This document shows, piece after piece, positions 1 to 64,000 of a DNA stretch of 64,000 nt. The notes below the pieces were generated by a model. That model was not told where the DNA came from. It did not search any database and saw nothing but the letters and a program-made list of their open reading frames with translations. Source of the stretch: Parelaphostrongylus tenuis (taxonomy: Eukaryota > Nematoda > Chromadorea > Rhabditida > Metastrongylidae); the NCBI GenBank assembly GCA_019055375.1, contig JAHQIW010000791.1, forward strand, positions 35,335 through 99,334. Reading direction: 5' to 3'. Position numbers and translations under genes: made by a program. Position 1 is the first letter of the stretch, and every line of letters begins with the position of its first letter.

Positions 1-299
1 GGGCGCAGCGGGTGTGCAACATGATTTCTTGTGGATGCTACTGCGCAATAAAAACCTCTTTTCAAAAAACAAAGATTTAACTCAGTAGTTCGAGATTCGT
101 GCTTCCAAACGATTACTAATAATCCTGTAAAAAATTCTTGTCCAGCAAAATCGCACGTTTTCTTCATTTGCTTCCGTCTAACAAAAAAGATCTTTTTCTA
201 GATATTTCCATGAGAGTGATTATTTCAACAGTAGAACAAATAAAAAAGTATTGGTATTGCAACTCATATTTTTATTTTATATGTTTTGATGGGGGTGCC
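1..299. other. Non-coding stretch, nothing recognised
   Basis: AT-rich sequence with no convincing exon, RNA gene or repeat. It ends where repeat family E begins. Confidence 0.5.
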
Positions 300-560
300 G
301 TGGAGGAGTGGTTGTGATGCTCGAGCGGCATGCATGGAGCCGAGTTCTCTTCTCCTCCTACCCCCCCCCCCCCTTTAGAGCACTCTCCGGAAGTCAACAA
401 AAACGCCCTATGAATGCCACAGCTAGGCTGACTTCGAAATTGCAAGGAGACATACACGACCGGTATTCTACTTCATTCAAGAAGACGAAAAACGGACCGA
501 ATGATAGAAATACTGGGATCCGCACAATAAAAATTGTGATGACGGTTCGTGCAGATAGAT
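300..560 (+). repeat. Repeat family E, copy 1
   Basis: This block matches two other places in the window (1655-1812 and 3700-3900, both inverted). Shared landmarks in order are a CGGAAGTCAACAA-like block, a TTGCAAGGAGAC block, a GTATTCTAC block, a TTCAAGAAGACGA block and a terminal ACTGGGATCCGCAC block. The plus-strand frame from 308 stays open to 562 and reads like the other copies in places (SGSQQ at one end, TGIRT at the other). It could be a decayed coding family or simply a repeat; I do not recognise it. A 13-base C tract lies inside it. Confidence 0.6.
361..373. repeat. Poly-C homopolymer tract
   Basis: Thirteen consecutive C residues inside repeat E copy 1. Length is likely unstable and prone to sequencing error. 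Confidence 0.9.
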
Positions 561-1654
561 AAAAGTATTTCTAATAAATTAATGAAAAAAGAAGCATTTG
601 GCGCTACAGAGTGCTGACTATTAAGGAATAGAGTTCTACTTGATACTTTCCTATTTATCCTGATAACAGTTAGATCATTATGCGATGGAATGTTTGGTTT
701 CCTTCAAAATGTTCTCTAGAATAATATGACTGTTTCTATCGACTATTGAAAACACAGTTCAATTTACAAACTCGTTTTGTTGTAGCTGTTTTTCGTTTCA
801 AACGAAAACGTGTTACTCGCCATATTTTACACAATTCATCTTCTGCAAATGACGGATACCGTTGTACTCTTCAACATAAGAGTACACAAATTCACCATTT
901 TGTACTTCTACTATTCTATCAACCGCGAATGCCATACCTCGGATCTGTATAAAACTCGTGACAATTCTGATGAAGGTTCATGAGCTTCAAGACCGACAGG
1001 CGACGCACCGCTACAAACATTACTCATCCTAAATTGGAGTTCAAAATCTTATGAAAAATATCCTTAAACATTGATCATGTGGATGTTTCTATTAACAGTC
1101 ACCAAATTCTCCCCTATAAAATATCATCTGAAGGTCAGTACACGGCAACAACCTGTATTTTTATGTGGTAAGAAAAGCAAGAATAAATTTCGCACACCTT
1201 TGGTGATCTTGACCGACAATCGTGCTTTTACCAATCCATTCATCTTTTGCTTTTGCATACTTTACGTTCTGAAAAACTGAATGCCATTTACTTATTTATA
1301 AACTTCCTAAACACTATGAAGAATGATATGTTCAGCTGAAATTCGGGAAACCTTTGAATCGTCTTTTCATTTTCTAAAATTTTTCTCCTTCAGAATGTTT
1401 GCTTAAAAGTTTATGTCTATGTCATGGAAGTGAAATATGTACATTGATATACAAAAAATTTGCATTATGTATCTGTCAATGAAAAGTATGGAATCTAGTA
1501 TCTCGTATACACTTCTCCCGTGAGAACTTCATAACTGCATTGAAAAGAGTTGTTACCAAATGCTCAACGTAAATGATAAGCTTTTCTATGCTTTGTGAAG
1601 ACTACACTATTAACTTTCGCACTTTGCCTGAACCGTCGTCACAGCTTTTCTTTC
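561..1654. other. Non-coding stretch
   Basis: Open frames of 60-70 codons occur on both strands, but they lack splice-bounded structure or recognisable motifs. I see no gene here. Confidence 0.5.
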
Positions 1655-1812
1655 ATTGAGCGGATCCCAGTGCTTCTATCATTCAATTGTTATTCGTCTT
1701 CTTCTTGAACGGCGTAGAATACTGGTTGAGCGAGTCTCCTTGCAATCTCGAGGATAGCCCAGCTGCGGTGTTCCAAGAGGCGTTGTTGTTGACTGCCGGA
1801 GTGAGTTGAGGG
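1655..1812 (-). repeat. Repeat family E, copy 2
   Basis: Minus-strand copy of the family. Read on the minus strand it has the SGSQQQ start, an LEIA block, a VQEEDE block and an NDRSTGIRS end. A stop codon falls after the acidic block, so the frame is broken. It lies about 1 kb beyond the proposed last exon of trak-1. Confidence 0.65.
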
Positions 1813-2829
1813 TGGAACTCGGCTTCACCACATTGTTAACACATCATTCAAGTTCAGATATGAACTAAATCCACGATGATGCATACAGTATTTGGCGAAA
1901 ACTCGCCAGTAGGAACGCTAGCACTATTAAGGCCTCTTCAATGGATTGATTAGCTTAAACAATTCCTTGTATTTTCTTTTTGAGCCAAACACGAGATTTT
2001 GTGATACAATTTAGACCATCATTCATACTTTATTATGAGGTCTCTGAAATACAATATATATATTAGACAGAACAGAATGTATTATAAAAACCTCGTATTT
2101 GGTTCAAGAAGAGATACAAGGATTTGGTTGATAACGCCGAGGCTGAAGAATAGTTGGCTTGGAATTGCTTGAATCTGAATTTCTTACAGAACTGACCAGA
2201 AACAGTTGGAACCAATAGGCACTGATTACATCATAAATGGTTGCGGCCTCATTCATGTGACAATAGATGTAATCTGCTGTAACGGTCAGGAAACGTCACC
2301 GCACCTGATATACTATCAAACTAATTCTACGTCCTTTGTGCGTTCATCTCATCAGTTGACAAAAATGGGCTGAATCTTGTCTGGTACTTTGATATTAGGG
2401 TACGACCTACTTGATTTAAATCTTTCGAAAACAATGGCAAGCATCCAAGTAAGGCTACAGAGAGCATTATTATTACAAAAAAAATTAGTGCGGCAACATA
2501 TTTTGATAAGGATTTATACTTTCTCTGAAAAAGCCTACGAAAGCTGAAGTAAGAAATCCATGATTGAAAAATTTTTGAGTGGAACTTTGGGTCCCTATCA
2601 TTACATGATTGTACTACTCATTGAGAAATTCTTAACATCAATCTGTACAAAAAAATTTGTTTGTAGGAATAATTCAGTTTGGATTTTGAGTTACTGGCAT
2701 CAAAAACTCGATGCAATATGGTGTCGATAAAATAACAAGCAGTAGATATGGTCATACCGATTGTTCGTCAAAGAAAGAACTAGGCGGAAGACCTTTGCGA
2801 TGCAGAAACATAGCGTAATCTTGTTCCAC
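1813..2829. other. Region downstream of trak-1, no gene seen
   Basis: Sequence 3' of the candidate last trak-1 exon. A minus-strand AATAAA-like hexamer (TTTATT near 2027 on plus) could be a distant polyadenylation signal, but this is weak. No coding signal was found. Confidence 0.35.
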
Positions 2830-2961
2830 CTAAATCGTATCAATTAGAAGATCGGTACCGACCTGTACTGAATGAAGCCCACGATGGGGAGGCGCCGATC
2901 TTTCTGGCTGGGATATGGGTGGAAGAACGCGAAGAGGGATAGATGACGAGCAGGAAGAGCT
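2830..2961 (-). CDS. trak-1: Candidate last exon of trak-1
   Basis: A 43-codon open frame on the minus strand follows a CATCTTCAG acceptor and ends in TAG. The acceptor enters in phase 0, which matches the phase at the donor of the exon ending at 4788. The product is Ser/Pro-rich (starts SSSCSSSIPL, ends LLIDTI). I cannot align it to vertebrate TRAK, so its membership in the gene is inferred from phase, strand and order only. An unseen intermediate exon is possible. Confidence 0.35.
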   Translation of the reverse strand, partial: SSSCSSSIPLRVLPPISQPERSAPPHRGLHSVQVGTDLLIDTI

Positions 2962-4787
2962 CTGAAGATGACACCATGCATTGTCACATACACATTTCAT
3001 CAGACGTATCTCGAAACCGATGAGATGAAAAGAATAAGAATTCTTTGCTATTTTCTCTCCACTTGGTCGCCATAAGTTTCCTTTGTTCATGTTTAACATT
3101 GTCATATTTTTTATTGTTGCAAGTAATCACAAAGACATAATTTTTTACCTACTGGCAAAACATCGTGCGATTTATGTGCGTGCGAAATACTCATTAATAA
3201 AGCATGGAATACTAAATTACGCCAAAATACTCAATGCACCAGAAGCAAAGCCATACTGAAATGGGTTAGTGAGTATATTGAAGCGATTAAATTGCTTTTT
3301 ATATACTCAGTGTCGCCTTTAGCTGACCACCATGATCACAAATCATTGCCTATAAAGTTTTATCCACCGTGTAAAGCTTTTTTTAGTTTACTCAAAGAAA
3401 ACAGCTCATCCGTTATAGATACTTATTCGTGTAGATCTAGAACAGCTAATATCTACAGTTAGTTAGATGCAAGACGTTCTTCTTCGGAGAAGCTTGCTGA
3501 CCAAGCCACAGAGACTGTTTTTAGAAAGCAATCACAGGGTTGGCGAAAATGTCACAAATGAAGAAGGTAGTGAAGCTTGAGTACGCCCCATGAAGACGAT
3601 CACAGTTACAAACAATAAACTGCATTTGTACCCAAAGGGTAGCAGAAATGCACTTTCTAAAGTAAATAAAGCACCTTATTTGATCAGTCATCACAGCGTT
3701 TTTTTCACTGTGCGGATCCCAGTAGTTTTACACTCAATTCGCAGTTCGTCTTGTTCTTGAACGACGCAAGATACTGATTGAGCAAATCTCTTTGCTATCT
3801 CGAGGATAGTCTTGCTGTGGCGTTTCACAGGACGCTGTTGTTGGCTGCCGAAGAAAAGTGGGGGAGTGGAGCTGCTCAGCGGCTCACATCCCACCCGCCA
3901 CGCGCCCCGTAGCAAAAATAATGAAGTTATATATGAGTTCTAAGTCTAGCGAGGCGGATCACACGATATGAATAGACTTCAACACCCTTTTCTAAATTAT
4001 TGCTTCAGAAAATATCTTTCTGGACATCCATCCTATCTTTCCACTGTGTTGTAAAAATGACGTGTGACTACTTTCGTTCTTTTTCTTTGTTTTATGAATC
4101 ACAAACTTCTTCAGCTGGAGTGTTTGTTATCATTGATTACTCATAGAAATGTGAATCGTTAGAAAAAGTCAAAAATATGTGAGGAATGTTAATTATGAAT
4201 GTATACTAAGAATGTTCAGGAGTGTTTTTTTTCTGTTCAATTTTCAACACTTGAACCAAGGTTTCTGAAACAAAATCATGACGCCGAGGAAAAAGATGAG
4301 CTGAATTCCAAAACCTAATATGAATTAATGGCGACCAAGAGAGATAGTTAGCAGGTCAGATGAGATTGCTGCTACTCTCTGAAAATATTAATGGCAGCGA
4401 CTGTTGTTGAAGATAATCTCCTCATGACTGATATAATATCGAACACAAAAGCGATTTCAGCGCCTCCCCAAAAACTCAAAATACATCAGCAAACACAGAT
4501 AACTAAGACACGAACGACGAAACGAAAACAGAAATTCATGACAGAAAATGTAAACGCTTGAGCATTTTGTTATGTTGCTTTCACAATTTCACCACACTAA
4601 GCTACTTGCGAAATCTGGCAGTTTTCTGTTATGGATCGCATATTCAAGCCGTACTCGCAACTACAGCGTTGTTTAGTCAGCAAGTTTGATAATGTTATGC
4701 GACAGATGAAAAGCCAAGCACATCCAGATTTTTTTTTGTTAGGCCACCGAAATCAATGATGCTATCTATGAAAAAAACACATTATAC
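2962..4787 (-). other. Intron or 3' region of trak-1, with repeat E inside
   Basis: No exon could be placed here with both splice sites and homology. The vertebrate family continues after the block homologous to the 4788 exon with a conserved ENYLSERRFFEEE-like segment. I could not find its equivalent here. Confidence 0.4.
3700..3900 (-). repeat. Repeat family E, copy 3
   Basis: Minus-strand copy, open from 3915 to 3691. It shares with copy 2 the FGSQQQRP-like start, an ILEIAKR block, a VQEQDE block and the TTGIRT end. Divergence from copy 2 is spread evenly along its length, so these are old, independent insertions. Confidence 0.65.
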
Positions 4788-5050
4788 CTTTCGACGCGCT
4801 CTGAGCATCCTTAGCGAATAGTTCAAATCACGAGTACCCGGTACACCAGGTTCACCCATTTTCGGCGCTACGTAGTTCTCAAGCGGATCCTCTGATGAGC
4901 ATCTGTCACCCGGAGTTGTTGGTGAATGAAGAGACAGACGAAAAGAACGAAATGATCGATTGAAAATCGTTGATGAACTCCGCACGGGTGTGCAGCAAAT
5001 CGAACGAGGTTCCGACAGCTGCAATAATGGACGGAAGATCTTCATTATTA
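4788..5050 (-). CDS. trak-1: trak-1 exon j (PGTRDL block)
   Basis: The exon begins after a TCAGAG acceptor, completes a codon with TA, and ends AAG before a GTATAA donor. Its last 20 residues (PGVPGTRDLNYSLRMLRARR) match the conserved PGTPGS-DL-ALRRLSLRR block of vertebrate TRAK. The segment before it is basic and Ser-rich. A competing frame from a neighbouring acceptor hits a stop, so the reading chosen is the only open one. Confidence 0.75.
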
Positions 5051-8000
5051 CTCTGATTCAAGATGTAAAGATATGAATGGCTTGATTGGTACTTTTCCGT
5101 TATCTATGCGAATTTTCAATCCGATAGTAGCAACACGTTTTCTGTTCAGGCTCAGATTCAGCAGTTATTCAATAGCGTAAATCTCGACAAGTTTGATGCT
5201 CTACATTGTCTCCGAAAAGGCTTCTGCAGTGCGCTGTAGCTATAAAAACAAAATAATATTTCACACTCAGAGCATATTTCACTGAACAGAGTTTTTGTCC
5301 AGACTTTTACTAGTCATGTAATAGCTTAATTCTCAATATTCAATAATACGCTCACTTTTCGCAAATGCCTTTTCAATACGTTGTAGCAGAAGAAAGAAGA
5401 TTGAGTTTTGTAGATCGCGCGGTTCATCCATCGCGCAGACGGATCGCATGCGGCGTGCGATTTTTGTTATCAAATTATTTGAAAAACTCTAAGTAAAGCA
5501 TATGATTTTGATACCTCAAAATTTCCTTTACACGTTCATATGCTTTTCGTGCATTGGCTTACGCTGCTTAGGCTTAAGTCTATGCTTAGTAGTGGATATA
5601 ATTTACGAGTAAAGTGAGAAGAAGAGTAAGCTCACAAAACGATAGATCAAAGGTTTTCTACAATTATAGAACAAAAAACCTGAGAATCACTACGAAGAAG
5701 AGCAAAATTTTGAATAAACTTAAAAATAAGCACGAAAACGCGCTAGGTTTAGAAGATAGATTCATCTTTACTGCTACAGCGTAATGAAGACGCTTTTTTA
5801 GAAATGGAGTACAGTATTCAAATTGGCAAGATTTAAGCATCGAATGCAATTAGCATTCCAGAGAGGCAAAAACGTATTGTTAGCGTAGAGTTGAAAATGA
5901 GCATGGTAACGAAAAAGTAAGATTTTATTTACTCTCAACTCGTCTAGTTTTGGAATTCCTCAAGGCTTCTGAAGCTTTGCGACAGTAGTGATTCAGAGGT
6001 AATTGCTATGAAAAAATATCCCATCACTAAAATCACCTGTAGAATGCCTTCTATTTCCTTAACACCTTTAGATTTCGGAGTTGAGGCTGCTAGCGGAGTG
6101 AGTGGAGTGAGCGGAGAGAGTGATGGCCCTGCTAACTCTGTACATGAAGTGCTTGCATCACATGTTAGTTTCCTAACCACTTCCACCTGTCTCATAGAAG
6201 CTCGACTACCTTCTGTGGGAGTCATCACTTCACTTTGCGGGGTCTGTGGAGGCGCAGCCGGCTCGATAGTAATCCGTTTACGTGCCACTTCTGCCAGGAC
6301 ACTAGATGGTACGTCAAATTCTTCTTTCGACGAGGAGGGTTTGATTGTTCCAGCGGCTGCTCGCTGTAGTTCCAATCGCAGATTGAGTGCTTCTCCCGCT
6401 CTAGCACTAGCGGCTGGTGTGCACGAGAATCCACTGTCGCTGTTCTCCAACTCAGAAGCCAGGGAGTCATAAAGTGAATCTATTGAGCCGGCTCGCTTTG
6501 GTGGTGCTGATCGGAAACGTGACAGTTCCTCTTCGGCATCGCAGAACATGCTTCTCAACTCGGTGTATCGTTCCTGAAAAGAATTTCAGAATCAATCTTA
6601 AAATATCGTTCCTTTCGCAACATTGCACGCAATTCAGCTTGGGTATGACGAGAAACAGATCACTTCACACAAGTTATAATTCTTTTCCATCTCAAACTAT
6701 GGCACCCATGAAAGCAATCCTTCTGAAAATGAGCTGAATTAAAAAGTAGGAAAGGAACAGGTTCAAAACTTTTACCGTCAAATTCATCGGAAAAGAATTT
6801 ACAACATTCAAGACGGATTACTGTTTGATTCTTAGCACAAAACAAATACTACTACCCTGACTAACTGCAAATCATGTCAAGAGCAAAGATGATGATTGGA
6901 AGGACAAAAAGTTCGCAATGCTTTGGTCGACCTTATTTAGGTAATGTCATCAGTGGTTCTAAAAAATCTGAAAAAGAACATTCTTTTATTAAATTGTACC
7001 TGAAGTTCATTCATTTGCGTGCCCAGTTCATTTTGTCGTTGTAGTGCTTCATCTACTTGTCGGCTAAGATCCGCATTTTCGGCAGTCAACTGAAATTAAA
7101 GATGTGGCTTTGCTGTAGAATGTTGAAGTCATCAAATAAATCTGTAAGAAAATGTCATTTGTACCACACGTTTAATTTAGAAGATTTCTATAAATGACAC
7201 AACTGAGATTAGAGATTGATTTGATCAATCAGAATTTCAAAAACCATGCGATTAGACTGTTAAACCGAACGAATTATCCTTCTTTTATGGATGCAAGATA
7301 CAGTTTGCGGCTCGAAAATTATTTAGTAATTTCAGACAACGTTTTTATAGACGTTATTCTAAATTTGACATACAGTAAGTGTTATGCAAGATTTTTCGTC
7401 TTTTGAGACACAGCGTTTTTATGGGTCTTTGAAACTTCCATTATATAACTGCGACTTTGACTTTTGTACGGATATAATGGTGAAAGACGTCGACGATTGA
7501 AAGGTGCTATTACTTTCGCATTTAACTTTGATTGACAGTTCAAATTGCACGAATTTAGTTGAAAAGCATGGAAAGACGATGAAATGATGGTGATTTGGAC
7601 GGTGAATTGATAGAGAAAAAAGAAGGAGAATGGCGAAAAAAAAAAACCACTAAATGGATGAGTAGGCGAGCCATAAGTGAACAAGAGCTGTGCATCGTAT
7701 GTAGAAACAAAGACGAAGAAGCCAATAGGCATATCAGATAATAAGAATTAATGCATAAGAACGTCGTAAAGAACTGAATTCTTAATCAGAAAAAACTTTC
7801 TCGTATTTTCGTTCTTCTGAATTTTTCCGTTAATGGGAAACATTTTCAACTCCTTCAGCTCTCTTTCTCTTTCCTCAGACATTCAGCAATCGTTTCATAG
7901 CTTAGGTCTGGGTAAATTCATTAGCACGACTTTTCCTCAGATGAGCCCTCTCGAAGCAGTCCAGCAACGAAGATAAGATCACGTTTTACACTCAACGGAC

Positions 8001-11000
8001 ACCTTTTTCGCTATTTCTTAGAAACTTCAGTAATCATTCGATATCTCAAATCTCAATGATTTCGATGTTGTGCTTGTTTCCTTGAAAGGCTTTTCATCTG
8101 AGCTGTAACAACGAGATTGACTTGCTCATTTTTTGATGGCTAAGGTGTGTGGACGAAATGTCGCAACGCTGTGTGGAAGCGATTTATCGCGCTAGAAACG
8201 TGATCTTATTTTCGGTGCTTCCGCGCTCTAACGCCTTTTGCAAAGCAAGTACGTCGTCAAAATCGCCGGATTAGTTTTCGCATGACTACTGCATGTGGAA
8301 AAACAAAAAAGATACGCATCAAGTGCGAAACGTACTGTAAAACGAAACGTAGAATTGTCAGCAGTGTTTTGAGAAGGTTTCTTCAAAAAAAAAAAGAACT
8401 ACAGTCTCGAACTTCCCGAAAGAAAGCGGAAAAGCTCATCTAGTCAAAGGGCTGAAAATGCATTCCAATCATTGAAATTGCATCGGATTTTTTGCTGCAG
8501 TTTAGTGTGGTGATAATTAACTTGTCACTCAGTTTACTTCAGATATGGATTTAAAGTGAAATTTCTACTGAACTTTTGTAAGAATTACAAAGCGTACTCT
8601 CAAGCTGGTATGTGAGATGAAACTGTAATCCGCTATAAGTACATGCGAGGGAAGTAAATCAAATGACTGACTTGAACTACAACTTCGGCACTCAAAATGA
8701 AGAATGAAAATGAAATCCATCTGAAGAACTGATCTTCATTTGAAGCATGCAAGAGAACGAGAGTGCGGAAAAAATAAAATCTCACTCAAAAGTGGGATCT
8801 GGACTCTTGATGGTTTATAAAATCTCTCACTAATTTTTCAATACTTCAACTGATCAAACTGATATGTCACAAAGAAAATGTAAATACATAGCTTCGAAAA
8901 AGTTAAGCAACATTGCGGACCGACAATAACATTAGATATTCAGGTATTTGACAATAAGATAAAGGAAAATCAAAGGTTCCTCTTATTTTCTATCACGTAT
9001 ATAATAGTCAAATCTGTTAAATCATACACATTTGCTTCCAATGTACGGCAAAATGAGTGATAGAATCATAGAATATTTACACAAATACAGAAACTAAAGT
9101 CGAACCTCTCGCTCTCGGCAACATTTCAGTGAGATCTCCCGCAAAAGCTTTTCGACGACAACAGACTGAGCTGCGTAATCCTCTCCTCTCTCAACCACTT
9201 GCGCATGAAGGGCAGCGATCTGAGAAAGTATGTGGATAAAAATTCTAAGTTCAATAGAAAACATGACAAATAGTGTTGCCCTTCTTTGCAAGCCTCGTTT
9301 TCACAACTTAGTGGATCTCAGTACTTCTTGCTTTCCATTCGCTTCCGCGCATTCATCCTCCACAAAAGTCTTCAGATATTACACTAATTATTTGAGTTGC
9401 TGCATGGGGAATTCGCCTTCTTCATAATAGTTGTAAAATGCTGCCCGAGGGATGTAGCCGAGCTAAGGAGATCCCTAAGGCTTTCATTGACTGATAGCAA
9501 GGAGGTACTGGTGAGAGGGCTCGAACTAGCGACTTGCTTATCATTTTGCTACCGCATCACTAATCACTTTGTTGTACCGACCTCAACTTGCATCGACAAT
9601 CATAATTGTTGGTTAAGGAATAAATTAAACACCAGGATTAGGTAGTTTTGCCACTTTATATCAGTACATTATTGTGCGCAATTTCCTGTAAAAGGAATTG
9701 GCTTTGTCCTAGCGTACAGTTCCAAATCTTTCAGAATCAATGGCCTAGAGAAAGAGCTCTATCCGGCAGGTTGCAAAAGAGAAATTTTTTTCTGTCCAAA
9801 AATGAAGAAACGAATAGCAAGCAGTCATATTAAACTTTCATTTACAACCTGTCTTAGACATCTACAACAACAATGGTTGGATACAGCAAGACACTCGAAA
9901 AGTAATATTCAAAATCTCAGGGTAGGCAGTGGCACTAAAATTACTTATTACATGTTTTCTATTTGAAAAGAAAAAAATCTACAGGACACAAAACTTTCAG
10001 TAACCTTGCCATTCGTCTCTTTCTCTATAAAAGTTTTATTGCAGCAAGGCCGTTCGATATTTATACCGTAACCAAGATGAAAAGATAAAAAGTTGTCCTT
10101 AAAAGTTTTCACGGTCAATTCAATTACCTGTTGTTGTGCTTGTTCGAACTGACGTGACACTTCTTCATAACGCTTTCGATCACGATCAATTTGATTTTCC
10201 ATTTCTTTTCTCATCGAGAAAACCTTAAAAACGTTACGCATCTAGAAGGAGGAATTTTGATGAAAAAGAAAACAGAGTACATTTAAGAGAATCGAGAGAA
10301 GACGTAAGAAAAACACAACAAACTACAGTGTAACGCATGGAAGTTCAGGATTAACGAAAACGATGACACCGCTCACATCGTGCTTAAGTTGTACGTTTTC
10401 CAATTTGATCCTCTCAAAGCGTTTTTTCAAAGAATCGTCCATCGTCTCGCTGAAAACTGATCGCTACAGTAACTGTACTGTTAGAAAACATTTGGTAGTA
10501 TTTCAAAACGTTAACTAAATAGGCTTAATTAAGTTGTCTAAGTTTGAAAATATCCACCAAGATAGTCACGACAAATAAAAGACCATTAAGTGATTTTGAA
10601 CAACGCTGAAGAAAAAATCATCAACTACCACATAAGTTTAGTAGGAAGGGGTAGTTGTAACTAATGCTAAAATAAAACAATATGTAGTTCTAAAACGATC
10701 CAGACAATAATCCAATTCAATGGCGCTCAGATGTTGTAGGCACACTTTCTGGCTCAAAGACGAAGACCTCTGCCTCCCGTGAGCGGGAATATGATGGCTT
10801 GTACAATCGGCTCGTCACCGATTGTAATTGAAACTATTTTGCTTTACATCCACCTTCATCAAAATGATAATGTGGTATGACGGCATAGAGAAAGAAAGTG
10901 TTCGGTGTATATTAGTCCCTGGGAAGTAAATGTTGATTCGACTCCGCTGAGCATTGTAAAAGTAATTGAATGCATGCTTGGCTTATACAATAACTGATGG

Positions 11001-12834
11001 AAACCTAACGACGCATATCAAGTCAGTAATTCCATGTTTCCCAACAAACATGGTTAATATGGCGACCTCATACGGATAGGAGACTTAGTGGATCCAGGAC
11101 GCGCGACCGAACCAAAACGAGGGTGTGTGTGCAGCAAAGAAGGTCAAATTACTGCGCTGCAGATGCTTGGTAGCATTATGTCAAGGAAATGATCAATTTT
11201 ACAGGCTTATCTATTTAGACCAAATGAAAAGTCTTTCATATTCAATTCAACAATGATCGAATCCTCAGAAAAAGTTGACAAGAAAGATCTTCTAAAGAAT
11301 GATTTCAAGTGTAGATAGTTAACCATTACCAAGTAAACCCGTCGTCATCGTAATGACAGTATACTCGTAGCAATTCAGCCTTTCTGTCAAGTTCGTGCTT
11401 CAGTTGCACCATTTCTTCGGAGCTCTTCGCTAGGCTCTCTTCAAGAAATTCAGTTCTGAAGGAAAAGAAAGTTATAGAAGATAAAAGAGTCGAAAGAGAG
11501 AATACATAAATAGTGAAAATGAAAGCTAACTTTCCTCAAAACGAAGTGTGGCCTTTTTTATAGAATAGAAAAACCTAGAATCTCTATCAAAATTTCATTT
11601 TTTAAGATACCAGATAGAAGTTTGTAATGTTGCAACTCAAAAGAAAGTGATTGATAAATTTTTTAATATGATTCGAATTAAATAGAAGAAAAGGTATCAA
11701 AATTTTAAGTGGTAACTAAGTTTCTCTTAGTTTTCAAAGGTCCTTGAGAAGATAGTTACAAAAAGCAGTTACCGTTGTTGTAAGTCCTTGTTCTGTTCCA
11801 GTAATGCCTGCCCGAGTTTTGCAGCAACCTCGAGGTCGCGATCTTTCTGAAATTACAGCATCGCTGTTTTTCGAAATTTCAGTGATTAAATAAGTATTAG
11901 TTTTTGATCTTCAACGCAGCACCAAAGTTTTAATGAAATCTTGACATGCTAGATATTCCAAAACCTAGGTGTTGACTGATACGCATTTTAATGCGTGAGG
12001 ATTGTTTCGTGTGGGCTGACGAAAAGTTCTCAATTAAGTGACCGACCATTTCGTCCGTGATTATGTACCACCACAACTAGGACACCGGAGTATAAATTCG
12101 TATTCACGTCGTCAATGTACAAAACACGAAAGTGATGTGGAACTTTGAGCTAACATACCTCAGTTCATAGCGATCATGATAATTAAAATAGAGAACAATA
12201 AAATATAAACAATTTTATTCATGCATTAATCTATTGATTTGGATGATATATTTATGTATATAGTTGTATTTTTTGAAATAATATACCTGCTCATAAAGCA
12301 ACAAACTCTGTTATTCCACCAAAACTAAAACCTTATCCTCTGGAGCTCAGAAGTCGCAGTTTTACGTCTTTATTTTGTTTAATCACGTGTTTTAAGCACC
12401 AAAGCACTTGAATAGGTAAGATTTTGTCCAGGTGTTGTCAAAAAATCAGATCCACCAAAGTGGATTTAATAAAGAATTATGAAGAATAAAACCCCATAGT
12501 CAAAATTATAATGGTAAGGGTATCACAGATAGACATAGAAGCAATGCTCATATTAAATCAGCTCCTTCTAGGATTGAGAGAGCTCACATCAGTTCATCTG
12601 ACTTCAGGATTGAGGAAACGGCTTTTATTGCAGAAGCTAGCAAAATTTGCGCAGTAAATTACGTCAAGCAAGTAATTGTCTATTTGCAGAGAGACCATTC
12701 TAATCATTAATCGCTTATTAGAACATTCGAACGAGAACACACCTGCATGAGTTTTTCGACGAGCGACGTGCGATCGACACTGGTCACCGTCCGAATGGCT
12801 TCGGAGGACATACGTGACCGACTCGCTGTCTTCT
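4788..12834 (-). CDS. trak-1: trak-1: TRAK/Milton mitochondrial kinesin adaptor, 10 exons, 5' end incomplete
   Basis: TRAK/Milton proteins link kinesin-1 heavy chain to the outer-membrane GTPase Miro and drive mitochondrial transport along microtubules. Ten minus-strand exons (12743-12834, 11773-11846, 11330-11455, 10377-10449, 10128-10241, 9106-9219, 7000-7089, 6037-6573, 5356-5488, 4788-5050) join in frame into about 538 codons, with consistent splice phases throughout. In order they give: the KDRDLEVAAKLGQALLEQN signature of the HAP1-type coiled coil, the LKHELDRKAELL block, a long coiled coil ending LTAENADLSRQ, the SLYDSLASELE block (vertebrate MDSLAAEIE), a Ser/Pro-rich linker, and PGTRDLNYSLRMLRARRK (vertebrate PGTPGSHDLETALRRLSLRR). 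Missing are the N terminus upstream of 12834, where the first exon enters with two bases of a split codon, and probably a C-terminal exon. The family match is strong; individual exon edges are less certain. Confidence 0.85.
5356..5488 (-). CDS. trak-1: trak-1 exon i
   Basis: This exon was found by phase matching. A CTTAG acceptor gives phase 0, agreeing with the CAG end of the upstream exon. The AAA-A/GTGAGC donor leaves one base, which is completed in frame by the next exon. It encodes about 44 residues including MDEPRDLQNSIFFLLLQRIEK. I know no homology for it. Confidence 0.6.
6037..6573 (-). CDS. trak-1: trak-1 exon h (SLASELE block and Ser/Pro linker)
   Basis: The largest exon, 179 codons, phase 0 at both ends (TTTTCAG acceptor, CAG/GTGATT donor). 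It opens with ERYTELRSMFCDAEEELSRF, the counterpart of vertebrate KYAECMEMLHEAQEELKNLR, followed by SIDSLYDSLASELENSDSGF. The rest is a Ser/Thr/Pro-rich, probably disordered linker with repeated SPLTPLTPL-type motifs. Confidence 0.9.
7000..7089 (-). CDS. trak-1: trak-1 exon g (coiled coil)
   Basis: Thirty codons, phase 0 to phase 0, with a TTTCAG acceptor and a CAG/GTACAA donor. The sequence LTAENADLSRQVDEALQRQN matches TRAK's YTAENEELQQHLGAAKDAQR heptad region. Confidence 0.88.
7090..9105 (-). other. Long trak-1 intron
   Basis: About 2 kb of AT-rich sequence between two in-frame exons. Open frames on both strands lack splice support. I see no nested gene or recognisable repeat. Confidence 0.6.
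9106..9219 (-). CDS. trak-1: trak-1 exon f (coiled coil)
   Basis: Thirty-eight codons, phase 0, with a TTCTCAG acceptor and a GAG/GTTCGA donor. It contains VEKLLREISLKCCRERE, aligning to vertebrate ITHLLSQIVDLQKKAKA, which immediately precedes the AENEEL segment of the next exon. Confidence 0.85.
9220..10127 (-). other. trak-1 intron with a tRNA-like relic
   Basis: No exon seen. Near 9450-9550 the minus strand has a B-box-like AGTTCGAGCCC preceded by an irregular tRNA-like stretch. It may be an old SINE, but no second copy was found in the window. Confidence 0.3.
10128..10241 (-). CDS. trak-1: trak-1 exon e (coiled coil)
   Basis: Thirty-eight codons, phase 0, after a TTCTAG acceptor and before CAG/GTAATT. 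The second half (EMENQIDRDRKRYEEVSRQF) is a charged coiled coil matching the TRAK segment before the QIVDL block. The first ten residues, including an in-frame ATG, are less typical, so the exon could start a few codons later. Confidence 0.75.
10377..10449 (-). CDS. trak-1: trak-1 exon d (coiled coil)
   Basis: It starts with one base after TTTTCAG, completing a TGC codon split by the preceding intron, and ends GAT/GTGAGC. DSLKKRFERIKLENVQLKHD aligns with vertebrate DSLQKKLKDLEEENVVLRSE. Confidence 0.88.
11330..11455 (-). CDS. trak-1: trak-1 exon c (LKHELDRKAELL block)
   Basis: 126 bases bounded by a CCTTCAG acceptor and a TG/GTAATG donor. VQLKHELDRKAELLRVY matches vertebrate SQLRHELSMKDELLQFY, followed by an acidic turn (DDDG) in place of AEESEPES. 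Confidence 0.9.
11773..11846 (-). CDS. trak-1: trak-1 exon b (KDRDLE signature)
   Basis: Seventy-four bases after TTTCAG, ending CG/GTAACT. It encodes KDRDLEVAAKLGQALLEQNK, nearly identical to the family signature KERDLELAARIGQSLLKKNK. This is the strongest single piece of evidence for the gene. Confidence 0.93.
12743..12834 (-). CDS. trak-1: trak-1 exon a, first exon recognised
   Basis: It begins with two bases of a split codon after a TTTTAG acceptor and ends CAG/GTGTGT. Thirty codons with a basic Ser-rich start (KTASRSRMSSEAIRTV), then SLVEKLMQ, which leads straight into KDRDLE as vertebrate LLEEKERDLE does. An in-frame ATG inside could serve as a start for a short isoform. Confidence 0.75.
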
Positions 12835-15800
12835 CTAAAATCAAAACCTGATCAGCGCGTTAATCACATCATCACTGAGCTATTCTATGAGGCAATGAGG
12901 AATTGAAACGAGATGGTATTAAAATAGGAGGAAAATTATGCCAATCACTCATTAAACCATGACATAGATTGTAATGAAAACACTTGGATGAACATCAAAG
13001 TAGACGAAAACGAGATTACGTATTACAGTTTTTCTTCACTCCATCAAAACTTACAATTTCTGATAAGTGCTTTCGTAAAACTTCATATTAGAATTACGCT
13101 CTGGCTTGATCGTGTACAACTATTGTAATGATACTGTTACATAATTATTGAAAATTACTCATAGAAGAAACTAAATGAAGTATTTGAAAAAGCAAAATTG
13201 CTTATAAGTTTAGAAAAACTTTATCAAAATCTCGAGTTTGCCTGAGATGTTGCTTTGAATAGAACTCTGAGAATATTTGCATAAGGCGCGCAGGTTAGTG
13301 TTATAGTGCGCCACACCTAGTGAATGCCATGGTCCGCCTCCAGAGCAATTAAGCCTCCAACCTTCACATTCGGATTAATTTATGGAATCTCACTTTCAGA
13401 TATTTTATCATTCACACAGATAAAAAATAATATATCGATTGAAAGAACATCGTAACGTCACAGAGTATAACTCAGTGAGTCTGCGAAATTACAAGGATAA
13501 GTACAAAATTGGCCGTGCTTACCAAAATGACTGACACATAAGGCGGGAAGTTTCCCATTGTGCAAAAATATTTCTTGGAGGGAGAAATTGGGACGACTGG
13601 AGCAGTTTTATAAAATTATACGAACGGGTACATCGTGGGTACACAAATAGCGTGTTTAAACGTCATAAATCGTTGTGAATATGTAATCTTCTTCATGAAT
13701 ACTGTGACAAACAATTCATTAAGCCGTACGGATTTATGGTCCATGGCAGTACTGGGCGATGATACACTTGACCTCTGCCGATATTCACAACTGGCATAGA
13801 AAGTAGAGAGCACCACCACGTATCAGCTAATGAGAATTGACCTATACCTACAAAATTCTCTACATCAGATTAGTGACAGAACAGAGTTAACAACAAGTCA
13901 GCTGATATTGCAATCCAGCTTGAAAGCATTGAATCTACAATCAAAAATTTCAAGAAGTACTCGGGTAGTGTGTCGTGCAATGGTTGGAATTGCCAAGAAT
14001 ACGTCGTATATGGTTGCTGAATCGACGGCGTCATCAAGCCCTCTGTCTTTCCGGGGTCGGAAGGTTGCCGTCAAATTAGACTGAGAAGATAGCAGCACTG
14101 ATCTAATCCATCGCTAAGCAACCACAGATATAGCGTTCGATCAGCTCTAACGATAGAAAAATGCCGAATTTACACCCTCATATACTGGAGCTGTAAACGT
14201 CCCTTATATGAGTTCGTATCGTTGTTGAATATATGGTACGTCTCCAGAGAGTGAACAGAAGGGCAAAATTGAATCAGAAGCGACATGGTAAGCAAGTACA
14301 ATGCCATACAAGTACAAGTGTACGGCTTCAGATTCCCAAGAACTTTTTTAGAAGATGTCAAAAATTTTTCGTTGTTATAAAATAACCATTACTGTTGCAA
14401 TTATGTTCGAAGGACTATATTTAAAACAGTTTACCAAAAGAATTGGTAGAAGTTTTTCTATCTGAGAAAACATGACACTTTCTCCAAAGTTGATGAATGA
14501 TCACGTGATTTGAAATGGCATTTCGACTAATTTATAATGATGTTACGCTCAGTCAAGTGATTGAAGTCTTAAAGATAGTTATGCGACTGTGACCTTTGTC
14601 GACTTCCGTATGAATGTGCGAAAAACTATTCCAGTTACTACCTCTTCATAGCAGTAACTGATTACTCATAGAATAACACCTCACGCTCAGTTTAAGAAGT
14701 AGGATATACCAGTGTCTATAACTCGCTTTAATTCGACGTAGCTATTCACATAGTTTCCATAGCATCCTCAGTGAGAGTTCTATTACCCGTCGTCTCCTGC
14801 GCAAAAAAGCATTCGAAGCTACCGAAATTGGCCATTTATTTCCTACACCATCGCCGTCTAGACGAGATAATGTTCATGGAATTACCAAATAGAATTAGAA
14901 TGACTTACGACTGACTCGCAAATGTTCATAAAATGCTGGCTATCGAACCATTTTTGTCAAAAATTGATTTGAACAAGACGTGAAGAATAAAAAATGGAGT
15001 TAATGCATTTCAACAATTGCTACTATCACTTGTTGAATTTCCCACAGTACTACTATTATTGCCACTCTTATCACTTTTCATAACTATAAATCCTCCTGAA
15101 ACTGTACCGCCTTTACAAAACTGGCAGTTCTTTGTGATTGTCAGATTGTGACCTACAGTATGAGCTATATCAACCTTTCTGAGGGAATAAACCTCTTGCT
15201 GACCCAGTCAACGGTAAAGCAGTTATACAGCGGAGTTTGATGAGTCACCTTTTAGCTAATTTCGGCAAGAACAGTAAAAAACTGAAAAAAACCTCCTAGC
15301 AAAAGAGTGATGCCCACCATTTCCTTTGGTTAAATAACCACTTGGCGGTTCTAGCTCCTAATGGAGCTAAAACAAACCCTAGTGCTACTGGTTCGAGTTC
15401 CTAAATGGTTATAAATTACAGTAAAGGACAGTTCTACCGTCAGCAATACAAGTTTTATTACCTTAACGTACATTACTACTGCTACTGCTGTTTCTTGAAA
15501 ACATCATTGAGGTAAAGATGAAAGTAATACGACAGGTTGAAAACACAACAAAGATGAATGACGGTAGAATTAAATATTTCCACTTAACTACCACTTTGAG
15601 GACAAACGTCCGTACAGGAACATTTCAGTATGGCACTCGCAAAACATAATGGTAAACAAGTGGCCGGTAAAATGTTTCCAACTGCAATAGGTCGTGTGTA
15701 TTAGGAGATTGCTAACAAAAACGAGAACCGCACATTACTACGTACAGTGTTCGGAGAATGAGTAAAGAATAAGAACAGCTTGTGAAGAATCAAAAACAAG

Positions 15801-16702
15801 TTTGTATTGAGAATTTCTTTCAAGTCGGAAATCATCTTTAAGTTAACCTTCATTTTTCGAACAATGTCAATAACAATCTCAGTCGAATTAGTCACCGACC
15901 TACTTCTGAACATCGAAAATCTTTTTCAGCGACGTGCGTGATCCTGGTAGATAAAGAATAACCTTGCATTCGCGACTTTTTTAAGTCGCTTTTTTGGTAT
16001 GACATGTGCTAATTATCAGGCCGAACATTATGGGGTTTGAAGTAACAATACAATTGTTGGCAATTGCAACATGCAAATTGCGAACTTTTCGTCCTACTAA
16101 GCACAAGATCTCGTTTTTCTCACTTAAGTGAGCAATTTGTATAAATTTGATGTCGGCGCTTGCTTTAAGCTCACAAAATCCTCTCGTTCTCGGTCATCGC
16201 ATAGGATACACTTTTCGCTGTTGTTATGAGCCATGAGAAATTAATCTCTTTCCTTTGATTGCCTACCAAGAAACATTAATGATCTTTTGGTCCATTACGA
16301 AGAATCCTAGCACCAAGTGCTCGGATAACAGTGGAATGATTTCATAACGAGATACCAGGCGATTTCTTTCACCATAATGGAAAGTTTCTTTGAAACAAGA
16401 GCGTTTTAACCTCTGTTACTAAATAACTTTACTTTTAGTAAGTGGAACATCGCTGTACTCAATGCGGAAATGTCAACATTTCAAATTCCCGTGCTAAACA
16501 TCTACCGCCTCTCTGCTCAAAAAAGCTTCCGCCTATTTACTATATGTTGTTTGAACAAACCTGAGCCTTTTCTTGATAGTGAAATATGCAAAAACAGAAC
16601 CTAAGTCGGCACGACAAAAAAATATTCTTGAATGGTATCACGTCGATAAACATTCTCAACATTAATTGGAAGATAATATCAAGCAGAACATAAATACAAC
16701 AG
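12835..16702. other. Region upstream of known trak-1 exons
   Basis: Nearly 4 kb that should hold the missing 5' exon or exons and promoter of trak-1. Apart from the candidate exon at 13898-14080, I found no exon whose donor supplies the single base required by the 12834 acceptor. No repeat was recognised. Confidence 0.4.
13898..14080 (-). CDS. Candidate exon, possibly 5' part of trak-1
   Basis: A good acceptor (ATCTTCTCAG) is followed by 60 open codons starting SNLTATFRPRKDRGLDDAVD. Possible donors (GAC/GTATTC, CGA/GTACTT) leave phase 0, while the next known trak-1 exon needs phase 1. It is therefore either not trak-1 or an intermediate exon is missing. No family match. Confidence 0.25.
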   Translation of the reverse strand, partial: SNLTATFRPRKDRGLDDAVDSATIYDVFLAIPTIARHTTRVLLEIFDCRFNAFKLDCNIS

Positions 16703-16742
16703 ATTTTGAGCTTTTCATAAGATCTGTTACGGCTTTTATAAA

Positions 16743-16786
16743 GTACTAGACACTTGTTTCGGCCTTCCAGGCTTATCAGTAGAGTA
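16743..16786 (-). ncRNA. Hammerhead ribozyme motif, B1 left arm (decayed)
   Basis: On the minus strand: CTGATAA (consensus CTGANGA, one change), a 12-nt stem II segment ending GGCC, GAAA, an imperfect stem III CAAGTGT, then cleavage position C and TAGTAC. Probably inactive. Confidence 0.55.
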
Positions 16787-17161
16787 GCATGGTGCCTTCG
16801 CTTAGTCAGTTCCTCGGGAACATATCCCGAATGTAGAGGAATCGAGGACGAACATTCTACACTCGACATTTGGTTAAGGGATCACCGTGGCATTCTTTCA
16901 GAGTGGTTGATTGTCGATTGCATGAGATACGGCTGTTACGTGGCCATAACGAACATCAATATAGATTATACTGTTTCAAGCGAGGTTTCAAAATATTCGC
17001 TTGAAAGATTTGTTGCATATGGCCACGTAACAGCCGTACGCCATGCAATCGACAGTGAATCACTCTAAAAGAACGCCACGGTGACCCATTCACTGCATGC
17101 CGAGTGCAAAAAGATTCTCTAATCAGGAAATATGTTCCCGATGAATTGAGTGAACGAAACT

Positions 17162-17206
17162 ACTCTAGTGATGAGGCTGGAAGGCCGTTTCGAGTGTCTA
17201 GTACTC
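17162..17206 (+). ncRNA. Hammerhead ribozyme motif, B1 right arm (decayed)
   Basis: TGATGA box, paired stem II (GGCT-GGAA-GGCC), but GTTT replaces GAAA and stem III is altered. CTAG/TAGT remains of stem I. Probably inactive. Confidence 0.5.
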
Positions 17207-17295
17207 TGTAAGTACCGTAACAAACCTCACAAACCTCACGAAAGGCTCAAAATAAGTTATTAGAACTAAGAGAATTGAGTGGTGAACAAAAACAC

Positions 17296-17368
17296 GGCCT
17301 CAGGCGGGAATCGAACCCACGTTTCATCCTATCCGGGGACGTGTGCTCTACCACTACACCACTGAGGC
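17296..17368 (-). tRNA. tRNA-like module, left arm (pseudo or SINE-type)
   Basis: Folds as a cloverleaf: acceptor GCCTCAG/CTGAGGC (7 bp), D stem GTGT/GCAC, anticodon stem CGTCC/GGATG, T stem GTGGG/CCCGC with a TTCGATT loop. A box and B box (GGTTCGATTCC) are good. The anticodon loop CCGGATA has C where U33 is invariant. The nominal anticodon GGA (Ser) clashes with the short variable arm, so I treat it as a tRNA-derived module, not a working tRNA. Confidence 0.6.
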
Positions 17369-17643
17369 ACATTTGCCCGACCACTCATTTCTTCAACATC
17401 TCAATGTTAGCTATCAGCCACCAACCTTTGACAGGTTTGGTCGGGTATGCGATTTCGCTTTATAAACCCAGTTGAGCTGATAGCTATTCTAATTACTAAT
17501 TAGCTATCAGCTATAGTAATTAGAATAGCTATCAGCTCAACTGGGTTTATAAAGCGAAATCGCATACCCGACCAAACCTGTCAAAGGTTGGTGGCTGATA
17601 GCTAACATTGAGATGTTGAAGAAATGAGTGGTCGGGCAAATGT

Positions 17644-17716
17644 GCCTCAGTGGTGTAGTGGTAGAGCACACGTCCCCGGATAGGATGAAACGTGGGTTCG
17701 ATTCCCGCCTGAGGCC
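17644..17716 (+). tRNA. tRNA-like module, right arm (pseudo or SINE-type)
   Basis: Identical mirror copy of the left-arm module, on the plus strand and facing right. It has an internal pol III A box (TGGTGTAGTGG) and B box. Same non-standard position 33. Confidence 0.6.
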
Positions 17717-17751
17717 GTGTTTTTGTTCACCACTCAATTCTCTTAGTTCTA

Positions 17752-18871
17752 TAAGTAACATAATAACACTGCGAAAAGAAGCAGTGAAAATATCATAATT
17801 TCGAAGTATTAGTAAGTTATTAGAAATAAATAAAATTTCAATATTCCTGCGGACGTGAACTGAAGCTGAGATATGTCGAAAACCGCATGAAAAACAACCA
17901 AAAAACTTTCGTTTCAAAAATTTTATTAGTTATTATATATTTTAGTTTCTCGAAATTCATTAGGAAATGATGTAAAATGACAAGGATATCTTGAAAACCC
18001 CTAACATCGTCAATTAATAATATAACGGGGCTAGACGATACATGAATGAATAAATTACATAGGGATTAGACAAAAACTCATCAAGAATTCCCGGACACGA
18101 AACAAGTTCGAAATTTCACAAGAGAGTTTTTCTTTTTCATAAAAAAACCTTTTCTAGCAAAAACCTCATAATTTGACATTAAACTTTTACGTGATCATTT
18201 TCAGCTTGATTCGTGGATGAGATTTCGTCGGAAAAATGATCAATAGGGAAAAAAGTTATGCAAGTCAATATTGATTCATTTTCGAATTAAAGACAATCAT
18301 GCTTATGTTCCATCAAGGATCACCGAGATTATAATCAATTTCAGTCCTTATGTTAGCGAACGCCGTCGATTTTTGTTGTGATCCGACAGGTGATGTTAGC
18401 AACTAGGAAAAATTGCATGGCCTATCACTCATCAACCAGCTAGTACAGATTACCACCTCACCACTCACTTCCTTTATTCACTGTAACAACCCGCTTATCA
18501 ATTTAACAATCCAAAAAAATAATTTTCAACGAGGCTTTGGCCTTGAGACAAAAAGTTTATAATAGAGTGACAGGGTGTTTTTCTTCACAATGAATAAGGT
18601 TTTGGAGGAATTCGTTATCTGAAGGATCTTTCCAAAGCATTGTACGGTGTCACAACCGGCGGCTGTTAACGGCCGAAACGAGATATCCACGTTGAGACTA
18701 GTCTCCATCCAAATCGGCAATAATCGCTATCATATTAGCTTTATATTGAAACTCCACACAATAGTGTGAACTCCTTCACAGCTCTGCTACTTTGCTGAGG
18801 ACAAATTCTACGCTGCTTCTGCTAACTTTGCTGATGATAAACACTACGCTGCTGTACATCCTGATTAGGCA
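17752..18871. other. Non-coding stretch
   Basis: AT-rich, with no exon or RNA gene. A GGCCGAAACGAG segment near 18672 recalls the 3' half of a hammerhead, but the CTGANGA box is absent. Confidence 0.5.
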
Positions 18872-19150
18872 AGAGCGCTTTGCGCAGTAGTTTTAGGTGT
18901 TCTGCGGCACACACGTGGTCGATAGCTCGGTTTTGCGCTTAGGACTCACCAAGCCTTTTGTTCTTCCGCGATCGGTGGATTGGGTACAGAACTTGGGTGA
19001 GAGGATAGCAGCAATGACTTGGTACATAGGCAGGCCACCATGAGTCATACTGTAGAGGCCAGATATGCATTCACTCACCTCAAACAATGCTAGATGAGGT
19101 CGAATGAAGGACGCATCAGTTAGGGAGTGGTCAAGGTCGAGAGCTTCAAT
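18872..19150 (+). repeat. tRNA-derived SINE (family C), decayed full-length copy
   Basis: Shares with copies at 53465, 57286 and 61833 the GCGCAGTRGTT head, the GTCGAT box, ACTCACCAAGCC, a GAGAGGATA block, ATGCATTCACTCACCTCAAA and the tail GTCGAGAGCTTC. It is the most diverged of the four. Confidence 0.7.
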
Positions 19151-19595
19151 CTTTCTATTTCAGAGATCAAATTATCACAGTAGATACATTAGATTCCGAA
19201 GTTTACTCCTGGAGTAATCAATTCCGATAAAAAAGTCTTTACTTGACTGTGAGCTACCATTCACAACACAGACAACTAAGCTTGAAAAAACTGTGAAGGA
19301 AAAATCAGCGGACTTCCGATGAGAAGGTAGCTGCGGATTCTGAAGCAGTCAGTTGGAAGGAATGGAATCTGAGAGCTTACAGATTCGTAAACGAAGTTGC
19401 TCAAGAAGGAAGGAAACCTCTCCAGTTATTAGCATAAGTTCAATTGAACATATTGGAATTAGGAACAAGATGGAGATCAAATCAAATTAGTTCAAAATGA
19501 GCAAATAATAAAGAAAAAGACAAAACATGAAGGGTCAAGCCTCGAAGTTGATGAACCTTGAGTGATATGAAAAGCGTTATACTTTATCATATATC
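19151..19595. other. Non-coding stretch between SINE copies
   Basis: No gene or repeat recognised. Confidence 0.5.
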
Positions 19596-19700
19596 GCTAG
19601 AGGTGATTGAATGCAGATGTAGTTCACACAGTGGCTTGCGGTGGCCTACCATTGTATCAAGTCAGTGCTATTATCCTCCACACATCTGCTTCCTATTTGC
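19596..19700 (-). repeat. SINE family C fragment
   Basis: Inverted fragment of the SINE body: GGTGATTGAATGCA, GTGGCTTGCGGTGGCCTACC and CAAGTCAGTGCT match the reverse complement of the family middle and tail. Confidence 0.6.
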
Positions 19701-22497
19701 GGACAATTTCTAAGTGGCTCTTGAGCAGCTTGAAGGATATCGGCTTAATGACATTTCTAAACGACGCTATTGAGAGGAGTGTAGCTAAGAAAATGATGAT
19801 CGGTGAAGACTTTCAAAATTAGCTTCTTGAAAAGACCACAAAAACATAGGTGAGAACTCCTAAAAAATCTAAATTACGTTGAAAATGCACTATGAAACAA
19901 TCCATGAAACAATCACCGATTGTATTTGACAAAAAAAAAACGTAAAAGCAGATGCAAAGAAATAGTGGTGGTGTACTTCGTTGATTAGCAGTTTTCATAA
20001 CATCATTTCACTGATAGCACTCGCCTATGATACCATTTGATTGCGTCGAGTTATAGTATACAGAATTAAGTCATTCAGGCATATGATAGATTTTGCAGAA
20101 GTCTAAAACAATCGCTTCTAGTAGAGTGGAACGTGGAATGAATGAAATGGCATTGCCTATTATTACACCTCTTTTCGTCGATATTCTTGCTAGGGCAATG
20201 TTATAAAGGATCAAAAACCTAGAAAAAAAAACTTAGATGGTCCGTCTTCACTAGTTGTGCTGACCTCAACACATATTCCAAATGGTATAATGCTGGTCAT
20301 GCATATGATATTCCATAGTTTCTCGACATAACCTTACAAGAGCGTTTTCAGGTCTTCACAATGTCGTTTCCATGGAACGGTGGACTCTTGGCCGGGCTTC
20401 CTACTTATTGATTCCAAGATGAGGTTGAGCCGAAATCAAAAGTAGAAACAAGAAAGAAAATTAACCAGTCGCTCATGGATAATGTAAAAGCCGAAACCCA
20501 GTTGCTATAAAGGATTTGTGCTACATTACAGAAAACATTAATTCTACTGGTACTGCATGGATTGTCACTATGAGGACAAACAATTTCAATCAAGTAAGAA
20601 CCGTGTCGTACAAATCGACAGTACTGACGTCACTTCATAAGTGCACTGCTCCACTTTGTTTGGTTCGACTTGATGTGACAACTTCAAAAACTCGTATCGA
20701 TAGAGGAGAGAATAGCTATACTTACTTGACCAAAATCGTTTACAAGGCCTCAAAGCAGGTGTTGAAATTGAAACATTAGTCACAATTTAGATCTCTAACA
20801 TGCGTAAGCCTGCTGTAGAAGTTTACCGTATAACGAATAAGCGTAGGCCTCTTATTGGGTCACAACATCATTTGTTTCGCATTTTGACACTTTCTTAATC
20901 TGATTGCTAATTACACAAGGAGATCAATTAGTCAGTCAAGCAACTAATGACCATTATAACCAATGACAAACAAACATTTTACGGGAAAAGATTGGATGCC
21001 TTAATCTCAGAAATAATGAAGCTGGCGATCAGTGAAGTCGGTGAGGTCACCTTTGAGCTGGTCGTAGTCTCTAAACTTTTCTTTCCCGCAGATGCTGCTT
21101 TAGGGTGCAGAAGAGATGAAAATCCAACGGAGCGATAACGGGGCTACATGATGGATGTAGTACTGTGGTTCAGCTCAGTTTCTCCAAAATGTGGCCAGTT
21201 GACCTTGCAATGTGAGGTGGATGGTCAGTGCACGAGGTGTCTATCGAGACATCACCTTTGCAGTATCCCAAATTCATTTAGATGGCGAGTGACGTCGCGA
21301 CGGCCGTATCCAGGTGTGTGTCCAAGCTAGTAGAACATTTTCCGACATACCATAGCCTTCCGGCAATAGCATGATTTGAATTAGAAGGAAACTGAATAAA
21401 ATGATAGTATGAGAGAATCAGGACAACCCTATAGTAAATAAGACGCTGCTCAACCATGCTGTTTGAGATGAGTTGCGAAACTGAAAGACAAAAATGTCAA
21501 AGGAAACTGGTCGACAGAAAGGTAAAACATGAACCATAGTGAGTGAGATGAGCAACATGTGTGCTCTTGGAAAGGGTATTCGCGGATTCGAAGCCCACTT
21601 GAGGCTCCGAATTTTGTCGCATCTCATGATTCTAATGGTTGCACTGCCCGTCGTACCCGGTGTGAAATAAGGAAAGGCACTACTTGATGTGGTTTCAGTT
21701 ACAGCTTCGGATTCCGTCTACAGCTTTAGTTTAGTTGGGTTTCGAAGCCCATCTGAGATTCCCAGTTTTGCTATCATCTCAGCGTTCTTGTGATTATATT
21801 TAGCATCGTACGCCGCCATGGACAAAGCATAGGCGATAAATAAAGTCAAACAATGGAAACAAAAATTACTCAGAAGTAGTGCAAAATTAATTTGGTAGAG
21901 AGTTATCAAACAAATGCATTCATCGAAAGCATCAGAAAAATGCAATATCGAAGAGATGCAGCTAAAAGTCTCACTAAGTACTGATATATATATACTGTTT
22001 TTGATGGCTTGCCCTAGTTCTGCGATCAGATGTCACGAACTAAACAAGATATTCGAGCTTTCAGATATTCGTTACAGTGGATTGTATTCCATTGTCGTTG
22101 TTTTCTAAGCTCAAGATACCTACAATATGACTACTGATCAGTCAACGCTAAGATGTGAGTCGTCCTTACAGAACATTGTATAGTATATGTTCTACTAAAC
22201 CCGTTGCCACATACACTGTGTGGGTCCCACTTCTTCGACGCTTTGCTAGTGATTCATTTGCATGTGTTGCTGTTTCGCTACTGGTTAAGTACATCGTCTT
22301 TTTCATGAAGGTCGTAGAGCAGTTGTGGAGACAATTCTGTTTGCTACTCTCGGGACACCATAGATAAGATCTCCTTACATGAACTTCGGAGAGAGTGCGC
22401 GAAAGGGGTCAAATCTTACATCCACAAAGCATGCAACACTATCTAACCAAGAATTCTATGTTTTTACTGCTTTTTCGCTGCGTTATGATGTTCCAAA
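19701..22497. other. Non-coding stretch with short tRNA-like relics
   Basis: Open frames near 20405-20783 and 20947-21330 lack homology. A good minus-strand donor (CAA/GTAAGTATAG near 20730) is the only splice-like signal, and no matching acceptor was found. Two relics of tRNA-derived family D occur near 21580-21610 and 21730-21760 (TTCGAAGCCCA followed by TGAGGCTCC or TGAGATTCC). Confidence 0.4.
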
Positions 22498-22704
22498 GAG
22501 AATTGAGTGGCAAGCAAAAATTCGGACGAGAGTCAAACCCGCCTTTCATCCATATCGGAGACGCGTGCATCCACTAGACTACCGAGGCCACCCTTTAGAC
22601 CACCGAGGCCACCGCTTACCAGTGGTAGCACACGTCCCCGGTATGGATGAAATGCGGGTTCAACACCCGTCTGAGGTCGAATTTTTGATTACCACTCAAT
22701 TCTC
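22498..22704. mobile_element. tRNA foldback element, copy 2 (shortened)
   Basis: Bounded by GAGAATTGAGTGG and its reverse complement. The left arm carries the tRNA-like module on the minus strand (to about 22590). The right arm carries it on the plus strand (CCAGTGGTAGCACACGTCC...TGCGGGTTCA...GTCTGAGG). The central stem present in the 17261 copy is deleted, and a short CGAGGCCACC duplication lies at the joint. Confidence 0.7.
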
Positions 22705-24987
22705 TCAGAGATCTTTGAAACTATCTATTGAGGCGTTTCCTCATAGATTACACCATTGTAACATAAGATAATATCATTATAATAATAGAATATATCACAA
22801 TTAAGCTGAGAAAATGAGGTGGGAGTTGATGTCATAACTATAGTCGTGGTGACGTTAATAACAGTGCATTGCGAATTACACTGTTTCAGGTGCACAAATA
22901 TGACTCCGCCGTTCATTTATTTTCTGCTGTAATGATAGTAATGAATTTTGTTTGGAAGCTTGTTGAAACACTATTTGTTTACATGTTTTTTTAAATAAAA
23001 CATTTTATGAGGTGATTTTTATGGAACTTTAAAGATGACAACTTTTGTGACCTAAAACGCCATTTGTTCAAACAATACTTTGCAGATTTATTAACCAATA
23101 GTAATTAAAATCGCTTCATTTTTATATCATTCAAATGCGCATTTTCTTGCAAACATTCCGCGTACAACCTGCATAAACTTGCCTTGAGATGGAGTTCTCG
23201 TGGGAACGAATTTACTTGCTACTCATGCAGGAGTGGCACATAGGGGAAAATGTTAGCTAAGCGGCGCACAAGATTAATGGAGCTTGGAGTAAGCTCCATC
23301 TTGAAGCAAGTGCAGTCAAGTTGTACACCAAAATGTTCGTAAGAAAATGCACAATTGAACGATATTGAGATTTTTCAATTTCATTGCAAAAATCATATTA
23401 AAATAACCAACGCGGCACGAAATTTGCTGTTTTGCTGCATGATAACGTTCGAATATACGTCGCAAAACTAACCGAAAACGTCATAAAAGAACTGAGATGG
23501 AAGGTTTAGGAGGTTTACCTTACTCGTTTCCCTGCTCTCGCAGATTGCACCGTCAGACTATTACTTGAAGTTACCAAATCCAAATCACAAGTTAGAATTT
23601 TTTCTTGAATGACGTTTTTTGGTTAGAAAAGTCGTCATTTTGAAATCCTTTGAATACTACTATATAAAAATATGGATATAAAAACATATGAATAGATAGC
23701 GTTTTTCACGCACTTTCGAGCAAAAAAAATTTGCGTATCTTTATTTTTACAATCATAGCAAGAAGAAAGAAACGGCGGAGTTGTACTTGTGCACTTTGAT
23801 ATGATAAGAAAGCTATTAAACATAGACGTCTTTAGTTTATGCTGGTTTTTAGTTCAGATAATAAACTTTTCATCAACCATAATGTCAGGCCTATTGATCT
23901 CCTCCGAGCTATCAACACAATGCCGATTGTCAGTTTAGTCGAGAGCAAATTGAAATTTCCACTTAACAATATTAATCCAAAATTTTGCTAAGTGGTAAAT
24001 TCGATGAATTCGATTTTGATTAAAATATCCGTACTATGACGCATTTTTGCACCTTTTGAATAATAAAAAAAGGTAGAAATGATTTGAAGTCCGCAAATGA
24101 TTGGGCGAAGATTTTGACGGATGAAGACAACATTAATGTCGTTATTATTTTCTTTATCATTATTATCAGAAGCATTATCGGGCTGTTTAAAGAGAACGTG
24201 CTTAATTACAGTTTCATTTTTCGTTTCGTCAGCGATCATTATTTCTCATTAACATCATACAAGGTATTAATTATTGTTATAAAATGGAAAATCTCAAGAA
24301 CAACCCCTGCTGACTTTGAAAAAAAAAACATCTGATTGCGATTGAACGCTATTATCTTAATTACTGCAAAATTTCGCTCGTAACAACTTCTGTGTTTAGT
24401 AAAGTTCGAGCGCATATCTCAACGACTCTGAAAACGGGTGACGTAAGGCTGCAGCCTGAAATCTCTGCTTTTGAATGGCCATCAACACTCCTAGCTGAAG
24501 TTCTTCTCCAGCGAATTATATCGGCTTTTCATTTGTTCCATTCCAATCAGAAGGAACCTTAGGCTATTTTATCAATGAAGTTAGAGGTTTGAACAAAGAG
24601 TTGATGAGGATAGATCAACTTATGCTAAAACAAAGAAAAAATACTATTAATCACGGGTTGATCGAAGACTGCGATGGCAAACAATATCAAGAGAGGAGCA
24701 CCAATTGCTCGCTGAGGTGCCAGACATCTGCCTAGTGGTCTGAGAGATGACGCTGCTGGCGAGCTCGGATAGAACCACAGCGCAGAACCCGGCCGAGAAG
24801 CCTGACAGTGTTTGCGACGACATATTTTACAGGAACAACTTATAAACAGCAACAACACAAAGCTCGTTCAGAAACTGAATCAGCGAGTAGATTTATGGGA
24901 CCATATAGCGCTCGACGCTGACCAAATCCCAAGGAATGCGTTGTCTATTCAATTTAAAAAAAAATAGACTAATACTACATACGCCCA
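22705..24987. other. Non-coding stretch
   Basis: Mostly AT-rich. A locally GC-richer minus-strand segment at about 24680-24850 is open in two frames, one rich in Ala/Pro/Leu, but has no recognisable family or clean splice sites. Confidence 0.4.
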
Positions 24988-25022
24988 GGCTCTGAAGAAG
25001 GCGGGTCGCCGAAACGTCAGCC
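24988..25022 (+). ncRNA. Minimal hammerhead-like motif
   Basis: GGCT and AGCC form stem I. Between them lie CTGAAGA, an extra A, stem II GGCG-GGT-CGCC, GAAA and CGTC, giving a self-complementary ACGT stem III. The extra A after CTGAAGA is unusual. A decayed relative lies near 54091-54125. Short stem-III motifs like this are known from Penelope-like elements. Confidence 0.45.
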
Positions 25023-25107
25023 AAAGTTCTACAACTAATTTACCAACCTCGCGTCAGCTAATCAAGATAAGTTTACTCGATTTTCATATAATCAATTCCG
25101 ATCGTCT

Positions 25108-25330
25108 CATCGTAGAGGTGATTGAATGCACATGTGGCCTTTACAATGACTCGCGGTGGTCTACCGATGTAACAAGTCAGTGCTGCTATGCTCGCAAACA
25201 AGTCTGGTATCAATTACCTGATTTTAAAGCGACAGAGAGATTGATTAGCCTGAGCGAGGATCGAATGAAGGATTCATATGTATAACAGAGCTTACCTTCA
25301 ACCACTGAGCTCATTGCCCTCATGACCACA
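25108..25330 (-). repeat. SINE family C, inverted copy with variant head
   Basis: The minus strand reads a tRNA-like head (GAGCTCAGTGGTTGAAGG, then CATTCGATCCTCG) followed by the family body (GCAGCACTGACTTG, CACCGCGAGTCATTGTAAAGG, ATTCAATCACCTC). The left half diverges from the 57286 copy, which suggests a subfamily. Confidence 0.6.
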
Positions 25331-28300
25331 AAAAAGCTAACTCCATGTTCTGTATCAAATCGGTCGACATAAACGATTTATGTAAAATAAAGTAAAGATA
25401 TTCTACCATTATAACAAAATCAATAAGTTTATAATCAGGAACGTATTAATTTGAACATATTTATAAATCAAAGAGCTGCCACCAATAAAAATAGTACTCT
25501 TATAATCCGTAAGATCCTTTTTGAACTGGCACCAACTTATTTCAAAAGTAAAGCCTATTTGTCTTCACTCCACATACAAGTATGAGATAAAAATCTGGTA
25601 TTGAGTTTTTGAGTGATTTCACCGACGGAGAGATTCCACGGTCGATTACCGTTATATTTACAAAAGTACTTAGGTTCTTAATTTACAAAAGTACAAAACC
25701 ATTCACTTGTCTACTAGTAAGTGTATTTGCTAAGTAAACAAAGGACTGATTCGACCTGCGTTGAACTGTACTTCGATCGTGATCGACAAGTCATAACAGT
25801 TACGCCCAACGACGAAAGGGAATTAAGTGTACCACTCTCTAATCTAGAAAAATCAGTGGCTGTAGTAAACAAAACTTATCTAGCAGGACGATATTCTAGA
25901 AAGAAGTATTTCCACCATGTCGACTATTGATAAAGAAATCACTGAGAAGAGAAAACGGATCTCTAGGCTTCAATCCAACTCACAAGTGAATCCAACTATT
26001 TCCGTAGATGAGGAATTGCAGGACATTGAACCGTTCCGCAGAAAAGGATGAAGCCAACTCAAAGGCGGACCATCTAACCAGCTACGGTAATGTCGCATCC
26101 ACTACATTCTGTTTTACGTAAAAAAGAGTTCTGACAGAAATACTGTAGATTATGTAAATATAACAAATGGATTATACGATGCCGTATATAAAGCGGAAGT
26201 GTGACAGTGGGATAACAAGCGCGCTGAAATTCATGTGGACTTCCATAGGAATGAATTACGACATGCAATTGGTGGCTAATAACTCCTCATAGATCAATAA
26301 CGAAATCCCCACAAAGTACTCGGAGCTCTTTTTTTTTTCTAATTTCCATAGAGACTAGTCAGTGGCTAAACTAGACAACGCTCTGAAAGCTTTCCTGTTG
26401 CCATTAGAAACATAGTGAGTAACTGGAACTCGAAAACTCATTTTTTGGTTTCTCTAATGCTTTCCAACATCCCTCAACAACTGCCAGTATCATATCATAG
26501 CACGTCTAACATTGTATTATAAGATAAACAATCTTGATAACCTATCCAGAAGGTCAACAAAAAGTAAGAGGTTGTCAGTAATGACCAATGTCCCGGAACC
26601 GTCATGTTCGTAATTGCTCTAAAACCTAAAGTGTTGGCAATCGCATATGATGAAGAAATGAGAAACTTTCAGTATGAATGACTCCGGATTACAAGAAGAC
26701 CTTCTGCAAGAAAAAAGTTGACTGTAGGGTGGGAACTATGCCGGGATTTACACGATTCTTCGAAAAGATTGCATCGTTTGGATGTTCTATTGAAGTCCTT
26801 TTTAGATTTATTTAGTGTGGAATCCATGGAGAGATGTCCAGACCGTAAATCTAGTGCACTTTCCGTTGTGAAGAGATTGTTTGCAGCAACATTTGCAAGT
26901 AAGCCTACAACTCCACTGAGTACTGTTCCTAGGAATGTCAAGCTGTGAAAAAAGACGAAGAAAATGTCGATGTGAAAAGAAATTCGATTATCCTTTTCCC
27001 ATGAAGAGGACTAGGCATATTCGAAATATGATAAAAGAAGCAGAATTAGAAGAAATGATGGTTCTGCTCTAACGACATTGGATAAGAGGCTTAAAGAAGC
27101 CCGAACATTTCTCCAATCGATCATTGAAGGGTTTTTTCAACTACTAGGCTATCTAATGTAAGTCCAAAAATCACTACTACTTTCATTATTTCACTTACTC
27201 ATCTTTTCATCTTGAAATACGATTTTATAGTATGTTGCTGATATTCTAGCGTGATTTGCAATATACAGTTTTACGTTGGCGATCTCGTCTTTATATTATT
27301 TTCAATTTTGTTGAAAGTATGTCAACTTTAGGGCTGGAAGTTAAAAACTAAAACTAGTTCTCGGAAACCATAGACGAGACATATTTCAAAGGATCTTCCA
27401 AATGCGACGCAAAATAACATCGTATTATAGCTACAATAAAGAAAAAGGAGATACAGCAGCAGGAGGAGCACTTAATGATTCAACAAAATGACGATATCAT
27501 AGACGATTTGATAAGATGGCAAAAAAAATCTCCGCAAAAACGATTTCAATATCGTAAGTGGTCATGGAATGGAGAAAAAGTATGAGGATTTTGTTGAGAT
27601 TTCGTAGATTTCCTGTGTACCTAAGAAGATCACGTACAGCGCAACAGCTAAAGCTGCGCTTCGATACGTAGGTGACGGCTTGATCGATCTTCCCGAGTAA
27701 ATCAGGCTGCAATCCCTCCGAGGTCTGTGTGGACGAAAACACTGATGTGATACTTCTGTAGGCGGCCGCGAGTTAATGTATAAGTTAAATATGTGTACAG
27801 TCACATACACACTTCTACGAAAGAAGTCCAGTGCATGGCTCAGCTTCATAAACTGGTAAAACCTAGATGCCTAAGGTTTGCTCCTACCTCGTATTTAAGA
27901 CAGCCTTGGATTCAATCAGAATTCACTGCCCTTGCCAGAGAAACGAAAACGGTCCCGTCTGTACTTCTGTGCATGTCATCAAAGACGAGTTATTGAAATG
28001 GTGTGTTAAAAACTTATTTAAGCTTTTTCAGAAAGTGTTGGAATTGATTTCACCTACGCGCGTAAGGAAAAAGCGGCAATCCACTTCAGATTAGGGATGG
28101 AGAAAAATAAACTGTCATTAGAAACCCTTTCTAGTGGGCACCCTTACCGCATTTATGGATTTTTTTAATAACTAATCATGCTTTCACTCAGAAAATTAAT
28201 TGCTGGCTTAAAAAATGAATGAAAGAGCATGTTTCTTTTTGTGGGCGAATAGATTTAAGCGCGATGTGGAACTTCAGCAGCCGACTGCCATTGGAATCCA

Positions 28301-28889
28301 ATTGCATGGGGAACAAAGAAGGAACTGAAAAAAAAATCCAGCGCTAATGGATTTTTGAGGGAAAATCGCTTTGCAGTGTCATCGAACGGCTCATTTTACG
28401 CCAGAGTAATAAAAATAACACGATTAAAATAAACTCCAGAGTCTCATAAAATCTGAATCAAGGAAAGAAGAATTTTCAAAATCATACCACCGGGGAAGTT
28501 CCACATGAAACGTCATTAGGAAGAAAAAAACAGATAAAAAAACATCTTAGGAAAATGCTCGTCGGAGCAATGCTGATACAAATAACACTCGCAACTCACA
28601 TTTAAAAGAAAGAAATGTTATGAGAGAAAGGAAAAAATGAATGAGAACGTTTTTGAGAGATGTTTTGTATGAGTAATGAAAATGCCATGTCGTCCATGAG
28701 AGAGCTTCTAGCGATGCTGGCATTGATCGACAATTGAGAGAGAGAGGAGCGCGCCAGTGTTGGCACTGGACACTGGACGACCTTTTTCATTCCGTAATGA
28801 ATAAGTGTTAATGAACTGCGATATTATTTTTGATGTTAATTGAATAGCCAGCACCATCAATTGAAGGCATCTGACTCATTCTGAATCGC
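25331..28889. other. Non-coding stretch with weak open frames
   Basis: Open frames at 25721-25930, 26669-26948, 27497-27849 and 27867-28094 overlap on opposite strands. A 45-codon frame starting MSTIDKEITEKRKRISRLQS begins at 25917. None has a recognisable domain or a consistent exon structure. Confidence 0.35.
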
Positions 28890-29140
28890 TCACGCAGACA
28901 TCATCGGCGTTTTCGTTGACGCTTCTTCTGCCAGTTTTGACTGTACCAAACAATTGAGAAGACTGAGTCGATATATTCCATCGTGTTGTGGATCCCTCTC
29001 AAACGGCATACCAGACAGATAATGCGGATTCGATTCCATGGGATCGCGATGACCTCCCATGGAGTTGGAGGCAGTTATGCAATTTGCTGAAACGGCAGCA
29101 AACACAGCCGTTATTGCACCTCGAGGTTGGATAGAAACTC
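28890..29140 (-). CDS. Candidate terminal exon, unidentified protein
   Basis: After an ATTTTCTCAG acceptor the minus strand is open for 83 codons to a TGA. Codon choice looks like coding sequence and the product is mixed (AITAVFAAVSANC near the start, MESNPHYLSGMPFERDPQHD in the middle). I do not recognise it. It may belong to the same gene as the candidate exons at 32.6 and 35.1 kb, all on the minus strand. Confidence 0.35.
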
Positions 29141-32100
29141 CTGAGAAAATGCATGTAAAACATTTATTTATGCACCTATTGCACTCGAACAAAGACAAAA
29201 CTGATAGTCACACTTCTACTTTTGCTAGTTTTACTTTACTACTAAACACCGCACTTTTGCCAACTGTGTCTTTGCCCTATTCCAGATAGATGCGTTCACT
29301 TGCCACCACTGGATTTTAATCCAACAGCCATTCGTGCATTATCAACAATTGATTTGCTCGCTTGTAAACTCCATCTTGAAATAAGTAGATAAATCATATA
29401 CCAATCAACGTGGGAGTAGACGGGCTTTCAAATAAGCCCAAAATCACAAAAAATGGCTGACACCAAGAAAAATTACAAGCATTTTCTCAGAACATTTTCC
29501 CCAACCTATTAAAATCGATAGAGTGGCTGAGTTGATTGGAGCGGAAGAAACTCATTACTCGAGACAGCTTTTCTAACGAAAGACTTGGGAGGTCTTCGTC
29601 ATATTAGAGCTCATCGTGCTACATAGTTAATGAGACCGATCATACTTGATGAAGTCTTTCGAATTCCAATCAGTGCCACATAATCTGAAGCAATCTAGCT
29701 TATAAAATAAAGCTTTTGCGAAAAATTAGCTAAATAAATTATAATTGTTAGAGAGATTCATCTGAAGCAAAGTAGGTAAGGGGCAGGTGGTGCTTCTTAC
29801 GAGTTCAAGTCATAAACATTTTGAGCTCTTCCACAAAAATATAGAACAAATTTAATTAAATATTGAATCCATCAAAATAACTTGAAGCTTATCAACAAGG
29901 GAAATTAGTCATCTTAACGAATCCAGCCTGCTTCAGTGCATTTCTAAAGGTTTTTAGCTTAGCCGTGCTAGATTTCCCTTAAGATACTTCCATTCTTCTT
30001 ATCCTTCCATAGTCACACATTTTCTACTCAATAAATGAAAGAAAAGAAAAAGGGAAATCAAAAAATTAGATTTGTGTCCAGTTTTTGCTTGTTTACTGTC
30101 AAGACTTTTATGATGGTAACAAATTGGATTAGTATTGTTTTGAGAAGAACAGCTGATCGAGGACCAGTTGAAGTTAGATGGTGACAGGGAAAATTGCGTC
30201 AATGTTTCATTTGCCATAAATTTCCTCTAAATGGCATTTGAACTTTCACATTATCGAATGTCCGTAGACAAAATTACTGCTCTGATCGCGTAATGAATTA
30301 AACATAACATGCCTAGCAGACCAGTTGATGACTAATTGATGTCGCAGCATGCCAAATAACAACTGATATTTTTAATTTATAGCTTGATAGATATAAACTG
30401 GTGCTACTACAATAGACCAAAAGCTCTGCAGTCTTTTTTTTAACGAACGGTATCGAAAGCTTCATAAATTCATAGAAAAGCTTTTGTCATATCCTCGTGT
30501 TTCTATACATAATTCTCACAAAATACTACCTCAGTTTAGACGTTTAGAATTAAGGCTCGCAAGAAAAACGAAAAAGAAATTCAGTTCGTGAAAATTTTCA
30601 ATGCAAAAGCGGCATTTGAAAAAGCAATGATGTAATGAGGAAAAGATTTTGCTCTATTAGACGAGATGCCTCTTGATTCAGTTTCCATTTTGTGTAGAAC
30701 ACGAATCATTCTAATAATAAGGCGGAAAAATTCGTTCCATTGGCACCAAAATTTAGAACTCCATCTTGTTAGAGTAACAGACGCTGCACCTTGTAGGCAA
30801 AGATTTGTAGACACTGGAGCCTCTTATATAAGTTGGCAAAATCCACTAAGAGCCTAATTATGTCGGAATTCGAATGAAGGTGTCGCTGACTTTCCGGCAC
30901 ATCATTGTGCACAATGCATTTCGGTCGTTAAGTCTTAACGTTTAATATTACATATAAATACCACCAATGCAGTGCTCTCATTTTCGATGAAGAATCGTGC
31001 TTGATGTGGAAGAGAAAGCCCTATTTTGACTAGAGCGACTTTTGTAAAATGAAATTAACCGCAAAATTACTATCAACTTTCGAAGCTATAAACCTTTTCA
31101 TAGATTTGTAGAATTTCGCACATCAACAAGTAGTAATTAATCTACTAGTTGCTCCGTGTGAAAATGTGTTCCACTAATTTTCTATTGTAATTTCCACCAC
31201 AGAGGAAAATTAACATAGGTAAACTTAAGTGCGGAAAAACCACAGTTCTCAAATGAATGCCAAAGAAAACTCTTAGTATTCGTAACGTCGCTTATGAATT
31301 CAATTCAAATAGCAACTCATAGTAAACTCTTCGTATTCATAAAGTTCACTCTTGAACATCATGTGATTGAAAATCGCAACCCGAAGAAGAATCGCTGATG
31401 ACCTTGGCCATTCGATCAACGACGACGATTAAGCGTTCTCTAATCGGCCGACTGAGCGTATCGAACTACGAACTATACGCAAGATATCAAAAAACAACAT
31501 AAAACACTCAACTACATTGTAGAGTAGAAGGTAGTACGATGATTGGAGTCTGAGCGGGAGGGAATGCGGCATTTCTATAGTCAGCCAAGCCTGGCGACAG
31601 TCGCAATGCTGTTTACACAATGCGCCCTTCTGTTCTGATCGGTCAAACGACAAAGACGTTGCCACTTCTACCAGACGTGTCCGCTATAGAGAACCACTCA
31701 GCGATGATGAAAAGCTTTGAAACGAATACATTTACATTGCTCTCATCGTCTGATCGGCTTAAAATTGGCATTTCTAGCTCACAAATGACGAGTTTCATTG
31801 ACAAATTGCTTCTCCGATAAGTGAATTTTGTGACCATACTTTTCCCTGGACCTTGGCACCAACAAAGGTCCCATGGACTTTCATCTCCCTTGACGCATTC
31901 TTCATGCTCACCGTAATGAATGCTCCACTGAGTTAAAGTAAAATAAGCCCTTTGTTTTTGATATTTCTCATGAGAAACAACAATAGACAGTTTTCCACGG
32001 TGTCATAGGATATGAAGTCATCGCTTTTGCTCATCATTTAACCACCTACTCGTCACTGGGTGTAATAGCATCAAAACTAACTGCATTGAGACATTTACAT

Positions 32101-32549
32101 GTAGACAACTACGAATTTCCTTTGTCAGAAAGGAAGACAGTTGGAGCTAATCTGATTAAAAAGCTGTAGATTCTCAACTGAGTTTGATATCGGCGACTGT
32201 AAAAATTTAGCTTTGGAAAAAATCGCCATCGATTGGATATCGTAGATAATCATTTCTTATGTTCCATAAAGCAACATTCCATGGAAAAGCCTTAACGGCG
32301 AGAAATGGCATAGAAATAAACTTGACTTAATTTTGAAGAAAGAATCTGAAGGAAGATATTTCCATGAATGTTTGATTAGCGATGATGTTTTCATCTATGC
32401 TTTTATCACAACGTTAACAGACAAAGCTTTTCTGCTCGTTTTTACACACTATTCCACAGCCATTAATATTCAATATTGCGATCTTAGATATTCAAAAAGG
32501 AGTGCTATTGAAAGAAAAGACTAGTGCTCAAAAGTAAAAGATACTGAAC
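29141..32549. other. Non-coding or intronic stretch
   Basis: Several 60-78 codon frames on the minus strand (30581-30814, 31429-31837) have no motif. If the flanking minus-strand exon candidates belong to one gene, this would be intron. Confidence 0.35.
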
Positions 32550-32730
32550 AAAAGGATCAGTACCGTACGCATGGAATCGATCAAACAGTTCCGCGTCAAG
32601 TTGTGAAAGTTCGGCCAGTTTGAGATTTCCCTTTCGATATTCTCGTAGTCGGAAGTTCACAAGACAACAGAGAATGCGTGTTAGTAATTTCCTCGATATC
32701 AGATGTGATTGGTGAGTTAGTTGGCTGGCT
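32550..32730 (-). CDS. Candidate exon, unidentified protein
   Basis: One minus-strand frame runs open through LCCLVNFRLREYRKGNLKLA and ELSQLDAELFDRFHAYG, which looks protein-like. A donor-like G/GTACTG follows the TAC codon of FHAY. A second overlapping frame is also open, so the assignment is uncertain and the 5' edge is not defined. Confidence 0.25.
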
Positions 32731-32865
32731 TGATAGCTGGCGCTCCCAACTCTTGTTCACATTATTTGACGAACGTTGCTGCAACAAACAGTTATGAATG
32801 ATGAAAAAAGATGATAGATTGTAAGATTGTGAAATGACTGTAACCGACGACAGATAAATCACCAA

Positions 32866-33796
32866 TGAATATGCATTGATGATGTGCTATACGGCACTTT
32901 AAAATAGCATAAAATTGCATCTCAATGAAGAACTACACTGCGGGCTGTCTGCGTCAGCAGATTCTATGGAACTTTAACAGAGGATATTCATTGTGTGAAT
33001 ACAAAACTTTAGAAGATGTCGATTTCAAAAGTGTTTACAATTACTGAAGCGTTAGCTCGCCGTTATACGAAAGGGGCGAGTTGTTTTTTCAAGACACTCA
33101 ACAATGATCGAGATGATTGGTAATGAGTCGTCAAGAATGAATGTAAATTCTACAGAAGAAGTAAATCGTCAATGGCATTTTTCTAAAAATACGATACGGC
33201 ACTTCATAAGATCGCAAAAATTCTTTCGTTAGAAGGTCCAAACTCTCTACAGGAAAAGTGTGAAATGTGGCATAAAGAGTTTACTCGAATGGAGACTGCT
33301 TTTTGTATGAACACGATTTATACGATGATTATTAGTCAGGTGTCCACTTGTTCTCGATTTCTATTTACCGTGATTTCGTTCGTTAAGTAAAAGAACGAGT
33401 TGTTCATTCTACATATTGGGTAGATTTTTTAGATGTTGCGTATGAGTCGTTAAGAAAGAAGGCAAACTACGAAAGTGACTGTGTTAGATAACTCTAAAAC
33501 ATGTAACTCATTTTTTGTCAAGCAAGGTCAAGGTTGTATCATAATAGGTTAGCTAACGCTTTCGCAATGTCGTTGGCGCCAGAGCCAGGAACAAAATATA
33601 AGAATTGGTAAGCGATTCACCCAATATTTCAATCGTACGACATAAACGTCAGACTTGCAGTTTTGTTCTCACAACTAAACTAAAACAGTTCTGCGGCATT
33701 TGTTAATCAAAAAACTCGGTTCTTTTCCTATAGACCGCACGGGAAGAAGAAACGATCTTTCTCGCTGTACAAGAACTTTTATAAGAGTACCTTAAT
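32866..33796. other. Non-coding stretch
   Basis: No exon, RNA gene or repeat recognised. Confidence 0.5.
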
Positions 33797-33893
33797 TTTG
33801 AGTGCTTCGTTTAGACCACGCTCAAATTTCAATAGATCCTTTCATTGCTATTTGAGCCAACTTGTCATGTGGTCTGGTAAGGGCTCTTGTACA

Positions 33894-33936
33894 GCCCGAT
33901 ACACGTGTTTCGTCTTTACAGACTCGTCAGCTGGGC
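33894..33936 (-). ncRNA. Hammerhead ribozyme, A1 left arm, core intact
   Basis: Minus strand: GCCCAG, CTGACGA, stem II GTCT-GTAA-AGAC (4 bp, GNRA-type loop), GAAA, self-complementary ACACGTGT with A at the cleavage position, then TCGGGC. All conserved catalytic bases are present. Stem I has one weak pair and one mismatch next to the core. Confidence 0.8.
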
Positions 33937-34091
33937 AGAACCCGTCGCCTTTCGATCTTTTCATAGTCAGTTGTTGGGTGAAGGTTTCACTTGACATGGA
34001 GTGTAAAGCGTTCGTCTTCGATGACTCTCTATAAGGAGTGTGAGGCTCCCGATAGAACTGACTATGAAAAGATCGAAAGACGACGGGTTCT

Positions 34092-34134
34092 GCCCTGCTG
34101 TCGAGTCTGTAAGGACGAAACACGTGTATCGAGC
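34092..34134 (+). ncRNA. Hammerhead ribozyme, A1 right arm (core mutated)
   Basis: Same layout as the left arm, but the box reads CTGTCGA instead of CTGANGA. Stem II is GTCT-GTAA-GGAC, GAAA and ACACGTGT-A are kept, and stem I is GCCCTG/TCGAGC. Confidence 0.7.
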
Positions 34135-34260
34135 TGTACAAGAGCCCTTAACCAGACCACATGACAAGTTGGCTCAAATAATAATGAAAGGATCTATTGA
34201 CATTTCATTAGAGTATTGCAATCATTCGAAAGCTCAAATCTCTGGCTAGTGCCGTAAGTG

Positions 34261-35136
34261 GCCTTTTTTTTGAAAACACGCTTCTATAACGCTGTGAAAT
34301 TCAAGTTAATATTATGTTTCACATCGGCAGCGCATTTCTACCGTTACTTCGTTGGAAGCACGAAAGAATTTGATTGTGTAGAGAAAATCTCGTAGTAACA
34401 GAGCCATACGCTCAATCTGGTTTTTTTTTGAAAGCGGTCATACATCGAATCTACGGCTTTCAGACACCGCGACTGTAAATTAGCCGGTAAACAAGCGCGG
34501 CGAAAATGTGGAACTCAATCTTATTTTTCCCCTTACATTGCAGTAAAGCCGTTTTCCGAAAAAAAGCATCGCGTTAGAATCACGAAATCTTACGCTATCG
34601 TAAGATTACTACAGTCTAAAAAGAAGAGCTTTGTCTTGCAAGAAACATGCGCGTGTGAAACACAAAAAGCGATAAAGACTTTTTTGAAAAGCCGCTATTT
34701 ATTATGATAGCTAGAAATTTAAGCATTCGAGTGATTATTAACACTCTTATGAAAGCTCTTGTATAGTAAGAGGGATCCCTTCTTCACCCGTGCTGTCTAA
34801 CGCAAAGGTACCGAAAATTCGATTCCGCATAACTGACTAGCTTTGAGTTCCTCTGGACGATAATCCAAAGAATAAGCTGCTGCAGAGTCGCATTTACGAT
34901 CGCATGTGTGTGAAACCAGAGTGCACAGTTTGCCTTCATGGGCATGGGAATATTTGTACGGTATACGGCATTATTTGCATGGTCCCAAATGGACTCTTTG
35001 TGTATGGGAAGCTGTAGAAAAGTTCTGTTCAGGGATAAGGGACTAACGAGAGAACAAAACCACAGCTAAGCAAACACTCTCCTTCAAAAAGTATGCCTGG
35101 GAAGTGAAAACCTAAGAGATTGATTTGGACATTTAC
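34261..35136. other. Non-coding stretch
   Basis: No gene or repeat recognised between the A1 foldback and the candidate exon at 35137. Confidence 0.5.
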
Positions 35137-35252
35137 TGCAACGATCACTGAAATGTAATAAGCAGTCATAACCAGCCAAAAGACCATAGGAATGGTGGGA
35201 ACAATAAAAAGAAGGAGTTTTGAAGTTGAATCAGTTAATTTTTGTTGAGAAT
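35137..35252 (-). CDS. Candidate exon of a multi-pass membrane protein
   Basis: A TTGCTAG acceptor and a GCA/GTAAAT donor bound 116 bases that encode 38 residues with a clear membrane segment (LLLFIVPTIPMVFWLVMTAY). The run recalls the PLLVF-P-FW...YW-MTLLFL membrane segment of choline-transporter-like (SLC44) proteins, but the match is short and made by eye. The surrounding frame stays open on both sides, so the exon could be longer. Confidence 0.35.
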
Positions 35253-35304
35253 CTAGCAATATCCAAGCACGAGGTCGGCCAATTGTTGTCGAAGAAGTCC
35301 GCAC

Positions 35305-36404
35305 ATTGACGTCAATAATGATTAAAAATGACTGGTTAGCTTCCTCAGATTTACAGCACTTAGCGATATTACGAGTGGGTGGATTGCGCTGGTAAAAACG
35401 GCGGCACCCGTAGCAGTACGTTGTGACACTTTTTCATATCTGCTAAGCCATCGTTATGAATTCAATGTTATCGAGACGTGGGCTTGAGAAAGTGTACAGA
35501 GAAATGTGCTTCTGATTATTACAAAAATGAGTAGTATGCTAGACTCTAAAAATTACGATACGTCATAGTGCTTAACTCTGTCCAATGGATTAACATTCTT
35601 CGACGCAATTAGCATTTCTTCTCTAAATTATCACGATGGAGAAACACCATGGGTTCAAGCTTCAGTTTCACGCGACATGACTTCAATGAAGAAATTCACA
35701 GTGTGGGGAATGGTTCGGTGAAATATGAAACGAGGGTATTTTTATCATAGCATCATTGTGCGAGAGTCAGCCAACCATTTTCATGACCTCTTCACAAAGA
35801 ATTCCGATTAAATAGAAGTGAACAGAACGCAATACTAGTGTCATTGAACAGTCTGTGAAGGTCTCGCACGCTTGAATAAACAGAGTTCGAGAAAATCCGT
35901 GTTAGTCTGACTAGGGAAGCGGAAACAGTGAGCGGAAAGAAGAGATGAGGTGAAGATGGAGTGAAGTTTGCGGAATAAAAAGACACTCGAAAAACTCGCT
36001 AAGTAAACACCCATAGAGCTCTTGTAATTCTTGTGACATACCCAATGGAAGCGTTGGCAAACATCACCAATGAGCACAATGGGATTGGGATAAATGAACC
36101 GGAACTATACAATTTGACTGGTTATAAATAACATCTGACATAGGGAATTCAGCGCAGTGGCGCTTATAGCTGTTTGAAGAGCTTAGTTATGCCCAGCAAA
36201 AGGTTGCTTGCTATAATTCTAATCCAAAGGAACCTAATAGAAATTCGAAATTCTTATGCCCTCAAATCAAGCCGCCGTATTTATTTTGATGGTTTTCATA
36301 AATAATGTGGCGTAATGATTGAGTGCCCAGTTATATCTTTTATTCCCAATCTCGTGATTTTTCACTTGACGGCGGTTGCGTAAATCGTCCGTCGTCGTCT
36401 ACCT
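35305..36404. other. Non-coding stretch
   Basis: Open frames at 35792-36077 (minus) overlap one another and lack motifs. Nothing recognised. Confidence 0.5.
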
Positions 36405-36560
36405 TTCATAGGGGAGGGGGGAAGGATTGGATAAAGACGAGAGGCCTGCCCGACTGACGAGGCTGCAAGGCCAAAACACGAGTATCGTGCTGTACAAGAA
36501 CCCACTAACAGACCACATGACATGCTGGCTCAAATAATAATTATGAGATATACTGAGTGC
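36405..36560 (+). mobile_element. Family A element, solo right arm (A2)
   Basis: Only the right-arm half of the foldback is present: a degraded inner part, the hammerhead at 36448-36490, then the outer block TGTACAAGAAC...CAGACCACATGACATG and GGCTCAAATAATAATT. No mirrored left arm lies within reach. Confidence 0.7.
36448..36490 (+). ncRNA. Hammerhead ribozyme, A2 (nearly intact)
   Basis: GCCCGA, CTGACGA, stem II GGCT-GCAA-GGCC, AAAA in place of GAAA, stem III ACACGAGT with one mismatch, A, then TCGTGC. Two changes likely abolish cleavage. Confidence 0.7.
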
Positions 36561-36774
36561 CTAGTGATGCAGTCTACCAGTAAGGAAGATGCTCGTCCAA
36601 CTCTCCTTCAACTCTCTTTTTTAGTCATGTGGGAGCATCTTAATTCGGCCACCATAAACAGTGCAAGGAGATTTGACTCATCAGTATTCTACGACATTCT
36701 TATAGAAGTCAAAACCTTAAGCAGAAGAAGCAACAAGTGAGATATTCAAAGACCTTTGTGGAGGCTTAGTGCGA

Positions 36775-37075
36775 GGAAGCGAGTTGAAGGCAAAAAATGC
36801 TGGGATCTGCACGATAAAAAAATGATAACGCATCTTGTATGAAGTAAAAGAAAATAAATGAGCTTTTCTGTTAAAATTGCTCTTTGTTATATAACGGTAT
36901 TATCAAATGTCATTGCTCAGAGCAGTGGTAGGAACTCCTACTCTTAAGTAATAGTGCAAAACATAAAACGAACAACAGTTGGCCGTTAGTTTCAAGTCTA
37001 TGTTTCTCGTTCGATGCGAGTTTTATTATCGGAAACGAATTGAAGGCAAAAATACTGGAATTCTTAAGGTAGATC
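36775..37075 (+). repeat. Repeat family E, two short terminal fragments
   Basis: GAAGGCAAAAAATGCTGGGATCTGCACG near 36781-36808 and GAAGGCAAAAATACTGGAATTC near 37041-37062 match the 3' end of family E. The rest of the repeat is missing. Confidence 0.4.
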
Positions 37076-37217
37076 TGATAAAGCCTCATAATTGACTGAT
37101 AGTAATTGATAATATAAGTGTTGTAAGAAGGTAAATGGGCTACACGATGGAATAATGAAGCATCTCGTACGCATAAGTAAATTCTTAGTTGAAAAGCTGG
37201 GTTAAAACTAGTAGAAC

Positions 37218-37220
<3 letters not shown>

Positions 37221-37262
<42 letters not shown>
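37221..37262. repeat. (TA)n microsatellite
   Basis: Twenty-one uninterrupted TA units. The open frame across it is a repeat artefact. Confidence 0.95.
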
Positions 37263-37264
<2 letters not shown>

Positions 37265-37861
37265 TCGAATCCCATTATGGCTTGCTCTTTGAAATCAAAT
37301 CATTGCTCAAAAAAGTCACTCTCCTTTTGATGTATACGCAGATAAAGGCGCCATTGCACTGCGTTGAAAACGCCAGAAATGTAAATTTTACAGAAATTAT
37401 TCAATAGAAGTTTGCTTGTTGGCTTTATCTTTGTAGACACAGTAACTAACATCCTACCAGAACACAACCGTCGTCGATTAGTAGGTTAGTAGTAAATGAA
37501 CGATTAGCGGTATCGCATTCTTTTATCGATGATTCTGTTTAACGATTTGATTAGCCTTAACACTATGCTCTATATTAGACGTGATGGAGATTTCACAAGT
37601 TTTGATTCACAATTGATATTTAGTTAAGATTCTATAAATTTGGAAATCTCAACACATATAAATGTTGCTTTTTGTACAGATATGCCGCGGAGAATTTGTC
37701 AGTCGATATGTATATTTCACACGAGCTCGAAGAGTAAACTGCCTATCCACTAGCACTGCTTGGCAAATAATTCTTTGCACTAGACGTCCAATCCTCTCAG
37801 TAAATAATAGATTCTTAGTCTAACAGAACAATTCTGTGGTGCGAAATTAATCCGTAAGAGT
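37263..37861. other. Non-coding stretch
   Basis: Nothing recognised. Confidence 0.5.
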
Positions 37862-37965
37862 TCTCAGATGCAACCAAACCTTGGAATCTGGGATGGGCTT
37901 CGAACTCTTGCCAGTGGCTCAAGTGCTACTTACACATCAAGGCGCCTTTGCTCTATCAGGTCTCC
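37862..37965 (-). repeat. tRNA-derived repeat, family D
   Basis: The minus strand has a pol III A-box-like CTGATAGAGCAAAGGCGCC and a B box AGTTCGAAGCCC spaced as in a tRNA with an extended middle, then CATCCCAGATTCC. Two decayed relatives lie at 21.6-21.76 kb. It is a tRNA-derived SINE or tRNA pseudogene. Confidence 0.5.
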
Positions 37966-38078
37966 AACTAAGTTTCCGAACTTGATCCACAATTTCAAGA
38001 ATTTATTTTTTCAAGTGATCGAAATTATCAAATAACATCAATTGAAGTATTCTCCGTGTAGCTGGATGTAATTCTGCT

Positions 38079-38616
38079 AACGCTGAGCGATATTGTCAGC
38101 AACTGGACCATTGCAATGAAGTAATTCCTCGCCGCCGCCGTCGCCATGTCATGTTGCTTCAGGACAATGAAAGCTCCACGTTGCCAAGAAAACAAGGAAG
38201 AAGTTGACCGATTTGGGCTGGGAGCACTTGGATCATCCACTGCATTTGCCAGATCTGTATCCGTCCAATTTTCATCTCTTCAGATCATTGGAGCAGTGGT
38301 TGGACAAGAAAAAGCGTTTCGAGACATCAATCATTTGTGTCGAGAATTGACTGGTTGGTTTGCAGCGAAGAATAATGAGTTTTATGAGCGCGGAATTGAT
38401 TTGTTGCCGGAGCGTTGGCAGAATTGCATCCAGACGAATCCAGGCAGACGGAGAATACTTTTAATGTTATTTGATACTTTTATTACTTGGAAAAATAAAA
38501 ATTTGGATTTTTGGATCAAGCTCGGAAACTTAGTTGGAGATCTAAGTTTTCTCTCGGAGGTGTATCAATCTATTCAGTATCTGTCAGCAATCACTCAGCA
38601 TGAGCAGGATTGATCT
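38079..38616 (+). pseudogene. mariner transposase fragment, frameshifted
   Basis: The C-terminal half of a mariner (DD34D) transposase. It reads NAERYCQQLDHCNEV, then MLLQDNES with the second catalytic Asp at 38163-38165. After a one-base deletion it continues HVAKKTRKKLTDLGWEHLDH and LPDLYPSNFHLF in another frame, then shifts again into FAAKNNEFYERGIDLLPERW. The third catalytic Asp (family PSDYHLF) is Asn here. The N-terminal DNA-binding half, the first Asp and terminal repeats were not found. It is a dead copy. Confidence 0.85.
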
Positions 38617-39831
38617 AGGGAATACAAATAGGGAGAAATCCCAGCTAAACTAAAGCCGTGGTTGGAATCACACTTATTGACTCTATTCACGTGCGTATTT
38701 AAATGCAGAGATATTCTTAGGAGCTAAGTTGAACTGATGTATGGAAACAGGGCCAGATGTAGTTGACGCCGTTTAGTTAGACTTGGTTAGTATCAGCATA
38801 GTTGGTTTTTTTGGCTTTTGTTATTTTTGCTTAGGTAAACGATAACTGTGTTTTGTGCCCAGAAGGAAGAAACCTTTATTAACGGGATCTCGTGACGTTT
38901 CAAGCATAGATAGAACTGTTGCCTTTTTAAACCTGACAGCGCAAAAAAGCGCAGTGCTCGAGGTTGTCAAACAATCGCTGTATTTGGAAATCATTACGGT
39001 AGAGTAAACGTTGGTTTAACGCGTTGACAACATCGTTGAAATCATCCGTGGCACGCGGCGCCGTTGCGCGGCGAGAGCGACGGCTACAATGACGTTGTAA
39101 TAATTTTCTAATAAAGATTTTTATCATCACTAAAGGTAATTTTGTTGCCAGTAAATGGTGAAATATGATAGAGAATACATCGATAAAGCTATCTGTAGCA
39201 AAAACAATAGCAATGTTCTCTCCTAAAACCTCGAATCATTCGGGATAAGGCAGATACTCACTAAAACTAACTCTGCTTGCAAGACTTTAGCTTTTTTCGC
39301 TAGCATGAAGTGAACTTTGAATCATTCAGCAAAACAAACTTAATGGGAGAATAGGCATTTATCAAGCTATCGAATCACCACGAAAACTTGAATGGAAAAG
39401 AAACAAATAAAGCTATATAATGGCTGGAAATATATCACTTTTCACAACAATGTGCTTTTCCCGCTGAAACATAGACGATTTTTTAGAACATGGGTAATCT
39501 CTTAACTATGAAACTTTTATAGAAGTCTCCTCTGCTATATGTCACTATATGTCACCATTTAGTCACGATAATATCCCTCAGTACCTCACACTACTAAACT
39601 GAATCCCATATTTTCATTAATGGCGTGACGATAAAGACTACCGCCGCGCCGCGCCTATGCATACAGATTGTGTCAACGTGTTAACAAATAAGCACTTAGA
39701 TCGTTCTTTGAGCTAATCACTAATCCTCCAACCCGTCGAACAAACAAACGTTGGAAAAAGACTTTGGTGTTGATCAATCACTTAAGGAGGCATCATGCAT
39801 TTCATTCCATTGTAACATTGTAAAGGTTACT
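38617..39831. other. Non-coding stretch
   Basis: No gene seen. A GC-rich patch near 39050-39100 on the minus strand (Arg-rich frame) has no supported structure. Confidence 0.45.
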
Positions 39832-39905
39832 TACATGCATGTCTAGCCTTTTCAGTAACTTGCGATGGTGCCGATTTATCATGCCAGTGCCTCTTTCCAA
39901 CAATG
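39832..39905 (-). repeat. SINE family C fragment, strongly decayed
   Basis: TGCATGTCTAGCC, CAGTAACTTGCGATGGTGCC and CCAGTGCCTC parallel the inverted SINE body seen at 25108 and 19596. Confidence 0.4.
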
Positions 39906-40584
39906 CAACTTTAATACCAGTCTACTGACATTATGAAACTGGAAGCGTCCATAAGCGCGGAACACGAAATAGAATTAGCGATTACGTGTGCTATAGGGCA
40001 ACTTTTTGTAAGCTTCTGATTACAAAAAGGGAGCATACTGACTTGTTGTGGTGAGACCGAGGAAAGGCCAATTTTCAAGAATCCTAAAAGTATTGGAGTT
40101 TCTTTTGGATTCTTAGGACGTAACCTGGAAAAGAACTTGTAAGCTGCCAACCAAATCTGAAGGGCGGAAAAACTCCGCTTTGAAAAAAGGCGGGCTCTAA
40201 TGCCGATTTGGAACTGCTAAAAGGTATGCATATGGTGATGAATAGGCAGTGCGAGAAAGCTGAGTGCTCCGCCCGATCTTTTTTCTATGAATGTCAGTTG
40301 TAGGAAGACCGCTAAACAAATCTCACTGATTAATGTCGCGTTGCAGGAAGCACCATGTAAGAATTAGTGGATGGCAAAACGTCAGGATCCAAAAGTATTC
40401 CCATACGGGGAATGCCGTCGTAAATGGCAGAGTAGAGTGGGCGATGTTCCTGGCATAAATGATAATGGAATGTCTAGTTTTGAAAGAGTTCGACGAGGAA
40501 ATGAACGGTCAAAAGACCAAAGAGTACCTTCACAATCGATTGTTTCATAGACCTCGCTGGAAACAATATATATCCTGATATCTT
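39906..40584. other. Non-coding stretch
   Basis: Nothing recognised. Confidence 0.45.
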
Positions 40585-40620
40585 GAGCTTATTAATGAGG
40601 TTTGTTATGACATTTATACA

Positions 40621-40664
40621 ACGCTAGACACGTATTTGGGGTTTGCAGCCTCATTAGTAGCACA
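40621..40664 (-). ncRNA. Hammerhead ribozyme, B2 left arm (decayed)
   Basis: Minus strand: GTGCTA, CTAATGA, GGCTGCAAACCC, CAAA, TACGTGT, C, TAGCGT. Stem I (GCTA/TAGC) is kept, but both core boxes carry changes. Confidence 0.55.
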
Positions 40665-41083
40665 ATGCCTAGTATTAAATGGGTATCACAACAGACATCG
40701 TGATAGGCTAAACATATTTTATTAGATTAATCCCTATGATCGACTGTTTTTAAAACCTCGTGTTAAACATTCAAAATAATTCCAAAAAAGAGAGGAGGCC
40801 GAAACCACCGAAACACCGGTGTATGGCCCTGGCATACCAACCTCGTTTAGGCTTGAAACATTCTCTTTTTTATCAGATTATATATAGTTTTGAGTGAGGT
40901 CTACAAAAACAGTCGAATGTAAAGTTATGACTCATTTCACGAGCCAAAAGAGGCCGACTGTAAATCAATGCAATGTCAGGGGGTTTTATCACCTGACATG
41001 AGGTGATTTTGTAAACGATTCGGCGTCGATTTCTTCATATGTATGGGGTATATCACCTGCAAGGGATTAGTTGAACCGAAAAG

Positions 41084-41127
41084 CATGCAACTGATGAGGC
41101 TGCAAAGCCGAAACACGTGTCTAGCAC
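41084..41127 (+). ncRNA. Hammerhead ribozyme, B2 right arm, core intact
   Basis: CTGATGA, stem II GGCT-GCAA-AGCC (4 bp, GNRA loop), GAAA, self-complementary ACACGTGT, cleavage position C, then TAGCAC. The upstream stem I strand (TGCAA) pairs at four of five positions. Confidence 0.8.
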
Positions 41128-41814
41128 GAATAATAGTGTCATACTAGAACTCATGAAAGGCTCAAGATATGTTATCAGACTACAGTCTTATGAGATTTAA
41201 AACCCCACTGAGTCCCAAATTAAAGTATTCGGATGCATTGGAAATAATTTGGCTTGCAAATTTCTACAGAAGACTGGGTTAGAAAGTAACAGAGAGGATC
41301 TTTCTCGAATATCAAAGTTGAAGCAAGTGTACTGTGCCATGATGCTCAAAGTCAACAACTTTACTGCGGCTGGAAAAGAATGCTTTCCAAGAGCTAACTC
41401 TTGCGAAGCGATAGGATGTAGCATCATCATCCTCGGATTAGCGCAGATATCTTCGTCGATATGTCTTTCAACAGCAAAAATGCCGAACCACGTGGAAAGA
41501 ATCGTACCAATGCTTTGCCTATTGCTTTGCCTCCTGATACACTACACCGCTAACCACTGCTATTCCGCCCCTATCCTTGTATGTGACATTTAATAAGCCG
41601 AAACGTAACAATAAATACTAACGAATCTATATCTAGGAATAAAATCAACTTAATTAAGAAAGTTGGTCTATTTTTAAGCATATAAAATGCGACGAAATTT
41701 TCGTTTCAGTTTTAGCATTGCGCTACCGACAGTTTTTCGCCATGTGAGTGCTCTGGGCGTGTGCACCGCCGTATTAGAGTTGCCTTGTATTGTAATGTCT
41801 ACATGTGGTCTTAA

Positions 41815-41975
41815 GATAAAACTCACAGCCCCAGCTCACCAAGCCTTCCTTTCTTGTGGGATCGCCAGTTCGGCATCACACTTCTCTAGGTGGATCTCAG
41901 CATTGGCCTAATAATCGGTGACTTAGTTGAGTGCATGAAGCATCTATCAGATTGGTCAATGCCGCAAACTTTTCA
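41815..41975 (+). repeat. SINE family C, decayed copy
   Basis: CTCACCAAGCCTTCC, GGGATCGCCAG, an altered CTC-AGCATTGGCC block and CATCTATCAGATTGGTCAATGCCG match successive parts of the family body and tail. The tRNA-like head is unrecognisable. Confidence 0.45.
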
Positions 41976-43234
41976 GCTTTCCGGGTATCTGGACTCTATG
42001 TGAACGGCGTTTCGCATAGCTTCATCAACACATTACAAAATCAAATAACATAAATGGGTTTGATTAAAATTTACATCCGTCGTAGTCGAGTGGATTTCAG
42101 AAGTTGAAGGGACATAAAGTGCGTCACTCTTTTGATTTAAGACATTCGATACCTATCGAAAGGTTCCCACGCGTTAGACTGGAATAGACCATCAAGTTAT
42201 CTCTTGGCCAAGCAGATAAGACAGAGGATGAAGCGTTCGTTGCTGACATATCAATTTTAGGTATGTCATGCATTCAACTTCATTAAACAAGCATCACTGA
42301 CGTAATTATGCACATTTGACTTATATAGTGACTTGAGAGAGCATATAAATCTTTCAATTTGATTTCTAGAACGTTATAAAAGGGTATTTTAGACGAACCG
42401 GTCACGTACCGCGCTAGCCAAAGATTTAAGCTTTCGAATGATTACTACACTTCTGTGAGAAGTTCTTGTCTAGCGAATGGGTTCGAATATTCTTTTGGCA
42501 TCTTATTATGGCCAAGAACTCCTAATGTTTTTGAACGAATTTAGAAAGAATTTGGTGTACAATACGCGCCAAAAATCCTAAGAATTACTGCTGTGAGCGA
42601 TGGTCACTTCGCGGAAAGCGTAATCATTGTTAGAGCCGCGTCCAAAATTTTCAAATGAACAACCCACTTTGAAGCAATCTTGGGAAGTGTCGCGTGCAAT
42701 CATGAATTGTGGAAAAGACTCCGCTATAAGGTATTAGTTAGAAAGCTTAGCCTCCAACAAGGAGGAGCATCATTACCACGTTTTGTAACGAACGTTTTCC
42801 GGACAACAACAACTCGGTGGTGAAGTTCACTGTCAACTTTATGTGCGCTTTCAAACAAAATTCTCTTATACTCAATTATTACCGATGGGGAAATTTTTAA
42901 TTGAACACAACTTATAACAAAAACGGCATACGTGCCAGATTCTGTAGTAAAAAAATTTTGGAAACGTCTTTTAAGGTAGAAAATCATTAGTGGTTTCTAT
43001 CAAAATGATACTGAAATAAAGAAAACAGCTTTGGAATTCTTTTCTTTATCGACCATCTTCTGCGACAGAATATAGAGACCATTACAAAAGTCAAATGAGA
43101 TATTGGTTAGACGACGAAGGCAGGTGATTTGCAACAATTAGTTGTACGTCAACTTAAAATGATTTATCAACTTGTCTCGTCCAATACTTTCCTATAAAAA
43201 GCACAAACTCACCTTTTATAACAATTTTGTGTCT
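41976..43234. other. Non-coding stretch upstream of the Penelope-like relic
   Basis: If the element at 43235 were once full length, this region would hold its N-terminal coding part. I could not recognise it. Open frames at 42724-42987 (minus) have no match. Confidence 0.35.
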
Positions 43235-44450
43235 ATCAATTCTTCAGCATCCAAAGTCAGACTACATCAGTCATCAGTTACTCTAGCGGGCCGACGAAGA
43301 GAATAACAAACTTTCTGAGCCTCAAATTATTGGAGTTGTTAGCGTTTATACCAGTTCATCTCCCTACCACCGTAATTTCGTCAGTCATTCTTATATCACT
43401 CTAAACAAACGTCTCGAATGACGCTGCAATACAAGCGATCCTCTGACTGCTGTTAGAAAATGTAGAAAAAATGAAGTTGTGGCTTGCCGATTCAACAACT
43501 TATGACTCTTTTGAAGTAACTATTGAGTTGTTCGATCCAAGTGGTCATGAAGATAATGCAACACGAGGTTGGCATTAGGGCAACGATTAGCACAAAGCCT
43601 TGCTATTGCCTCCATGTTTGAAGTGAAAGCCCCAGATCTTAGTCGTCGCCCATTAATCTACCGTCGATACATAGATGGTGGCTTTGTCTTCCGTTCCACA
43701 CAAAAAAGATGGGCAAATATATGAATTGTTGAATGAAAAGTCCATCAAATATTTTGAGTTTACACAAGAAAACCTCACGGAGAACTGGCTTCCATTCTTA
43801 ACCTTTCCTTTCATTCTTAACCCGCAAAAAAATCACTTGTTGCTTACTTCACAGCAAATAACCATCTTAAATGGCACTAAAAGAACAGCCACCGCGATCA
43901 GGTTAAAAGGGAGAGAAAGGCTCCATGACGAGAACAGTAGTTTGTCAAACCTGAATGGTGAGATACCTTCAGAACTGCTCCTCATAATAAACGGAATATG
44001 TGTCTCTACTAAAAGGCGCCTAAAAAACAGTGGTTTGGGAAACTAGGAATGTAGAAATTCCACTCAGCACATTACGTCGCCAGTTGGTTCGGATCTGTCC
44101 ACATGATTATTGGTGTAAAACAGAGTTTTGTGTGATACGTTTTAATGGTAGAGATGGAGAGCGCACGAAGACAAGTGCATTGTACATGGCCTTCTATAAA
44201 AAAAAGTGTTGATGGACGCACAGGAGAAACTGTGGACCACTTTGGGCACGAATAATTAACCTCTAGTTAAAAAGTCGAGAAGTCGTACAGGTGCTCCTCT
44301 ATACACAATCGAGACAGAGAGACATAATGGTTACGACCCTGAGGTGTTACTGAACATCCTGGGACACGAGTCATATACCTGGATGTGGCAAATCTTTGAA
44401 GCGTTAGAATTAATTTCAAGAGTCCAGGAATGAATACCAAATACAGTGTC
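43235..44450 (+). pseudogene. Penelope-like retroelement: reverse transcriptase and GIY-YIG endonuclease, decayed
   Basis: Frame-shifting stretches read in order like the Penelope-like family: SSGPTKRITNFLSLKLLELL with AFIPVHLPTT, then TNVSNDAAIQAI, RRPLIYRRYIDGGFV (the YIDD catalytic box with the second Asp changed to Gly; first Asp at 43674-43676), ELLNEKSIKYFEFTQENLTE with NWLPFL, and RTATAIRLKGRERL. Downstream the zinc-finger-like linker and GIY-YIG endonuclease follow as CKTEFCVI...ALYMAFYKKKC, then GRTGETVDHFG, GYDPEVLLNILGHES and IFEALEL. Several stops and shifts make it dead. Terminal repeats are not identified. The family assignment is by recognised motif order. Confidence 0.8.
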
Positions 44451-47432
44451 TAAATTGATGTGTTTGATGTGATGTGGCACCTTGACTCGAACTGATTTTC
44501 TAGTTTGGGTAAGGTTCGAGTCCTACTTCACTCATACTACCCTACGCATTTTGAAACTCTATATTTGTGGAATCAAGATTGTAGTCCTCATATCTCAACA
44601 AGTCAACGATAGAAGCTTATCTCTAATCTGACAGGGAAAACTCAACTCTAATCATTCTTCCTGTTTGATGCTCGAGAGACGTAGAGCACATTATAATAAT
44701 GCATATACTAGAGAGTGCGGATAAAACATGAACTCCATTGAGACGCTGAATATGTGAAAAATTCCTTCAAAGCATTGACTACAGACTATATTGTATAGAG
44801 TAACCTGAGAGACGGAAACTCAGCGCAAAGGCCGAATAACCGAGGTGATGAACTGGTGAGCGTTTTTGTAGATGTCTTGAAAAAGTGACCACATGACTGA
44901 CTTCAACACATGAGTGGGACGGCAAAATGGACAGCCTGTATTGACTCCATGTATCGTTTTTCACCTGTTTCCTTTGATGCAGAGCTAAACGTATATTTTG
45001 CTTCCAATCGAACAACAGAAACGTCGATCAAAGGTGGTCAGCGAAACGCCTCTTAGAAATTCACCAGAAAACCTTTTTCAGCAGAAATTTCAATGAATAC
45101 CTCTCGCGGCAGAAAAGAGAGCGTTCTCCTATGAGGCGGCCACGCTAAGTGTACTAGAGTATCTATTATCTATCAATCTATTGAGGATAAGGAGTGGACG
45201 TATGAGAACTAATGATGAAATTCATCTACAAGTCTGTTACCTGGACTATGATGGTTGATCATTGCACTTTGAAGAGCACAAAATAGTTAGGTACAAAGTC
45301 TAACAATGGGCTAAGAAGTAATGAATATATCAGAAAACATAATGAAGTGAAATTGAAAGTGAACTTGTTAAGAACTAATAATTGAGATGGTGTAAAAGGT
45401 TGCAATGGCGGAGAGATGGATGTTACGGAACAGTTGCTTCGTTATTGACTGAATTATGGCTGCCAAAGGCGGGCACAGAAGATGAAGAAAAAGAAGGAGA
45501 TGAGGAGGGTGATTGTTGCTTTGATGCCAATTCTATTTGTGAAACTTACTAGAGTGTTTGCTTACTTACTGATGAACACATCAAGCATGATCAAGTTGCA
45601 GCATGATGGCAATGTTCGTGTTCAAAGTTCCTTGTGAATATTCTATAAATGTGATGAAAAACTCGTTTCTGTATCATCTACTGGCTTGATTTAGAGAGAG
45701 AGAAGAACTTAACTGGCACTTAATCAAAGCAATTTCCTTTTCCCATAGGTCCGTGAATGACATCGTTAACACGAAGGCGGTGAAAGGCGTGATTTTGTAG
45801 TAACGTCAAAGCGCATACCTTTTGAGATTAAGATATTCAAAAATCTTGAAAGATAACTCAAACTTACTTAGTGTGTACTACAATGGTCACAAAAATTTTG
45901 AAAATGTTGTCGGCCATAAAATATGGAGGATAAATCAATTTCTCCAACGCCTTTATTCATTTTACGCACGGCGGCACATACTTTATTTCAGTTTTTTTCT
46001 TTATGAAGTTATTGACAAGTACTGAAAGATATTGATTGTTCAGCTTTCTTTCTTAGTCATTGCTCTTATCAGTTATGCACTTACGCACTTGCAAATTTTC
46101 GTAGATTACTTTTATGTCTCTATCAATGCAGGTCTGAAAAAATAGCAACAGTCACGTGTTCTCTCATTAAATTGTGCCGCGAAAAAATCTGAAATAGAGA
46201 CGATTCATTAACTTCAAAAATTTAATCTCCATTGCGATAGTGGAAAGTAGAACGGCAACATATTTCGCCGAATAATTACATAGTCGCTGGTTAGACTCCG
46301 CCCCGAAACATCGAAAACTCTCCTCGTTCCCTACTAGGTCGGCAACTTGGCATCATATGTACTTGAAAAATAAAAATCTTGAGTTGATAAATCAAGTGAA
46401 AGTCGCCGCAAAGGCCGAATATGTATCCAATGACTTCTAGGCGTCGAATTACCCTCAAGTCGAATGCATAGCGCTTTCCAAGGGATCGATTACCGCCGAA
46501 CGCTTAATCATTTATCATGTTATTCTCGAAAGTCAAGCTAGGTCACCATCAGGAGTCATTCACAAGGAACATTAGTCCAATTGATTCCCATAATTGTCCT
46601 CAAGATAAATAGACGTGAGTGAGCGTAGAAAAGCAGAAATTTATTCATGACATTCCATCATCATCTCCTTTCCATTATTGTCTGCATGTGACATAATGGA
46701 AGGAAACCACTGCTAGATAGTCAAAAAGCTACAAGTACACTGAAAAGCTAAGTTCATTTCAGAAATTACTAGTTCTGCTGGAGCTCTCTGTGTTGATCGC
46801 TCTGTGTTGATCAGATGTCAAGTCTTTTTGTCACTTGCATGGAGAAGCTCTTCATTCACACTTAGCGATGAATACCCGTGATGGAGACCTAGCAAAGCTA
46901 TCAAAGAGCATAAAATTCTTCATTAGAGAATGAACCTACACGCAGATTTCAAGTACTATTGTCGACTGATAAAAGACAATGAAGGATTACAAGAATGCTG
47001 GAACCCGATTATATAGAACTGATCGTACAAACAGGCGAATAAATTGAATAAGTATTTGATGCATTTTATTATGGATTTAGGTGGCTGCATGAGCTCCCTA
47101 TGTGACAAGGATCACAAAACTTCTTCCACTGTATTCGCTTGTTCTTTTGAAACATTCACATAGAGAGGTAATTGGGCTTGTCCTGGGCTCACTCTCAGCG
47201 TGGAGGCCATATTTTCTCCTTATTTATATGTTAAATGCTGATTATACGTAAACTTTCCTGGAAATGTTAAGGCATTTGTAATGCATTTTCCAAGACTTCA
47301 CAGCAGACAGTGGCCAGTGTTTTTGCATTAGGGAAAGGTTGTCTGATTGGTCGACTGGCACATCATAAACGATATGGTAGGATAAATCCCTTGTATTTCA
47401 CCATACTGATCAAACTTTTGATAATTACCCAA
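44451..47432. other. Non-coding stretch
   Basis: A B-box-like GGTTCGAGTCC at about 44512 may mark a tRNA-derived relic. A 55-codon frame ending LWLPKAGTEDEEKEGDEEGD...SICETY* (about 45385-45550) has an acidic tail and no known family. Fragments near 46400 (CGCAAAGGCCGAA) look like eroded hammerhead remains but are too short to call. Confidence 0.35.
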
Positions 47433-47667
47433 GAGAATTGAGTGTGGGCAAAAATACGACCTCAGCGCGAGAATCGAACCCGTGCTGCGGTGTGCGCCAC
47501 CACTCATTCTTCAATAACTCTATAATAGCTGACAGCCACCAACCTTTGACAGGCCTGGTCGGGTATGCGATTTCGCTCTAAAAACTCAATTTTTTCTTCC
47601 TCGGTATGAATGAAACGTGGATTTTACATCCGTCTGAGGTCGTTTTTTTGCTCACCACTCAATTCTC
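47433..47667. mobile_element. tRNA foldback element, copy 3 (decayed)
   Basis: Bounded by GAGAATTGAGTG and CCACTCAATTCTC. The left arm keeps CCTCAGCGCGAGAATCGAACCC (inverted tRNA-like 3' half) and the stem CCAACCTTTGACAGG-CCTGGTCGGG seen at 17423-17444. The right arm keeps TCGGTATGAATGAAACGTGG and CGTCTGAGG. Sequence to its right (ATAACACTGCGAAAA) matches that right of the 17261 copy. Confidence 0.7.
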
Positions 47668-48169
47668 TCAGTTATATATGGAGCATCATAACACTGCGAA
47701 AAAAGCAGTGAAATGGAATTTCGAGTAATGTTATGATTAATTTTAATATTTTATATGAAAATTCCTTATATTCCGTATTGGACCAATGAATCATGATGTA
47801 AGAATTTCTATTGCATAGTTGTTTACTCAATTTAACAACGTGAAATATATGCCGATAATAATATTCGTGTCAAACAATGAACATAAACCATAAAACTAGT
47901 AGTCACATGGTAATCGGGTTTTGTTCTTCACTTCAAGAAGACGAATCACATATCATTGCGTTGAGCGATTGTATTTAACATCTATATATAATTCAAACAC
48001 AATCTTGATTATGATAGCTTTTTATCAAGGAAAAATTAGAGTCGGCAGATTGATTTTTACTCGTTTTGAATGACGTTTTTAAAGCGTGGATCCAATGCTC
48101 CTAGCACTTGCTTTTTCCCCTCTCACTGTTCGTCTCGAAGGTGTTTAAACATGTCACGTGTTGCTGCTG
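47668..48169. other. Non-coding stretch
   Basis: Apart from the short block next to the foldback, nothing recognised. Confidence 0.5.
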
Positions 48170-48400
48170 CTTGAGGATTTCTTTTTCAGAATAATCTTAT
48201 AGCATATTTCAAGCTTTTCAGAGGTCTAGTATGGCACTCCTAGTGCTAAGCGTACATTTCGGTTTTCTAACAAGCCTCATCAACAGCACGGTGCTTTTCA
48301 GTTCAACCGAGTTCCTATACCTAGGAGTTGCAACAAAACATTCCGTCTTCATTACGGATATCGTATAAAGCTGGTCGACTCGAGTCTCTTTGCAGCGTTA
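48170..48400. mobile_element. Family B element, partial copy B3
   Basis: Shares with B1 and B4 the order hammerhead (inverted), CAGCACGGTGCTTTTCAGTT, then ACCGAGTTCCTATACC. Only the left half is recognisable. Confidence 0.5.
48243..48290 (-). ncRNA. Hammerhead ribozyme, B3 (decayed)
   Basis: Minus strand: GTGCT / AGCAC stem I kept, TTGATGA box, enlarged imperfect stem II (GGCTTGTTAGAAAACC), GAAA, then TGTACGC without the palindromic stem III. Confidence 0.45.
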
Positions 48401-49984
48401 AGAATGGTCGAGTCAAGACGTTCCACCGCGATCGTCAATGTGCATCACTAGCCACTCGCTCACTCTTCCTTCCTCTTCCTTCAAGTTGAGTTATCACTCA
48501 TCTGATTCCCTTTTCCACTATTTATTAGAGATTTCATCTGCTGTTTTTATAAAACCTCTCATAGACTTCAAAAATCAATCCTTAGTGTTCTGATTAGTTG
48601 ACGCTATTAGCAGGTAATGGCCAATGAAATTCCATTTATAATCCCTTCATGAGATACATATGGTCATCAGTATGGTTTAATGTGGTTTATGGTTATATGT
48701 TGCACGTGGTTGTGATACTGTCGACGGCGCAAATCACTGGTGGAAATGTAACCGCTCCGTTGGGGCAGCAGTCCATCATGAAGATTTTTTCCTAATACTG
48801 TGTAATACCACATGTTCACCAAACACTTAGGTTAACTCTCCAGTGTCATCAAGAAAATGGAATTTAATGCAAGAAGAGCAAGAAACGAAAGGATAGCTTG
48901 AGTAAAGCTCGCAAATGGCAGTGTAAAGTAGTGAAACGTAATAGCGAACAATGGTAAACAACAAACCATGAGCTAAAACGTCGAGTTAGCGTGAATAGAG
49001 GTTTGCATTGATGCAAAAAAAGCAATTAAAAAAAGCAATTGCATGGAGAGTTAGTGCTTGAGAATTCTTGTTGAAGTGTATCGCTCTTGGTTTCATTTCG
49101 ATGACACTCGTAACATTTGAAGAGATCATCATCATATGTACTTATGACTACCGTATCTTTGAATAAAAAGTCGCTCAAGACAACGCGGATTGGGAAATCA
49201 TCAACGATTTGTAAGAATGGCGTACTTTAGAGATAATGGACAAATCAGGTAAGATACTTAACATCCACGTGATAGGTCGGTACTGTTTATAGTACAACGT
49301 GTTACGCAACAATGGTAGGTGTCAGAAAAGTGTACAAGGATTAGTAAGTTTATAGCATGATGAATGAGGAAAGGACACTCTCTATAGAACAGGGAAGGGC
49401 ATTAGATAATTCATTAAGATCTTCCACTCGTAAGTATTCAAGCGAAGAAGAGCTAAGGAATCCGAGATTCATCTTTCCTTCTCATATACCCTCAGTTTCC
49501 TCCGCCTTCTTTTGTCTATCCGTCGTCCTCGCTCCGTTTCTACCTACCTCTCTCGCTCATTACAAACACTTAGGTGCACAAAAATATTTTCCAGGAGAAA
49601 CTGTGTTAGTTGAGCAGCAAGCTGGAGAATCATAGAACTATAAGAAACATCTCGTGCAAAGGATCCAAAATATACGTCGCTAACTACTTCTCTATTTTTG
49701 TACTTTAGATAGATAAGTTGGCACTATTTCTATGGACTTTCATCTAACGAAAAATTTGTTGAAGTTTTTGAAATAAGGAATGATAATCTAAATCTAAGTG
49801 GATTTGATGACAACTCGAGGCGAGTGGAGAAATGGCAACAGCGAGTGGGGAAGTGGCGCTATCAAAGATGGACGGCATCTGAACTCTGTTGACCACAACA
49901 CCAGTAATGTTCATAGAACTGTCAACATTACCGGTAAACTGATAATGGCATAACATGTTTTGAGCCTTTTTTGAGGTCTGGTTG
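48401..49984. other. Non-coding stretch
   Basis: A 92-codon plus-strand frame at 49357-49635 has no motif or splice context. No gene is supported. Confidence 0.4.
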
Positions 49985-50300
49985 GGCACTTCAGTCTTAG
50001 ACGGGCCCGTCTCGCCCTTGCACGCTCATCAGTAGCACAGTGTCTTTCGGTTCAGCCGATACCTTGCAAGTGATATACCCCTACTTATAAAGGAATCGAA
50101 GATGAATAACAATTTACCGCAAGTCAGGTGATAAATTCCCCAACATTGAACTAGCAAAAGGCGAGGTCGTAGCTGGTAAAATGAATCATACCTCTTCAAT
50201 CAACTGTTTTGGAAGACCTCGCTCAAAAACAGCAGTAATCTGATTACCGGTAGTAACCGGCAGTGAAACTCACTACATCCTGAAACACGTCCCATAAACT
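49985..50300. mobile_element. Family B element, partial copy B4
   Basis: Left half of the element: a hammerhead at 49994-50038 (minus), then TTTCGGTTCAGCCGATACC, AAGTGATATACCCC, CAGGTGATAAATTCCCC and AAGACCTCGCTCAAAA. These match in order the reverse complement of the B2 interior (41080 down to 40890). A mirrored right hammerhead was not found. Confidence 0.6.
49994..50038 (-). ncRNA. Hammerhead ribozyme, B4, with a different stem III
   Basis: Minus strand: GTGCTA, CTGATGA, GCGT-GCAA-GGGC (poorly paired), GAGA in place of GAAA, then a ten-base self-complementary stem III ACGGGCCCGT, cleavage position C, TAAGAC. Confidence 0.55.
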
Positions 50301-51524
50301 AAACATCTAGAGAGCGATCGAGATGTTTTAGGACAACTGGAAAATTCAACTATCTGAACAACACATTTCTTGAGATTTTCGTAACAATAGTTCAGACGGA
50401 TCACGATGAAAGATCGAGCGTTGATCCGGTTCGGTTCGTCACTTGTAGATAACTTGAGATGAATTTAGTGGAAAAACATCTCACTAGAGCAATTTTCGAA
50501 CGTGATAAACAAATTCGCTGGAAAAGGATGTTTAGTACGGCTTTAAGAGATCATCCTTAACGTGAACAATTATAAGGTATCAAAAAGCTCTACAAAAACT
50601 TTCTTTTCGATAAGGTTAACTGAAGTGTTCGGTTCTTCTTTATTTCACTAATGCCTTCTCAACTCAGTCATCCCATCTATCATTGTTTTGTGTGATGGAT
50701 TGCAGACTCATTGTACTCTAGCTTCGTTTACCGATCGTTCACCGAAAAAATATCTAAGACAACTGACTGCTTTACAAAACTCAATTCGTCTATGATATGC
50801 AATATAGCAGTTGCTCGACCGAATAAGTGCTATTTTTCTTACCACCTAAGCTCTTGACTATCAATATATCTATTAAGAATATCCACGATTGTTATTCTAT
50901 GCGCAAAGAGTCATACCAGCTGGCTTCTGTTTCCCACACCACGGGCCGTGTGTTCGCGCAACATAAAGGCTCGTGCCGCCTTTCAACTGGCAACCAAAAA
51001 GTGTTTCCCATAAAATTTGAATATTGTGCTTGACAATTACTCACAGGCTAGCGGAAACAAAATCTTCGGAATAAGTCACTCCCACAACACTTCCATTCGC
51101 TACAGACCGCTACTTGGAGCTGAATTCCACCTCTCTTGGCTCTAGATCATCCTGTTCGTAGCTTACTGTAGTTCATATTGTTGTATATTACCTCTGTGAA
51201 GTCTTTGATACATACATTGTGCATCTCCCCTCATCCACCTAAAAATCTGGGATTCGGGCATCTTACACTTAGGCTCATATCTGTTGGATCATCATGTACC
51301 GTTAACACTGCGTTACCTGTCGTGATTGTTGCCTCTTCAAATGCATTTATATCATCATTGTTCTTTATTATAAGTCGTTCGTTACGGCGATGAATATTAT
51401 TCGTTGGTCTCAGGATCAACACAATACGTCATCAAATAAATAATGAAATGGTTGGAATAATCAATAGACTTGAGTGACCAAACACTAATCAGTGCAGTCT
51501 CCAATAAAGCTAGAACATTATACC
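50301..51524. other. Non-coding stretch
   Basis: Frames at 50827-51033 and 51178-51422 lack homology. Nothing recognised. Confidence 0.45.
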
Positions 51525-51627
51525 ATTCGTTTCGCGTGCTTTCTCAAGACCACGCTCAAATTTCAATATATGTGTTGATTATTACTTAAGCCAACATGTC
51601 ATGTTGCCTGTTATAGGTTCTTACACA

Positions 51628-51671
51628 GACCTATACACGTGTTTCGGCCTTGGCAGCCTCGTCAGTCGGGC
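51628..51671 (-). ncRNA. Hammerhead ribozyme, A3 left arm, core intact
   Basis: Minus strand: GCCCGA, CTGACGA, GGCTGCCAAGGCC (stem II with a five-base loop), GAAA, ACACGTGT, A, TAGGTC. The catalytic boxes are intact; stem I on the 3' side is weakened by two mismatches. Confidence 0.75.
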
Positions 51672-51910
51672 AGAACCCGTCGTCTTTAGCCAATCTTCTT
51701 GAGGTGTTGAAACTTCAACATGGTCTTGAGAAAACTCTCCAAACAATGGTGTGATATCTCTAAGACACCAGCCAAGAGCATTTGAGTGTACAACACTGCC
51801 GATCTAGTGATTCATTTCATTTGATAGCACGTGTAAATCGTTCGCCGTCGCCCACTCTAAGTAGGAGGACTGGAGCACCTCGAGAAGATTGGGCTAAACA
51901 ATAAGTACCC

Positions 51911-51954
51911 GCCCGAGTGACAAGGTTGCCAAGGCCGAAACACATGTATCGGGC
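51911..51954 (+). ncRNA. Hammerhead ribozyme, A3 right arm (core mutated)
   Basis: GCCCGA/TCGGGC stem I is perfect and GAAA is kept, but the box is GTGACAA and stem III reads ACACATGT, no longer self-complementary at its centre. Confidence 0.65.
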
Positions 51955-52084
51955 TGTATAAGAGCCCATAACAAGCCACATGACATGTTGGCTCAAATAA
52001 TACTTATCAGAGCTAAAACAGTCCAAAGCGCTCTCCACTAAACAGCCAATACATGCAACTAATATTTACCGTAATCTTCACATA

Positions 52085-52265
52085 ATGTAAAAATTAATGC
52101 AGTAATAATAATATTAACAATAACAATAGTAGCAGCAGTAGTAAAAGAGTAAAAGTACTCATAGAAACTATGATAATGACAACAATAGTAATAGCAATAA
52201 AATGTAAAAGGACACTGAAAATGAAAAATCTTCTAGCAATAACAACAAGAATAGTAGCAAATGTG
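52085..52265. repeat. Imperfect trinucleotide-rich tract
   Basis: A run of interrupted AAT, AAC, AGT and AGC units (for example AATAATAATATTAACAATAAC, AGTAGCAGCAGTAGT). Low-complexity microsatellite. Confidence 0.75.
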
Positions 52266-53464
52266 TTTTAAATTTGTAGAAACTGCAGGTTTCATGCTGC
52301 AACAACAACTAAACCTTCACGAGAACGACAGCTGTCACGAAGAAACCAATGTTAGGCTCACTCTAGACTACATTTGCAGCCTTTGCTATGGCAATAGTAC
52401 AGAAAACAAAACGCAGAGGAGAAATAAACACATGAATCGATCTTGCTTGTAGTCAGCAAGACTACGAGTTCATATTTGGTTCCGTAATTTATGCATATCG
52501 ATTCGTGATACAATGGCACATTTGGAGAGATCAATATCAGTGCATCATTTTAATAAATAGATGACGATGCTTCGATAAGCTCTACAGGTTCAAATAGTTT
52601 CTTAGATGCTTTTTTCTCGAACTCTTATAAAAAGATTAACTATGGATAATATAGCTTATTTGACGCATAATTAACCTGTACTATTGGCTTCTGTGACTCT
52701 TCCGGTGTACCATTTCAGTCTTCTTTTTTCAATAATAAGCCAAGACGAGTTTGATAAGAGAAAATTTTATTGACCTCGTGTTAGTTTATGAATGAAGAAA
52801 AAGCATCAATTGCACTGAAATCAAGTAGATGTCGGTTTGTAAAGGTATCATGTCAACGTTCCCCTGCCTTACCAATCCCGGTTTAATTTTAGATTACCAA
52901 TCCCAGAGTATGGTAGGTTTGGATAGTCCTGAATGCAGAGTCCGACCAATGACCATGTGCTTATTACAGGACACTTCTGATTTCTGAGCTGCATTTATCC
53001 ACATCTCCGTAAACTCATAAGACTCTACTGATTCACAGATACTTCTGCTAGTGTTTAAAAGTAGCTTAAATACTTGGATTGAACGTCTTTAGACGTCGTA
53101 CAGGTTCTACCTGTTCATTTCGTATTCGTACCTGTTCCATCTGTCTTAAGGTCTTGTAATCGTCATTTAACGAAATGGAGTAATTCTTTCAACGAGCAGA
53201 TGCAAAGATCTGACTTTTTTCAAAAATTTATCATCATGTTAAACGAGTGAACATTTACTTCGTTTGGAGAACAGAAGAGAAGTACGCCATCTGAACTAAT
53301 AGCCCCTTGTCCTATTATTGTGTGCATGAGAAAAGTGTTCGAAAAAACGTACCACTCAGTTCCGAGTGGCAAACAATATCTCATGCTATAGTGTATCTAT
53401 TGGAGATGTGTTAAGTGCAACTAAATAAATTAGATGTTTTACTACTTTTTATCAGTGTTATGAG
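52266..53464. other. Non-coding stretch
   Basis: A 63-codon frame at 52261-52452 is an isolated open frame. Nothing recognised. Confidence 0.45.
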
Positions 53465-53770
53465 GAGCGCATGTGGCGCGGTGGGTTAGAGGTGCGCTGC
53501 GTTGCACACAAGGTCGATGACTCTATCTCGCGTTCATGGCTCACCCAGCCACCATTCCTCTAGGGTCGCTAAACTGGCACCGGACTGGTCGCAGACTTGT
53601 CTGAGAGGATAAACAGCACTGACTCGATACAGCGGGAGGCCATCGGGTGTCGTGTCTCGGGTGTCATTGTAAGGGTCAGACAATGTATTCAAACATAACA
53701 AAGTTAAAAAATGAAGACGAATGCATGACCTATACCTAAGGGGATTGATCAACGCCGAGAGCTTTCTCCT
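53465..53770 (+). repeat. tRNA-derived SINE (family C), near full length
   Basis: Head GCGCATGTGGCGCGGTGGGTTAGAGG (pol III A-box type), then GTCGATGACTC in place of the B box, CTCACCCAGCCACCATTCC, GAGAGGATAAACAGCACTGACTC, and the tail CGCCGAGAGCTTTC. Confidence 0.85.
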
Positions 53771-54346
53771 TTGCCCTTCATGTTATTATAAAAGATCGAG
53801 ATTCTCTAAACCATGGCATGAGTAATCAAAAATCTCATATAAATTCCTTTTTTTCAAATAAAACTTTCATGAGGTTGGTATTCTTTCCTCCATAACTGAT
53901 AGCTAAAAAACCTGGCGATTTTGCTTTTGTCATTACCTCGACGTACTTTATCAAACTATATCTAATTATTCTCTTGACATTCACGAGACTTATTTCCTTT
54001 CATTTACATTAGATAAATTCTATCATTCATTAGATTTTGAGTACATATGCAAAATATTAAGCATAAGATTAGATATGGTTTAATAAAATACGTCCAAGCT
54101 CTAAGAAGGCAAAATCGCTGGAACGTCATCCATCGAATTTAAAGGAAGGAATCCCAACTTCGTGCAAATTTTATCTATAAAAAGGGCGTCAAAAAATGTT
54201 GAGTGGTATGCAAAACATTGGACTCTAGTCGAAAGTTGAGCGCGTGTCTTGCTTATGTCAGACCAGGAGCGTCCGCCGTTAAAGGTTAGTCGATGGAAAC
54301 TACAATAGTTCTTATCGAAGAAAGAGTGCCAGCAAAGTGCTGATTT
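53771..54346. other. Non-coding stretch with a decayed hammerhead-like motif
   Basis: At 54091-54125 AAGCTCTAAGAAGGC...GGAACGTCATCC resembles the minimal hammerhead at 24988 with several changes. No gene. Confidence 0.4.
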
Positions 54347-54417
54347 CAGTGATGTAGTGGTATCACGCGTTCCTGGTACGGGTGAAACACGAGTTCAAGT
54401 CCCGCTTGTTCTCGGGT
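54347..54417 (+). tRNA. tRNA-like relic related to the foldback module
   Basis: GTGATGTAGTGGTATCACGCG (A box), GGTACGGGTGAAACACGAG, then GTTCAAGTCCCGC (B box). It parallels the module at 17644 base for base in its spacing, but the acceptor stem is not closed. Confidence 0.5.
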
Positions 54418-54603
54418 GTTTCAGATACTTATATAGATTAAACATATTCGACACATGGAAACTTGGCACTGTTCAGTTCCGATTTTTGTTGAATAAAGAG
54501 CTTTATACAAAAATTTTTATTCATTTGATTTTTCACGGCTTATTTTATATTGTTCTTTTATTACAAGTACAGCAGTTTTTATTGAATAAAGAGCGGTAAA
54601 ATA

Positions 54604-54670
54604 GCGGTAACCTGAGTAGAGTAATGGTAGACGCACTCTTGATATGGGTGGATCGCGGGTCTGCTCACAT
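54604..54670 (+). tRNA. tRNA-like relic
   Basis: GAGTAGAGTAATGGTAGACGC has A-box spacing. The B-box position holds GGATCGCGGGTC, which is poor. Probably a decayed module of the same kind as 54347. Confidence 0.3.
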
Positions 54671-54820
54671 ATGGGATCCCATCTCTTGCATACCAGTTAG
54701 TATTCGTAAATGTTTGTTTCGAATGTTTTCTTAAGACCACAGCTCAAATTTCAATATGCCTAGCAATCATTTTTGAGCCACGCATGTCTTTGGTCTGTCA
54801 AAGGAGGGCTGACTTATAGA

Positions 54821-54863
54821 GCCCGATACACGTGTTTCGATCTTGCGATCTCGTCAGTCGGGC
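54821..54863 (-). ncRNA. Hammerhead ribozyme, A4 left arm, fully intact
   Basis: Minus strand: stem I GCCCGA with TCGGGC (6 of 6 paired), CTGACGA, stem II GATC-GCAA-GATC (4 bp, GNRA tetraloop), GAAA, self-complementary ACACGTGT, cleavage position A. All conserved bases of a type-I hammerhead are present. With only a two-base-pair stem III and its four-base loop, the monomer would be weak. A dimer would form an eight-base-pair stem III. Confidence 0.88.
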
Positions 54864-55225
54864 AGTTACCCTTTCTCGTCTTTTGCCAATCCTGTGTGGG
54901 TGCTCCAGTCCCCAAAGCAAGAGTCAGCGACGACGAACGTTTCACACTCTATGTCCAGTGAAAATCTCACCAAACATAGAGTGTTGTACACTCGATTGCT
55001 CGTGGCTAGTATGTTCAATATATCATAACTCTCGTTTCGAGTGTTTTTTCAAGACCACAGCTCAAATTTCAATATGCCGAGGAATCATTTTTGAGCCACT
55101 CACAACACACTGTGTTTGGTGTGATTTTCACTGGACATAGAGTGTAAAACGTCCGTCGTCGCTAACTCTTAGTGTGGGGACTGGAGCGCCCACACAGGAT
55201 TGGCAAAAGACGAGAAAGGGTAACT

Positions 55226-55268
55226 GCCCGACTGAAGAGATCGTAAGATCAAAACACGTGTATCGGGC
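55226..55268 (+). ncRNA. Hammerhead ribozyme, A4 right arm (GAAA box mutated)
   Basis: Stem I GCCCGA/TCGGGC perfect, CTGAAGA fits CUGANGA, stem II GATC-GTAA-GATC, stem III ACACGTGT-A. The GAAA box reads AAAA, losing the conserved G12. Confidence 0.8.
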
Positions 55269-55384
55269 TCTATAAGTCAGCCCTCCTTTGACAGACCACT
55301 GACATGCGTGGCTCAAAAATGATTGCTAGGCATATTCGTAAATGTGTCAAGTGCCTTGTGAGATAGTAAGAGGAGTTTGTATCT

Positions 55385-55680
55385 TCCTTTTACCCAATCC
55401 GTGGGTCCGTGCTCTATCATTTGCACCATCGACGCCTGTTTTGACACCACTCTTTCTACGCTACAACGCTCAGCAAGCAACTTACATTGAACCCAGTCAC
55501 GCTGAGAGATGTTGGATATTAGATGATCAAATAGAACTCCTTTCATTCAAGCGATTCTGGTGGTGGCAGATATGTTATAGCGTAGAAAGAGTGCTATTAA
55601 AACAGCTTCGGTGGTGCAAGAGATAGAGCACGGGAACTCAGATTGGATAGAACACGGGTTCAAGCCTTGCCTGACGCAAA
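55385..55680. mobile_element. Second tRNA-type foldback element
   Basis: The reverse complement of 55385-55461 and the plus strand 55581-55660 run parallel: CGTAGAAAGAGTG, TAAAACAGC or CAAAACAGG, TGGTGCAA, GATAGAGCACGG, GATTGGRTA. The right arm adds a B box (GGGTTCAAGCC). The tRNA-like modules point outward, as in the 17261 family, but the arm sequence is different. It directly follows copy A4. Confidence 0.6.
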
Positions 55681-57285
55681 TGCTCTGCACATCACTCTAC
55701 ATCATTGGGTATACTACAACATCATACCACTGCTAGAAGCGGTTAAACGAACAGAAACAGAATTCGTTTTCTATAGAAATCATTTTTCCGATGCACATCT
55801 TTTTTTAATAAAAAATTTGTGCTAGGCGTTGTCCATTACTTAAATCTCATTCAATTTTTTTTTGATTTATTCAAAGTACGGTCTCAAGTACACTTGAGAA
55901 ATCCTGAAAAAGAAAGGTCGACTACTTTTCAACCGCATCCCCTTTAGCTGTCAGACGAGTTCCAAGGCTGGAGGCTTTTTTAATCATAGAAAAACCACTC
56001 TTAACCAGATTCATTAACGTCTGCTAGTTTTTTTTTACTTTTTAATTTTCTTTTCGAGACAAAAAACGTCCTGTTGAGGGCAATTGAGAGTACTTGACGA
56101 AGGTAAATGTGAAATCTCACGGTCTACAAACACTTTTCCGTGGAAACGTCGGAAATCTCTAGTGGATTACTAATCAGGGAAATTCAAGGACATCATGTAC
56201 ATCGCAGGAATATGATTTTAACTGAAAGAAATTTCGATGAAGAATTCACACAACAACTCAGTCGAATATCTGATAGTGATTTATTACTATCGAATGAATG
56301 ACTATGATCTGAAAGCAATTTATTATTAGCAATAGTACTCAGTATTCAAAACTCTATGGATAATCTAAACTTTGTGAAGAAAAATTCTTCAATAACAAGC
56401 AAGCAGGTAAAAATAGGATCTGATAATCACGCCTTTTGATTTTTTTATTGCGAAATGATATATGAGTCACTCATTGACTCAATTGAGTTCAAGAGAATAA
56501 TAGACAGAATAGACATTATGCAATTTTAGAAATAGAAAGTCTACTAAGTTCTGATTTGTTATCTGAGTTATCATTGAAAAATGTTGAAAAAATTATTCAA
56601 AATTCCTTGAAGGAGATAACATCTACGAAAAAATTCACAATTTGAAGGGCTAAGCGAAAAAAAAATCTGAATAAAAAAAAGCAATGCCAGGAATCTGTGA
56701 GATTTTCAAACTTTGGTATGACATGATCAACGCCCGCAGTGCACATTGGAGAGTTATACAGGCTCTTTTCCTATCAAACAAATGTTTGTATATCATCTAC
56801 ACAGCAGAAGGCAGTGAAAGGATCGAACCATTAGCCACGACGAAACTCTTATAACAACGTTATTTTAACTCATGAATATGATAAGATATTGAATAATCAT
56901 GCTGTGCTTAAATGGGAGCAAATATTGAAAGTGTGATATTTGAAGCTCTGAAGAAATCCAGTTGCTAAAACGATTAATTGGGAAGGCTTCTCATAGCTGC
57001 TAATTTAACGAGAGAGCGCTGGTCGTTTGATGAATAAGCTATCGATATCACGAAAAAAGTCTTTCTCCAAGGAATCAAAAGAAAAGGAGAAGACAATAGT
57101 TATTTTATAGGGAATGCTTGGTATTTGTATAGAGAAAGAATTGAAAGGAATGAGAAACGTATTTGTTGCTATGATCATAAACTGAATTCTAATCTAGATC
57201 GCGCTAGCGTTGTACTTAGAGAGAGCCTTCGAATAGGAAAACAATCACAAATAGTTCAAATAAATCTTGATAAATAGGATAACAA
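55681..57285. other. Non-coding stretch
   Basis: AT-rich, no open frame of note, nothing recognised. Confidence 0.55.
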
Positions 57286-57575
57286 GAGCGCATGTAGCGC
57301 AGTGGTTAGAGGTGCTCTGTGTCGCCCACAAGGTCGATGGTTCGACCTTGCGGTCGTGGCTCACCAAGCTACCCATCCTTTCGGTGTCGGTAAATTGGTG
57401 CTATCCAGGTCTCGGACTTGTCTGAGAGGATAAGCAGCACTGACTCGATACAGCGGGAGGCCACCGCTAGTCATCGTAAAGGCTAGATATGCATTCAGTT
57501 ACCTCAAACGAATTTGAAATTTGAAGACTAGTGCATGGCGCATCCCTCAAGGATTGATCAGCGTCGAGAGCTTAT
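57286..57575 (+). repeat. tRNA-derived SINE (family C), best copy
   Basis: Head GCGCATGTAGCGCAGTGG and TTAGAGGTGCTCTG, B box GGTTCGACCTT, body CTCACCAAGC...GAGAGGATAAGCAGCACTGAC, CCTCAAACGAATTTGAAATT, and tail GCGTCGAGAGCTT. About 290 bp. The two pol III boxes are spaced as in a tRNA. Confidence 0.88.
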
Positions 57576-57867
57576 CGTTTTTAAATAGGATAATGTGCTT
57601 AAAGAGGGTTTTGTTTCAAGAAAGACTGTAAAGAAAAGAGACAACTTATGCGAGAAAATGCTGAAAATATGAGAGCCGTTATGGCTTAGATTATGGAGAA
57701 CGGTGGGATTGAAGATGAAAGTCGATGACCTGGAAGATAATTTGCTTAGTGAATAATTTGAATACAACGATAGTTCCACTACGTGAAGGAATAAAAAGAT
57801 AAAGCTCTCAACGTTGATCGATCCATAAGTGATACGCTGTGCATTTGACTTCATTACGCATCGTTAG
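57576..57867. other. Short non-coding stretch between SINE copies
   Basis: A 98-codon minus-strand frame has no known motif. Confidence 0.4.
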
Positions 57868-57965
57868 ATGTCATTGAATGCAAATCTGACCTCGGCTGGA
57901 CTTCAATGACTTGCTGTTTTACCGATGTATCAAACCAGTGCTTCTACGTACCTAAACAATTCAGG
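57868..57965 (-). repeat. SINE family C fragment
   Basis: Inverted body piece: TCATTGAATGCAAATCTGACC, CAATGACTTGCTGTTTTACC and CAAACCAGTGCTTCTACG match the 25108 copy. Confidence 0.55.
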
Positions 57966-60900
57966 TAGCAATATGCCGATTCCAGAGCGAGCGGCGTGGT
58001 GCTCCCGGGACGTGGGATCGAACGTACGGCCATCTTTACATTGCAGGGAATGATTATCCATGACGCTACACGTATCCTCATAGCCATGGCATGGATTATC
58101 GTTGGCGAACTGGTATATTACTACATTATCGCACAAAAGGACATCCAGATGGGAAGTTTCTGCTGTGTCCAAGAAAGTTTAGTAGATAAGCGAATGATAC
58201 GGAAGCTCAATGGTTTTTAGTTAGAAGTAACGATCCTAGCAAACGAATCAGCATGTTTGAAAAATTTGACATGAAATTAAAGTCAAAATAGCTTTTTGTG
58301 AAAAAAGAACACTCTGCGGTCGCTATTGCTTCATTAGCAACGGGGTTTTCTTGGAAAAAAACAAAGCCCACAAAAATACTGGAAACTACAATGGAGGAAA
58401 TGAGTGTGGCTAGAATTCTTTTCGTTTTTGTTTTGCTGAAATTATAGTCAAGACTATTATAATCTTGAGTAAGCAAATAAAATTAAATGTCGCCGAACTG
58501 ATGAGAAAAATGTTATGTCAGTTATACGTTCGTCATCTGCATTCATTCAAAAGCAGTCTACTCTACACAAATTTGATTCATTCTTCTTTACTGAGAATTA
58601 ACCTTGTGCATTCAAAAAATAACTACTAAACCTTGACATAATGAAAAGAAATTCGCGGAGACTGCAATTGGAATTTCACGAGTGGAGCACATGGCAAAAA
58701 CACAATAACCTGCTAAATTAAAAAGTGCGCTCAGTAAATAAAGAATGTGTTTCCGAACTATAACATTTGCAATGAAAAGAATTGACACAGAAACGAATAA
58801 TCCTACTAAAAGTGGGGAAACTTTGAGTATCTCTCACAGGAGGTCGAATAAGGCTTATAAAAGTGGATACCTTAAGAGCGTAAGAAAAAAATTAAGGCAC
58901 CCTTCTACTAAAGGAACAGTTATTTTGGGTAAAAAAAGCTTTTTGAGGCAAATTATACGTTAATAAAGTACTTTAGAAAGCATAAGAACTTTATCTGCGT
59001 CTAATTGACTTGGGCAATAAACCAAATTTCTCTATATCAACAACGAAATTCTTCTAGCCAACAACAAAAAATGACGTTATATTCAAGATTATTCAATTTT
59101 TTGATCACGTTAACATGAACATAATGCGAATGTTGTAGTTAATTTAGTTTTATGTTGCAGTTAAAATTACGGAGGTCAATCGTTGTAAAAGAAGTGCTTA
59201 TTCGGGATCGAATCCACGCGTTCTCCGAGTTCATATGTTTGCAATGGTACTGACGCTATTCAAAAGTGCACTACAGTTACGCGCCCTTCATGATAAACAT
59301 TCACGATGTGACATTTGGTTACTCATAAAGGCTGACTGAGACGATTTCGGTTTATTTTAAGTCTTAGGAGTTCAATTTTAGATTTTTCTGACTTCATAGA
59401 ATTTTTCCGTCGGTGCCATAATATTCGACACAGTTAATGTCGTGGTCAAATGAATTTTGCAAATGAAACGGTAACTTCATATATCCAAGTACTTTTCAAC
59501 GCTCGGTTCAAGCAGTTAATCAGCATGGGTTCTTTCGCAAAAGGTATTGCTAGGAAAAATTTGGGTTACATTTATTACCATGTTAGATTGTTGAATGCAT
59601 GAAGAATACGTTTTCACACATGAGTGCCGCTTACCTAAGATTTCACAGTGCATAACCAACAGCCCAGTCTTTTTAGTTTGGTGAATCCGGATTTGGAATA
59701 AAATTGTTCAAAAATATTGAAACAAAATAACTGTATCTAGTGGTACTCATTGTCAGCTCAAAAAGATTATATCAAGCTAGCGATACCGTCGAAACGTATG
59801 TTGGCTCTGACGTATCAGCTCAAAAAGTTTCCAAACTTTCTCACAAACTATATTGAATCTTTTATAAATAAAGCATTACTGTGACGTAAGCACCGTACAT
59901 TTATGATTTAAGGAAGGGTTTCCATCGTATCTTCTAGGAATGCATCAAATTCTTGCTAAGATGCTCAAATGACTCGTTTTAAAATGATCTATCAAAAAAG
60001 TCCTAACAACCTCTTTCATTAGCTTCATAGTCTTACATCGGAATTTACGGAGGTAGTGCAGTTTGGTCGAGCGTAACTTCTTTTATGAACCAGAAATGGC
60101 CATCCTATGGAATTTTAAAGGTGTTATAACAGCTAGCTATTGAGATTTGGAGACCGTATGCTGCAACAATGTGAACATCGTCCTTTATTCAATACTCCTG
60201 CATGCTTCCCGTGTTTTTGTATATCGTTTCACACTCTTCGTATTTATTATATCACAGGAATAACTCCTCTGCAAGTTCTCCTCGATCGCATAGTATAGAC
60301 GACACTTGGCCATACCCTTTCACGTTCTGTTCACTCTAGATGCTCCTTTCGAGCAGATAACTCAAGCTTTTCATAACTCACTAACTTCGTATACCCCATC
60401 AGTCAGTAGATCGCTCCTGAGTGATTCACCAAGTAAGTGCTGTTCTATTACCCCATTTCTGTCAACACCTTGCGATGGCGACCACGATCATGTTTTCCAT
60501 GACTAATGAAACCTCTTGCGTTTCCCTGTAACACTCAGGCACATGATTGCAAAGTCATTCTCCATTGTCAATAGCTCTCCTCACTGCTAATAAAGCTCGG
60601 ATCTTTCATGTTCACTAGTTATGCCACTGTTTATGTGTTTTGATAACTGCGTGCTTTGTATTGTCACTTCGTTTATGTTGAATCAATCTTATTCTATCTG
60701 AGCATTAAAGTGCTTAACTTTGGAGTATGTACTTGCGCGAATGAAAGGCCTAGAGCATGCCAAAAGTCAACTACTAGAGAAGGCAGAACTAATACGTCGC
60801 GGATTATGAGAAATGCCTTGCTTCATTGATACTTAGCTTTTCCACGGTGACAGTTTTCTATCTGATGGCAGCAAATCCTGCTACTAGTCTATCGATGGAG

Positions 60901-61654
60901 ATATAATCACTAAAAAACATCGTGTTGCTGAGGAATTTGCTCTCCTGAAAAGGACATACATCTTTCACAACTGAGCAATCAGACTAAATGGTGAATATAA
61001 ACTCCTCTAGTTTATCTGTGCGTAATTGTCCCAGATCAGCTTCATTGTAAATAATAGAACATTTGAGTATATGAAATATATCAAATAATGGAGTCAGCAG
61101 CACAGCTGTGCTAGTGGACAAGCTTCCTCTAAAGTCCTAAAATAGCATGGCCCTAGTAAGAGCCTTGTCACTGCCCAAACTCTCTAAGCCGCACACTCTC
61201 TTCAACAGGAATATTTTTTTTCCAGAAAACCTAATCTTGAGTGAGAATTTGGCAACAACATCTTATTTGACTGCTTTCTTAGCAGAGTTATAATGCTGCA
61301 ACTATATCTACAATAATGTTGAGTTGTATGCAAGACTTCAAATCTCAGTTGGAGTTGCACTCGTTGTCTCAACTTTTCCAGGACACCTGATAACTGCTGC
61401 ATTGCCGGAGCTCATGTTTGCTACCGTTCTTCCTGTGATGCGTGGTATAGATTCTTCATTAACCAGTCGCCATCGGTTTGGCCTGATGAACATATTTCGG
61501 CATTGAATTCTATTATGTGACAGTTATGGATATACGTGATCGACCAAAAACTTTTTATTCAATGGCTCTTTTAGACCGTGGTATGGTGTGACAATTATAT
61601 CCAGTAGACCCACTGATGAGGGGTGATTCGTGTCCAACACTCTGCTTCAGTGGG
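57966..61654. other. Non-coding stretch with one tRNA-like relic
   Basis: No gene supported. At 59190-59290 the minus strand has a B box GGATTCGATCCC and a tRNA-like but interrupted head, probably a tRNA pseudogene. Frames at 58745-58963 (Lys/Arg-rich), 60306-60506 and 61324-61506 have no homology. Confidence 0.4.
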
Positions 61655-61735
61655 CTATATATATGTTCATATATTATATTATATATTATGTATATCATAC
61701 TACTTATATATGATATATATATATATATATGTAGT
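61655..61735. repeat. AT dinucleotide-rich tract
   Basis: Interrupted TA/AT repeats. Confidence 0.8.
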
Positions 61736-61832
61736 GCACAGCGCTATACGTTATAGGTATATTATAAGACCATACCACCGCAATAGGCGGTCAAATAAGT
61801 GAAATCCGACTGATTATTATTTCTAATATTAT

Positions 61833-62128
61833 AGCAGCGCATGTGGCGCAGCGGTTAGATGTGCTATGCGTCGCACACGAGAGTCAATGGTTCGATCTCA
61901 GCTCATGACTCACCAAGCCATCCATCCTTCCGGGGGTCGCTAAATTGTATCAAACTGGTCTCGGCTTTTCTGGGAGGATGAGCAGCACTGACTCTATTGA
62001 GCGCGAGGTCACCGCGAGTCACTGTAAAGGCCAGAGATGGCATTCAGTCACCTCAAACGAAAGTTAAAAATTTGAGAACAAATGCATGGCGCATCTCTCA
62101 GGATTGATCCACGCCGAAGTTTTATCCG
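61833..62128 (+). repeat. tRNA-derived SINE (family C), full-length copy
   Basis: Head GCGCATGTGGCGCAGCGG with TTAGATGTGC, B box GGTTCGATCTC, CTCACCAAGCCATCC, GAGGATGAGCAGCACTGAC, CAGTCACCTCAAACGAAAGT, and tail GATCCACGCCGAAG. It is followed by a TA-rich tail and then, within about 70 bases, by the RTE element. Confidence 0.85.
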
Positions 62129-62195
62129 TCTATATATATATATATGTATATTATATATTTATACATATATATAAATTATATATCCTCTTTGAGGG
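62129..62195. repeat. TA-rich tract between SINE and RTE
   Basis: Interrupted TA repeat. It could be the 3' tail of the SINE or the 5' target of the retrotransposon. Confidence 0.75.
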
Positions 62196-64000
62196 ATCCC
62201 GCCCGGTTAGTCGCGAGGGCACGTGGCGCGTCCCCAGGTGGTGGATAGGGGAATAAAACGCGAACCAAAAGCGACCGTGTGCTTCCCAGAGACGCAGGTG
62301 GATTCAGGGGACGAGCTCCCTGCTTCTGCAGCGCCGACTTGACAAAACTCTATTTCTACGAGTCAAGTCGGCCAAAAGCCTGCAATCAAGCGGCTGGGAA
62401 GTACATGGGAGGCGGTTAGGAGTCGCCTCCAACAAATAAGCTCCTCCCGCTCCTCCGAGAGAGACTGGCAAGCTACTCGTGAGTACCCAGCCCCCACGTT
62501 TAGAGCCTGGCAAGCTACACGTTGGGTATCAAAATGCCAAAAACAGTAACAAATATGGGCCTCATTCCCCTGACCCCGAAAGAGCCCCTGGTACGGCAGC
62601 GCCAGGTAGGACGAGTACGGAGAGGCTGCTAAAATCTCAGGGCCGAACTAGGCTGCCAAGATCGAAACGGACTAAAATGACGATCTGTACCTACAACGCA
62701 AGAACCCTTGCTCACAATCCGCTGTAGAAGATCTATTGATTCAAGCAAGAAGAATAAGGTACGACGTCATTGGCCTGGCTGAGACGAGAAGGCGCCATCC
62801 TTTTCACGCTGTCTATGACACCGGAGAAGAACTGTTCCTTGGAACATGCGATCGCAGAGGTGTCGGTGGCGTTGGCGTCCTCGTCAAATCGAATTTGACC
62901 GTGAGCATTGATTCGTTCGAACAACTAACAACCCGTATCGGACGATTACGGTTGAAACGATGTGGTTCTATGCCGGCTTTGACCATCTTCGTTGCTTACG
63001 CACCAACATCAAGCTATGACGAAGACGAAGTCGAAGCGTTCTATATGGACCTCGAAAAATTCTTCAGAGAAGATCATACATTCTTCAAGGTCATTGTCGG
63101 AGATTTTAACGCAAAAATTGGACCTAGAAGAACGTCTGAAGAACGTCACATAGGGACCCACGGACTAGAATGGAATGAACAGGGTGAGAGGCTATCCGAG
63201 TTTATCATGACGACCCAAACCATCCATGGTAACTCGCAATTCCAAAAGCCTCTTCTCAGCGATGGACGTGGGAGTCTCCCAATGGAGAGTACCATAACGA
63301 AATAGATCACATCATAGTAAATCGAAGGTTTTGCCTGACCGACGTCGCTGTTGTTCCTAAGTTCTACACGGGATCAGACCATCGCCTCCTTCGCGCAACG
63401 TTCCGATTTTCGAGGAGAGGAGAGAAAGCCGCTAAATTCAAACAACGAAGTCCCAGAACTACCATAAACTGGGATGTATTCAAATCATTAGTCGGCTCTT
63501 GGGAAGATACCGTTGTCGACAACATCGACGAAGAATACGATCGACTCGTTGAATATCTTCACGTTAGCGCTATAAAAGCCGAGAGTCCTAAGGTCACGAA
63601 GAGACGCTTGTCTCCGCAGACACTCGAGCTGATACGTCAACGTGGAATCGCACGAGCTGCAGGCAACCGAAACCTTACGTCCGAACTTGCGAAACGATGC
63701 AGAGAAGCGATAAAAGAAGACCTCAAAGAGAGAAGAGCAGCAGTTATGGCAGAAGCTGCAGAAGCTGGGAAGAGCATTCGCAAAGCCCAGCGAGGCTTCG
63801 CCAACTATAAGACCAAGATGATTGCACTCCGATACCCTGACGGGACACTTACAGCTTCGAGAAGGGCTATGGAGAAAATCATCCACCAATACTACTCGGA
63901 TCTCTTCGCTAGCCATGTCCTCTTACCGTCATATAAATTGAAAGAGGACGAATATGTCGTTCCACCGTCCTTCCTTCCGAAATCCGACAGCTATATCGTC
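62196..64000 (+). pseudogene. RTE-class LINE retrotransposon, 5' region and endonuclease, frameshifted, cut by window edge
   Basis: An untranslated leader (GTGGCGCGTCCCCAGGTGG near its start) leads to a frame ending KMTICTYNARTL from 62677, the start of the AP-like endonuclease. A one-base shift near 62722 moves it to the frame reading [32 protein letters not shown] and [12 protein letters not shown] second shift near 63260 gives RWTWESPNGEYHNEIDHIIV, FYTGSDHRLL and the linker through MEKIIHQYYSDLF. The catalytic Asn, Glu, Asp/Asn (GDFN) and SDH motifs are all present. The reverse transcriptase would lie beyond 64000. The sequence is close to the element family I know from hookworms. Confidence 0.9.

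What the first reader, a model, noticed from the sequence alone, without database searches (positions are those of the whole stretch)
54705..55335. Palindromic element A4 carries a complete type-I hammerhead ribozyme facing outward in each arm
Seen directly: in 43 bases (54821-54863, minus) the stem I strands GCCCGA/UCGGGC, CUGACGA, a 4-bp stem II with a GCAA loop, GAAA, and a self-complementary ACACGUGU before the cleavage base A. The mirrored arm has the same module with one lost core base. Hammerheads are known from Penelope-like elements and retrozymes. A palindrome with one outward hammerhead per arm does not match a described element I know.
Basis: partly seen in the sequence, partly recalled or inferred. 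Interest (0 to 1): 0.92.

Follow-up and report, generated by a model that had tools for sequence, protein, structure and literature searches.

The report
Ribozyme repeats inserted head to head
This palindrome in a roundworm genome belongs to a family with about 12,000 hammerhead-ribozyme motifs there, and because its insertion scars match those of Penelope-type jumping genes in the same genome it was likely copied in by their enzyme, probably from both sides of one cut.

Summary
The palindrome is real. The minus-strand type I hammerhead (54821-54863) is supported (27.7 bits, E 1.9e-4, below Rfam's cut-off); the mirrored one has lost a core base. A4 is no oddity: the source genome (481.5 Mb; a strongylid nematode by protein similarity) has 11,882 matches to a strict pattern of this hammerhead, none to the reversed pattern. 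Units are about 317 bases, as in animal retrozymes; at one spacing, copies lie head to head 244 times, tail to tail 14. Of 49 sampled two-armed insertions 21 keep exact target duplications of 8-16 bases (1.9 expected). The two ends differ: in the 15 best cases one stops 60-73 bases, the other 104-133, past the ribozyme cut. Seven of eight Penelope-like elements (PLEs) fetched from the same genome show the same layout, duplications of mostly 12 bases and the same two-end rule (56-66 and 101-106). Best reading: a retrozyme mobilised in trans by PLE enzyme, each strand of a staggered cut priming its own cDNA. The 2020 retrozyme paper (passages read) only proposes PLEs. Catalysis, circular RNA and trans-mobilisation are untested.

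The parts
54701..54713 (.). left target-site duplication TATTCGTAAATGT
   Evidence: exact 13-base direct repeat with 55333-55345
54714..55102 (-). left arm: one 318-base unit plus a partial second unit, reading outward (leftward)
   Evidence: direct repeat spacing 318; arm profile hits
54714..54752 (-). 'tail' segment, present on the left end only
   Evidence: arm match ends at 54753 opposite 55336, four bases into the right duplication; ends 113 nt (left) and 70 nt (right) past the ribozyme cut
54714..54826 (-). T region, 3' of the predicted ribozyme cut; region where reverse transcription is inferred to start; hairpin GCTCAAAT/ATTTGAGC
   Evidence: ends mapped by target duplication; hairpin 87% paired in the family, shuffled 86%, slid 16-48%
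54821..54863 (-). type I hammerhead, intact core; predicted cut after A at 54827
   Evidence: Rfam RF00163 27.7 bits; covariation of stems I and II across the family
54800..54872 (-). hammerhead with extended stem I and internal loop
   Evidence: predicted fold
55034..55102 (-). second copy of T region (start of a further unit)
   Evidence: 91% identical to 54716-54784
55103..55332 (+). right arm, reading outward (rightward), no tail
   Evidence: inverted repeat I1; profile hit
55226..55268 (+). right-arm hammerhead with core G to A at 55251; predicted cut point after 55262; likely inactive
   Evidence: sequence; cut point; no Rfam hammerhead hit
55333..55345 (.). right target-site duplication
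51518..52010 (.). related palindrome; duplication AGCTAGAACA/AGCTAAAACA (9 of 10, not the top-scoring repeat); ends 116 and 62 nt past the cut
33790..34202 (.). related palindrome; duplication-like 11 of 13 (not the top-scoring repeat); ends 110 and 74 nt past the cut
36415..36565 (+). related single arm
40550..41170 (.). diverged relatives; intact hammerhead core at 41091 (+)
16709..17282 (.). diverged palindromic relative
49961..50081 (-). diverged relative (weak, E 1.6e-4)
43270..44254 (+). remnant of a Penelope-like ORF
   Evidence: tblastn of the 893-aa ORF of L081, E 2.8e-9 and 4e-5

Best explanation
A4 is an insertion of a short repeat (318-base unit) with a type I hammerhead, like an animal retrozyme, and it was likely made by the enzyme of Penelope-like elements (PLEs), predicted to reverse-transcribe the repeat's RNA from both strands of a staggered cut so that two cDNAs lie head to head. 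Shown: arms, hammerhead sequence, duplication, unit repeats, two different end points, and the same scars on PLEs of this genome. Inferred: transcripts carry the unit in multimeric or circular form. PLE protein binds the region 3' of the ribozyme and makes two nicks about 12 bases apart. One 3' end primes RT about 104-123 nt past the ribozyme cut (tail end), the other about 60-73 nt past it (no-tail end). Each cDNA stops at a variable point and the two are joined; filling the stagger gives the duplication. Because the full arms read unbroken through the ribozyme cut point, the template was uncut or re-ligated RNA; the hammerhead would serve to cut multimers into units for circles. Once inserted, a palindromic copy would make RNA that folds into one long duplex.
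For: (1) Orientation, whole genome, same gap of 292-322: outward pairs 244, inward 14, tandem 608; a few matches are ambiguous, since GAAACACGTGTTTC fits both strands. (2) Exact duplications of 8 or more bases in 21 of 49 two-armed elements against 1.87 expected from mispaired flanks; 10 or more in 14 of 49 against 0.17. (3) One tailed and one untailed end in 40 of 48 classed elements (both tailed 5, neither 3; 1 more unclassed), Fisher p 3e-6. (4) 17 of 47 elements have a duplication score of 10 or more (1.92 expected); 15 of them have one end 60-73 nt and the other 104-133 nt past the cut (14 of 15 within 104-123; single values can be off by about 10 where the match runs on into the element); in the other two (L005, L028) the matched stretch is internal. 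(5) 7 of 8 PLE insertions fetched: duplications of 12-13 bases (one imperfect, 14 of 16), ends 56-66 and 101-106 nt past their own hammerhead cut; the L081 ORF has RVT_1 and GIY-YIG. (6) 2 of 18 joined-flank queries found a paralogous empty site with one copy of the target in the DNA held: L069 against L076 (86%, gapless) and L070 against window 62185-62398 (71%). (7) L082: six hammerhead units outward each way in a 3.8-kb palindrome, 99.6% self-complementary. (8) A purified PLE protein cleaves and extends both target strands and starts RT at two internal sites that define the tail (Frangieh 2024, parts 1 and 2 of 4 read).
Against: No RNA or protein was tested. 28 of 76 loci with a scoring arm lack a non-overlapping outward partner within 700 bases, 17 of them single arms, so two-armed insertion is common, not obligatory. 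Similarity between T regions of retrozyme consensus and PLE is only suggestive (0, 1, 3 and 11 of 500 shuffles reach it) and not seen for A4's own T (33 to 223 of 500). PLE hammerheads here differ (no stem III). In the Anolis PLE, ribozyme mutants did not change insertion in vitro, the ribozyme needed protein to cut, and no RNA ends at the cut were seen, so the role given to the hammerhead is weakly based. The two arms of L082 are about equally long, which snap-back copying would also give. No empty site for A4 itself; 16 of 18 queries gave none. L003, L004 and L008 share flanks: one insertion copied with its host repeat. L041 and L044 look alike by eye, so the assembly may hold duplicate contigs and genome counts may be inflated.
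Confidence: 0.66

Rival explanations
1. PLE machinery, but the palindrome forms by self-priming (snap-back) of one cDNA or of an antisense template rather than by two priming events, as proposed for rotifer Penelope elements.
For: Arkhipova 2013 (passages) infers self-priming on an antisense template from palindromes at junctions; L082 arms are almost equal in length and 99.6% complementary.
Against: A snapped-back copy should repeat the tail and run into the flank; instead 40 of 48 elements have unlike ends and the second end stops at a fixed second zone next to the duplication in 15 of 15 retained cases and 7 of 8 PLEs. Arms of A4 and of L081 are unequal.
Confidence: 0.2
2. A LINE (for instance the RTE-type element of this genome) moves the repeat and twin priming gives the inversion.
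For: RTE-type ORFs are present; twin priming gives inverted 5' parts with duplications (recalled).
Against: In twin priming the second start varies with microhomology (recalled); here it is fixed. Scars match PLEs quantitatively. I did not map LINE insertions in this genome.
Confidence: 0.08
3. A foldback or MITE-type DNA transposon whose inverted repeats happen to hold hammerheads.
For: Long inverted arms, short duplications.
Against: The two termini differ by about 40-50 bases in 40 of 48 elements, arms are tandem multimers in some copies, single-arm copies exist.
Confidence: 0.03
4. The palindromes are assembly or library artefacts.
For: Missed-adapter reads can produce false palindromes (recalled).
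Against: Artefacts would invert the flanks too and would not make target duplications or empty-site pairs; arms of A4 differ by 6%.
Confidence: 0.02

Closest known systems
Metazoan non-LTR retrozymes (Cervera and de la Pena 2020, PMC7229834; passages read)
   Same: Type I hammerhead with stem III and (predicted) a stem I internal loop; unit near 300 bases; tandem multimers; thousands of motifs; PLEs in the same genome.
   Different: Described as tandem repeats. Here most sampled insertions are head to head with one tailed and one untailed end. Circular RNA not tested here. The word nematode does not occur in that paper's main text.
Endonuclease-bearing Penelope elements with inverted pLTRs (Arkhipova 2013, PMC3846280; passages read)
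   Same: Head-to-head inverted terminal repeats, duplications of 8-10 bases, inverted copy 37 bp shorter, optional 31-bp tail on one of the inverted repeats.
   Different: A4 has no RT-endonuclease ORF; its unit is 318 bases and its hammerhead has stem III.
Poseidon PLE of Anolis, PAc (Frangieh 2024, PMC11167929; parts 1 and 2 of 4 read)
   Same: RT starts at two internal sites past the hammerhead, giving the tail; both target strands cut and extended.
   Different: Autonomous; no trans-mobilised RNA and no head-to-head product in the parts read.
Minimal PLE hammerheads (Cervera 2014; Lunse 2017; recalled and cited, texts not held)
   Same: Type I, in PLE terminal repeats; L081 carries such a motif near both outer ends.
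   Different: A4's has the ACACGUGU stem III and a predicted extended stem I.

Membership tests
Metazoan non-LTR retrozyme | type I hammerhead with stem III | tested here: met
   RF00163 27.7 bits, below the gathering score of 34; stem II 93% and stem I 88% paired across arms, shuffles at most 80% and 83%, slid at most 65% and 47%
Metazoan non-LTR retrozyme | canonical form: extended stem I with loop contacting loop II | tested here: inconclusive
   extension predicted for A4; its covariation barely exceeds shuffles (77.2% against at most 76.4%); loop contact not testable
Metazoan non-LTR retrozyme | unit about 170-400 nt in tandem | tested here: met
   318 in A4, 608 tandem pairs genome-wide, tandem units in L082
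Metazoan non-LTR retrozyme | target duplications longer than 4 bp | tested here: met
   13 bp in A4; 21 of 49 with 8 or more
Metazoan non-LTR retrozyme | abundant circular RNA | not testable with these tools
   no RNA data
Metazoan non-LTR retrozyme | self-cleavage | not testable with these tools
   bench only
Penelope-like element (autonomous) | ORF with RT and GIY-YIG endonuclease | tested here: not met
   A4 is 619 bases with no ORF of that size; such ORFs sit elsewhere in the genome
Penelope-like element (autonomous) | head-to-head arms, tail on one, short duplication | tested here: met
   same in 7 of 8 PLEs
LINE twin-primed insertion | second priming point variable (recalled) | tested here: not met
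   second end at 60-73 nt in 15 of 15 retained cases, 2 of 17 set aside
Foldback/MITE DNA transposon | matching termini at both ends | tested here: not met
   40 of 48 have unlike ends

The most novel reading that the evidence does not exclude
Animal retrozymes are parasites of Penelope-like elements. PLE enzyme carries out two-ended target-primed reverse transcription, one cDNA from each strand of a staggered cut and each from its own fixed start site, and this writes ribozyme repeats into the genome as head-to-head palindromes up to a dozen units long. It would also explain the head-to-head structure of Penelope elements themselves.
Probability: 0.6. Interest if true: 0.86.

Novelty: new variant of a known kind. 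Interest (0 to 1): 0.74.

Why it matters
The 2020 description of animal retrozymes left the mobilising enzyme open and named PLEs as a strong candidate (passage). Here insertion scars of a retrozyme-like repeat and of PLEs in one genome agree in four respects: duplication length, head-to-head layout, one tailed and one untailed end, and distances from the ribozyme cut. That makes the question testable with a purified-protein assay that already exists for another PLE. It also offers a simple origin for the inverted structure of Penelope insertions, and a family with about 12,000 ribozyme motifs to study in a nematode.

Tried and rejected
Scans for the hammerhead pattern in viral and prokaryote contigs: 0 matches each; uninformative, since the host is an animal. 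MIR869 and MIR6146 hits over A4 are below gathering scores and are what a long inverted repeat can give; rejected. Folding of single motifs: A4's left motif folds better than shuffles (z -2.5), two other window copies do not (z 0.5 and 0.7); thermodynamic folding was therefore not used as evidence and covariation was. Sequence kinship of T regions between retrozyme and PLE: suggestive only. Ribozyme cut point as the 5' end of the cDNA: rejected by eye, inner ends of partial T copies do not gather there. Shared unit order in the two arms of L082 rests on a one-base indel and is not used. Covariation in the lower part of stem I and in the T hairpin is weak against shuffles. A first pair-count script lacked the consensus line and its counts are void; redone. 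Empty site of A4: none in the genome. In one search the join for L028 and L048 fell inside the element, so those two queries say nothing.

Full report
1. The observation. The mirrored motif has lost the first core G of GAAA, so only one of the two is expected to cut. The element proper is 54714-55332; an exact 13-base duplication flanks it. The left end runs 113 nt and the right end 70 nt past the ribozyme cut; four bases next to the right end fit both arm and duplication. The left half contains a second partial unit, so the repeat unit is 318 bases.

2. A family. Six further places in the window hold relatives. The window comes from a 481.5-Mb genome that holds 5950 + 5932 matches to CTGANGA-N(8-20)-GAAACACGTGT and none to the reversed pattern. 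Protein similarity of an RTE-type ORF (120 best of 1020 hits listed, 64-92% identity over the aligned parts, nearly all Angiostrongylus, Necator, Haemonchus, Ancylostoma and kin where named; one listed hit is a shrew record) places it among strongylid nematodes. I took loci around most of the roughly 100 places that one search lists first (80 loci), left out C8:213, C23:109 and the seven places on C33, and dropped six loci (L002, L007, L010, L013, L018, L020) because they overlap others; L010's own match was thereby lost. The sample is by contig number and by an intact core on at least one arm, not random. Seven window stretches were added, 81 sequences in all; 76 hold an arm of 40 bits or more.

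3. The ribozyme is under constraint. Across 183 aligned arm hits (distinct rows only), stem II pairs in 92.6% of cells against 75.5% in shuffles (at most 79.5%), with A-U, U-A and G-C all common at one pair; stem I 87.8% against 80.3% (at most 82.5%). Sliding one strand lowers these to at most 65% and 47%. Stems were not part of the pattern used to find loci, but arms of one element are related, so the counts are not independent.

4. Orientation. In the sample, neighbouring arm hits within 700 bases are outward 58, same direction 28, inward 3. Genome-wide at one spacing: outward 244, inward 14, tandem 608. 48 of 76 loci have a non-overlapping outward pair; four more have overlapping outward hits; 17 have a single arm.

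5. Ends. In 49 two-armed elements exact duplications of 8 or more bases occur in 21 (1.87 expected from mispaired flanks). Arm ends, classed by the last profile position matched, fall into two classes about 40-50 bases apart, and 40 of 48 elements have one of each (Fisher p 3e-6). Measured from the predicted ribozyme cut in the 15 best cases, ends lie at 60-73 and 104-133 nt (14 of 15 within 104-123). The three palindromes of the window that keep both arms fit: A4 113 and 70; 51518-52010, 116 and 62; 33790-34202, 110 and 74; for the last two the duplication is imperfect, is not the top-scoring repeat and was picked because it fits. 2 of 18 joined-flank queries found paralogous empty sites that carry the target once; only the loci held and the window were searched.

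6. PLEs in the same genome. GIY-YIG gives 1723 first-look candidates, 150 scored and listed, over the cut-off. Counted by hand in that list, neighbours within 5 kb are outward 20, same direction 2, inward 0. Eight of the 20 outward pairs were fetched. Seven have a duplication (12, 12, 13, 12, 12 and 12 exact; one of 16 with two mismatches) and ends at 56-66 and 101-106 nt past their own hammerhead cut, one of each per insertion; the eighth (L088) has one arm broken by a retrozyme copy. The ORF of L081 carries RVT_1 and GIY-YIG.

7. Mechanism. The retrozyme and the PLE thus share layout, duplication length and both end distances. A purified PLE protein is reported to cut and extend both strands and to start RT at two internal sites that explain the tail. 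Two-ended priming on retrozyme RNA is the simplest account. The same paper found that ribozyme mutants did not change insertion in vitro, so the hammerhead may matter for making unit RNAs or circles rather than for insertion (inference). L082, with six hammerhead units on each side, a 3.8-kb palindrome 99.6% self-complementary, one tailed end and, read by eye from the printed flanks, a duplication of at least 13 bases, shows that templates can be multimers or circles copied many times round. As RNA, the A4 palindrome is predicted to fold into one long duplex (-443 kcal/mol, mean of 20 shuffles -165), so a palindromic copy is probably a poor source of active ribozyme and might feed silencing (inference).

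8. What stays open: catalysis, circles, expression, and direct proof of trans-mobilisation; whether two-ended priming or self-priming makes the second arm; and which PLE family is the partner.

Noticed in passing
window 17261-17751: Perfect palindrome (238-nt arms, 100% complementary, 15-nt spacer), each arm with a 73-nt tRNA-like sequence called tRNA-Ser(GGA); it begins inside the T region of the neighbouring retrozyme arm (16709-17282).
   Followed up: partly
L088:471-862: A retrozyme copy sits inside the region of a PLE arm where PLE reverse transcription would start.
   Followed up: partly
L003, L004, L008: Three loci share flanks on both sides of the retrozyme: one insertion multiplied with a larger host repeat.
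   Followed up: no
L082:577-4445: Twelve-unit head-to-head array with nearly identical units, presumably a very recent insertion.
   Followed up: partly
window 62676-64000: RTE-type endonuclease/reverse transcriptase ORFs, 64-92% identical over the aligned parts to the listed, mostly strongylid proteins; used only to place the host.
   Followed up: no
window 38125-38613: ORF that by eye resembles the C-terminal part of a mariner-type transposase; not tested.
   Followed up: no
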